Virus record (IMG/VR): IMGVR_UViG_3300033183_000342
Coordinates: 1-30,823 of that record
Length of the DNA stretch: 30,823 nt
Direction: 5' to 3' (one strand)
DNA from: a virus
Part shown: positions 1-30,823 of the stretch, in pieces
How positions within the stretch are numbered: position 1 is the stretch's first letter
Layout: the number at the start of each line of letters is the position of its first letter
Program-made: the position numbers and the translations under genes
Notes under the pieces: model-generated
Seen by the model: only the letters and a program-made list of their open reading frames with translations
Told to the model about the DNA's origin: nothing
Database searches by the model: none

Positions 1-141
1 AATGGTCTTGACCTTTATGACATGGAGTTCATTCGTACTCATGGTCGTAGCGTAAAGGTTGTTAAAGAGTTCAACGATGTCTATGCAGAGGATCTCAAAG
101 ATCGCTTTGAAGATGGCACAGGACTCTACATTCGCTTCTAA
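1..141 (+). CDS. 3' end of an unknown protein (truncated by window edge)
   Basis: Frame 1 is open from the first base to a TAA at 139-141 and gives 46 residues ending GTGLYIRF. The sequence is charged, with a plausible codon pattern (for example a VKVVKEF stretch), and no start codon is needed inside the window. The next gene begins 10 bases downstream with its own ribosome-binding site, so the two are probably co-transcribed. The product is not recognised. Confidence 0.6.
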   Translation, partial: NGLDLYDMEFIRTHGRSVKVVKEFNDVYAEDLKDRFEDGTGLYIRF

Positions 142-151
142 GGATTACACC

Positions 152-520
152 ATGCTTAACGAGATGATTAAACAGCTTGAAATGCGAGTGGCAAGCCTTG
201 AAAAAGAAGCTAAAGGTAGTAAGATCCAAATCACCATACCTAGTGACTATGGATATGATTTTGAAGAGATCCCGCTCAAGAAGTTTGTGAAGCTCGCCAA
301 GGGTGGAAGGTTTGAGTTAAAGGATTATGGCGAGGGGATTGTCATTCTGACTAAGGAATACATTGATTGGCACAACAATGTTGATTGGGAAACCTACAAT
401 CAGTATGCAGAGGAAGATCAATTTAAGGGCATAGAGAGGTTCGAGGTGTCGCTCCAAGATATTTGTCGGGCATTACTTACTTCGGTAGGTGCTAAAGAAG
501 AATCAGCATACCTCTTTTAA
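152..520 (+). CDS. Unknown protein with N-terminal coiled-coil tag
   Basis: This is a 122-aa protein. The start at 152 was chosen because AAGGA sits 7-8 bases upstream and the preceding gene ends at 141; the longer open frame would overlap that gene. Residues 1-20 form a short amphipathic coiled coil (LEMRVASLEKEA) that matches the first residues of the products at 5804-6277 and 28091-28513. The rest is a compact acidic/aromatic domain (FVKLAKGG, DWHNNVDWETYNQY) that I do not recognise. Sharing only the N-terminus with otherwise unrelated proteins suggests the coil is a docking or targeting tag. That is an inference. Confidence 0.75.
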   Translation: MLNEMIKQLEMRVASLEKEAKGSKIQITIPSDYGYDFEEIPLKKFVKLAKGGRFELKDYGEGIVILTKEYIDWHNNVDWETYNQYAEEDQFKGIERFEVSLQDICRALLTSVGAKEESAYLF

Positions 521-534
521 CCTTTCGTCCGACC

Positions 535-984
535 CTAAGAGTCCAAGTGCTTGTAGTTCCAAGTACCGAGCTTTGAGGCCGTCTCCCCTGTCTCTTGCTC
601 TAGGAAGCGTGAAAGCTCACAGAGCCACCACCAGCCTTGCTTGTGGCGAGGGAGGGTAGCGTAGAGAGGGTCAAGGGTAGTGCGAGACTCCCATGCCTTA
701 CGAGCCTCAACACCGACTCGCTCATCAGTCATGGTGCGTACCTTCCCATAAGCCTCAACCACTTGAGACTCCTCCCAAGGGAGGACACAATACTTGAGGT
801 AGATCGCCTTGAAGCCCTCGTCCCCTGTACGGAGATGAGACTCAATCTGCCGTTGTGTTCGATGACCGTCTGCCCACACCGAGCGGTCATCTGACCACTC
901 GAATGTCCAGTCGTGGTTTGAGCAAAGAGCCTCAAACTCTTGGACGGTGATGGGTGTGGGGTTGAGTGGTACTGCGATGTTCAT
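535..984 (-). CDS. Hypothetical acidic phage protein
   Basis: This is a 149-aa protein whose ATG has AAAGGAG 8 bases upstream. It is rich in Trp and charged residues (WTFEWSDDRSVWADGH, GWWWLCELSRFLE). No membrane segment or catalytic motif is visible. It is transcribed alone on the minus strand, 38 bases downstream of a GTAACCCCTTA-type motif, so it belongs with the ligase-type regulatory class rather than the late genes. It ends 14 bases from the convergent gene at 152-520 without a clear terminator. Function unknown. Confidence 0.8.
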   Translation of the reverse strand: MNIAVPLNPTPITVQEFEALCSNHDWTFEWSDDRSVWADGHRTQRQIESHLRTGDEGFKAIYLKYCVLPWEESQVVEAYGKVRTMTDERVGVEARKAWESRTTLDPLYATLPRHKQGWWWLCELSRFLEQETGETASKLGTWNYKHLDS

Positions 985-1020
985 GGTGGGTTCTCCTTTC
1001 GGGAGAGAGTTGGGCTACAA

Positions 1021-1043
1021 TGATCTATATTTAAGGGGTTACA
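1021..1043 (-). promoter_or_regulatory. GTAACCCC-type promoter-like motif
   Basis: The minus strand reads TGTAACCCCTTAAATATAG, a close match to the motif found six more times in this window (consensus GTAACCCCTTATCTATA). It ends about 38 bases before the start codon at 984. A second, partial copy (GATCATTGTA) flanks it on each side. It has no -35/-10 layout with a 17-base spacer, so it may be read by a phage-specific factor or RNA polymerase. Confidence 0.6.
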
Positions 1044-1053
1044 ATGATCTATA

Positions 1054-1062
1054 TGGTATGAT
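1054..1062 (+). promoter_or_regulatory. Extended -10 promoter candidate
   Basis: The sequence TGGTATGAT (TG-n-TATGAT) lies about 29 bases upstream of the ATG at 1091. The longer string TATATGGTATGAT recurs at 27556-27568, again just upstream of a plus-strand gene. No good -35 is visible, as expected for an extended -10 site. Confidence 0.4.
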
Positions 1063-1090
1063 GCAAAAGCACAAATGAAAGGACACTCAC

Positions 1091-1387
1091 ATGAGCGATG
1101 ATATTAAGATAAAAGACATGGTTGATGCGATCCTAAACCCGAAGCCAGAAGGTTGGGATGATCGAACACAAGAGCAAGAAAACCAAGTTTGGGGTGAATT
1201 TAACTTCAAGCACATGAATGGAGATTTCTCACTCAAGCAAGAGGTTCTTCCAGAAGGATCTGCCATTGTCGATGGGTCGATCTCTGAAATAGCTATCGTT
1301 GATCTCAAGGGTAAGACATTCAAATTCCCTGGAAACTTTCGGATGGAAAGAGTCGGGGATAAGGTTAAGTTTGTCGCTGTTAAGTAA
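1091..1387 (+). CDS. Hypothetical protein (98 aa)
   Basis: This is a 98-aa soluble acidic protein. Its ATG follows AAAGGA by about 8 bases. The N-terminal half is charged (DDIKIKDMVDAILNPKPEGWDD) and the C-terminal half looks like a small beta-rich domain (GSAIVDGSISEIAIVDLKG, then KFPGNFRMERVGDKVKFVAVK). No family is recognised. It has its own extended -10 upstream. Its stop codon overlaps the start of the late-type motif that serves the next gene. Confidence 0.75.
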   Translation: MSDDIKIKDMVDAILNPKPEGWDDRTQEQENQVWGEFNFKHMNGDFSLKQEVLPEGSAIVDGSISEIAIVDLKGKTFKFPGNFRMERVGDKVKFVAVK

Positions 1388-1403
1388 TAGTCTATTTATG
1401 ATC
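1385..1403 (+). promoter_or_regulatory. Late-type promoter-like motif
   Basis: TAATAGTCTATTTATGATC matches the AT-rich motif also seen at 2962, 5743 and 7441 (plus strand) and at 26421, 27570 and 28551 (minus strand). It lies 38 bases upstream of the SWIM gene. The TATTTAT core recalls the TATAAATA late promoters of T4-like phages, but the whole motif is longer. Confidence 0.55.
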
Positions 1404-1434
1404 TAGCCTCTCTTAGCAACAATAGAGAGGTTAG
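1403..1434 (+). promoter_or_regulatory. Leader hairpin covering the ribosome-binding site
   Basis: CTAGCCTCTCT at 1403-1413 pairs with AGAGAGGTTAG at 1424-1434 (10 of 11 pairs, 10-base loop). The 3' arm contains AGAGAGG, the only plausible Shine-Dalgarno for the ATG at 1440. When folded, the hairpin should limit translation of the SWIM protein. It could also act as an RNA-end stabiliser directly after the promoter-like motif. Confidence 0.55.
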
Positions 1435-1439
1435 AAATC

Positions 1440-1814
1440 ATGCGTAGATCATCTGCATATCTTAATCAGATTACAAATGGACTCGACTCTAAAGTTAAGT
1501 CCAACGCTTCTTCTGTCAAAGCTGTCGTAAATGGCTTTGAGGAGAAGGTACTTAAAGAGCCTATCGAGTTTGAGGTAGGTGATTATGTAGTTACAGTTGA
1601 AGCTAAGGGAGAGAGATCAAACCCCGATCTCCACCTCACTTGCACTTGCAACTATTGGCAGTATCAAGGGCCAGAGTACCATGCAGTCCAAAACGATTAC
1701 TTGTTCGGTAAAGTGAGAGGTACAGCAGAACAACCCACTAAGAAAGACCCTAAAGGTACGCACAAAATATGCAAACACGCCTATGCGGTCTTAAGAGATT
1801 TCTTTGGAGCTTAA
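1440..1814 (+). CDS. SWIM zinc-finger protein
   Basis: This is a 124-aa protein. Residues about 68-117 carry a SWIM-type zinc site: CTCNYW (C-x-C), a 30-40 residue insert, then ICKHAYAVL (C-x-H). SWIM domains bind zinc and usually mediate DNA or protein contacts. The N-terminus (MRRSSAYLNQITNGLDSKV) is helical and starts with the same MRR..A pattern as the coiled-coil-tagged proteins. The gene is preceded by a late-type motif and an RBS hairpin and is followed after 3 bases by the FmdB-like gene, so it is probably expressed with virion genes. The specific role is unknown. Confidence 0.8.
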   Translation: MRRSSAYLNQITNGLDSKVKSNASSVKAVVNGFEEKVLKEPIEFEVGDYVVTVEAKGERSNPDLHLTCTCNYWQYQGPEYHAVQNDYLFGKVRGTAEQPTKKDPKGTHKICKHAYAVLRDFFGA

Positions 1815-1817
1815 ACC

Positions 1818-2222
1818 ATGCCCTTTTACACCTACCTTTGCAAAAACAATGACTGCACAAAGTTTGATCAAGAATACAACTGTCGTGTGCCTATGGATAG
1901 ACATGACGAACCTCAACCTTGTCCAGAGTGTGAGACTAAAAACAAAAAGGTTTTTAGACCAACTACCAACTTTATCCTCAAAGGTGACGGTTGGGCGGGG
2001 AAGAACCATCGCATCAAGAATCAGATGCGTGAGAAGAACAAGAGACTAGACGCACGAACTGCCGAGATGAAGCGTGATGCCCCTAATGTTACCCTTGCTC
2101 CCAATGTTGATGGTGAGCGTGTAGACTCTTGGGCTGAAGCTCAAAAGCTCGCCAAATCTAAGGGCAAGAGTACCGAGTCCTATGAGCCAATGATTGCTAA
2201 AGAGAAAGAGAGTAAGAAATGA
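1818..2222 (+). CDS. FmdB-type zinc-ribbon protein
   Basis: This is a 134-aa protein. Residues 1-60 match the FmdB-type zinc ribbon: MPFYTYLC....C, then PCPEC, then a VFRPTTNFILKGDGW end that is typical of the family. The C-terminal half is a charged, probably helical tail (KNQMREKNKRLDART, later AQKLAKSKGKSTE). FmdB ribbons were first called regulatory; in phages their partner is unknown. It sits between the SWIM gene (3-base gap) and a virion-like gene that it overlaps by ATGA, so translation is probably coupled. Confidence 0.8.
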   Translation: MPFYTYLCKNNDCTKFDQEYNCRVPMDRHDEPQPCPECETKNKKVFRPTTNFILKGDGWAGKNHRIKNQMREKNKRLDARTAEMKRDAPNVTLAPNVDGERVDSWAEAQKLAKSKGKSTESYEPMIAKEKESKK

Positions 2223-2947
2223 GTAGAGGCCGCTTAATACCGAGTCTTATCTATAGATCGAAAGGTCTTATAGACATGGTAGTACACAACGCAAATCTTA
2301 GAGGTATGGATCAGATTACTGTGTTTGGTGCATCTAACCTCAATGACGCATATAACAACCCTGTAGAGATGTTCTCTGTGCCTTATGATAAGACTTTTAG
2401 AAGCAAGTTTATCACACAGGCGAAACTAGGCGTTGAAGAGACACAGAGAGATCAAACTCGATTTGTGTTTAACCTTAATGAGTATTCAACCACATTCAAG
2501 GCAAACACTCCTCGCATCCCGACCGATGACGAGATGTTATATATCAGAGTCAGAGGTCGAATTCGTGCCACACAAGAGAACACAGACTTTGGACCAGTAG
2601 TGGGTGTCGTACCTTACGATTTCTTCTCCCTTACAGCACCCATCTTTACGACTATTGGGAACGCACCAAATCTAGGGGCGGCTAATGATATACCCGACAC
2701 GCTAAGTACAGGGGCGATTAACTTCCACCTCCCTAATTTTAGTCAGACCCTCAACATCCAAAACCTAGATAACCCTCAAGGTGGTTCTAACCTCTTCATC
2801 TCATTTAATCCAGGTATGTCGCCCTCGATCTTGAGACCAGGAGAGTCATTAACTTTAACATCGGGTGCTGTCGGAGAGTTCTTCTTAGCCGGTCAAACAG
2901 GAACACCTTTGTTCACTATTCGGTGTTCTGTCGTCAATAGAGGTTAA
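2219..2947 (+). CDS. Probable virion structural protein
   Basis: This is a 242-aa protein that starts at an ATGA overlap with the FmdB-like gene. It is rich in beta-forming and Gly/Asn/Pro segments (GPVVGVVPYDFFSL, NIQNLDNPQGGSNLFISFNPG, LRPGESLTLTSGAVGEFFLAG), the style of a jelly-roll or fibre-like virion protein. It has no signal peptide or enzymatic motif. It is followed directly by the three-paralogue array. The structural role is inferred from composition and position only. Confidence 0.7.
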   Translation: MSRGRLIPSLIYRSKGLIDMVVHNANLRGMDQITVFGASNLNDAYNNPVEMFSVPYDKTFRSKFITQAKLGVEETQRDQTRFVFNLNEYSTTFKANTPRIPTDDEMLYIRVRGRIRATQENTDFGPVVGVVPYDFFSLTAPIFTTIGNAPNLGAANDIPDTLSTGAINFHLPNFSQTLNIQNLDNPQGGSNLFISFNPGMSPSILRPGESLTLTSGAVGEFFLAGQTGTPLFTIRCSVVNRG

Positions 2948-2961
2948 ATAGCAGTCCGACT

Positions 2962-2982
2962 CTTTAATAGTCTATTTATATT
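2962..2982 (+). promoter_or_regulatory. Late-type promoter-like motif
   Basis: CTTTAATAGTCTATTTATAT lies 45 bases upstream of the first paralogue at 3027. It is the best plus-strand copy of the late-type motif. Just downstream a short hairpin is possible (TTTCA..TGAAA), followed by an open AAGGAG ribosome-binding site. Confidence 0.6.
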
Positions 2983-3026
2983 TCATCTGTATATAGGTGA
3001 AACCCTAACTATTAAGGAGAAAGACT

Positions 3027-3761
3027 ATGCCTTTCATTCTCGCACGAAGGTCTGAGATCCAAAACGGATCTATTCAGATCACTGACCTTTTCCCCAATGC
3101 CACTCAGTCAAACCCTGGCATTGATCCTCGCCCACAAGGACCGTTCTATGTTCGTGTTCCGAACATCGGATCATCGGGGCAGACTCGTCCTTTCATCAAG
3201 ACCAATGCAGATGGTTCTCTTGAGTTCTTGAAAAGATGCAATGGTCTAGTTGCTTACCTCATCGCTCATGTTGAAGTTGATCCAGGTGGTAATGGTAATG
3301 ACGGTCCAGCTTTTACTGTTGTTCAAGCAGAAGAAGTTGCTGATCGTATCCTCGCTCGTGTTCGAGCAGGTGGGACTGTTACTCTCGCTAATGTAAACGC
3401 TGACCTCACAGCAGTTGCTGGTGGAGCTACTGACCTCGATGGAGCGGCAGGAAACTCAAACTCTACAGGATCACTTGTAGAAGTCCTCGCTATCCTTGCA
3501 GGTGAAGATTACATCATCAACGGTGGTGTTGCTATTCAGACTGCTGGTGGTGTCTTTGCCCCTGTCATCGCTCCTGGTACTCTTGGCACAACCATGAGAA
3601 CTCTTGTTCCCCAAGATAGCTCTTGGAAGATTTCTTTCTCCGAGGGTGTACTCTCAGGTCTTGTCGGTGCTCAGAACGCTAACCTTGCTTTTGCAGGTGT
3701 TAAGTCTGCTACCCCTCTACTTACCGTCTACAATGATGACGGTACAATCTACGCAGGATAA
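3027..3761 (+). CDS. Tandem virion-type paralogue 1 of 3
   Basis: This is a 244-aa protein, first of three neighbouring paralogues. The shared N-terminal signature is ITDLFPNATQSNPGIDP followed by QGPFYVRV; the middle has a helical segment (AEEVADRILARVRAG) and Gly/Ala-rich turns; the C-terminus is SSWKISFSEGVLSGL then LLTVYNDDGT. It has no signal peptide. The clean AAGGAG site, late-type motif and tandem copies suggest an abundant virion component such as a decoration, collar or fibre subunit. The copies are divergent, so they may form a hetero-oligomer. The fold is not recognised. Confidence 0.75.
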   Translation: MPFILARRSEIQNGSIQITDLFPNATQSNPGIDPRPQGPFYVRVPNIGSSGQTRPFIKTNADGSLEFLKRCNGLVAYLIAHVEVDPGGNGNDGPAFTVVQAEEVADRILARVRAGGTVTLANVNADLTAVAGGATDLDGAAGNSNSTGSLVEVLAILAGEDYIINGGVAIQTAGGVFAPVIAPGTLGTTMRTLVPQDSSWKISFSEGVLSGLVGAQNANLAFAGVKSATPLLTVYNDDGTIYAG

Positions 3762-3774
3762 TAGGAGATAAACC

Positions 3775-4494
3775 ATGCCATTTCTTATCGCTAATAAAGT
3801 TCTTAACTCGGTTGCTGGTGAGCGTCAACATCGTGTTGCTGTTCAGATCACCGATCTGTTCCCTCACAAGACTCAATCAAGTGCTGTTTACACTCCTAAC
3901 TTCCAAGGACCACAGTACCTCTACGCACATGGTCGTGATGTGACCGAAGATGTTGCCACACAGCTTCGTGGAAATAACGATGTTGAGACTGACGCAGAGT
4001 ATCAAGGTCTAGCGGCTTACCTTCTTGGCACTATTGAGTCAGCGGCTGGTGGTGCTACTGCTGTTGCTGACGCAAGCAACATGGCTACACAGATCATCGC
4101 TCGTACTCGGAGTGGTCAAAGCCTTACAGCAGAAGACATCAATGCCATCATTAACGGTGTTGATGCTGGTGCTGGTCTAAGTAACGGGGATTCCTTTGCA
4201 ACTGTATTAGAAATCTTGCAGATCGTTTCGGGTTACAAGGTTTTCACCTTGCCTGCTAACACTCGTGTGGAGACAGCCGCAGGTGCATTTACCGAAGCTG
4301 ATCTTGCGGCACCTGTAGCCAATGGGTTCTCTGACCCAGCAGATGCGAGTAGCTTGTTTAACAAGTTCTATGATTCCTTCTATATCTCTGCTCGTAAGGG
4401 TCAGCTCAAGAAGGCTCAAACCGCTGTGGACTCAGACGGCAACCCAGACCCAATCGTTGTTTGCTATGCAGACGATGGTTCACTCATTCAATAA
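3775..4494 (+). CDS. Tandem virion-type paralogue 2 of 3
   Basis: This is a 239-aa protein starting 13 bases after paralogue 1 with its own GGAG site. It keeps the signature VQITDLFPHKTQSS then FQGPQYLYA, the helical ATQIIARTRSGQSLTAEDINAI region, and the ending SFYISARKGQLKKA then VVCYADDGS. It differs by a longer insert after the first strand (GRDVTEDVATQLRGNND). No base composition change against its neighbours is obvious. It is translated in series with paralogues 1 and 3. Confidence 0.75.
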   Translation: MPFLIANKVLNSVAGERQHRVAVQITDLFPHKTQSSAVYTPNFQGPQYLYAHGRDVTEDVATQLRGNNDVETDAEYQGLAAYLLGTIESAAGGATAVADASNMATQIIARTRSGQSLTAEDINAIINGVDAGAGLSNGDSFATVLEILQIVSGYKVFTLPANTRVETAAGAFTEADLAAPVANGFSDPADASSLFNKFYDSFYISARKGQLKKAQTAVDSDGNPDPIVVCYADDGSLIQ

Positions 4495-4506
4495 GGAGAT
4501 TAACTC

Positions 4507-5184
4507 ATGGCTAGTCCAGTAATTTGTATTCGTGATACAGCTATTTCAAATGGTCAACTCATCGTTAAAGATATGTGGCCTAACAGATCACAGGCGAACC
4601 CTGTAGTTGACCCTGCACCACAAGGTCCTCGCTACCTTCGTGTTGTAGAGACACCTACCCTACCTGTACTTAATGGTACTGTAGTTTCTCGCACTGTAAG
4701 TGGTCTTGCCGCTTATTGCTTGGTCACTTTTGACCAAGGTGCTTTAGGTGCAAACATCACACCTGCCGAGTCTGTTCTTATTGCAGAGGCTTTGATTTCC
4801 GAGATGAGAGCAGGCAACGATCTTGAAGTTGGCGACATCAACCCAATCATCACAGCTTTACCAGGTCTTGCAGGTACAGGCATTGGTCTTGGAGCTTCAA
4901 CTGCTACTGTAAATAACATCCTTCAGATTCTTGGTGGTGCTACCTTTACAGTACCAGCAGGTTATGACCTTGAGGACAATGTTAACAACCCACAGTGGCT
5001 CTCTGTTGAAGATCAAGCATCTAGCTTTAGTGCTTTCTTCAACCCAATCGTTGAAGAGGATTCTAGCTTTTGGATTTCTCTCGCACAGGGTGATCTCCTC
5101 GGACTTAAGAGCAGTCGAGTAGTTGATAATGTTACTCTTGATCCTTATGTGGTAGTATATGATGGTGCAGGCGTTGCACAATAA
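4507..5184 (+). CDS. Tandem virion-type paralogue 3 of 3
   Basis: This is a 225-aa protein, the shortest and most divergent copy. The signature is IVKDMWPNRSQANPVVDP then QGPRYLRV; the helical region is LIAEALISEMRAGNDLEVGDIN; the end is SSFWISLAQGDLLGL then YVVVYDGAG. It starts 12 bases after paralogue 2, downstream of AAGGAG. With the other two it forms a gene array of almost equal lengths, consistent with repeated duplication followed by specialisation. Confidence 0.75.
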   Translation: MASPVICIRDTAISNGQLIVKDMWPNRSQANPVVDPAPQGPRYLRVVETPTLPVLNGTVVSRTVSGLAAYCLVTFDQGALGANITPAESVLIAEALISEMRAGNDLEVGDINPIITALPGLAGTGIGLGASTATVNNILQILGGATFTVPAGYDLEDNVNNPQWLSVEDQASSFSAFFNPIVEEDSSFWISLAQGDLLGLKSSRVVDNVTLDPYVVVYDGAGVAQ

Positions 5185-5212
5185 TCATAAACTCAATAGG
5201 AGATGAGATAAG

Positions 5213-5434
5213 GTGAAGATCGCCCTTTCAGATAAAAAAGTTCTCGGTGCTTTCTTAAAGCGTTCCTCTTTCGAGGGGCGTGTACTTACCACAGACGGTG
5301 ATGAACTAAGAGGTACATGGGGTGATCGACCCCTTATCGCTAAATGGGATAAGAAAGATAAGCTCATTCAAATCCCCTCAAGCGATAAGGGTGTTCGTAA
5401 AGCACAGACAGCTTTATCCTCTCTTTTAGAGTAG
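5213..5434 (+). CDS. Small basic hypothetical protein (GTG start)
   Basis: This is a 73-aa protein that begins at GTG 5213, with AGGAG about 10 bases upstream. An ATG between them runs into an immediate stop. The sequence is basic and beta-rich (GRVLTTDGDELRGTWGDRPLIAKWDKKDKLIQI), suggesting a small SH3- or Tudor-like barrel. It closes the paralogue operon and is followed at once by a perfect 9-bp stem-loop. Function unknown. Confidence 0.65.
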   Translation: MKIALSDKKVLGAFLKRSSFEGRVLTTDGDELRGTWGDRPLIAKWDKKDKLIQIPSSDKGVRKAQTALSSLLE

Positions 5435-5435
5435 T

Positions 5436-5479
5436 CTTTGGTATCATAGGGTTGCGTTAAATCACCCTTAATACCAAAG
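5436..5479 (+). promoter_or_regulatory. Intergenic stem-loop over the next ribosome-binding site
   Basis: CTTTGGTAT at 5436-5444 pairs perfectly with ATACCAAAG at 5471-5479. An inner GGGT/ACCC pair lies inside. There is no U-run, so it is a poor intrinsic terminator. The 3' arm and the following G contain AAAGG, the likely Shine-Dalgarno for the ATG at 5489, so folding would restrict that gene's translation. The 5' arm also contains TGGTATCAT, a possible extended -10 box. Confidence 0.5.
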
Positions 5480-5488
5480 GCGTACACT

Positions 5489-5749
5489 ATGGATACCGAT
5501 ATAAAGCCAGAACCTCTTTACAAGACTTCTGATCTATACTTTGCGGCTTACTTAAAGACCACAGGTATGGAGCTATTAAAAACAGAGCTTGAGGGGCGTA
5601 AAGTGATCTTCGTCTTTGAAAAGCACCACACATTCAAAGACCTTAAAAGAGAATACTTTAATCGTACCTCAAGAGTACCAGCTCTGACCTTTGTAGATGA
5701 GATAAGATCAATGAAATCTCTGACTTATATGGCGAAAGAAGATTTTTAA
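5489..5749 (+). CDS. DUF5659-like protein
   Basis: This is an 86-aa protein. The opening LYKTSDLYFAAYLKTTGMELL matches the pattern I associate with DUF5659 (a Y-x-T-x-DLYLAAYL type start). It is followed by a basic strand (GRKVIFVFEKHHTFKDLKREYF) and a short helical end. DUF5659 proteins are small phage and bacterial proteins of unknown function. The gene follows the 5436-5479 stem-loop and ends at a late-type motif that serves the next gene. Confidence 0.7.
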   Translation: MDTDIKPEPLYKTSDLYFAAYLKTTGMELLKTELEGRKVIFVFEKHHTFKDLKREYFNRTSRVPALTFVDEIRSMKSLTYMAKEDF

Positions 5750-5763
5750 TAACTTATTTATAC
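5743..5763 (+). promoter_or_regulatory. Late-type promoter-like motif
   Basis: TTTTTAATAACTTATTTATA begins inside the end of the DUF5659-like gene and lies about 40 bases upstream of the ATG at 5804. The same spelling (TTTAATAACTTATTTATA) recurs at 7443-7460. Confidence 0.55.
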
Positions 5764-5772
5764 TTAATCTTA

Positions 5773-5792
5773 TTGTGTCCATATTCACACAA
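5773..5792 (+). promoter_or_regulatory. Leader hairpin next to the ribosome-binding site
   Basis: TTGTGT at 5773-5778 pairs with ACACAA at 5787-5792 around an 8-base loop. The AAAGGAG site of the 5804 gene starts at 5791, so the stem abuts and slightly covers it. Confidence 0.4.
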
Positions 5793-5803
5793 AGGAGATT
5801 GCT

Positions 5804-6277
5804 ATGAGAAGATTAGCATCAGAAGTTATTCGTGAGCTTGAAGCTCGTGTGGCTCGCCTTGAGAGGCAAGCACCCTCAAATCGTAGTGCCTCAAGTCGCT
5901 ATGCAGACCCCTTCTTAGCTGAACTACAAGCCGACATTGATGCTGGTATGTTCATGGCTGATGACATAGTAGCAGGGAGAAATCCTTGGGGTGGGGACAG
6001 CAAAAACCAAAACGATTATAACAGCCCACCTGCTCCCAAGAACCAAGCAGACTGCTACACCAAAGATAACCTTGAAGGTCTTGGCAAGCCTGGTGATGGT
6101 GTGACTTGCTACCGACTCCACCATGAGTACGGAGAAGCAAATTCAGGAAAACCAGGTTCTCCCGAAAGAGCTAAGTACAATAAAAAGTATCGTGAAAACT
6201 TCATGGACTCACCCACTTACAAGAGAAAAATCTGCCCAAAGCCAGGTGGCGGAAGAGGTCCTTGCAATCGTAAGTAA
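5804..6277 (+). CDS. Coiled-coil-tagged protein with Cys/Pro/Gly-rich tail
   Basis: This is a 157-aa protein. Residues 1-22 (MRRLASEVIRELEARVARLE) are an amphipathic coiled coil nearly identical to the start of the 28091-28513 product and similar to that of 152-520. The remainder differs: DPFLAELQADIDAGMF, a polar NPWGGDSKNQND linker, and a C-terminal domain with four Cys (DCYTKD, VTCYRLHHEYGE, KICPKP, GPCNRK) that may bind metal or form disulfides. A late-type motif, a leader hairpin and a strong AAAGGAG precede it. It is probably a virion or late accessory protein; its function is unknown. Confidence 0.75.
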   Translation: MRRLASEVIRELEARVARLERQAPSNRSASSRYADPFLAELQADIDAGMFMADDIVAGRNPWGGDSKNQNDYNSPPAPKNQADCYTKDNLEGLGKPGDGVTCYRLHHEYGEANSGKPGSPERAKYNKKYRENFMDSPTYKRKICPKPGGGRGPCNRK

Positions 6278-6673
6278 TCAGCGATGGAGTGTGTAGATTT
6301 CTACATCAACCTCTCCATTACCATGAGATGCCTTCCGAATAGAATACTGGGTTAACCTAAGTTTATCCCACTCGTATAAAACCTCTTCGGTAGGTATCTT
6401 CATTTGATACCCTCGCTCAAAGTCAAAGGTGCTCACCTTTACTAAGCGATGGATCTTATCATAAGAGCACTTGTAGATTTGAGCCACTGGCACAATATGC
6501 TTGATCTCGGTCTTAGTGTGCTTGACTTGTCTTATAGGCCACACACAGCCTTTTGACAAAGGTATGTTCCATAAAGCTACCTTATATTTAGGTGCGTTAT
6601 TCTTCGTTAGAAAGAATAACATAGACATCAAAAGCAACATCATAACTGCAAAGACTGCATTCTGGTTCTTCAT
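6278..6673 (-). CDS. Small membrane-anchored protein
   Basis: This is a 131-aa protein. Residues about 6-24 (AVFAVMMLLLMSMLFFL) form one membrane helix or an uncleaved signal anchor. The rest is a soluble basic domain (GCVWPIRQVKHTKTEIKHI, IHRLVKVSTFDFERGYQMKI). Its ATG overlaps the stop of the upstream gene (ATGA), so the two are translationally coupled and probably act together at the envelope. An AAGG site precedes the start. It is not a recognisable spanin or holin. Confidence 0.7.
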   Translation of the reverse strand: MKNQNAVFAVMMLLLMSMLFFLTKNNAPKYKVALWNIPLSKGCVWPIRQVKHTKTEIKHIVPVAQIYKCSYDKIHRLVKVSTFDFERGYQMKIPTEEVLYEWDKLRLTQYSIRKASHGNGEVDVEIYTLHR

Positions 6674-7368
6674 TGACCTACCTTAAAAAGATAATAAGAG
6701 GGTGATCTACAACCCTCCTCATAAGAAATCTGTATCTCACCCTCATAATCATAAGAGACAGTAGGAATAAGCCATACAAAGTGAGTTAAAGCAACATCTA
6801 CATAACCACTCGTTTGCTTACTCAGCTTGAAGAAAGCCAGCTTCATTGAAGCCTGTGTTTCCCAAGACTCTATGTCTGTCGCTGTGGACTCGGATGTCCT
6901 AATAATATCGTAGTTCGCCACTTTTGAGATATTGGTCAGTCGATAAAGTCTGCCTTTAGGTATGAGTGTGTTCGGCAAGAAAGTAAATCCGCCAAAGTTC
7001 ACATCATAAAGCCAGTAAGTATTCATTGTTGAACAAAACTCGGCTGAAGATGCCTCTCTCAAGTCAGAAAGCATAGCTCGGTAAAGCCTTTTGTACTCCT
7101 CTGTCCTTGAGAACACCTTTCTTTTCAAAGGTGTGTTGTAGACCCTTCGTATGTCGGGTCGGTAGTCGAAAAGATTTTTGGACACAAGACCTTGAAGGAC
7201 AAGCGAGAGACAAAGACCGTCACCAAACTTACAGGTAGGTGCATACTTATAGTACGAGGTCTGACAAGACGATGTGGCATTTAACACTTCAACATCTTCT
7301 GCACACTCTAGTGCATAGGCTGAAACGCTCGTTAAAAGGAAGATAAAAGAAAACAAGTAGTGAACCAT
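6670..7368 (-). CDS. Secreted or periplasmic protein with signal peptide
   Basis: This is a 232-aa protein read from ATG 7368, which has GGAG at a good distance. The longer frame from 7401 would put extra residues before the signal. Residues 1-20 (MVHYLFSFIFLLTSVSAYA) are a typical SPase I signal with A-Y-A before the cut. The mature part has several Cys (LECAEDVEV, SSCQTSYY, PTCKFGDGLCLSL) and aromatic-rich strands, suggesting a disulfide-bonded exported protein. It is coupled with the membrane protein downstream. A TATAAT box lies about 32 bases upstream. Confidence 0.75.
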   Translation of the reverse strand: MVHYLFSFIFLLTSVSAYALECAEDVEVLNATSSCQTSYYKYAPTCKFGDGLCLSLVLQGLVSKNLFDYRPDIRRVYNTPLKRKVFSRTEEYKRLYRAMLSDLREASSAEFCSTMNTYWLYDVNFGGFTFLPNTLIPKGRLYRLTNISKVANYDIIRTSESTATDIESWETQASMKLAFFKLSKQTSGYVDVALTHFVWLIPTVSYDYEGEIQISYEEGCRSPSYYLFKVGQ

Positions 7369-7399
7369 AAGTAGCTCCGTAAAAGATTGAACTATGTAC

Positions 7400-7408
7400 A
7401 TTATATGA
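7400..7408 (-). promoter_or_regulatory. -10 promoter element (TCATATAAT)
   Basis: The minus strand reads TCATATAAT about 32 bases before the ATG at 7368. It belongs to the (A)ATCATATAA set seen upstream of several minus-strand tRNAs and small operons. No clear -35 is seen. Confidence 0.45.
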
Positions 7409-7440
7409 CTTCTTCTGCCCTTACTCTACCCCCCGAACAA

Positions 7441-7462
7441 CTTTAATAACTTATTTATAGTC
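7441..7462 (+). promoter_or_regulatory. Late-type promoter-like motif (tandem with GTAACCCC motif)
   Basis: CTTTAATAACTTATTTATAG precedes the GTAACCCC-type motif at 7474 by about a dozen bases. Both are upstream of the gene at 7530, so that gene may be expressed from two temporal programmes. Confidence 0.5.
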
Positions 7463-7473
7463 GGATTATAGTC

Positions 7474-7491
7474 GTAACCCCTTATCTATAG
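7474..7491 (+). promoter_or_regulatory. GTAACCCC-type promoter-like motif
   Basis: GTAACCCCTTATCTATAG is a perfect copy of the consensus, 38 bases upstream of the ATG at 7530. Confidence 0.65.
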
Positions 7492-7529
7492 ACTAGTCCC
7501 ACCAACGAATAAACTTAGGAGAACAGAGT

Positions 7530-8249
7530 ATGGCTCGGCAAGACTATGTAAATATCAGCAGACAAGACCTTGAAGGTTGGCTCTCATCTAGCTTCGGCTC
7601 ATGGAGTCGAGTTGCAGGCAGAGCAGGTGTATATCTAATCCACCTGTCAGATCGTGTAGCTGTGAAGCTCTCATCAACACAAAAAGATACAGGTGGTTCA
7701 GTATCTAAAGGTAATGCTTCAATGAACCTTAGTCTTGTCTCTCGTGTGGATGGGTCTTTGTTGAACCGTAAGGCTCGTGATCGCAAATACTTCCAACGCA
7801 CCAAGAACTGGAAAGTGACTTGGAAGAAAGGTGTCGATCATTGGATCTCAATCTATGAGGACAAAGACGAGTTTTATGAGAAGATCGCTGACCGAGCTGG
7901 ATATAAAGCCAAGTGGCTCGGCATGATCGACTCTCTCCCGAACGGTGGTTCTGATAGGGAGATCATCAAAAGCCGAGATGCCCTTGAAGGTGGAAGCGTT
8001 CTATGGGCTAACCAAGAGCGTTATATCCTTGAGGCTGTCAAAGCTAATCGTACTCGATCTACCTCTACAACCTCAAACGCACTCGATGTAGAGAAGTTGC
8101 GTGATCTCTATCGCAAGGCACGATCTGAGGGCAATCGTGATGACATGGAAACAATCAAAGACTTAGGTCTAAAAGCTCGTGATGGTATTGCACCCTCAAA
8201 ACAAGAACAACGAACCTACAACGCTTTGCGTTTGCAGTACCGAATCTAA
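7530..8249 (+). CDS. Hypothetical basic protein (239 aa)
   Basis: This is a 239-aa basic soluble protein with TAGGAGAACAG before the ATG. The first 65 residues look like a small alpha/beta domain (DLEGWLSSSFGSWSRVAGR, then GVYLIHLSDRVAVKLSS). The middle is Lys/Trp-rich (NWKVTWKKGVDHWISIYED), and the C-terminus is helical and charged (VEKLRDLYRKARSEGNRDD). Nucleic-acid binding is possible but no motif proves it. It carries both promoter-like motifs upstream and is followed by 8262 after a short gap, so the two likely form an operon. Confidence 0.75.
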   Translation: MARQDYVNISRQDLEGWLSSSFGSWSRVAGRAGVYLIHLSDRVAVKLSSTQKDTGGSVSKGNASMNLSLVSRVDGSLLNRKARDRKYFQRTKNWKVTWKKGVDHWISIYEDKDEFYEKIADRAGYKAKWLGMIDSLPNGGSDREIIKSRDALEGGSVLWANQERYILEAVKANRTRSTSTTSNALDVEKLRDLYRKARSEGNRDDMETIKDLGLKARDGIAPSKQEQRTYNALRLQYRI

Positions 8250-8261
8250 AAGGAGATGAAT

Positions 8262-9038
8262 ATGAACATCAACCGTAAAACCGTAAAACAAATCATCAGT
8301 GCTCTTGAGTCATTTTATGACCATGTGTACAAGCGAAGCGAACTCAAGCAACTTCAAGTTCTTGGACTTGATCGCTTGCTAGATCACTTTAAAATGTCGG
8401 AAATGGATGAGATGGAGCACTTCGCACCAAAACCATTTGAGGACTTAATAGACCCTCAAATTGTCGCTGTTTCACAGGGGCAAGGATATGTGGTTGTCTT
8501 TGGTGTAGGTGCTACATATGAGGTCGAAGCTCCCGATATGTACGAGTCTCCAGGAGGTAGCTACATCAATAACGCTTTCGCTCTTGTAGATATGTCGGGT
8601 AGACGACCTCAAGTTGAAAGGTTCATCGTAGGTGATAAGTCGGACACAAAGATCGACCTCTTAAAGAAGCACTTAAACCCACGAGGGTTCAATCACTTTA
8701 ATGATCGTGCTTTGAAAAAGGATCTCCGAGAAGAGGATCTTGATATGTCTTACCTTGAAAGCCGAGACTACGGTAGAACCGAGTGGGAAGATCCCGAAGA
8801 GTATCACAAGATGAGAGAAATGGACTCTTATGCCGAGAGGGAGTTTGATAAAGCATACGATCAATACTCCAAACTCTATGAGGAGATCGAAATCTTCGAA
8901 CCAGATGAGGGTGAGTATTCAAGATGGAAGGATCTTGGACTGAACGCTCTAAAAAAAGAGATCAAGAAGCTCGATAATAGACTTGATCGACTTAACAGAG
9001 AGAGAGCTTTAATGAACCTTTCTAGCAAGACTTACTAA
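8262..9038 (+). CDS. Hypothetical acidic helical protein
   Basis: This is a 258-aa protein. The start at 8262 is preferred over the ATG six bases earlier because AGGAG sits exactly in front of the first ATG and 6 bases before the second. The N-terminal part (KTVKQIISALESFYDHVYKR) is helical; a central beta-rich part (IVAVSQGQGYVVVFGVGATYEVEA) follows; the C-terminal 100 residues are very charged and coiled (DKAYDQYSKLYEEIEIFEPDE, KKEIKKLDNRLDRLNRER). No family recognised. It converges with the minus-strand gene at 9035, overlapping by 4 bases. Confidence 0.75.
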   Translation: MNINRKTVKQIISALESFYDHVYKRSELKQLQVLGLDRLLDHFKMSEMDEMEHFAPKPFEDLIDPQIVAVSQGQGYVVVFGVGATYEVEAPDMYESPGGSYINNAFALVDMSGRRPQVERFIVGDKSDTKIDLLKKHLNPRGFNHFNDRALKKDLREEDLDMSYLESRDYGRTEWEDPEEYHKMREMDSYAEREFDKAYDQYSKLYEEIEIFEPDEGEYSRWKDLGLNALKKEIKKLDNRLDRLNRERALMNLSSKTY

Positions 9039-9292
9039 TCTTCTAAAGGCTCATCTACTGTAGCGAAGCTCTCCCAAAAGTGATCTTTATCCACAGTACC
9101 TAAGATTTCTTGGTCGAGGGTTCTCAAGACCCATTGGTCAACGAAAACTGACCATTCCCCTGTAGGGTCAATGACTGTAATGCAGTTGTCATTGACCTTA
9201 GCTTCAAGGCCGATAAAGGTGATCACCTCATCCGCGTTATCACCTATGTATTGTACAGCCTCAAACTCTTCAAGTTGTCTCGTTATCTCCAT
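9035..9292 (-). CDS. Small phage protein resembling the 'EAVQWTG' family
   Basis: This is an 85-aa protein. FEAVQYIGDNADEVITFIG followed by ITVIDPTGEWSVFVDQWVL and a D-x-F-WESF end resembles the common small phage proteins that start with an EAVQWTG-type strand and end in a D-x-F-x-x-xY motif. The usual P-G-D-Y/W-I centre is altered to VDQWVL. The function of that group is unknown. AGGAGG precedes the start, which lies inside the end of the upstream gene (23-base overlap), indicating coupling. Confidence 0.65.
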   Translation of the reverse strand: MEITRQLEEFEAVQYIGDNADEVITFIGLEAKVNDNCITVIDPTGEWSVFVDQWVLRTLDQEILGTVDKDHFWESFATVDEPLED

Positions 9293-9539
9293 CTTCTTCC
9301 TCCTTCGTTTTATGCGAAAAGCTCATTTTAATACCAGCCGACCTCTTTGATTGCATATAAGGGGCGAACTGATCAAGTAAGAGATTATAAAGAGACTCGG
9401 CTATCCAATTAGGGTTCTCTTTGTCCTCATAAACAAAGACTTGTGTAGCACCCTCTTCGTGTTCTGATCCGGATACGACAAGCCATCCGTTAGCTACTCG
9501 CTTGATTAAGATGTCACCATGATCGTAGTCTGGTTTCAT
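9270..9539 (-). CDS. Hypothetical small acidic protein
   Basis: This is an 89-aa protein from ATG 9539, where AAGGA lies 7 bases upstream; the longer frame would run into the divergent lipoprotein promoter region. It contains a small beta segment (GDILIKRVANGWLVVSGSEHEEGATQVFVYED) and a helix (WIAESLYNLLLDQF), then a charged tail. The segment has the look of a single-domain binding protein. It is co-transcribed with the gene at 9035-9292. Confidence 0.65.
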   Translation of the reverse strand: MKPDYDHGDILIKRVANGWLVVSGSEHEEGATQVFVYEDKENPNWIAESLYNLLLDQFAPYMQSKRSAGIKMSFSHKTKEEEDGDNETT

Positions 9540-9599
9540 TGTAGTTCCTTTATAACCTATTGGGTATAAAACAGTAGATACTACAATAAAGGAAATGTC

Positions 9600-10094
9600 A
9601 TGCAAAAAGTCATAACTCTTACGCTTTTAGCTCTAACCCTTTCATCTTGTGGGGCTAATCCTCAAAAACTACCGTGTGATGCTTGGGGATGTAAGACAGT
9701 TGAATATGACCCAAACCCCCTATGCAGATTTGAAATGAAGCCTACAAACGATGAGCTATTAGAAATCTTGCTGTCGGATGATCCTTGGGATCTTTACGAG
9801 GATGGGTATGAAGTGATTCCACCAGAGCGTTTCCCATACGAGCATGAGCCAAAGGTTTTACCCCCCGAAAGCTATGTCAGCCCCCAATGCGAGCTGACAG
9901 ACGAAGAAGCTGAAAGACTCGCTTGTAGAGGTGATGTGGCTTGCCTTCAAAAACTAAATCAAAGAATCCAAATGCAACAACAGATCCAGCAACGACAGCA
10001 ACAACGACAAGGTGGTCAACCCTACCAAGATCAACCACAACGAGCACAAGGCATTCCTGTTTGCTTCTTCTTCGGTCTTATCTGTGTCGATTAA
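9600..10094 (+). CDS. Lipoprotein with Gln-rich C-terminus
   Basis: This is a 164-aa protein. Residues 1-17 (MQKVITLTLLALTLSSC) are a lipoprotein signal with lipobox L-S-S-C; the mature protein begins CGANPQK. Acidic and Pro-rich segments follow (YEVIPPERFPYEHEPKVLPPE), then a Gln-rich repeat (QQQIQQRQQQRQGGQPYQ) and a hydrophobic Cys-containing end (GIPVCFFFGLICVD). AAAGGA precedes the ATG. The host would lipidate it; a role in superinfection immunity or lysis is possible, but nothing seen decides it. Confidence 0.75.
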   Translation: MQKVITLTLLALTLSSCGANPQKLPCDAWGCKTVEYDPNPLCRFEMKPTNDELLEILLSDDPWDLYEDGYEVIPPERFPYEHEPKVLPPESYVSPQCELTDEEAERLACRGDVACLQKLNQRIQMQQQIQQRQQQRQGGQPYQDQPQRAQGIPVCFFFGLICVD

Positions 10095-10528
10095 AGACTA
10101 ATAGAGTCCTTGAACGCTTGGCGAGCCTCCATGATTGTCCCTCGCTCCACCATTGTCTTATACTCGATCACAAGCTGTTGCATCTGTTCGTTGATCTGAT
10201 GTGGGGTCTTCTGCCAGTCAAATGGGATTTCTACACCCATACATTGACACCACTCCGAGAACAAACGAATAGTCTCATGGTGATCAACAGAAACCTCTGA
10301 TTGTGGCTTGGGTTGAGCTGACTCGATTTCTTCTGGATTCTCAATGACCACTGCCTCAATCGCTGTTAGAGGTTCATCATCTTCCTCACGAATGGGGTAA
10401 GTAGCGTCATGTACCTTATCCCCCCACTCCGTAAGACCTACAAGGTGTAAAACCTCCATTAAGGGGTGAGCGACAACATTGTGGATTGTGAAGTTAAAGC
10501 GACCTAGCTTTGATACGAACTTATTCAT
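10091..10528 (-). CDS. Conserved-looking phage protein (NVVAHPLMEVLHLVGL motif)
   Basis: This is a 145-aa protein. The N-terminus (GRFNFTIHNVVAHPLMEVLH then LVGLTEWGDKVHDATYP) is a compact motif I associate with small uncharacterised tailed-phage proteins. The centre is acidic and probably flexible (REEDDEPLTAIEAVVIENPEE), and the C-terminus is helical with Cys and Trp. Its AAGGAG site is encoded by the last codons of the upstream lipoprotein gene, so the two are coupled. The stop overlaps the convergent lipoprotein gene by 4 bases. Confidence 0.7.
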   Translation of the reverse strand: MNKFVSKLGRFNFTIHNVVAHPLMEVLHLVGLTEWGDKVHDATYPIREEDDEPLTAIEAVVIENPEEIESAQPKPQSEVSVDHHETIRLFSEWCQCMGVEIPFDWQKTPHQINEQMQQLVIEYKTMVERGTIMEARQAFKDSISL

Positions 10529-10531
10529 GTT

Positions 10532-11269
10532 TTACTCCTTATAAAATGCTACGGGTAGGTTAGTTCCAGAACCATACGGTAGATCATAGTTAATAGCACC
10601 ATACTCCAAGACGATATTACCCATATCATCTACGATACTACGGTCGATGTTGTAGTTTCTTAGGTGTCTAACCACCTTGTCATCATACCAATCATAGTCA
10701 TAGAGGTAGTAAGCAGTACCCACACCACAACCGTCAATACGATCTAAAGACCAGGACACATCAGCCTCTGCCCAATCTGCAATACAACCTCGGTAATCTT
10801 GCCTAGAAAGGTCATCTGTATAGCATTGAGACACGCACTCATAATCCCAACGATAATCAAGGTAATCCTTGAATGACGGGCGTTGTCGTTCCCTCTCGTC
10901 ATTATAGGAAGAAGGATAGTATTCCCAAAGACCAAACCCCGAATATGCCGCTGAGAAACCAAGACCTACTTCCCTAGTAGGTCTACCTTGTGCGTCATAT
11001 TCACAATAGACAAACTGGTTCAAATAAGGGGTGTCCTGTGTTGTGGCGAATGTATAGATCTCGTCCCCTTTACATGGGCTAACAAGCTCAATACGAGTGG
11101 CTTCACAATTGTAGCCCCGTCCGCTAACGAAATCTGCGGGTGGGTAGTACCCGTCAGTGTCCAAACAGAAGGGAGCTGTAAAGTACCTATCCCCCTCTAT
11201 GACAGGAGGTTCGTTCTCCTCAATCTCGCCACACGCCATAAGTAGAACAGAGAAAAATAAGACCCTCAT
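10532..11269 (-). CDS. Lipoprotein, Cys-rich, Tyr/Asp-rich
   Basis: This is a 245-aa protein from ATG 11269, with AAAGGTGA 6 bases upstream. Residues 1-13 (MRVLFFSVLLMAC) form a short lipoprotein signal with an M-A-C lipobox. The mature part has about ten Cys (APFCLDTDGYYP, GYNCEATRIELVSPCKG, YECVSQCYTDDL, YRGCIADW, DGCGVGTAYY), suggesting several disulfides in an exposed outer-membrane or periplasmic domain. Tyr and Asp are strikingly frequent. Transcription probably starts at the TATAAA box near 11309, just after the tRNA-Met/Leu pair. Confidence 0.75.
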   Translation of the reverse strand: MRVLFFSVLLMACGEIEENEPPVIEGDRYFTAPFCLDTDGYYPPADFVSGRGYNCEATRIELVSPCKGDEIYTFATTQDTPYLNQFVYCEYDAQGRPTREVGLGFSAAYSGFGLWEYYPSSYNDERERQRPSFKDYLDYRWDYECVSQCYTDDLSRQDYRGCIADWAEADVSWSLDRIDGCGVGTAYYLYDYDWYDDKVVRHLRNYNIDRSIVDDMGNIVLEYGAINYDLPYGSGTNLPVAFYKE

Positions 11270-11308
11270 ACAATCACCTTTCATCTTGTAGTTTTTTTTA
11301 CACCCACC

Positions 11309-11320
11309 TTTATATGATTA
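11309..11320 (-). promoter_or_regulatory. -10 promoter element (AATCATATAAA)
   Basis: The minus strand reads TAATCATATAAA about 40 bases upstream of the lipoprotein start at 11269 and 24 bases beyond the 3' end of tRNA-Met. It is one of the AATCATATAA set. Confidence 0.45.
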
Positions 11321-11343
11321 GCATTTAGCGAGTAGATAAATAG

Positions 11344-11416
11344 TGGGCCCGATGGGGATTGAACCCATGACCAACCGTTTATGAGACGGTCGCTCTGACC
11401 ACTGAGCTACAGGCCC
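11344..11416 (-). tRNA. tRNA with CAT anticodon (Met, or Ile2 if lysidine-modified)
   Basis: A complete 73-nt cloverleaf: acceptor GGGCCTG with CGGGCCC, D arm with GTAGCTC, anticodon loop CTCATAA, T loop TTCAATC, discriminator A. CCA is not encoded. A CAT anticodon can be elongator Met or AUA-reading Ile2; sequence alone does not settle it. Confidence 0.9.
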
Positions 11417-11421
11417 TTAAA

Positions 11422-11503
11422 TACCTAGAGTGGGACTCGAACCCACAAGACCGAAGTCGGGAGATTTTAAGTCTCCTGTGTATACCGATTCCACCATCTA
11501 GGC
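11422..11503 (-). tRNA. tRNA-Leu (TAA)
   Basis: An 82-nt class II tRNA: acceptor GCCTAGA with TCTAGGT, anticodon loop CTTAAAA, a long variable arm (CGACTTCGGTC), T loop TTCGAGT, discriminator A. It lies 5 bases from tRNA-Met and is probably processed from the same transcript. CCA is not encoded. Confidence 0.92.
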
Positions 11504-11546
11504 ATCGCTTGAATGCCACACTATACAAGACAATGTGGCTTGTCTA

Positions 11547-11774
11547 CTACCCTCTTATACCAAATGCGTTGCAATCTTCTGCTTCACGCACAATCAAGGC
11601 ATAAGGGTGGTCTTTCAAAGGCTCTTTGGAGAGCTTGCTCTGAATGTCTCTCTTTAAGAACAAGTTGTTCTCACACACCCACCACATGATTGCACCGATT
11701 TCTTCTTTAGGTACATCATTGTTGATGCAGTAAATGAAAAGCTGACCTAGATGTTGTCGCTCAAGTGCTCTCAT
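11547..11774 (-). CDS. Small protein, paralogue of 13331-13657
   Basis: This is a 75-aa protein read from ATG 11774, which overlaps the upstream stop (ATGA) and has GGTGA nearby. An in-frame ATG at 11789 is possible but lacks a ribosome-binding site. The pattern LGQLFIYCINNDVPKEEIGA, then WWVCENN and YALIVREAEDCNAFGI, matches the 13331-13657 product (VGEFVFSLLHNDFDPEEAGR, YWAICNL, YARLVRGYVDNYDFGL), so the two are diverged duplicates. Function unknown. Confidence 0.65.
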   Translation of the reverse strand: MRALERQHLGQLFIYCINNDVPKEEIGAIMWWVCENNLFLKRDIQSKLSKEPLKDHPYALIVREAEDCNAFGIRG

Positions 11775-11953
11775 TTTGCTGTCACCCATGTGCTGTTGGC
11801 ATTATAAGAACGCTTCACAATGCGAGCCTTACCCTCAACCTCTTTCCGAGCTTCACGAGCCTTTGACCTCGTAAAGTAGTACAATCCATGTGAGGTCTTA
11901 ATCACCTCTCCCTTATCCGACAAGATAGCGTATAGGTTTACTTCATTACTCAT
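11771..11953 (-). CDS. Small basic protein (60 aa)
   Basis: The ATG at 11953 is chosen because AGGAGG lies about 7 bases upstream. The product (MSNEVNLYAILSDKGEVIKT, then YYFTRSKAREARKEVEGKARIVK) reads as a small beta-beta-alpha-beta unit of the sort found in short DNA- or protein-binding phage proteins. Its stop overlaps the next start (ATGA). Its start lies just after the broken acidic tail of the 12028-12261 gene. Confidence 0.6.
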   Translation of the reverse strand: MSNEVNLYAILSDKGEVIKTSHGLYYFTRSKAREARKEVEGKARIVKRSYNANSTWVTAK

Positions 11954-12023
11954 CTTCTTCATCCTCCTCTGGATGCAACAGTTCATCAAACTCAATGTTT
12001 GTCAGTTCAATCTTGAATGGCAT
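11946..12023 (-). CDS. Displaced C-terminal tail of the 12028-12261 gene
   Basis: This 25-aa reading frame (MPFKIELTNIEFDELLHPEE...) lies in the +1 frame directly after the TAA of 12028-12261. Read through with a +1 shift in the G5 run, the join gives WCKGG-VNQMPFKIE, which aligns with WCKGSVDQMPLETE of the paralogue at 12239-12544. It is therefore the paralogue's acidic tail, separated either by a one-base insertion or by a programmed frameshift. Independent translation from its own ATG is less likely because no ribosome-binding site precedes it. Confidence 0.55.
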   Translation of the reverse strand: MPFKIELTNIEFDELLHPEEDEEDE

Positions 12024-12027
12024 CTGA

Positions 12028-12261
12028 TTAACCCCCACCCTTACACCACTCATCAGATACAAGATGTTCACCTTCGATCTCACAAATATCCTCACATACA
12101 TAGTCCCATGTATTCATGTCAGTTTGTAAGTCCTCGACAGATTCAAAGTTGTCTTTGATCTTCTCTAAAAGCTCTGGGTGTTCATCAACATCAATCTCTT
12201 TATACCCTTCGTAGTGAGCCCAGATTGTCCACTCGTATTTAACCTTGATCTTCCGACTCAT
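12028..12261 (-). CDS. Small acidic protein, frameshifted paralogue of 12239-12544
   Basis: This is a 77-aa product from ATG 12261 (AGGAG 6 bases upstream). KYEWTIWAHYEGYKEIDVDE and LVSDEWCKG match KYGWDVYSYYEGWKEIELTE and LVTDSWCKG in the neighbouring gene. It ends early at TAA 12028-12030, immediately after the run GGTGGGGG, whereas the paralogue continues about 25 residues. It overlaps the upstream copy by 23 bases. Tandem duplication with later frame disruption, or a recoding site, explains the arrangement. Function unknown. Confidence 0.7.
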   Translation of the reverse strand: MSRKIKVKYEWTIWAHYEGYKEIDVDEHPELLEKIKDNFESVEDLQTDMNTWDYVCEDICEIEGEHLVSDEWCKGGG

Positions 12262-12544
12262 CCTCTTCTCCTGTAAGATCCTCAATGTAGAAATCAAACT
12301 CAGTCTCTAGGGGCATTTGGTCAACACTACCCTTACACCAAGAGTCTGTGACCAGCTCCTCCTCATCCATATCCACCCAATCAAAGGCTTTATTTAACCA
12401 TTCATCATCATCAAGCAAGTCTGGGTTAGCACGAACCTCTGCGATTTGCTCCTCGGTTAGCTCAATCTCTTTCCAACCCTCATAGTAAGAATAGACATCC
12501 CAACCATATTTTCTTCTTATCGTATAGACTTTTTTCTCGCTCAT
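12239..12544 (-). CDS. Small acidic protein, intact paralogue
   Basis: This is a 101-aa very acidic protein. The N-terminal strand pair (VYTIRRKYGWDVYSYYEGWKEIEL) is followed by a long acidic helix (DDDEWLNKAFDWVDMDEEEL), the WCKG turn, and an acidic tail (EDLTGEEDESEDQG). The net charge suggests a DNA-mimic or a chaperone-like partner of a basic protein, but that is only an impression. AAGGA precedes the start. The adjacent copy at 12028-12261 shares the layout. Confidence 0.7.
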   Translation of the reverse strand: MSEKKVYTIRRKYGWDVYSYYEGWKEIELTEEQIAEVRANPDLLDDDEWLNKAFDWVDMDEEELVTDSWCKGSVDQMPLETEFDFYIEDLTGEEDESEDQG

Positions 12545-12549
12545 TATTC

Positions 12550-12711
12550 TTATCCTTGAGCCATTGTGATGACTTTAGTAAAAGCTGGGATTGAGAACAG
12601 GACTGCAATCACATACCAGGTCCAAGTTGATCTCGACAGCTTGTAGTTTGAAAAGTGTATGCCACCAGACATGAAGCAGATAGCGAAGGTTACAAATAGT
12701 TGTAGGGTCAT
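12550..12711 (-). CDS. Small two-helix membrane protein (53 aa)
   Basis: This frame starts at ATG 12711 with a strong AAGGAG 6 bases upstream. The product (MTLQLFVTFAICFMSGGIHF ... WTWYVIAVLFSIPAFTKVI) has two hydrophobic segments at about residues 3-19 and 32-48. This size and layout fits small phage membrane proteins, such as holin-like or envelope-modifying peptides, without proving either. It has its own -10 element at 12751. Confidence 0.65.
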   Translation of the reverse strand: MTLQLFVTFAICFMSGGIHFSNYKLSRSTWTWYVIAVLFSIPAFTKVITMAQG

Positions 12712-12750
12712 ATTCAACTCCTTATGACACTCGTTAAGAACACATATCTA

Positions 12751-12760
12751 TTATATGATT
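12751..12760 (-). promoter_or_regulatory. -10 promoter element (AATCATATAAT)
   Basis: The minus strand reads AATCATATAAT 40 bases upstream of the 12711 start. The upstream gene ends at 12759, so this appears to restart transcription for the small membrane and acidic-protein genes. Confidence 0.45.
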
Positions 12761-13334
12761 ATGCCTTCTTAACTGACTGCATTTTTTCACTTAATGAAGG
12801 CTCTGGCAGAGCTAAATCTTTCTTCCATACTCGAACCTTACGACCTAAGAATGGCTCTTTACTCCACCACTCTACTGGGTCTTTATCTGTACGATATTCA
12901 CGCCAATAATGAGCACGACAGTTATCAAGGTTCTCATAAGGATCTTCTCCAGCTACACAATGACAATCCCTCCAATAAGAGCTGTGTTGAGGTAGCTCGG
13001 AAGCAAGGTAGCCATCACGACTCACCCTAATGATCTCCTTAGTGATTTCTTTCAATACGATTGGAAACTTCTTTCGGATCTTCCCACGCACAAACTCATA
13101 GGCATAAACCTCTTGGTTGATGATAGGGCTATATCTGTTGACCACATAGTCCTTAAAGTATTCCTTACGAGCATAGGTGTCTGTAGTCTCAACCTTGAGG
13201 TTAAGGTCTTGCTCCATTGTCTCAATCAATCCCTGTATCCGAGTAATCATGCCCTTGATGAAACGATTGTCGGATTCCTCTTGTAAGGTGTTCACCACCT
13301 TGACCAGCATTTTAAGATCAGATTTATCACTCAT
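12759..13334 (-). CDS. Hypothetical protein with Cys/His cluster
   Basis: This is a 191-aa protein with AGGAG before the ATG. Residues 1-45 are helical and coiled (DLKMLVKVVNTLQEESDNRF, MITRIQGLIETMEQDL). The middle is basic (FVRGKIRKKFPIVLKEITKEI). Residues about 125-150 hold a Cys/His group (WRDCHCVAGED, NLDNCRAHYWREY) that could bind a metal. The C-terminus is Trp- and Lys-rich. No known family is recognised. The ATG overlaps the stop of the upstream gene, so the pair is coupled. Confidence 0.7.
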   Translation of the reverse strand: MSDKSDLKMLVKVVNTLQEESDNRFIKGMITRIQGLIETMEQDLNLKVETTDTYARKEYFKDYVVNRYSPIINQEVYAYEFVRGKIRKKFPIVLKEITKEIIRVSRDGYLASELPQHSSYWRDCHCVAGEDPYENLDNCRAHYWREYRTDKDPVEWWSKEPFLGRKVRVWKKDLALPEPSLSEKMQSVKKA

Positions 13335-13657
13335 TTTGTACTCCTATGCCAGTTCTTAGGGGTACGCTCCAAACCAAAGTCATAGTTGTCCACATACCCC
13401 CTTACGAGCCGAGCATACCTTTTATCTTCAACAGATATGCCCTCGTCTGCGAGCATCCCATCAAGGGTGGTCAACATACCCTTTCGCACATATCCAGTAT
13501 CGGCAAGATTACAAATCGCCCAATAGATCACCCGACCTGCTTCTTCGGGGTCAAAGTCATTATGGAGGAGGGAGAACACAAACTCCCCCACCTTTTGAAA
13601 CTGGGTAGAGCAATACCAATGCCCATCTAGTTTAGTCTTGTCATAGATCACTGACAT
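13331..13657 (-). CDS. Small protein, paralogue of 11547-11774
   Basis: This is a 108-aa protein from ATG 13657. The start is uncertain: GGAG directly abuts this ATG and would fit a GTG two codons later better. VGEFVFSLLHNDFDPEEAGR, YWAICNL and YARLVRGYVDNYDFGL align with the shorter protein at 11547-11774. Helices dominate. Its start lies exactly at the end of the left arm of an inverted repeat that encloses tRNA-Lys. Function unknown. Confidence 0.65.
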   Translation of the reverse strand: MSVIYDKTKLDGHWYCSTQFQKVGEFVFSLLHNDFDPEEAGRVIYWAICNLADTGYVRKGMLTTLDGMLADEGISVEDKRYARLVRGYVDNYDFGLERTPKNWHRSTK

Positions 13658-13784
13658 CTCCAATCATACAAGAGTGTTTAAATAATGGGCCGTCTGGGAC
13701 TCGAACCCAGAACCAACGGATTAAAAGTCCGGTGCTCTACCGATTGAGCTAACAGCCCTCATGCCACTCTTATATGATTGGGAG
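13658..13784. repeat. Inverted repeat flanking tRNA-Lys
   Basis: Left arm 13658-13676 (CTCCAATCATACAAGAGTG) and right arm 13765-13784 are inverted copies with one mismatch and one extra base. They enclose tRNA-Lys. The right arm carries, on the minus strand, the AATCATATAAG -10 element for the tRNA. Confidence 0.7.
13686..13758 (-). tRNA. tRNA-Lys (TTT)
   Basis: A complete 73-nt cloverleaf: acceptor GGGCTGT with ACGGCCC, D arm TAGCTC, anticodon loop CTTTTAA, T loop TTCGAGT, discriminator A. CCA is not encoded. It is enclosed by a near-perfect inverted repeat. Confidence 0.93.
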
Positions 13785-13789
13785 TCTCT

Positions 13790-14023
13790 TTATACCTCGA
13801 TTGAAGCCTCTTTTTCCTTAACCATGAGGTAGGCTAAAGCTAAGGCGATTTCGTAGGTTTCTGCTTGCACATGAACATGAACCTCATCAATGTGATTGTA
13901 GAGGTCATACCAAGGGGTCATAGGGTTATCCGAAGGGGTAGCATCAGAGGGGCGATATGTAAAGAAATCTAAAGGTGCAAGTTTCAGTTTCTCGCCCACC
14001 CTCTGAAAGTACCACCACTTCAT
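13790..14023 (-). CDS. Small hypothetical protein (77 aa)
   Basis: This 77-aa product opens MKWWYFQRVGEKLKLAPLDF, has a Pro/Asp-rich turn, then YDLYNHIDEVHVHVQAETYE and a helix ending in ALAYLMVKEKEA. It starts at an ATGA overlap with the zinc-ribbon gene upstream and is the last gene of a four-gene minus-strand operon. No family recognised. Confidence 0.65.
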   Translation of the reverse strand: MKWWYFQRVGEKLKLAPLDFFTYRPSDATPSDNPMTPWYDLYNHIDEVHVHVQAETYEIALALAYLMVKEKEASIEV

Positions 14024-14157
14024 GTCTTAGGCTTCCGAGTCTTTTCAACCTCGGAGTCTTGACACTTTTTAGTCCTGTTGGTCGCTGGACAAGAAGCTCC
14101 GTCCCAAGTCTCTCGCTTACATCGAGGACAGTAAATCGTTCTGTCTCCAAACATCAT
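14020..14157 (-). CDS. Small zinc-ribbon protein (45 aa)
   Basis: The frame starts at ATG 14157 with AAGGAG 6 bases upstream and overlaps both neighbours (TGA/ATG overlaps at each end), a strong sign of a real, coupled gene. The 45-aa product contains YCPRCKRETWDGASC and a fourth Cys in KKCQDSE, forming a C-x2-C...C...C zinc knuckle, followed by a basic tail. Small knuckles of this type often bind nucleic acid or host regulators. Confidence 0.65.
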   Translation of the reverse strand: MMFGDRTIYCPRCKRETWDGASCPATNRTKKCQDSEVEKTRKPKT

Positions 14158-14372
14158 TCTTTCTCCTTTTTAACAGAGTATTTATCTTCATACTTAGCGA
14201 TCTCTAAACCTACCCTAGTCGTAAAGTCATGGGCATCTAAATAAACTGAGATCAGCTCTTTAAGTTTAGCTTTATCTACAGGGTCTGCCACCTTGTCGGT
14301 GAGGTGGTTCAAAGACAAGACCTTATACGCACGAGCTTTATCCCTCTTTTCAACCCACTTGTCTTTAAACAT
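14154..14372 (-). CDS. Small charged helical protein (72 aa)
   Basis: The ATG at 14372 has AGGAG 5 bases upstream and overlaps the TGA of the previous gene (TGATG). The protein is mostly helical and basic (MFKDKWVEKRDKARAYKVLS, KAKLKELISVYLDAHDFTTR, KYEDKYSVKKEKE). No domain recognised. It is the second gene of a tightly coupled operon. Confidence 0.65.
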   Translation of the reverse strand: MFKDKWVEKRDKARAYKVLSLNHLTDKVADPVDKAKLKELISVYLDAHDFTTRVGLEIAKYEDKYSVKKEKE

Positions 14373-14587
14373 CACATCTCCTTGTATTCAAAACTCCCGT
14401 CCGAATAGTTGAACCTCTGATAGTTAACACGCTCTACTGAAAAGGACATGGGATTGCTTAGAAAGCTCTGCAATGAATAGGGCTTGTTATCAGCATACAG
14501 GGAAATGATCTTATTCTTGAGCAAAGACTGATCGACCTCAATGTACGATTTCTTGCCGTCTTTCTTGGTGAACTTAACTTTTTTCAT
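14372..14587 (-). CDS. Small basic protein (71 aa)
   Basis: This 71-aa product begins MKKVKFTKKDGKKSYIEVD and contains a beta-rich end (FSVERVNYQRFNYSDGSFEY). Only a weak GTGAG site precedes the ATG. Just upstream is TTTAACCCTTATGTGAG, a degenerate version of the GTAACCCC motif. It is first in the 14587-13790 operon. Function unknown. Confidence 0.6.
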   Translation of the reverse strand: MKKVKFTKKDGKKSYIEVDQSLLKNKIISLYADNKPYSLQSFLSNPMSFSVERVNYQRFNYSDGSFEYKEM

Positions 14588-14674
14588 AATGGACTCACAT
14601 AAGGGTTAAACGCATTAGGGGCCAGTCAGTATAGGTATTCAAACTACCCTATCTGCTTGGCTTAACCCACCTAA

Positions 14675-14746
14675 TGATCCATACGGGATTTGAACCCGTG
14701 TTGCCGGCGTGAAAGGCCGGAGTCCTTACCACTAGACGAATGGACC
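14675..14746 (-). tRNA. tRNA-Glu (TTC)
   Basis: A 72-nt cloverleaf: acceptor GGTCCAT with ATGGATC, D arm TCGTCTAGTGGT, anticodon loop CTTTCAC, T loop TTCAAAT, discriminator A. It is transcribed from a good sigma70-type promoter just upstream (14769-14796). CCA is not encoded. Confidence 0.93.
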
Positions 14747-14768
14747 GTAAGTGTGGTGGGGTGAGTCT

Positions 14769-14796
14769 TTTATATGATCTAAAGGCTACCTTGCAA
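14769..14796 (-). promoter_or_regulatory. sigma70-type promoter for tRNA-Glu
   Basis: On the minus strand TTGCAA (-35) is followed after 16 bases by TATAAA (-10), embedded in ATCATATAAA. The start point would fall roughly 15-20 bases before the tRNA. Confidence 0.55.
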
Positions 14797-14802
14797 GTTT
14801 TT

Positions 14803-15155
14803 TTAGTCGGGGAGTGTGAAGTAGCGTGGATCGGGGTTCTCCACAAGGAAAGCCACGATGTCCTCATCAGCCCCCTTACTAAGCACCTTGAGATCGCTCT
14901 CCTCGGACAACCGACAGTCATACTCGAAGAAGCCTCGAAGCGTGTCTAAGAGCTTATACTCTTTGAGGAGATGATGGACCGATCAAGGCTCTCATGGGGC
15001 CAGACGAGAGTCCCATCGAGGTAGTTTCTCCCACAGCCCATCATGGCAAACTGCCGAGCAAGGAAGGGGAGGTCGGGGTTCTCAAGGTGAGACTTGATCT
15101 CACGCTCAAAAGACCGGACATAGTTGAAGTGGTTGTAGTTTAAGTCGTATGGCAT
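14803..15155 (-). CDS. Hypothetical protein split by a -1 frameshift
   Basis: The ATG at 15155 (AAAGGAG upstream) opens a frame of 69 residues ending SIISSKSISS at 14946. The -1 frame then continues with good coding character (HLLKEYKLLDTLRGFFEYDC, SDLKVLSKGADEDIVAFLVE, PRYFTLPD) to TAA 14803-14805, but has no start codon near its beginning. Joining the frames around 14965-14990 gives a 117-aa protein. The shift may be a mutation, or recoding at TCA-AAG, where a Lys tRNA could slip from AAG to AAA. A GTAACCCC motif lies 24 bases upstream of the start. Function unknown. Confidence 0.6.
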
Positions 15156-15178
15156 TTTTGTTCTCCTTTACGAAGTGA

Positions 15179-15196
15179 TATAGATAAGGGGTTACA
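15179..15196 (-). promoter_or_regulatory. GTAACCCC-type promoter-like motif
   Basis: The minus strand reads TGTAACCCCTTATCTATA, a perfect consensus copy, 24 bases before the start at 15155. The stop codon of the small upstream gene (15192-15194) lies inside it. Confidence 0.65.
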
Positions 15197-15275
15197 CCTT
15201 GTTCAAGTAGAGGTGTAAATCAAACGCTGGTGCGAACACCATAGCGAAGATGACGGACATGATTACAAAGCTCAT
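15192..15275 (-). CDS. 27-aa hydrophobic peptide
   Basis: The ATG at 15275 has AGGAG 5-6 bases upstream and a GTAACCCC-type motif 33 bases upstream. The product (MSFVIMSVIFAMVFAPAFDL then HLYLNKV) is one short hydrophobic helix. It sits alone between two promoter-like motifs, which supports expression despite its size. A small membrane peptide is the best description. Confidence 0.5.
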   Translation of the reverse strand: MSFVIMSVIFAMVFAPAFDLHLYLNKV

Positions 15276-15307
15276 TCTTGCTCCTAGTGGTTGTTGATAC
15301 ACTAGGC

Positions 15308-15325
15308 TATAAATAAGGGGTTACG
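15308..15325 (-). promoter_or_regulatory. GTAACCCC-type promoter-like motif
   Basis: The minus strand reads CGTAACCCCTTATTTATA, one base off consensus, 33 bases before the 27-aa peptide start. It overlaps the stop region of the gene at 15321-15581. Confidence 0.6.
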
Positions 15326-15581
15326 ACTCTGATCGTAGCTTCTTCAACCCCTCAAGATTAAGCTCTGTATTTGGCTCTGTATCGAACTTTTCTCGGTTCT
15401 CTAGCCAACCCCTTGCGATCTTGTCTAAAAGCTCTGGAGGTAGGCTTATAGTGACTCTATCGCCAATGATCTGAACGAACCCACCATGCTTATCTATTTG
15501 GAGGTAGACTGCATCACCCTCAAACATCTCCTGGTAGACATGGAAATCATCACCATGTGCGATGGTAGCTTTTGTACTCAT
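15321..15581 (-). CDS. Hypothetical protein (86 aa)
   Basis: This is an 86-aa soluble protein with AAGGAG before the ATG. A beta-rich first half (ATIAHGDDFHVYQEMFEGDA, VYLQIDKHGGFVQIIGDRVT) is followed by a helix (LPPELLDKIARGWLENREKF) and a charged end. It is the last protein gene before the RNA-rich region and lies 20 bases 3' of tRNA-Tyr. No family recognised. Confidence 0.7.
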   Translation of the reverse strand: MSTKATIAHGDDFHVYQEMFEGDAVYLQIDKHGGFVQIIGDRVTISLPPELLDKIARGWLENREKFDTEPNTELNLEGLKKLRSES

Positions 15582-15601
15582 GTGTTGAAACTCCTTGATA
15601 G

Positions 15602-15684
15602 TGGACAGGGCAGGATTTGAACCTGCGTACTCTCACGAGGTCAGATTTACAGTCTGATGCCTTTAACCACTCGGCCACCTGTCC
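15602..15684 (-). tRNA. tRNA-Tyr (GTA)
   Basis: An 83-nt class II tRNA: acceptor GGACAGG with CCTGTCC, D arm GGCCGAGTGG, anticodon loop CTGTAAA, long variable arm (CCTCGTGAGAGTAC), T loop TTCAAAT, discriminator A. CCA is not encoded. Confidence 0.93.
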
Positions 15685-15689
15685 AAAGC

Positions 15690-15761
15690 GGGTAGACCTA
15701 ATCTACCCATAGTAGTAAGGTCTAGGGAAATCCTAGACCAGTTCTAGTCATTTCTACTATG
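15690..15761 (-). ncRNA. Structured RNA elements 5' of tRNA-Tyr
   Basis: Two adjoining structures. GGGTAGA/TCTACCC makes a 7-bp hairpin at 15690-15708. Then an outer 7-8 bp stem (CATAGTAG with CTACTATG) encloses an 8-bp hairpin (GGTCTAGG/CCTAGACC). All stems are perfect. There is no credible protein frame. Either spacer processing signals or a small stable RNA. Confidence 0.5.
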
Positions 15762-15883
15762 AGTACACTCCCCTTAAACGAATAAGGGTTGAATGAGTCT
15801 CAGGGTAGGGTAGGCTTAGACCCTCCAAGTGCATACCACCATCAGCGTAAAGCCCAATGCTAACATTTTCATTAGTATAACTG

Positions 15884-15943
15884 CTTACAGGATTTCTCCT
15901 GTAAGGGTAGGATTCTACATATACCATTTGCTGGTATATGTAG
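15884..15943 (-). ncRNA. Two perfect hairpins
   Basis: CTTACAGGA with TCCTGTAAG (9 bp; a GAAA tetraloop on the minus strand) at 15884-15905, and CTACATATACCA with TGGTATATGTAG (12 bp, 5-base loop) at 15915-15943. Stems of this length are unlikely by chance in 60 bases. The rest of the 15762-15950 stretch holds weaker pairings (for example CCCTT/AAGGG) and no gene I can support. Confidence 0.5.
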
Positions 15944-15957
15944 AGTATCACTACTCA

Positions 15958-16078
15958 AGTTAAGTAATATGTCATTTACGCCACCCCATGTGGTGGGTTT
16001 CGACTAGCTTAGTAATGGGGAGACTTCTGTCGGAAGGGAAATGTTAACGAACCCCCGACAGCAGACACTTACTTAACT
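15958..16078 (-). ncRNA. 121-nt structured RNA closed by a 10-bp stem
   Basis: AGTTAAGTAA at 15958-15967 pairs perfectly with TTACTTAACT at 16069-16078. Inside are CCACC/GGTGG (15981-15996) and CTGTCGG/CCGACAG (16027-16061). This makes a three-way-junction-like fold lying 6 bases 3' of the Thr-like tRNA on the minus strand. Not a recognised RNA family. Confidence 0.55.
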
Positions 16079-16084
16079 CCAACT

Positions 16085-16156
16085 TGTACCCACTAGGACT
16101 TACACCTAGACCTCTCATCTACAACGATGAGGCTCTGTTCGTTGAGCTACAGGTAC
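16085..16156 (-). tRNA. Aberrant tRNA, Thr(TGT)-like
   Basis: 72 nt with an intact acceptor (GTACCTG/TGGGTAC), D stem (GCTC/GAGC), anticodon stem (CTCAT/ATGAG) and T stem (CTAGG/CCTAG). The loops are abnormal. The anticodon loop is 8 nt (CGTTGTAG, best read as TGT), the D loop (AACGAACA) lacks the GG pair, and the T loop is TGTAAGT instead of TTCRANY. Both partners of the elbow contact are therefore missing. It may be decaying, or a specialised tRNA. CCA is not encoded. Confidence 0.6.
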
Positions 16157-16162
16157 ATAAGC

Positions 16163-16231
16163 GATCCCTAAACAAAGAAGCGACCAACAACCTAGAAGCT
16201 ATCTTTGCACAACCCATTTACATGAGGGATC
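16163..16231 (-). ncRNA. 69-nt structured RNA with 7-bp closing stem
   Basis: GATCCCT (16163-16169) pairs with AGGGATC (16225-16231), the length of a tRNA acceptor. An inner CAAAGA/TCTTTG stem (16173-16207) is supported by an adjacent GC pair. It lacks a T arm and anticodon loop. It lies between the Thr-like tRNA and tRNA-Asn. Confidence 0.5.
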
Positions 16232-16264
16232 ATGGTTGCTCTTAACCACCAACCAAAGGAGGTA

Positions 16265-16338
16265 CGCTCACTCAAGGATTTGAACCTTGGACCCACGGAT
16301 TAACAGTCCGTTGCTCTAACCAACTGAGCTAAGTGAGC
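16265..16338 (-). tRNA. tRNA-Asn (GTT)
   Basis: A 74-nt cloverleaf: acceptor GCTCACT with AGTGAGC, D arm TAGCTCAGTTGGTTAGAGC, anticodon loop CTGTTAA, T loop TTCAAAT, discriminator G. CCA is not encoded. Confidence 0.93.
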
Positions 16339-16345
16339 AAAAGAA

Positions 16346-16405
16346 ACCCCAAGACCATAACCCAAAGGTCAACGCTCAAATCGAAAAAGGAAATGAACTT
16401 GGGGT
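16346..16405 (-). ncRNA. 60-nt structured RNA with 8-bp closing stem
   Basis: ACCCCAAG (16346-16353) pairs perfectly with CTTGGGGT (16398-16405); GACC/GGTC (16353-16370) forms an inner hairpin. It fills the gap between tRNA-Asn and tRNA-Gly almost completely, leaving 7 and 3 bases. Confidence 0.5.
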
Positions 16406-16408
16406 CAA

Positions 16409-16481
16409 AGCAAGAGACGGGTCTCGAACCCGCGACATTCAGCTTGGAAGGCTGACGCTCTACCGACTGAGCTACTCTTGC
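16409..16481 (-). tRNA. tRNA-Gly (TCC)
   Basis: A 73-nt cloverleaf: acceptor GCAAGAG with TCTCTTGC region, D arm TAGCTCAGTCGGTAGAGC, anticodon loop CTTCCAA, T loop TTCGAGA, discriminator T. The stop codon of the upstream membrane-protein gene lies inside its 5' end. CCA is not encoded. Confidence 0.92.
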
Positions 16482-16744
16482 GATTTACTTTCAAACAACT
16501 CTGATGTCATTTCTAGTTTCACTTGGACTATCTTCTTCTCAAGTATCGTTGTAGCTACCCAACCAATAAGTGCAAGAAACGCCCAAGAAATCAAATAAGG
16601 TGTGTCTCCATTCTTGAATGTGACTACATAGAAGATGAGCATGAAAAAACAAACATAATGAAGCCCCTCACAGATACTCAAGTATTTATCGAGCTTCATT
16701 TTCTTGTTCACAAGAATTCTTAGATCTTCTACTCTCTTAGACAT
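16472..16744 (-). CDS. Two-helix membrane protein overlapping tRNA-Gly
   Basis: This is a 90-aa protein from ATG 16744, where AAAGGA lies 8 bases upstream; the longer frame to 16849 lacks such a site. A basic N-terminus (MSKRVEDLRILVNKKMKLDK) is followed by two hydrophobic helices (LHYVCFFMLIFYVVTF and ISWAFLALIGWVATTIL) and a charged tail. The last codons and the TAG stop lie in the first ten bases of tRNA-Gly, so mRNA and tRNA compete for the same transcript end. Function unknown. Confidence 0.65.
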   Translation of the reverse strand: MSKRVEDLRILVNKKMKLDKYLSICEGLHYVCFFMLIFYVVTFKNGDTPYLISWAFLALIGWVATTILEKKIVQVKLEMTSELFESKSQE

Positions 16745-16896
16745 GACACATTCCTTTTTGACATAAGATTGGCTCACACCCCTTCTACCAAAGATAGATG
16801 AGATGTGAACGAGAGGAATGAGCAGACTTCCCCGATACCGTATTCGCATTGGTGTAATGCCCTCGCTTCACCTTTAAACATTTTTGGAATACTCCC

Positions 16897-16938
16897 CTCT
16901 TGGTTAGGTTATGTTGCGAAACCATAGTTCCCCAAGAG
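16897..16938 (-). ncRNA. 42-nt stem-loop with 7-bp closing stem
   Basis: CTCTTGG (16897-16903) pairs with CCAAGAG (16932-16938); GGTT/AACC inside. The 16745-16896 stretch upstream of the membrane-protein gene holds only weaker pairings and no supported gene. Confidence 0.4.
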
Positions 16939-16982
16939 CTACATCTTCATCTACGGTGGCAATCAGAAGCGTAAGCATCCCC

Positions 16983-17014
16983 CAGACAAGACCCTTTCGG
17001 CAAACGCTTGTCTG
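16983..17014 (-). ncRNA. Hairpin with perfect 8-bp stem
   Basis: CAGACAAG (16983-16990) pairs with CTTGTCTG (17007-17014) around a 16-base loop. It is followed 6 bases later by the next structured element. Confidence 0.4.
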
Positions 17015-17020
17015 TTTCCC

Positions 17021-17070
17021 CATTCCCTCTATGCGTCCGTTTGAAGAGTTCCTATTAGGAACAGGGAGTG
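17021..17070 (-). ncRNA. 50-nt structured RNA with 8-bp closing stem
   Basis: CATTCCCT (17021-17028) pairs with AGGGAGTG (17063-17070, one G-T pair). GTTCC/GGAAC (17048-17062) forms a hairpin stacked directly on it. It abuts the 3' end of the tRNA-like RNA at 17069-17170. Confidence 0.45.
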
Positions 17071-17170
17071 GTTGCTTGATCTGGAATCGAACCAGAGTTT
17101 GAACCTCTTAAAGAAGCACCAACCCTATTAGAGATGACTCTCCAATAAGAGGTTGAATACCAATCAAGCA
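17069..17170 (-). ncRNA. tRNA-like RNA with encoded CCA and non-tRNA interior
   Basis: The ends are tRNA-like: a 7-bp acceptor (TGCTTGA/TCAAGCA), a canonical T arm (TCTGG, loop TTCGATT, CCAGA), discriminator A and an encoded CCA. Between acceptor and T arm there is no normal D or anticodon arm. Instead comes a single-stranded TTGGTATTC and then an 8-bp helix (AACCTCTT/AAGAGGTT) capped by a 37-nt region with its own hairpin (AGAG/CTCT). This plan resembles the tRNA-like domain of tmRNA in miniature. A tRNA carrying a small insertion is the alternative. Confidence 0.55.
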
Positions 17171-17172
17171 AA

Positions 17173-17246
17173 CGCACCAGGTAGGACTCGAACCTACGAC
17201 CAATGGCTTAGAAGGCCACTGCTCTATCCAACTGAGCTACTGGTGC
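17173..17246 (-). tRNA. tRNA-Arg (TCT)
   Basis: A 74-nt cloverleaf: acceptor GCACCAG with CTGGTGC, D arm TAGCTCAGTTGGATAGAGC, anticodon loop CTTCTAA, T loop TTCGAGT, discriminator G. Only 2 bases separate it from the tRNA-like RNA. CCA is not encoded. Confidence 0.93.
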
Positions 17247-17251
17247 AAAGT

Positions 17252-17341
17252 TAGACCCTCAAAAACTCATACTTTATCCCAATACACCATTCAACATAAA
17301 AGCTAAGTTAATATGTAGAATGAAAAAGATATGAGGGTCTA
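17252..17341 (-). ncRNA. 90-nt structured RNA with 10-bp closing stem
   Basis: TAGACCCTCA (17252-17261) pairs perfectly with TGAGGGTCTA (17332-17341). An inner stem pairs CATTC-A-ACATA with TATGT-A-GAATG (17288-17322, ten pairs around one A-A mismatch). AT-rich linkers join them. Together these make about 20 supported pairs. No protein frame. Confidence 0.6.
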
Positions 17342-17345
17342 GTAC

Positions 17346-17488
17346 ATCTGTGGGAGTCGAACCCGACAAGCTCCACCAAGAGGAGTCAGACATATTAAGC
17401 GTTCCGTTTTCGCTCTACCCTACGGAACAACTAGGGGGAGTATCTTCCAAAGAAGAAAGAGCTGATCTGATTTGCCTACCCCACAGAT
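17346..17488 (-). ncRNA. 143-nt structured RNA with 9-bp closing stem and T-arm-like end
   Basis: ATCTGTGGG (17346-17354) pairs with CCCACAGAT (17480-17488). The 3' end on the minus strand reads GTCGGGTTCGACTCCC, a T-loop-like sequence similar to the ends of tRNAs and tmRNAs, but its stem overlaps the closing stem. Internal hairpins include GTTCCG/CGGAAC, TCTTC/GAAGA and CTCC/GGAG with a 7-base loop; TGATCTG/CAGATCA competes with the closing stem. A standard tRNA does not fit. Confidence 0.5.
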
Positions 17489-17573
17489 CAAAGGGTAAGG
17501 AATGTCTGGGTAAGACACAAGGCATTGTTCAACACGACCTCATTTAAGAGGTCAAGGTTGATCTTGTCAAGTC

Positions 17574-17651
17574 TCATTTAGACTTCGGGGTATTTCCGCG
17601 TCCACCACCACTTGGGTTTCCGGACTTGGATGGATAGTTAGGGTTTCCCAT
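17574..17651 (-). CDS. Possible 25-aa Gly/Pro/Asn-rich peptide
   Basis: ATG 17651 follows GGAG by 8 bases. The product begins MGNPNYPSKSGNPSGGGRGN and ends TPKSK, with no hydrophobic residues apart from the start Met and a single Tyr. The stop lies in a small hairpin (AAGTCT/AGACTT, 17569-17585). It is embedded in an RNA-rich stretch, so it may be coincidence, a leader peptide, or a reading frame carried by a structured RNA. Confidence 0.35.
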   Translation of the reverse strand: MGNPNYPSKSGNPSGGGRGNTPKSK

Positions 17652-17679
17652 GACTATACTCCATGATTATCAATAGAAA

Positions 17680-17825
17680 TCTCTCAAGTTTGGACTAACT
17701 AGGTCAGAGAGAATCACCCCACCACATTATCTCACGGCGACCCCCCACATGGTAGATTTTGAGGGATTACAGGCTTACTCCTAGACTTGTAAGCAGTTCT
17801 TTATTTTCTAAGGTTATTGTCTAGG
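17680..17825 (-). ncRNA. Structured segment with several stems
   Basis: TCTCTC/GAGAGA (17680-17712), GCTTAC/GTAAGC (17773-17794) and CCTAGAC/GTCTAGG (17780-17825) are perfect stems, the last two mutually exclusive. GGCTTAC here can also pair with GTAAGCC at 17845-17851, linking it to the next element. The stretch 17489-17573 adds a GACCTC/GAGGTC hairpin (17536-17553). I see no gene besides the short peptide frame. Confidence 0.4.
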
Positions 17826-17833
17826 ATAAGACC

Positions 17834-17887
17834 CTCCCACCATTGTAAGCCTAATTTCCCCTAGTTAAAATAAAGGAATGGTGGGAG
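17834..17887 (-). ncRNA. 54-nt stem-loop with perfect 11-bp stem
   Basis: CTCCCACCATT (17834-17844) pairs perfectly with AATGGTGGGAG (17877-17887). The 32-nt loop contains GTAAGCC, which can pair upstream. It ends 7 bases from tRNA-Arg(CCT). Confidence 0.55.
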
Positions 17888-17894
17888 AACCTAG

Positions 17895-17968
17895 TACACC
17901 CAGCAGGACTCGAACCTGCGACACCCACTTTAGGAAAGTGGTGCTCTATCCAGCTGAGCTATGGGTGC
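17895..17968 (-). tRNA. tRNA-Arg (CCT)
   Basis: A 74-nt cloverleaf: acceptor GCACCCA with TGGGTGT (one G-T pair), D arm TAGCTCAGCTGGATAGAGC, anticodon loop TTCCTAA, T loop TTCGAGT, discriminator A. CCA is not encoded. It reads AGG and complements the TCT tRNA-Arg at 17173. Confidence 0.92.
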
Positions 17969-17973
17969 AAAGC

Positions 17974-18039
17974 TGATCTTCCCCTTGTCCAGCAACGCTT
18001 ACCTACACACCCAGTAAAAGAGGTAGATAGGGGAGATCA
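17974..18039 (-). ncRNA. 66-nt structured RNA with 10-bp bulged closing stem
   Basis: TGATCT and CCCC (17974-17984, one bulged T) pair with GGGGAGATCA (18030-18039); TACCT/AGGTA is the inner stem. It fills the gap between tRNA-Arg(CCT) and the truncated tRNA-like gene. Confidence 0.5.
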
Positions 18040-18042
18040 TAA

Positions 18043-18105
18043 AGCCAAGGCGAGGACTCGAACCTCACATCACCAAATGGTGTCTTGCCGTTAAACGACT
18101 TGACT
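18043..18105 (-). tRNA. Truncated tRNA, Gln-like
   Basis: 63 nt. An acceptor-type stem (AGTCAAG/CTTGGCT), a Glu/Gln-type D arm (TCGTTTAACGG) and a canonical T arm (TGAGG, TTCGAGT, CCTCG) are present. The anticodon arm is shortened to CACC-ATTT-GGTG, about 10 nt too short to hold a 7-base loop. TTG (Gln) can be read only if the stem is opened. Either a deletion pseudogene or a minimal tRNA. Confidence 0.5.
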
Positions 18106-18202
18106 CAAGTTAAGATCACACGAGTTTTCAAAGATGAATGTCAAGCGTCCATTGACGCTCACATGGGTATTATACAAAAGCACACTCGAAAGGAACAAAA
18201 AA

Positions 18203-18466
18203 ATGGACGAACTTATCTACCTCGAACCAAGAAATGTCTTTGATGAAATGATTATCGGTGTAGCTTCAAGACCTTACGCCATAGTATATGACCTCGATGC
18301 CATGATTTCTTACTGGACCAAAGAGTTTCAAGACTGCGATACTGATGAAGAACGAGCCTCGGAGATGGCTTGGGAGTGGTACGAATACAATGTACTCGGT
18401 TCATATCTCGGTGAGAACACTCCCCTATATGTCTCTAAGTCATCCCTCGACCACATTGAAAACTGA
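18203..18466 (+). CDS. Hypothetical acidic protein (87 aa)
   Basis: The ATG at 18203 is chosen because AAAGGA precedes it; the upstream extension to 18134 is not supported by a ribosome-binding site. The product (MDELIYLEPRNVFDEMIIGV, YAIVYDLDAMISYWTKEF, ASEMAWEWYEYNVLGSYLGE) is acidic and aromatic with a conserved-looking E-P-R-N-x-F-D start. A GCGTC/GACGC dyad at 18145-18158 lies in its leader. The 3' end overlaps the convergent gene by 27 bases. Function unknown. Confidence 0.7.
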   Translation: MDELIYLEPRNVFDEMIIGVASRPYAIVYDLDAMISYWTKEFQDCDTDEERASEMAWEWYEYNVLGSYLGENTPLYVSKSSLDHIEN

Positions 18467-18739
18467 CTCTAAGCTCTCAAGGAATGAGTTTACATCAAAG
18501 CCAGAGTAGTCGGATAAACTCATTGAGATGGTATTCGTGAGCTTTGTCTTACTTTGAGTTAGACTCGCTCTAAATGTTGGTGGCGGGTTCTTCTTACGAT
18601 TAAAAGACTTGAGATAGATGTTCTCAAACTTTTTGTATTCTCGGTTAGCGAAGCTGAAGTCGATATACCCGACATGGTTCTCAAGTGTCGGGTCGATCTT
18701 TACTCGGCTCTTCACGACTAAAAGTCCTGGCTTCTTCAT
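18440..18739 (-). CDS. Small basic hypothetical protein (99 aa)
   Basis: This 99-aa product starts MKKPGLLVVKSRVKIDPTLE with AAGGAG upstream. It is basic in the middle (NIYLKSFNRKKNPPPTFRAS) and Ser/Leu-rich at the end. It lies 11 bases downstream of the ligase gene and is probably the second gene of the ligase transcript. No family recognised. Confidence 0.7.
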   Translation of the reverse strand: MKKPGLLVVKSRVKIDPTLENHVGYIDFSFANREYKKFENIYLKSFNRKKNPPPTFRASLTQSKTKLTNTISMSLSDYSGFDVNSFLESLESVFNVVEG

Positions 18740-18750
18740 ATATAGTCTCC

Positions 18751-19698
18751 TTAAAAGTCAAAGGTACAGTCCTCTGGTAGCTTGTCCTCTCGCCAACGCT
18801 CTAGGACAGGGTGTCGCAACGCTCCTGTAGGGTATTGTCCATAAGCCTTGATCTCGGCTACCCTACCGACAAACTTTTCCATATCTTCACGAGGACCAGT
18901 CTCACCAAGAGAGCCTACGATACGGAGCGTTCCATTCTGATCATAGAAGCCATAGTTAAGCCCGACATATCCCTTGAGCCAAGGATCGGTATGCAGACCT
19001 TCGGGATAGAGCTTCCCATCTTGACGATAGACCTCACCTGGTCGGACTCGCCACTCACTAGGCTTTGCGTTTGCGTCCACGATCACCACATCATGGGTGT
19101 CGGTGAACTTGTGCTTCACCCATGCAGAGCGTGAGTTTGCCTTGTATGGAGCGTTTACCTTCTTGAGCATGATACCCTCATGCCCTCTATCAGAAGCGAT
19201 CTCCATGAGCTGTTCCGTAGTCCACTCGTTCATGTAGTAGAGCTGACTCAAGCTGATATGCTCCATGCTGTCCTCGATGACAGACTCAAGGATAGCCCTA
19301 CGCTTATCCCAAGAGAGATCTCCGACATACTGACCCTCATGGTAGAGGATGTCAAAGGCAACAAAGCCCAACGCTGTAGGGTCATCTGCTCGGAGGTTAG
19401 AGACACGATCTGATCCCTCTGCACCTTGCTTTGGAAGGATCTCACCGTCCAAGAGCGTACCCACAGGACACTCGTTTTGGATGTGATCCATACGAGCGAT
19501 GTCCTTTCCGATCCGACTCCAAGCACAAGTTGACGATACGAGCATACGGTGTCCATCGAGCTTCATCTCGCCCACCCATTGAGATGAACCAGCGATATTC
19601 TCTAGGACATTCTTGCCCTTATGACTGCCCTTAGCTAACTGGGGGCGAAGGAAGTTAAAAGTACCGCATGGGCTTGTTAGATTGATTGCCTTTGGCAT
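18751..19698 (-). CDS. ATP-dependent DNA ligase
   Basis: This is a 315-aa protein, a compact phage ligase that seals nicks in duplex DNA using ATP through a lysyl-AMP intermediate. Visible motifs: I, EMKLDGHR (adenylated Lys near residue 46); III, LLDGEIL; IIIa, GFVAFDILYHEG; IV, HEGIMLKK; V, SAWVKHK; and an OB-fold C-terminus with LRHPVLERWREDK as motif VI. There is no N-terminal DNA-binding extension, as is usual in small viral ligases. The ATG has AAAGGAG, and a GTAACCCC-type motif lies 42 bases upstream. Expected to act in replication and repair of phage DNA. Confidence 0.93.
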   Translation of the reverse strand: MPKAINLTSPCGTFNFLRPQLAKGSHKGKNVLENIAGSSQWVGEMKLDGHRMLVSSTCAWSRIGKDIARMDHIQNECPVGTLLDGEILPKQGAEGSDRVSNLRADDPTALGFVAFDILYHEGQYVGDLSWDKRRAILESVIEDSMEHISLSQLYYMNEWTTEQLMEIASDRGHEGIMLKKVNAPYKANSRSAWVKHKFTDTHDVVIVDANAKPSEWRVRPGEVYRQDGKLYPEGLHTDPWLKGYVGLNYGFYDQNGTLRIVGSLGETGPREDMEKFVGRVAEIKAYGQYPTGALRHPVLERWREDKLPEDCTFDF

Positions 19699-19739
19699 GA
19701 TGTTCTCCTTTCAGAGAGTGAGTGTGATTGATGTAGTGT

Positions 19740-19757
19740 TATAGATTAGGGGTTACA
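19740..19757 (-). promoter_or_regulatory. GTAACCCC-type promoter-like motif (ligase)
   Basis: The minus strand reads TGTAACCCCTAATCTATA, one base off consensus, 42 bases upstream of the ligase start. Confidence 0.65.
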
Positions 19758-19767
19758 GGGTCAGAGA

Positions 19768-19941
19768 TTACCACTGTACCTTTCTTCGGCAAGCCTTCTT
19801 GTTAGCTTGCTTCTTGTTATCCTTGTGGCGAGCACCCTTACCCATCCACTTGGAAGCAGACCCACCCGACTCGAAGTGAGCCTTACGAGCGGCAGCTTTG
19901 GTTTCGGTGTGGAGGTTTCGTGCTTTGTTCTTGCGAGCCAT
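19768..19941 (-). CDS. 57-aa highly basic protein
   Basis: ATG 19941 has AAAGGAG and a GTAACCCC motif upstream. The product (MARKNKARNLHTETKAAARK, FESGGSASKWMGKGARHKDN, KKQANKKACRRKVQW) is almost 40% Lys, Arg and His with no acidic cluster, so nucleic-acid or ribosome binding is likely. The longer reading frame in another phase on this strand is a shadow: it lacks the ribosome-binding site spacing. It precedes the ligase gene by about 70 bases. Confidence 0.7.
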   Translation of the reverse strand: MARKNKARNLHTETKAAARKAHFESGGSASKWMGKGARHKDNKKQANKKACRRKVQW

Positions 19942-19982
19942 TGTTGTTCTCCTTTCAAGAGTTGATCGGGCTACACAATCAC

Positions 19983-20000
19983 TATAGATAAGGGGTTACA
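19983..20000 (-). promoter_or_regulatory. GTAACCCC-type promoter-like motif
   Basis: The minus strand reads TGTAACCCCTTATCTATA, perfect consensus, 42 bases before the start at 19941. It is divergent from the copy at 20051. Confidence 0.65.
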
Positions 20001-20050
20001 GCTCGCTTAAAGTATTGCTTTTCTTGAGCTTCCCGACAAACTTGCCGATC

Positions 20051-20069
20051 TTGTAACCCCTTATCTATA
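20051..20069 (+). promoter_or_regulatory. GTAACCCC-type promoter-like motif
   Basis: TTGTAACCCCTTATCTATA, perfect consensus on the plus strand, 63 bases before the ATG at 20133. With the 19983 copy it forms a divergent pair separated by 50 bases. Confidence 0.65.
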
Positions 20070-20132
20070 CCCTAGTGTGAGGAGCAGATAACCTCACGAC
20101 CCCCCCCAAATCACTTCCAAAGGAGACAAGCC

Positions 20133-20597
20133 ATGTTCAACGCTACTACTCACAACACCTTCTCTGACTTCACTTCAGTCTTTCAGTGCGAGATGAACGC
20201 ACGGGTTCAGTATGCGAGCTGGCAGGATCGTCTTGAGGCACGAAAGACCCCCGTGCCTACGCTCTTTGAGAGCGAGGAGGCGTACCTCGCTTATTACCAA
20301 GAGCTACGCTTTGCTCAAGACGAGAGTGAGAGGTTGAAGGATGAGCAAATCTTCTGGGCTAACCACCAACACCTTGCTCACCTTGAGGGAGAGGAGCTTC
20401 AAAAGGCTCTTGAGGAAGAGGATCGTCTTGAGGAAGAGGAGCGTAAGCGTGTGGAGGCACTTGAGGCAGAGGAGGAGGCATGGCAAGTGTGGTGTGGCAA
20501 CCCCCATTGGATCTCCACAGAGGAGCGAGCCAAGAATGACCTCTGGCTTGAGTGGGAGGCTCAAGAGGCTGACCTCATGGGTCTACGCCACCGATAA
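20133..20597 (+). CDS. Glu-rich coiled-coil protein (154 aa)
   Basis: This is a 154-aa acidic protein with AAAGGAG before the ATG. Residues about 65-115 are a Glu-rich heptad-like coil (ESERLKDEQIFW, LEGEELQKALEEEDRLEEEE, RKRVEALEAEEEAW). Trp residues recur in the last third (WQVWCGNPHWIS, LWLEWEAQEADL). It is first in a three-gene plus-strand operon under the GTAACCCC motif. Strong negative charge suggests interaction with a basic partner; the target is unknown. Confidence 0.75.
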   Translation: MFNATTHNTFSDFTSVFQCEMNARVQYASWQDRLEARKTPVPTLFESEEAYLAYYQELRFAQDESERLKDEQIFWANHQHLAHLEGEELQKALEEEDRLEEEERKRVEALEAEEEAWQVWCGNPHWISTEERAKNDLWLEWEAQEADLMGLRHR

Positions 20598-20618
20598 TCG
20601 AAACTAAAGGAGAATAAG

Positions 20619-20789
20619 ATGAAAGATACTTTACGATGTGTTTGTTCAGTCTATTGGGAAGGGCTGGACATTGATGGCTCTGATGTGTGGGTGTTCGAGG
20701 TAGGTGGAGACATCCTCTCGGCACACATGACAGAAGAGGAGGCTATGGCCGCTATGAACGCTTGGAAGGAGAACCAGCATGACTCTTAA
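20619..20789 (+). CDS. Small acidic protein (56 aa)
   Basis: ATG 20619 follows AAAGGAG. The product (MKDTLRCVCSVYWEGLDIDG, VWVFEVGGDILSAHMTEEEA, MNAWKENQHDS) reads as a short beta-hairpin plus helix. Its last codons overlap the next gene by 11 bases, which supports translation of both. No family recognised. Confidence 0.65.
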   Translation: MKDTLRCVCSVYWEGLDIDGSDVWVFEVGGDILSAHMTEEEAMAAMNAWKENQHDS

Positions 20790-21039
20790 GATCGAAACAA
20801 AAAATCGCAGAGGACGATGGAACATCTACCTTGACGACACTCCATTGGGGTTCATCAAGAAGTACGGGAGCAACTACCATGTGGCTCTTGAGATCGACTA
20901 CTACAAAGACTGTGGCATCACAGTCTCCGCACCACCATCACTCAAGGAAGCAAAGGACTTTGTTCGGCAGAACCTTGCGACCCAAGAGTCCTTCGCCCAA
21001 ACCCTAGCATCAGCAATAGTGAACAGGAAGTTCGCCTAA
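20779..21039 (+). CDS. Small basic hypothetical protein (86 aa)
   Basis: This 86-aa product (MTLKIETKNRRGRWNIYLDD, GFIKKYGSNYHVALEIDYYK, SLKEAKDFVRQNLATQ) looks like a small beta-sheet plus helix domain. AAGGAG in the preceding gene precedes its ATG. It is the last gene before a strong bidirectional hairpin. Function unknown. Confidence 0.7.
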   Translation: MTLKIETKNRRGRWNIYLDDTPLGFIKKYGSNYHVALEIDYYKDCGITVSAPPSLKEAKDFVRQNLATQESFAQTLASAIVNRKFA

Positions 21040-21042
21040 CCT

Positions 21043-21084
21043 AGTCCTCTCTAAGAGTTGCGAGAATGGCTCTTAGAGAGGACT
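21043..21084. terminator. Bidirectional hairpin terminator
   Basis: AGTCCTCTCTAAGAG (21043-21057) pairs perfectly over 15 bp with CTCTTAGAGAGGACT (21070-21084) around a 12-base loop. It is followed by TTCCTTT on the plus strand and sits between the convergent 20779 gene and the sheath gene. The U-tract is modest, so it may partly act as an RNA 3'-end stabiliser. Confidence 0.7.
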
Positions 21085-21093
21085 TTCCTTTAA

Positions 21094-24000
21094 TCAGCTA
21101 CCTTGAACAGTAAAGGTAAACTGAATGTAAAGGAGAGGATATACAGGCTTGTAGAACACATCAACCAAAAGACCTGTTGGGTCATTCGGGTCAGTCGCTA
21201 CAGTAAGACCTGTGTAAGTCGAGATGATCTGATCTCGAACCAACTGCTTAAAGAGTCCATTCACACGACCCTCAATCTGAGAAATCGTATTCGGAACAAA
21301 CTTTTGACCGATATAACGATTACAGAGATTGCGTACTCGCAAGTGAACATCGTCAGCGATCTGAACGACTGTCGGGGTCTTGGTCAACACAGAAGTCATA
21401 TTGGTGGTTAGACCATGACGAACCTGGATGCCTTGTGGAGTCTGCTTGAGGACAGTAATACCTGCATTCGCTGTGGTATTCGCATCAACATCATCAAGGA
21501 TACGACCAAGATCAGTGAACCCATTAACAGATCGGTTAGTCCAAGGAGTAGCCGAGTCTAGTGCTGGATTAGAAGTAGCCATCGCAACTGCAACTGCGAT
21601 CATCTCACCACCTACGAAGTAGCTCTGAGACACACCTTGAGAGTCGGTGAAACGAATGTTTGCAATGTCTGGATAAATCAAACATACACGAGAGTTCCCT
21701 GTCGCTTGAGCGAGAGCTTGAGCATCACGAGGTTGAGTACCAACTGCACAACCGAGAACAGCTCTACGCTCTGAACGATAACGAAGCGAGGACTGAACAT
21801 CACAGTGATTAGAAATCGCTGAGAGAAGGGCTGTCGAAGCAGGCATGAGAGGTACGACCACACTTGGTGAAAGACCTGGCACAATCTCACCCTCAATCTC
21901 TTGAAGTGCTGTCACCATCTGATCTTCGGTAGGGGCAGTCTGATTAACATCAAGTTGGATCTGCTTACAAGCAAGTGCTGTCGCCCCATTCGAGAACGCA
22001 AGGAATGCACCCATTGATAAGGTGTTCTCAAGAGAAATCTCACCATAAGTGCGAACCACATCGGCAAGGTTAGAGAAGGTACGAGTGTTGAAGTTCGAGC
22101 GATCTCTAGTGAAGTCGATGTAATAAGTCTGACCGATAGTAGGCTCTTTACCACCCTTGTAGAAAGTCTCTACAAGTGCGTTATCACCAATCGCTGTATC
22201 AAGGGTGTTAGAAACAACCAATGAGACACCTGGAATAGCGTACTGTGGAATGTTCGCATTAGTCTTAAGGCTAGAGCTTACATTAAAGGTCATAGTCGCA
22301 TCTGCACCTGTCGGGTACTCTATACCACCCTCTCTAGGGAGGATAGTGATTGAGAACCCTGTCACAGAGTCAACATAAGTCTGACTGATACGACCGTCTG
22401 CACCTACACCATCCTTGAGGGTAGAAGTGCCTGCTGAACCTGTACCATTAGGATTGTTTGATGAGAGGTTATAGCCTTGATAAGAGGCTTCCCCAACAGC
22501 ACCCGAATCGGCGGTGATCTTTAGACCTGTACCCTTAGTGGTGGCAACATTACCACCAGTCACATCAAGAATACTCGCCACACCTACTGAAAGAGACTCG
22601 AATCCAAGATACTGTTTCCCAACAGCATCTGTGTGGATAAGAGCTACAGCGTTAGTACCAAACTTATCAGCCGCACCACCAGTCTGATCTGTGGAGAATA
22701 GAGCGTCCTTAATATCAGCATTAGCCTCAAGACTACTCATAAGAGCATCTGATAGCGACTGAGCTGAAAGACCCTTAGTCGCTACAACAGTATTCTCGGT
22801 CAACCCAAAGGCTGTGTTAGCTGAACCTGAACCAACCTTAATGTAAGAGGTAGTGGTGTTTTTGTTGCTCACGATACGAATGTACTGACCCTCAACATAC
22901 GCTGTCGCATGGATAAGACCTTCCACTCCATCGTTTAACTGATCTACAATGTCAGCCACATCAAGAGTGTCACCATCTACATAAGCGTTAAGTTGAGTGT
23001 GAAGCAAGTTCACAGAAATCGGTGTGCCATCAATGGTCAATGAAAGGATGTTATTAGCATCCTCTGTATCACCATTGTAAAGAATCTTAGCTGGAATACC
23101 GTTAGCGTCAACCTCGTCCCATCCAACTGTAAGTCGGATAGAAGGTTTATCGAGGATTGAGGTACGAGTGCCTACAACATTAAGGGTAGGTGAAATACCC
23201 ATAAGATCAAGGTTAGTACCAGTGGTGACGCTCAAGCCAAGATCAACAGGTGGGTAGTAGTTATTACCTACAAAGGTTCGGTTCTTGAGAATCAAACGAT
23301 CTCTAAGAGCACCACCACCAAGAGCTGTGGAAACCTTAGAAGCTACAGGTAGCTGACCCCACTTAGACTGAGTACCACCTGCAACATCATAGTCGATACC
23401 AGCTACTGATAGGAAGGTATCATCATCAGCACCAATGAACTCCACATATCCGAAATCGTCATCCCCACCTGCACCATCTGCAACATTAGGAACGCCAACA
23501 AGTGAGAAAACAAGACGGTTGCTTGTATCAGCACTTACTGTGATCTCAAGACCATCAAAGACAGCGGCTCCTGCACCTGCAACATAAGTCTCAATCGCTG
23601 TCTGAATCGCTTTATTGACACCTGTCGAGTTATTTACATCAGCTAGGTCAGAGTCACCTGCAAGAGCAGACGCATTACCATAAACTGCTTCGGCAATGGT
23701 AGCTGTCAAAGTTGCAGAAGGCCCACTCGTAGAACCTACATACCTAAACTCGAACGACTTAAAGGTGTTGTTCTTAGCCTCCCATGATCCGAATGGGGAC
23801 ATGGCAGTGTAAGAAGCTGGAACAGCCTCTGCCTGTGTGTTGATTTCTGTGATAAGGTGATCGACAGTCTTGTCATCACCAGCAACAGTAGCCGAAGCAA
23901 GTGCCTTACCATCAACAACGAGATCAACCGAAGTAGAAATCCCTGTACCAAGATCAGCGTTGTTTGACTCTGCTGTGTAAGGAAGAACCTCACCAACTTG

Positions 24001-25953
24001 GTGTGTGATGTGTCCTGTACGACCACCCTCGGTAGGCTGATCGAACTCAACAACCACAGGCTGTGCATCTACTGTGATATTAAGAGTGTCGCTCTGACCT
24101 TGAACAAGGTAATAAGAAGCTGACCCCTCGGCAAAGAAGACTGCTGGAGTAGCCTCAAAATCACCAAACTCAAGTGTGATAGTCTCCTCTACAGGAACAC
24201 CACCAGAGAAACGAGTGCCGATAAGAGCTTCTGAACCACTTGGGAACTCGACCACAACCTCGGAGAGATCAGCCCCCTTAGCTGTAAGCTCTGCTCCGAA
24301 GAATGATGTCGTACCAGAAGTAAGGGTGTATGTACCAATACCACTTGCACCAACGGTTTCAACTGCCACATTATAAGCATTAAGATCAAAGCGATCTTGG
24401 AGGATGCTATAGAAGAATGTAGCGAACACCTTGTGGTTTGTAGGTGGTGCTGTCGCAAGAGTAATCTGTGAAGTAGCTGGATCAACTCTAGTCACAGTCG
24501 CTACAGGGTTTTCTAGTGCGTCAGCAAATGAAACGCCTGTGCGTACTTGGATAAGAGCTGGATTAGAGCTAGGAATACCCGACCCTGTACCGTCCACAGG
24601 CTGATAAGGGAGTTTAAAGGTATTTGCTAGGACTCTTGGTGGGATCACGCTAGTGTTAACAACAGGAGAACACTCTAAGAGATACCCACGCTCATCACGA
24701 AGAAGGGCTGAAACTTGAGTAGTGCCGAATGCAGTATTACCAGTCTGGATATCACCTTGAGATACGATTGAAGCAGTACCCCAAACGATCTTATCGTCAT
24801 GTAGTACGAAATCTACATCTTGAATGAACTGAGCTGCCGCTCCTCCACCACTCGCAACAAGTGAAACACGATCAAGTGATTTAACATCACGACCAGGGAT
24901 GTAATCGAACTGATCTCGGAATGTGTTGTGGTAGTAAGAAACGCTTACTGTCGATCCAACCGATGGAGGACTCGCAAGAGTAAACGACCCATTTGCACCG
25001 TCAACAGACTCGGCTTGAACGACAGCGTTATTTACTTTAACTGTGATGAGGCTAACATCAGTAGTGATGACACCAGCGTTTGTTCCGTCAACAATCGGTC
25101 CGTTCGTGGTGAAGAAGGTACGATTTCTAGCTGTGCCTCTCTGATTGGTGTAAATACCAAGAGCGAGGTTAGCAGAACCTGCACCTACGATGATTTCGCC
25201 ATCAGCAGAAAGAAGAAGGTTCTCCGAGCCGTCTTGGTCTACATAGGTGCTTGCCTCAAGTGATCCAATACTCGCACCATTAATGATGTTCTGAACCTTA
25301 TCGAGAGAGTCGGCTCTATTTGCTTCAACACCAAGTGTGAGGACTTGAGTCTCACCGTCACAAGTGAGGATAAGAGTATTAGTCTCGGCAGTGATCACAA
25401 AAGTAGAAGCAGAACCTCTGATCTCTGTTTGGAAATCAGAAACCTGTGAGGTTAAAACCTCATCTTCAACAAAAGTATCTGTACGATTGAAGAAGTAAGA
25501 AATCCTAACATCATCACCTTGACTCGGTGCTTCTGCGAGACGAATTTTCCCATTCGCACCATCAACCTCAAGGATAACAGTAGCGTTGCCATTGATAGTC
25601 GCTGATACAGAGCTAGGGGTATTTGAGGTAGTTCCCGATCCGTCTCCAGTTACGATTGGGAAGTGTCTCACATATACTTCTGTCAAGACACCATCAAAGT
25701 CAGAGAGGACAAAAGAACCATCGGGGTTTGTGTCAGCAATCATTCGACCTGTAGGATCTTCTTCTACAATCCTTTGATCTATGGTTGCAGAAGACCCCCT
25801 CACTAACTCACTACCAGTCACAGAAAAGGTTTGTTTACCTACACCAATGAGGGTAGGTACTTTCCCTTGTAGCTGAGCGAGATTAGTATTGGTATCTTCA
25901 AAAATTGTTCGGGTGTAAACACCAGGTGGTGCGTAGCCGCCTTCAATAGCCAT
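21094..25953 (-). CDS. Giant contractile tail sheath protein
   Basis: This is a 1619-aa protein. The N-terminus (MAIEGGYAPPGVYTRTIFED) and the last ~340 residues (VVVPLMPASTALLSAISNH, YRSERRAVLGCA, VCLIYPDIANIRF, a handshake-like YIQFTFTVQGS end) match contractile tail sheaths, which polymerise around the tube and shorten to drive it into the cell. Typical phage sheaths are about 400-700 aa. The extra ~1000 residues hold repeated beta domains: three related units near 95-165, 285-360 and 460-530, and two others near 185-270 and 965-1055. It is the last gene of a minus-strand operon with the genes at 25959 and 26435. Confidence 0.9.
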   Translation of the reverse strand: MAIEGGYAPPGVYTRTIFEDTNTNLAQLQGKVPTLIGVGKQTFSVTGSELVRGSSATIDQRIVEEDPTGRMIADTNPDGSFVLSDFDGVLTEVYVRHFPIVTGDGSGTTSNTPSSVSATINGNATVILEVDGANGKIRLAEAPSQGDDVRISYFFNRTDTFVEDEVLTSQVSDFQTEIRGSASTFVITAETNTLILTCDGETQVLTLGVEANRADSLDKVQNIINGASIGSLEASTYVDQDGSENLLLSADGEIIVGAGSANLALGIYTNQRGTARNRTFFTTNGPIVDGTNAGVITTDVSLITVKVNNAVVQAESVDGANGSFTLASPPSVGSTVSVSYYHNTFRDQFDYIPGRDVKSLDRVSLVASGGGAAAQFIQDVDFVLHDDKIVWGTASIVSQGDIQTGNTAFGTTQVSALLRDERGYLLECSPVVNTSVIPPRVLANTFKLPYQPVDGTGSGIPSSNPALIQVRTGVSFADALENPVATVTRVDPATSQITLATAPPTNHKVFATFFYSILQDRFDLNAYNVAVETVGASGIGTYTLTSGTTSFFGAELTAKGADLSEVVVEFPSGSEALIGTRFSGGVPVEETITLEFGDFEATPAVFFAEGSASYYLVQGQSDTLNITVDAQPVVVEFDQPTEGGRTGHITHQVGEVLPYTAESNNADLGTGISTSVDLVVDGKALASATVAGDDKTVDHLITEINTQAEAVPASYTAMSPFGSWEAKNNTFKSFEFRYVGSTSGPSATLTATIAEAVYGNASALAGDSDLADVNNSTGVNKAIQTAIETYVAGAGAAVFDGLEITVSADTSNRLVFSLVGVPNVADGAGGDDDFGYVEFIGADDDTFLSVAGIDYDVAGGTQSKWGQLPVASKVSTALGGGALRDRLILKNRTFVGNNYYPPVDLGLSVTTGTNLDLMGISPTLNVVGTRTSILDKPSIRLTVGWDEVDANGIPAKILYNGDTEDANNILSLTIDGTPISVNLLHTQLNAYVDGDTLDVADIVDQLNDGVEGLIHATAYVEGQYIRIVSNKNTTTSYIKVGSGSANTAFGLTENTVVATKGLSAQSLSDALMSSLEANADIKDALFSTDQTGGAADKFGTNAVALIHTDAVGKQYLGFESLSVGVASILDVTGGNVATTKGTGLKITADSGAVGEASYQGYNLSSNNPNGTGSAGTSTLKDGVGADGRISQTYVDSVTGFSITILPREGGIEYPTGADATMTFNVSSSLKTNANIPQYAIPGVSLVVSNTLDTAIGDNALVETFYKGGKEPTIGQTYYIDFTRDRSNFNTRTFSNLADVVRTYGEISLENTLSMGAFLAFSNGATALACKQIQLDVNQTAPTEDQMVTALQEIEGEIVPGLSPSVVVPLMPASTALLSAISNHCDVQSSLRYRSERRAVLGCAVGTQPRDAQALAQATGNSRVCLIYPDIANIRFTDSQGVSQSYFVGGEMIAVAVAMATSNPALDSATPWTNRSVNGFTDLGRILDDVDANTTANAGITVLKQTPQGIQVRHGLTTNMTSVLTKTPTVVQIADDVHLRVRNLCNRYIGQKFVPNTISQIEGRVNGLFKQLVRDQIISTYTGLTVATDPNDPTGLLVDVFYKPVYPLLYIQFTFTVQGS

Positions 25954-25958
25954 GAGCT

Positions 25959-26390
25959 TTACTCCTTAGTTGAGGATGATCTTTGTTGTTCAAGTTTATT
26001 CATTCCATCCAGACGAGTCTCACGATAAACCTTCGCTGGATCTGGCAAAGAATCGTATGACCCATCGGGTAATCTCATTATGTCATTCCCAGAGTCACCC
26101 GTAGAATGTAAGATGTCCCATTTATCCCGATTTCTCCTATAGACTATATCCCACTTCGCTTTGGCATCTTCACCGATGACTCGATCATAATCCATGTCGA
26201 AAGACTCTATTCCAGAGTCTTGAACACGCATTGATTGAGAGACATCAGCTTGAAAGCCAACTGTGAGGTTAGGAGAGCCTTCAGCAAATGCACTTTCCCC
26301 ACAAGTACATGATATACTATCAGTACCTCGTGAGACTCTTTTACGCTGTGAGAAACCACAACTTGTGCATTGGAACTTTAGGATAGGCAT
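25959..26390 (-). CDS. Zinc-ribbon (FmdB-like) protein of the sheath operon
   Basis: This is a 143-aa protein. Residues 1-36 hold a zinc ribbon (MPILKFQCTSCGFSQRKRV, then ISCTCGESAFAEG: C-x2-C and C-x-C), followed by a linker, a charged segment (DYDRVIGEDAKAKWDIVYRR) and a KVYRETRLDGMNKLEQQ end. It parallels the FmdB-type protein at 1818 in being a ribbon fused to a polar tail next to virion genes. AAAGGG precedes the ATG; a late-type motif lies 31 bases upstream. The sheath gene starts 5 bases after its stop. Possibly an assembly factor; not proven. Confidence 0.75.
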   Translation of the reverse strand: MPILKFQCTSCGFSQRKRVSRGTDSISCTCGESAFAEGSPNLTVGFQADVSQSMRVQDSGIESFDMDYDRVIGEDAKAKWDIVYRRNRDKWDILHSTGDSGNDIMRLPDGSYDSLPDPAKVYRETRLDGMNKLEQQRSSSTKE

Positions 26391-26420
26391 AAATAGACCC
26401 TTTCTCTTGTATAAGTTGAT

Positions 26421-26440
26421 TCATAAATAAACTATTAAAG
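26421..26440 (-). promoter_or_regulatory. Late-type promoter-like motif (sheath operon)
   Basis: The minus strand reads CTTTAATAGTTTATTTATGA, 31 bases upstream of the zinc-ribbon gene and overlapping the stop of the 26435 gene. It would give extra transcription of the ribbon and sheath genes. Confidence 0.6.
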
Positions 26441-27541
26441 AAGCCTCTGTAAGAAATCAGTATCAGACCCGATACCAGCTACGGGTGAGGTGATAATCTC
26501 TTTAACAGGCACAACGCCCTCTAAGTTATACCTCAACAAAGGTATGACCAGTGGGAAGTGAACAAACCAATCCGCTTGGATAGATAGACTCATGCTCGCT
26601 GTGTAAAAATAATCGTCAGCGTTATCGTCATATACCTCTTCACCCTCACCACCCAAGCTCACATCCGAAACCTCTAACCCTAGATTGGCGAGCTTAGGTC
26701 TAAGGCTAGACCAAAGCCAAACAACAGTCCTATCGGCTATGTCGGCTTGGCTATGAACATCCCTAGTCACAAGATCAATGTCTACGCTTATATCCCAGCG
26801 ACCTCCGTACTCGTGATAGGTAGCTTGCTGTGATTCCTCTACCACTATGATCTGTTCATCTCCATCTTCAATCCATCTCCCAATCGCTATAAGGCAACCA
26901 GGTATGATTTCTCGATACACTTGATCGGGATATACTGTGTAAGGGTCGGGAGCATCTGCCTCTTTATATGTGTATTGTGCTCTTAGACTTAAGCCTCTAG
27001 GTACTTCTTCAGCCAAAGTGACTGTTGTGCCATTACGAGTATACTCTGTTGATTCCAACAGACGACCTGAAGGATCTTCTATCAACCTAAACGAGTTAGC
27101 TACTGGTTCTTCAAGTAGCTCAATCGTAGTCGGGTTCGTAAAGATCAGCACATCCTCTTTTTGGTACTGATATATATCCTGTGTGATGACATATTTATTA
27201 GGGTCTGTGCCTTGTGCTTTAGCAAACTTAAAATGATACACCCCTTTTCTCGGTGTCTCAAAAGTGGACTCCCTCACCCACTCAATCGCTACGCTTTTCT
27301 TGCCAAGCACACTCGCTAAAACAACTGAACCTTTGACGGTGGCTATAAAGTTATCTGGACTAAGGACAACATTACTAGCACCCCCTGTCTTGACCACCAT
27401 CCCAAACTGGGGTCGCTCATCAAAGGCATATTTCCCTTGGATGTTTTGAGCAAGAGTCTTGTATCGAGGGTGATCCTGCCAATACTCTTGTAGCTCTTTG
27501 ATCATTCTGTCTCTTACAGCTAAGGTTAAATGGTGAAACAT
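26435..27541 (-). CDS. Probable tail structural or completion protein (368 aa)
   Basis: This is a 368-aa protein. A helical start (MFHHLTLAVRDRMIKELQEY) is followed by beta-rich domains (FIATVKGSVVLASVLGKKSV, DVLIFTNPTTIELLEEPV, TTVTLAEEVPRGLSLRAQYT) and an ending with WDISVDIDLVTRD and SLSIQADWFVHFPL. The strand-loop style resembles the sheath's extra domains, and it lies directly upstream of the ribbon and sheath genes. It has AGGAGG before the ATG. A tail or neck role is inferred from context. Enzyme motifs are absent. Confidence 0.7.
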   Translation of the reverse strand: MFHHLTLAVRDRMIKELQEYWQDHPRYKTLAQNIQGKYAFDERPQFGMVVKTGGASNVVLSPDNFIATVKGSVVLASVLGKKSVAIEWVRESTFETPRKGVYHFKFAKAQGTDPNKYVITQDIYQYQKEDVLIFTNPTTIELLEEPVANSFRLIEDPSGRLLESTEYTRNGTTVTLAEEVPRGLSLRAQYTYKEADAPDPYTVYPDQVYREIIPGCLIAIGRWIEDGDEQIIVVEESQQATYHEYGGRWDISVDIDLVTRDVHSQADIADRTVVWLWSSLRPKLANLGLEVSDVSLGGEGEEVYDDNADDYFYTASMSLSIQADWFVHFPLVIPLLRYNLEGVVPVKEIITSPVAGIGSDTDFLQRLL

Positions 27542-27559
27542 AAGTAGCCCTCCTTTATA

Positions 27560-27568
27560 TGGTATGAT
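27560..27568 (+). promoter_or_regulatory. Extended -10 promoter candidate
   Basis: TGGTATGAT within TATATGGTATGAT, identical to the copy at 1050-1062, about 33 bases upstream of the YkuK-like gene start. Confidence 0.4.
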
Positions 27569-27569
27569 T

Positions 27570-27587
27570 AACTATAAACAAATAATG
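27570..27587 (-). promoter_or_regulatory. Degenerate late-type motif
   Basis: The minus strand reads CATTATTTGTTTATAGTT about 29 bases upstream of the 27541 start. It matches the late-type motif at roughly 10 of 14 core positions. Confidence 0.35.
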
Positions 27588-27600
27588 AAAGGTGGAGGTG

Positions 27601-28086
27601 ATGTGGAAAACAGGCACTAAAAAAATCATAGAGTATGACTGTATTATCCAGTTCCTAAAAAAAGCATCTCGGCACGAACACGAGATCGTTTTAGGAACTG
27701 ATAGCCAGCCATTCAACTCTGGTACTTTTTTAGTCTCTGTGATCGCAGTCCTCTGCGATGATCCAGAATACCACTGCCGATACTTTTACCTAGAACATAA
27801 AGAACGCCCAAAGCATCACAGCCTCTATGAGCGTGTGTTCTCCGAAGCTCAATCAACAATAGAAATCGCTTGTCAGATCACAGAGGCAATCCCACACGCT
27901 AACATCTCTATCCACCTAGATGTTAGCCATGAGAACACAAGCCACAAAACAGGTAGGTTCTCTCGTTCTCTTGTCGCTATGGTGAGAGGGTATGGCTACG
28001 ATAGTGTAGAGGTTAAACCGAACGCTTGGTGTGCTTCTAAGTTAGCAGATAAGTACACCAAGAGAATCCCCTCATGGCTGAGGTAG
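27601..28086 (+). CDS. RNase H-like protein, YkuK (DUF458) type
   Basis: This is a 161-aa protein from ATG 27601; the GTG codons at 27592 and 27598 are alternative starts. The pattern IVLGTDSQPFNSGTFLVSVI (first acidic strand), a long helical segment with E residues (SLYERVFSEAQSTIEIA), ISIHLDVSHENT (second acidic strand) and VEVKPNAWCASKLADKYTK (C-terminal helix) matches the YkuK group of RNase H-like folds. RNase H-like enzymes use clustered acidic residues and metal ions to cut RNA or DNA strands. The cellular role of YkuK is not well known. It ends 5 bases from the convergent coiled-coil gene. Confidence 0.75.
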   Translation: MWKTGTKKIIEYDCIIQFLKKASRHEHEIVLGTDSQPFNSGTFLVSVIAVLCDDPEYHCRYFYLEHKERPKHHSLYERVFSEAQSTIEIACQITEAIPHANISIHLDVSHENTSHKTGRFSRSLVAMVRGYGYDSVEVKPNAWCASKLADKYTKRIPSWLR

Positions 28087-28090
28087 ACCT

Positions 28091-28513
28091 TTAGTAGATA
28101 GTAATCTCGGTCGTAGTAAGATCAAATAGCTTTTTGAGGTATGTATAAAGCATAGGGTTCAAGTACAACTTTAGAACGAGATCCCTTTGATCTACCGAGC
28201 TGTTTTTGGGAGTCAGCTTCCCTCTCGATATGGTTTTTCCACCACCCCATATCCGAAGTGTATCAACGCCCTGTGTAGTAAGTCGTGGCTCTTTGAAATA
28301 AACAATCTCATACCCTAGTGATTGCTCTTTAACATCAGAATGGTAGAGGCTTTTAAGTTCGGTAGAAGCGGGGGTGTCCGAGTCCACAGCAACTCCTACC
28401 TTGCCCTCGTAAAAGTGTAACTCAAGAGGCAGACCACCAGCAGTTTTTGTTTGCTCAAGTCTAGCTACTCGTTGTTCAAGATTTCTTATCAGTTCAGATG
28501 CGTTTCTCTTCAT
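28091..28513 (-). CDS. Coiled-coil-tagged protein
   Basis: This is a 140-aa protein. Residues 1-21 (MKRNASELIRNLEQRVARLE) are the shared N-terminal coiled coil. The rest (LPLELHFYEGKVGVAVDSDT, GYEIVYFKEPRLTTQG, DLVLKLYLNPMLYTYLKKLF) is a small alpha/beta domain unlike the other tagged proteins. A late-type motif lies 38 bases upstream. The start codon sits in an 8-bp stem whose loop holds AAAGGAG, so translation may be regulated. Likely a late or virion-associated protein. Confidence 0.75.
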   Translation of the reverse strand: MKRNASELIRNLEQRVARLEQTKTAGGLPLELHFYEGKVGVAVDSDTPASTELKSLYHSDVKEQSLGYEIVYFKEPRLTTQGVDTLRIWGGGKTISRGKLTPKNSSVDQRDLVLKLYLNPMLYTYLKKLFDLTTTEITIY

Positions 28514-28543
28514 AAGTCATTCTCCTTTGTCGATTACTTATGA
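28510..28543 (-). promoter_or_regulatory. Leader hairpin holding start codon and ribosome-binding site
   Basis: TCATAAGT (28510-28517) pairs perfectly with ACTTATGA (28536-28543). On the minus-strand mRNA the loop contains AAAGGAG and the 3' arm contains the ATG of the 28513 gene. Confidence 0.5.
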
Positions 28544-28550
28544 GAAGCCT

Positions 28551-28568
28551 ATAAAGAAACTATTAAAG
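28551..28568 (-). promoter_or_regulatory. Late-type promoter-like motif
   Basis: The minus strand reads CTTTAATAGTTTCTTTAT, one base different in the core from the 26421 copy, overlapping the stop of the gene at 28563. Confidence 0.55.
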
Positions 28569-28916
28569 AGAAGCGTTGACCTCCTCAACAAACTTCTCAA
28601 TCACACCATCGCACTTAATCAACTGTCCATGTGTGGGGCGACCCCAAATCCATGTACCAAAGTAGTTCGTGACAGGATGGCCCTCTAGCTTCAAGAACAC
28701 GGCTAGACGCTCCGAGATCGCCCAGAAGCTCAATGGCTCAACATAGCAATCCCCATTCTCACGCATGGACTCCACCTCCTCCATGTCTTGAAGGACATAG
28801 AACAGCTCCTCATACCACTCGGACTCCACAGCATCGGAGTTCTTTAAGATTTCTGCCATGAGCATACTGACATTGCAGTAAACCTCGTCCTCAACACATT
28901 TATCAGTCGTATACAT
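28563..28916 (-). CDS. Hypothetical acidic protein (117 aa)
   Basis: This 117-aa product (YCNVSMLMAEILKNSDAVES, EELFYVLQDMEEVESMRENG, FWAISERLAVFLKLEGHPVT, YFGTWIWGRPTHGQ) is helical and acidic. AGAGG precedes the ATG, and the upstream gene ends 2 bases away, so they share a transcript. The pattern FWAISERLAVFLKLEGHPV then NYFGTWIWGR is reminiscent of small uncharacterised phage proteins. Function unknown. Confidence 0.7.
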   Translation of the reverse strand: MYTTDKCVEDEVYCNVSMLMAEILKNSDAVESEWYEELFYVLQDMEEVESMRENGDCYVEPLSFWAISERLAVFLKLEGHPVTNYFGTWIWGRPTHGQLIKCDGVIEKFVEEVNASL

Positions 28917-28917
28917 A

Positions 28918-29322
28918 TCAATATCCTCTCAACCCAGAAATGACCACTTGATAAAAGTCTACCAAGTGATTGTAGTTTGGATACCTCGTCTTGTTCTCGG
29001 CAATAAAAGCCTTGAGCGTGTCTTTATCACAGACGATGTTATCAAAGTCGTAAATGGGCATGGTATCTAACAGATTTCTACCACGATTTGTGATCGTATA
29101 GACTCGGACATAGTTTTTAACCACATCACAGATGCCCTCAATCTTCTCAATGCTCTCTGGAGTGCCTTCAAACTTAATAGAAGTCACGCCTTTGAGTGGG
29201 TGTGATAGATCAACCCTTAGTCCAAGCTCCGAGTTGAATATGGTGGAATAAGCCTCTCGCTCACGCTCCTCAATTGAGTTCAAGTATTGGTGAAAGGCAT
29301 CTTTCCAAGGGGGTATTTTCAT
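28918..29322 (-). CDS. Hypothetical protein (134 aa)
   Basis: This is a 134-aa soluble protein with AGGAG 7 bases upstream. It starts MKIPPWKDAFHQYLNSIEER, with a beta-rich middle (LRVDLSHPLKGVTSIKFEGT, NYVRVYTITNRGRNLLDTM) and a helical end (KDTLKAFIAENKTRYPNYNH). A CCTAACC/GGTTAGG hairpin at 29331-29350 abuts its ribosome-binding site, and a -10 element (AATCATATAAG) lies at 29355-29364. No family recognised. Confidence 0.7.
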   Translation of the reverse strand: MKIPPWKDAFHQYLNSIEEREREAYSTIFNSELGLRVDLSHPLKGVTSIKFEGTPESIEKIEGICDVVKNYVRVYTITNRGRNLLDTMPIYDFDNIVCDKDTLKAFIAENKTRYPNYNHLVDFYQVVISGLRGY

Positions 29323-29330
29323 AGGGTTCT

Positions 29331-29350
29331 CCTAACCTTAGTGGGTTAGG
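29331..29350 (-). promoter_or_regulatory. Leader hairpin next to the ribosome-binding site
   Basis: CCTAACC (29331-29337) pairs with GGTTAGG (29344-29350). On the minus strand the 3' arm runs into AGGAG, the Shine-Dalgarno of the gene starting at 29322. It also spans the end of the upstream gene. Confidence 0.4.
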
Positions 29351-30823
29351 TTACTTATATGATTTGAACCCAAAACACTCTTTACAGTAGCAAAAGGCAA
29401 ATCGTATTTTGCCCCTAACTGATTGATAGTAAAACCAAGCTCGTAGTCAAAAAGTATATCTTCCGTCATCTCGTAGATGCGATCAGATCTAGTCAACCGA
29501 TCTACAGACAGACTTTTCAAGACCTCCTTCACCCTTCTCTCGGTCAAGATGTAATAAGAGGCGAGGCTTTTCACAGCTTCTCCCTCCAAGTATCGTTGCT
29601 TTATCTCGTCCTCGGAATACGAAAAAGGTAAGCTACCATCCAAGTTAAGACCTCTTTGTTGGAACCAGGACTGCATATCTGTAAGCTCATCTTCAAAGTA
29701 TGAAAGAGGGGTAGATTTAAGTTTGCGACCCCCAATCTGCTTACGAAGATTATCTCTCTTAAAGTCTGTGATACGACCTCCCCTTTTCCTGTGGTCAAGA
29801 TACTCCACAAAGGTTTCATACCTAGTTCTCATTTTGTTCACTAACTGAACATAGAGGCGATGTGGGATGTTCATCTCATCACACAAAGAAGCATAATCTG
29901 CCACCTTAAAAGCCTTCCAAGTCACAGGCAACTTTGCCTTGTACAGAAAGTGCATTGAGATATAACCCTCCCTTTGATAGATGCGTCCAAGCTCACCTTT
30001 GATTTGATCTATAGTTGGGAGTGATCGAGGACAAAGACCAAGATTGTCTATTGCAATCCCAAGTCTCGTATCCGAAGCTACCCCCAAGTTTCTTGGCTGT
30101 GGTGTATAATGATACTTATCATAAAAGCTACTCACCAAGTATTCCACTTCAAACATATCTCTACAAACTACATTCGTCTTATGTTCTTTTAGCCCATCTG
30201 AACCAAGTAAGAGCCATTTTTCTGTAGCTTTAGTCGAGGTCTTTTTGTGGCCTCTTTGCTTCAAAAACGAAAAGGCACAAGTGAGCATAGTTAAACCCTT
30301 GAGCGTCTTATACCTATACCAAGTAGGGGGCATGACTGATGAGTATGTTCCTTGCTCTGTTAAACTGTTCGCTGTTTTCCTTAAAAACCCATTGAATGCG
30401 AGACACCTTCTCCTGTCCTTACCAGCTTTCTCCCAAGTCTCATCAGAACCCATTGATTTAATCAAAGCCCTAAAAAGCCGTTGTTGTCGTATTTGATTAA
30501 CTTTTATTTCACGACCACCAAAAAAATTAAGTATGAGATTAGCACCATTTTCTAAGAGTCCACGCTCAATAATCACTTCAATGTCTTGCATCATCACAGG
30601 AGATAATGAAGAATAGTAGTCTAAAAAGACAAAGCCGATCTTCTCGCCCTCATAAGCGTTAAAAAACTCTGCTACTGTACAGCAATGAACTTCAACTAAA
30701 TCGTTATCCTTCGTTTTTTCTCGTATTAAATCTGCTGTACCTTCATCTCGCTCAATAGCAATGATCTTCTTGAACCTGCGTCCATAAGGCTTTGAGTTAG
30801 TCCTGTAATCATACTTAGATAAG
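29338..30823 (-). CDS. Methyltransferase-like plus helix-turn-helix-like protein (5' end missing)
   Basis: The frame stays open past the ATG at 30597 to the window edge, giving at least 494 residues. The visible N-terminal part has a Rossmann-type methyltransferase look: KKIIAIERDEGTADLI (acidic strand end), VEVHCCTVAEFF, and KIGFVFLDYYSSLSP (a D-Y-Y at the strand IV position), then LLENGANLILNFF. The middle (~300 residues) is basic and unrecognised. The C-terminus has two helix-turn-helix-like units (VKSLASYYILTERRVKEVLK and INQLGAKYDLPFATVKSVL). This suggests a sequence-specific nucleic-acid methyltransferase or a regulator, not yet assignable. Confidence 0.7.
   Translation of the reverse strand, partial: LSKYDYRTNSKPYGRRFKKIIAIERDEGTADLIREKTKDNDLVEVHCCTVAEFFNAYEGEKIGFVFLDYYSSLSPVMMQDIEVIIERGLLENGANLILNFFGGREIKVNQIRQQRLFRALIKSMGSDETWEKAGKDRRRCLAFNGFLRKTANSLTEQGTYSSVMPPTWYRYKTLKGLTMLTCAFSFLKQRGHKKTSTKATEKWLLLGSDGLKEHKTNVVCRDMFEVEYLVSSFYDKYHYTPQPRNLGVASDTRLGIAIDNLGLCPRSLPTIDQIKGELGRIYQREGYISMHFLYKAKLPVTWKAFKVADYASLCDEMNIPHRLYVQLVNKMRTRYETFVEYLDHRKRGGRITDFKRDNLRKQIGGRKLKSTPLSYFEDELTDMQSWFQQRGLNLDGSLPFSYSEDEIKQRYLEGEAVKSLASYYILTERRVKEVLKSLSVDRLTRSDRIYEMTEDILFDYELGFTINQLGAKYDLPFATVKSVLGSNHISNLTH
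29355..29364 (-). promoter_or_regulatory. -10 promoter element (AATCATATAAG)
   Basis: The minus strand reads AATCATATAAG inside the 3' end of the 29338 gene, 33 bases upstream of the 29322 start. It is the same element as at tRNA-Lys. Confidence 0.45.

Follow-up and report, generated by a model that had tools for sequence, protein, structure and literature searches.

Anticodon-armless tRNA mimics, pseudoknot leaders and closed-stem RNAs in a jumbo-phage tRNA array: candidate modules for tRNA maturation

In the tRNA-like domain of tmRNA the acceptor and T-arm are kept and the anticodon arm is replaced, with pseudoknots nearby, and mascRNA, menRNA and their like are small tRNA-like signals for RNase P processing that do not decode; the latter belong to eukaryotic nuclear lncRNAs, carry no pseudoknot leader and lie outside tRNA arrays. 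Among phages, T4 carries the non-tRNA RNAs rnaC and rnaD within its tRNA cluster (species 1 and 2 RNA, of unknown function according to the passages cited here; PMC3014915, PMC9697503), and the structured phage RNAs GOLLD and ROOL often occur near tRNA islands, GOLLD members frequently exceeding 800 nt (PMC12286853, in the sections cited). Phage tRNA genes can also be altered or multiplied against nucleases, as with the tRNA-Tyr of T5 and T6, but these defence-evading tRNAs are full tRNAs, the cited parts of the reports describing no armless form (PMC13096335, PMC11555353), whereas the mimics considered here lack the anticodon arm.

The window, i.e., the whole 30,823-nucleotide stretch analyzed, comes from a 376-kb jumbo phage (375,691-base record), and its segment 15685-18110 resembles the T4 cluster in holding non-tRNA RNAs among tRNAs, in greater number than the two of T4. 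All nine tRNAs called by ARAGORN in the window lie on the minus strand, and nine tRNAs and nothing else passed the Rfam gathering score there, GOLLD and ROOL giving no match. Comparison with relatives (L numbers) found RNAs of several kinds in the gaps, namely an armless mimic, a pseudoknot, tRNA-like RNAs, closed-stem spacers and conserved blocks (Table 1), and the packing is tight, 12 of the 18 listed junctions leaving 0-7 nt between adjacent features. Four unannotated tRNA-like RNAs within 2.4 kb, one of them the anticodon-armless mimic, were overlooked by ARAGORN and the Rfam tRNA model. In L011 and L016 the tRNA-Tyr itself is rebuilt. A scan of 15600-18250 returned two promoter-like sites, both on the plus strand, against 3.7 expected, and none on the minus strand, so that transcription of the array is an assumption in what follows.

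Table 1. Features of the array in window coordinates; z, folding energy relative to shuffled sequence.
Feature	Position	Strand	Details	z
tRNA-Tyr (GTA)	15602-15684	-	ARAGORN and Rfam	
Closed-stem hairpin	15708-15761	-	upstream of tRNA-Tyr	-4.3
13-bp perfect hairpin	15914-15944	-		-7.0 (15910-15948)
Closed-stem RNA, first part of block Y	15958-16078	-	right after the 16156-16086 cloverleaf; AGTTAAGTAA/TTACTTAACT	-3.5
Cloverleaf uncalled by ARAGORN/Rfam	16086-16156	-	D-loop AACGAACA without GG; T-loop TGTAAGT	-2.9 (16085-16157)
Closed-stem spacer	16163-16231	-	before the 16156-16086 cloverleaf	-2.9
tRNA-Asn	16265-16338	-	ARAGORN and Rfam	
Closed-stem spacer	16346-16405	-	between tRNA-Gly and tRNA-Asn	-3.2
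tRNA-Gly	16409-16481	-	ARAGORN and Rfam	
Conserved non-coding block X	16775-17071	-	contains stems 16897/16938 (z -2.7), 16983/17014 (z -3.1) and 17021/17070 (z -1.3)	-0.6 (16790-17071)
100-nt tRNA-like RNA	17072-17171	-	8-bp acceptor; perfect T-arm TCTGG-TTCGATT-CCAGA	-5.1
tRNA-Arg (TCT)	17173-17246	-	ARAGORN and Rfam	
Closed-stem spacer	17252-17341	-	between mimic and tRNA-Arg (TCT); TAGACCCTC/GAGGGTCTA	-3.4
Anticodon-armless tRNA mimic, 52 nt	17343-17394	-	acceptor TATGTCTG/CAGATGTA; A-A mismatch; D-arm CTCC-TCTTGGT-GGAG; linker CTTGTC; T-arm GGG-TTCGACT-CCC	-0.5
H-type pseudoknot leader	17401-17436	-	P1 CCCTA/TAGGG; P2 GTTCCG/CGGAAC; third loop A-rich	
Closed-stem spacer	17834-17887	-	after tRNA-Arg (CCT); 11-bp perfect stem	-3.8
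tRNA-Arg (CCT)	17895-17968	-	ARAGORN and Rfam	
Closed-stem spacer	17974-18039	-	between the 4-nt-loop tRNA-like RNA and tRNA-Arg (CCT); TGATCTCCCC/GGGGAAGATCA	-1.5
tRNA-like RNA with 4-nt anticodon loop	18043-18105	-	CACC-ATTT-GGTG; not called by ARAGORN	-1.3

Eleven closing stems had been reported in these gaps by the sequence-only reading, all perfect except for one G-T pair and one bulge. All eleven were recovered; on the plus strand the best run of eight is free of G-T, while 17021/17070 and 17974/18039 each need one G-T and 17252/17341 has a perfect 10-bp core within a 12-bp run carrying two G-T pairs; these plus-strand pairs become C-A mismatches in RNA from the array, since all called tRNAs lie on the minus strand. 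Stems of 7 bp are common, and such structures might be thought to arise by chance in any comparable non-coding stretch, which is scarcely credible here. Within 1758 nt of the segment (four tRNAs and the ORF at 16472-16849 masked, tRNA-like RNAs left unmasked; span 30-145, stems beyond the eleven also counted), 23 stems of at least 7 bp stood against 9.2 expected from 60 dinucleotide shuffles (maximum 18), 14 of at least 8 bp against 2.5 (6), nine of at least 9 bp against 0.55 (3), four of at least 10 bp against 0.12 (2) and two of at least 11 bp against 0.05 (1). Unmasked, 147 control windows elsewhere in the record averaged 5.3 stems of at least 8 bp (maximum 12; segment 16), 1.73 of at least 9 bp (maximum 6; segment 9) and 0.67 of at least 10 bp (segment 4, yet one control window reached 5). 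The stem set as a whole is beyond chance, which the comparative evidence likewise refutes for the set, although 7-bp stems on their own prove little. Folding on the minus strand against shuffled sequence gave negative z-scores for all eleven elements (Table 1; five real tRNAs ranged from -2.6 to -3.6), the least negative being those of 17346/17488 (z -0.9), 17021/17070 and 17974/18039; these scores are biased because the elements had been chosen for possessing stems. Plus-strand values (-1.7 to -4.6) were similar, and the strand is therefore undecidable from folding energy. The stem 17346/17488, whose exact 5' strand is absent from L010, L011 and L016 and whose 3' half is part of the tRNA mimic, is probably spurious. 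Folding energy gave no support to 15795-15875 (z 0.05).

The mimic 17394-17343 has position-matched copies in L010 and L119 and is one of eight members from four phage lineages, in all of which the anticodon arm is missing, 3-10 nt separating D-arm and T-arm, so that they are tRNA-like RNAs and not tRNAs. Across the eight, the acceptor is paired in 56 of 56 cells, with both-side changes in 7 of 7 columns, and the D stem in 32 of 32, with both-side changes in 4 of 4; 0 of 2000 strand swaps reached the level observed for acceptor and D stem, and the T-stem is weaker (71 of 2000 swaps matched its count). Seven carry a TTCRA T-loop (CTCGATA in the second copy of L075) and seven a GG in the D-loop, as the strict descriptor requires (ATTG in that same copy), and the acceptor/T-arm stack has 11-12 layers in the seven strict matches (tRNA norm 12), again by requirement. 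This descriptor, devised after the first examples and satisfied by construction in seven of the eight mimics, gave 7 distinct matches in 3.0 Mb (both strands counted) and 5 in five complete or near-complete records (1.26 Mb, overlaps included), all within or beside tRNA clusters; there were none in 1.0 Mb of mononucleotide-shuffled sequence, in 151 kb from six known phages or in the 4-kb T4 region, nor, with the GG rule dropped, in 51 kb drawn from the tRNA regions of two sheath-related jumbo phages. Folding energy was no better than shuffled for the mimic, and pseudoknot and mimic folded jointly gave z +0.7 with a program unable to fold pseudoknots; the support for the mimic, for the two together and for block X is comparative, coming from related sequences, and not energetic. 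Of the three contents proposed for the gaps (a family of small stable RNAs, degenerate tRNAs, and processing modules that alternate with tRNAs), the last two fit best, given the four tRNA-like RNAs and the tight junctions, but "degenerate" is the wrong label for the armless mimics, because their stems still pair through sequence turnover, unlike in decay. A tmRNA identity was considered and rejected, none being found by ARAGORN or at Rfam gathering (best 10.5 bits vs. 47); tmRNA matches the mimic weakly on the T-arm (17352-17364, E 0.56), and the mimics differ in being far shorter and retaining a D-stem with GG. Genes for SmpB, RNase III and RtcB were found in none of the five records searched, which may be incomplete.

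Six nucleotides ahead of the mimic lies the 3' end of the H-type pseudoknot 17436-17401, present in 11 instances across eight phage versions, P1 being paired in 44 of 44 cells and P2 in 65 of 66 (1 of 2000 strand swaps matched the P2 count). P1 of L119 has just three Watson-Crick pairs and a G-T, and the strict scan misses this pseudoknot. In all 11 the 3' end falls 3-6 nt from the next acceptor, which belongs to a tRNA in five cases and to an armless mimic in six; because tRNAs and mimics are headed alike at fixed spacing, its role, whatever that may be, is tied to the acceptor 5' end and not to decoding. Two of the eight mimics have no upstream pseudoknot, and L011, L016 and L060 have the pseudoknot with no mimic there. 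Directly ahead of a 68-aa ORF in both L041 and L075 there is a mimic, AAGGAGAC preceding the ATG of the ORF. The mimics, possibly together with the remaining tRNA-like RNAs, may instead be stable trans-acting RNAs, for example decoys that engage elbow- or acceptor-binding nucleases or sensors of the host, or mimics of anticodon-cut tRNAs, a tentative suggestion in keeping with the retained elbow, the dropped decoding arm and the tRNA-Tyr changes of L011 and L016. Processing, however, is a better fit than a free decoy for a pseudoknot that also heads ordinary tRNAs and for two mimics that precede ORFs.

The tRNA-like RNA 17171-17072 carries other hairpins in place of the D/anticodon region and is conserved in the window's phage, L010, L011 and L016, with both-side changes in two acceptor pairs and a C-G to T-A change in the L010 T-stem; RNAalifold favors a different inner fold, without the T-arm. 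In its T-arm it resembles T4 rnaC (139 nt), a tRNA-cluster RNA closing with a perfect T-arm of 5 bp and the loop TTCGAAT, and in this one respect the earlier likening to T4 was apt. The closure is acceptor-like here, with 5 of 7 pairs in T4 (by eye); blastn of rnaC and rnaD against 15501-18250 gave short chance-level pieces only, the best of which, 14 nt long with E 0.15, falls on the T-arm, and a generic scan of both T4 RNAs found no H-type pseudoknot. For 16156-16086, RNAalifold gives a cloverleaf across five genomes, with both-side changes in three pairs; L011 and L016 break one acceptor pair, and the anticodon stem can be read as 6 bp around a 6-nt loop or as 5 bp around an 8-nt one. The RNA 18105-18043 could alternatively be a tRNA-Gln(TTG) with one stem mismatch; its L010 counterpart has GTCAG-ATGA-CTGAC inside a 7-bp acceptor and T-arm.

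The closed-stem spacers lie close to tRNAs, and relatives show compensatory change in some closing stems, leaving others without support. In L010, 16163-16231 passes from GATCCCT/AGGGATC to GACCCCT/AGGGGTC (one T-A to C-G change), and 16983/17014 also has a compensatory change; the mismatch of the window's phage in 17021/17070 is paired in L013. These last two lie in X, one of two conserved non-coding blocks (X and Y); X shows 88% mean column identity in five genomes, single-base indels and no Rfam match above threshold. The closing stem of 15958-16078 reads GCGAAGATCATT/AATGTTCTTCGT in L011 and L016 (of 12, 10 Watson-Crick, one G-T and one mismatch) and keeps 8 of 10 pairs in L010, where the stem of 17252-17341 is also kept (with one G-T in L119; core TTGAAYGGTGT conserved). 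At 15708-15761, L010 keeps six Watson-Crick pairs and one G-T of eight, with no compensatory change, and at 17974-18039 it has TTATCCTCCCC/GGGGGGATAA, which pair with a bulge by eye, both strands being present and an ungapped count showing mismatches. The spacer 16346-16405 was found, identical, in the window's phage and L013 only, and 17834-17887 is identical in L013, its strands being absent from L010, L011 and L016, and gives no covariation. The single plan attributed to all the closed-stem elements thus holds in part, several RNA kinds being mixed and some closing stems unsupported by relatives. Remnants, i.e., decaying tRNA genes after deletions together with chance or mobile-element hairpins, would suit the gain and loss of whole inter-tRNA elements among relatives, many missing in L011 and L016, and the three reported stems known from the window's phage and L013 alone, with no informative relatives. 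For the array this is unlikely: mimic and pseudoknot stems stay paired through sequence turnover, block X is conserved in five genomes, and stems exceed both the shuffles and the rest of the genome, so that remnants are contradicted for the mimic, the pseudoknot, X, the first part of Y and the 16156-16086 cloverleaf, and survive for single spacers without relatives. It is very unlikely that the hairpins are terminators, attenuators or DNA recombination signals. L013 keeps the hairpin 15914-15944 although some pairs differ and the loop is inverted (by eye), the inversion being as expected from flipping DNA, TTTCTTTT follows spacer 16346-16405, and L041 has a terminator-like hairpin and T-run after tRNA-Leu; but a terminator scan of 15600-18250 gave two sites against 2.2 expected, both T-arms (tRNA-Gly and the 18105-18043 RNA), and the T-loop, the D-loop GG, the A-rich pseudoknot loop and the fixed acceptor distance would be unexpected of DNA signals.

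To the explanation that the array combines real tRNAs with modules for the tRNA-maturation machinery, and not for the ribosome, mimics and spacers serving as punctuation, we give about an even chance. The sequences themselves establish the folds, the compensatory changes that accompany their conservation, the constant spacing and a gene of CCA-enzyme type in this phage; we infer that the array is transcribed, cut by RNase P and CCA-tailed, real tRNAs alternating with RNA modules that RNase P or the CCA-adding enzyme would read. The mimic, an elbow of acceptor, D-arm with GG and T-arm, would be accepted by both enzymes and be unable to decode; the pseudoknot at its head ends 5-6 nt before the point where RNase P is expected to cut, and closed-stem spacers would occupy other junctions. 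Mimics and spacers may define cut sites, stop flanking tRNAs from misfolding on one another and shield the ends of the pieces, each tRNA, plus downstream mRNA in two relatives, thereby being released cleanly. The gene in the window's phage specifies a protein of 948 aa in which two PolyA_pol domains, of the CCA-enzyme type, occur; it was found in one of the five records. It is conceivable, if doubtful, that this jumbo-phage clade has given rise to a novel kind of viral RNA, an armless mimic headed by a pseudoknot. Such an RNA would be made within the array, receive its CCA tail from a duplicated nucleotidyltransferase that the phage itself encodes (the window's phage at least), and act in trans on host tRNA-handling proteins as decoy or regulator; other tRNA-like RNAs, their elbows or anticodon loops altered, would accompany it.

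Annotation of phage tRNA clusters relies on tRNA finders, which would have overlooked a layer of viral RNA biology if armless RNAs prove common. A natural anticodon-free elbow, with seven varied relatives and a spacing-locked pseudoknot, would offer a probe of recognition by RNase P, the CCA enzyme and tRNA-cutting defences, and armless mimics may help with the long-standing puzzle of T4 rnaC and rnaD.

The 1619-aa protein of the window shares 37% identity over its full length with an unannotated reading frame from an uncultured phage of 485 kb; with the Tunturiibacter phage Tunturi_5 tail sheath it shares 30% identity over 60%. Smaller phages contribute further sheath matches, and the protein's Pfam sheath match lies below the curated cut-off. 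On the basis of these sheath matches the window's phage is very likely a jumbo myophage. Positions 13001-20000 of the 30.8-kb window match, at 100% identity, a stretch of a virus contig of 375,691 bases, in which Rfam recognizes nine tRNAs, every one in this cluster and all on the window's minus strand. A search with the neighbouring ligase gene retrieved 14 loci, and five distinct cluster versions could be aligned: that of the window (W) and those of the relatives' loci L013, L010, L011 and L016. Whole-record tRNA searches and pattern scans added L041, L060, L075 and L119, the first of which sits in a 296,642-base record with a ligase 68% identical to the window's. Near- or exact duplicates (L009 of W, L012 of L011, L014 and L015 of L016, L121 of L119) were not counted apart, and the counts of pseudoknots and mimics omit L013, which is the same as W there.

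The sequence-only reading had described eleven closing stems between the tRNA genes, and all eleven are present (Table). In the 1758 nt remaining once four tRNAs and one ORF were masked, perfect stems numbered 14 at 8 bp or longer and nine at 9 bp or longer, against 2.5 and 0.55 expected from 60 dinucleotide shuffles. Stems of at least 9 bp had a mean of 1.73 and a maximum of six in 147 control windows of the same genome, while for stems of at least 10 bp the region (four) stayed below the best other window (five). Folding of the elements better than shuffled sequence, also anticipated, was obtained in part: minus-strand z-scores ran from -0.9 to -4.3, the majority resembling those of real tRNAs (-2.6 to -3.6), and are biased by the choice of elements for having stems; plus-strand scores were about equal. 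Compensatory changes in relatives were likewise found for some closing stems and not for others, 17346/17488 among the latter. A tmRNA reading of this last stem was discarded, as neither a tmRNA call nor SmpB was obtained and relatives have a pseudoknot and a mimic there.

Table. Armless tRNA mimic and closing stems in the window, with the state of each stem in relatives
Feature	Coordinates	Strand	Observations
Mimic, 52 nt	17394-17343	minus	acceptor TATGTCTG/CAGATGTA
Stem	15708/15761		L010: one broken pair
Stem	15958/16078		sequence turnover, pairing largely kept; L011 and L016: of 12 positions 10 Watson-Crick, one G-T, one mismatched; L010 retains 8 of 10 pairs
Stem	16163/16231		one compensatory change, in L010
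Stem	16346/16405		present in W and L013 only; uninformative
Stem	16897/16938		conserved; G-T changes or none
Stem	16983/17014		one compensatory change, in L010
Stem	17021/17070		C-A mismatch in W, C-G pair in L013; L011 and L016 stems of other sequence, fully paired with G-T allowed
Stem	17252/17341		conserved; G-T changes or none
Stem	17346/17488		not supported by relatives
Stem	17834/17887		present in W and L013 only; uninformative
Stem	17974/18039		L010 stem of other sequence, pairs with a bulge (by eye)

The mimic is a tRNA-like RNA with acceptor, D-arm (CTCC-TCTTGGT-GGAG) and T-arm (GGG-TTCGACT-CCC), and six nucleotides in the place of the anticodon arm. Further mimics occur in L010, L075 and L041 (two each) and in L119 (one), eight in all with W. 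Those of W, L010 and L119 (one each) share the same place, with a pseudoknot upstream and a TAG-R-CCCTC spacer downstream, and this matched position makes their comparison independent of the search descriptor. A MAFFT alignment of the eight mimics was structurally wrong, and pairs were therefore counted on a hand alignment, where all acceptor (56/56) and D-stem (32/32) cells are paired, with both-side changes in each such column. Swaps of 3' strands among the mimics gave means of 26.4 (acceptor) and 16.0 (D-stem), none of 2000 attaining the observed counts; the T-stem hardly varies, and 71 of 2000 swaps attain its count. That the elements of the array are the work of chance is hardly credible, and that they are remnants seems unlikely. 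The folding energy of the mimic is unremarkable (z -0.5).

The strict descriptor, a search pattern requiring for instance GG in the D-loop, was drawn up after the first examples were known; it gave seven distinct matches in 3.0 Mb (both strands counted) and five in five records that are complete or almost complete, in both cases all in or beside tRNA clusters. No match was obtained in 1.0 Mb of shuffled sequence or in 151 kb of T4, TSW001, Stubb, S-PM2, KpCHEMY26 and XacN1 regions, and the mimic descriptor found none in 51 kb taken from a pair of sheath-related jumbo phages (37 and 38 tRNA matches). The relaxed descriptor, a looser form, gave 14 distinct matches in 5.9 Mb (both strands counted), including all eight mimics; three of the extras overlap tRNAs of control phages according to annotation tables, and three were taken as chance. 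A second mimic scan returned 13 stretches, among them L148-L154 (no tRNAs in six of these seven records; 33 tRNAs in the record G018), and a GTDB scan with the mimic pattern 14 stretches; the descriptor matches nothing in L148-L154 or in the GTDB stretches.

The pseudoknot is an H-type leader (helices P1 and P2) found in 11 copies in eight phage versions, and is laid out as P1, a short loop, GTTCCG/T (once ACTCCG), P1', an A-rich loop and a C/AGGAAC-type strand. P1, whose pairing was no requirement of the pattern scan, has all of its 44 cells paired, shows both-side changes in four of four columns and takes its weakest form in L119 (three Watson-Crick pairs and one G-T); P2 is paired in 65 of 66 cells, a value that one of 2000 swaps attains. 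The leader precedes a tRNA in L011, L016, L060 and L041 (two copies), and a mimic in W, L010, L119, L075 (two copies) and L041 (one), so that it heads six of the eight mimics and is missing before the other copies of L010 and L041. Eight copies end 6 nt short of the next acceptor, two end 5 nt and one 3 nt short of it, a fixed distance which would tie the leader to the maturation of the acceptor 5' end. The pattern scan gave 100 stretches, mostly chance: of 110 placements inspected in 96 loci, 73 had complementary ends and ten of these a P1 of 4 bp or more, five in tRNA clusters (L060, L075, L115 twice, and L140, the L012 contig) and five outside them (L053, L066, L092, L093, L139). A strict scan of five records placed six pseudoknots in tRNA clusters and one elsewhere (L224), and a shorter pattern found five places in the two sheath-related jumbo phages, none in a tRNA cluster.

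Other tRNA-like RNAs accompany the mimic. The one at 17171-17072 combines an 8-bp acceptor with a perfect T-arm and lacks a D-arm and an anticodon arm of the ordinary kind. In L010 a C-G pair of the T-stem has become T-A, which supports the T-arm, although RNAalifold favours a different inner fold. An ARAGORN call of tRNA-Pyl on the L010 copy is probably false, since the would-be anticodon-arm region varies in the other three copies. The cloverleaf at 16156-16086, absent from ARAGORN and Rfam calls, shows three both-side changes and one pair broken in L011 and L016; it carries CG in the D-loop and GU in the T-loop, vs. the usual GG and UC, a swap that in our view could preserve the elbow contact. 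The anticodon loop of 18105-18043 and of its L010 counterpart has 4 nt. Two conserved non-coding blocks lie between tRNA genes on the minus strand, X at 17071-16775, with 88% column identity, and Y at 16086-15690, with 78%, both with non-triplet indels; neither X taken whole nor 15795-15875 within Y folds better than shuffled sequence. Part of Y is found again in L060 (E 0.004), and a profile search with X placed its own group alone above threshold, with weak matches in L019 and L020 (E 0.096). A reading of X as RNase P RNA or a group I/II intron was rejected, since X had no Rfam match and, to our knowledge, bears no signature of either. An Rfam plastid 5'UTR family match on the plus strand of the tRNAs was dismissed as antisense tRNA noise.

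Several further features of the clusters were noted. The tRNA-Tyr of L011 (7724-7799) and L016 (13073-13148) has lost its D-arm and carries the 11-nt TACTCCTAAGA instead; it is not called by ARAGORN and scores 44-50 bits with Rfam. Every base of TACTCCTAAGA has its complement in the variable region, so the anticodon arm would stand on an extra 11-bp helix. A 25-aa Gly/Arg-rich mini-protein, MGNPNYPSKSGNPSGGGRGNTPKSK (17651-17574, minus strand), lies between tRNA genes and is conserved in W, L013, L010, L011 and L016; L060 reads its C-terminal part, with no in-frame ATG upstream. A reading frame of about 90 aa within the array (16745-16472, minus strand), with hydrophobic stretches by eye, is not in L011 and L016. 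The loop of the perfect 13-bp hairpin at 15914-15944 is inverted in L013 relative to the window, as though flipped. Two distant phages share a structured-looking motif adjoining tRNA-Met/Arg, CTACGGT ... CTTAAATC ... TCTGGTGGCA ... CAGTCAGA (L075, about 1555-1650; L046, reverse complement, about 2237-2325). In L041 (1907-2113) and L075 (1971-2177) a mimic and a CACACA tract are followed directly by the coding sequence of a conserved 68-aa protein (MSEKSSKNGYE...).

T4 rnaC and rnaD are described as small RNAs of the tRNA region whose role is not known (PMC3014915, PMC9697503). In the present analysis rnaC was found to end in a perfect T-arm, and otherwise neither RNA has a significant sequence match with positions 15501-18250 of the window. 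GOLLD and ROOL, which adjoin phage tRNA islands according to PMC12286853, have no match in the window either. By blastn against INPHARED phages, the L075 and X pieces had no match and the L119 piece one 24-base match (E 0.6). No armless phage tRNA mimic appeared among the results listed by full-text searches of the open PMC library, outside which most subscription journals lie.

RNase P and CCA-adding enzymes read tRNA parts that the mimic retains, the dropped part being the decoding arm. A decoy acting in trans is a possible role for it, and a clearly less probable one than processing punctuation. Terminator-like and promoter-like sites are not commoner than in shuffles, and no promoter-like site was found on the minus strand of 15600-18250. 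It is improbable that signals of some other kind are concerned. Neighbouring features are separated by 0-7 nt at 12 of the 18 listed junctions, and one mimic stands ahead of the 68-aa ORF in both L041 and L075, where it would resemble tRNA punctuation. In the window's own phage, two PolyA_pol domains lie in tandem in a 948-aa protein (G001:C1:257901-260747; L170 902-3748, minus strand), judged by these domains to be a duplicated protein of the CCA-adding or poly(A)-polymerase kind; no protein with two such domains was found in the other four records searched. In light of the retained parts, the acceptor spacing, the abutting features, the ORF position and the PolyA_pol protein, we favour over its rivals, at about an even chance, the reading in which mimics and spacers would act as processing punctuation.
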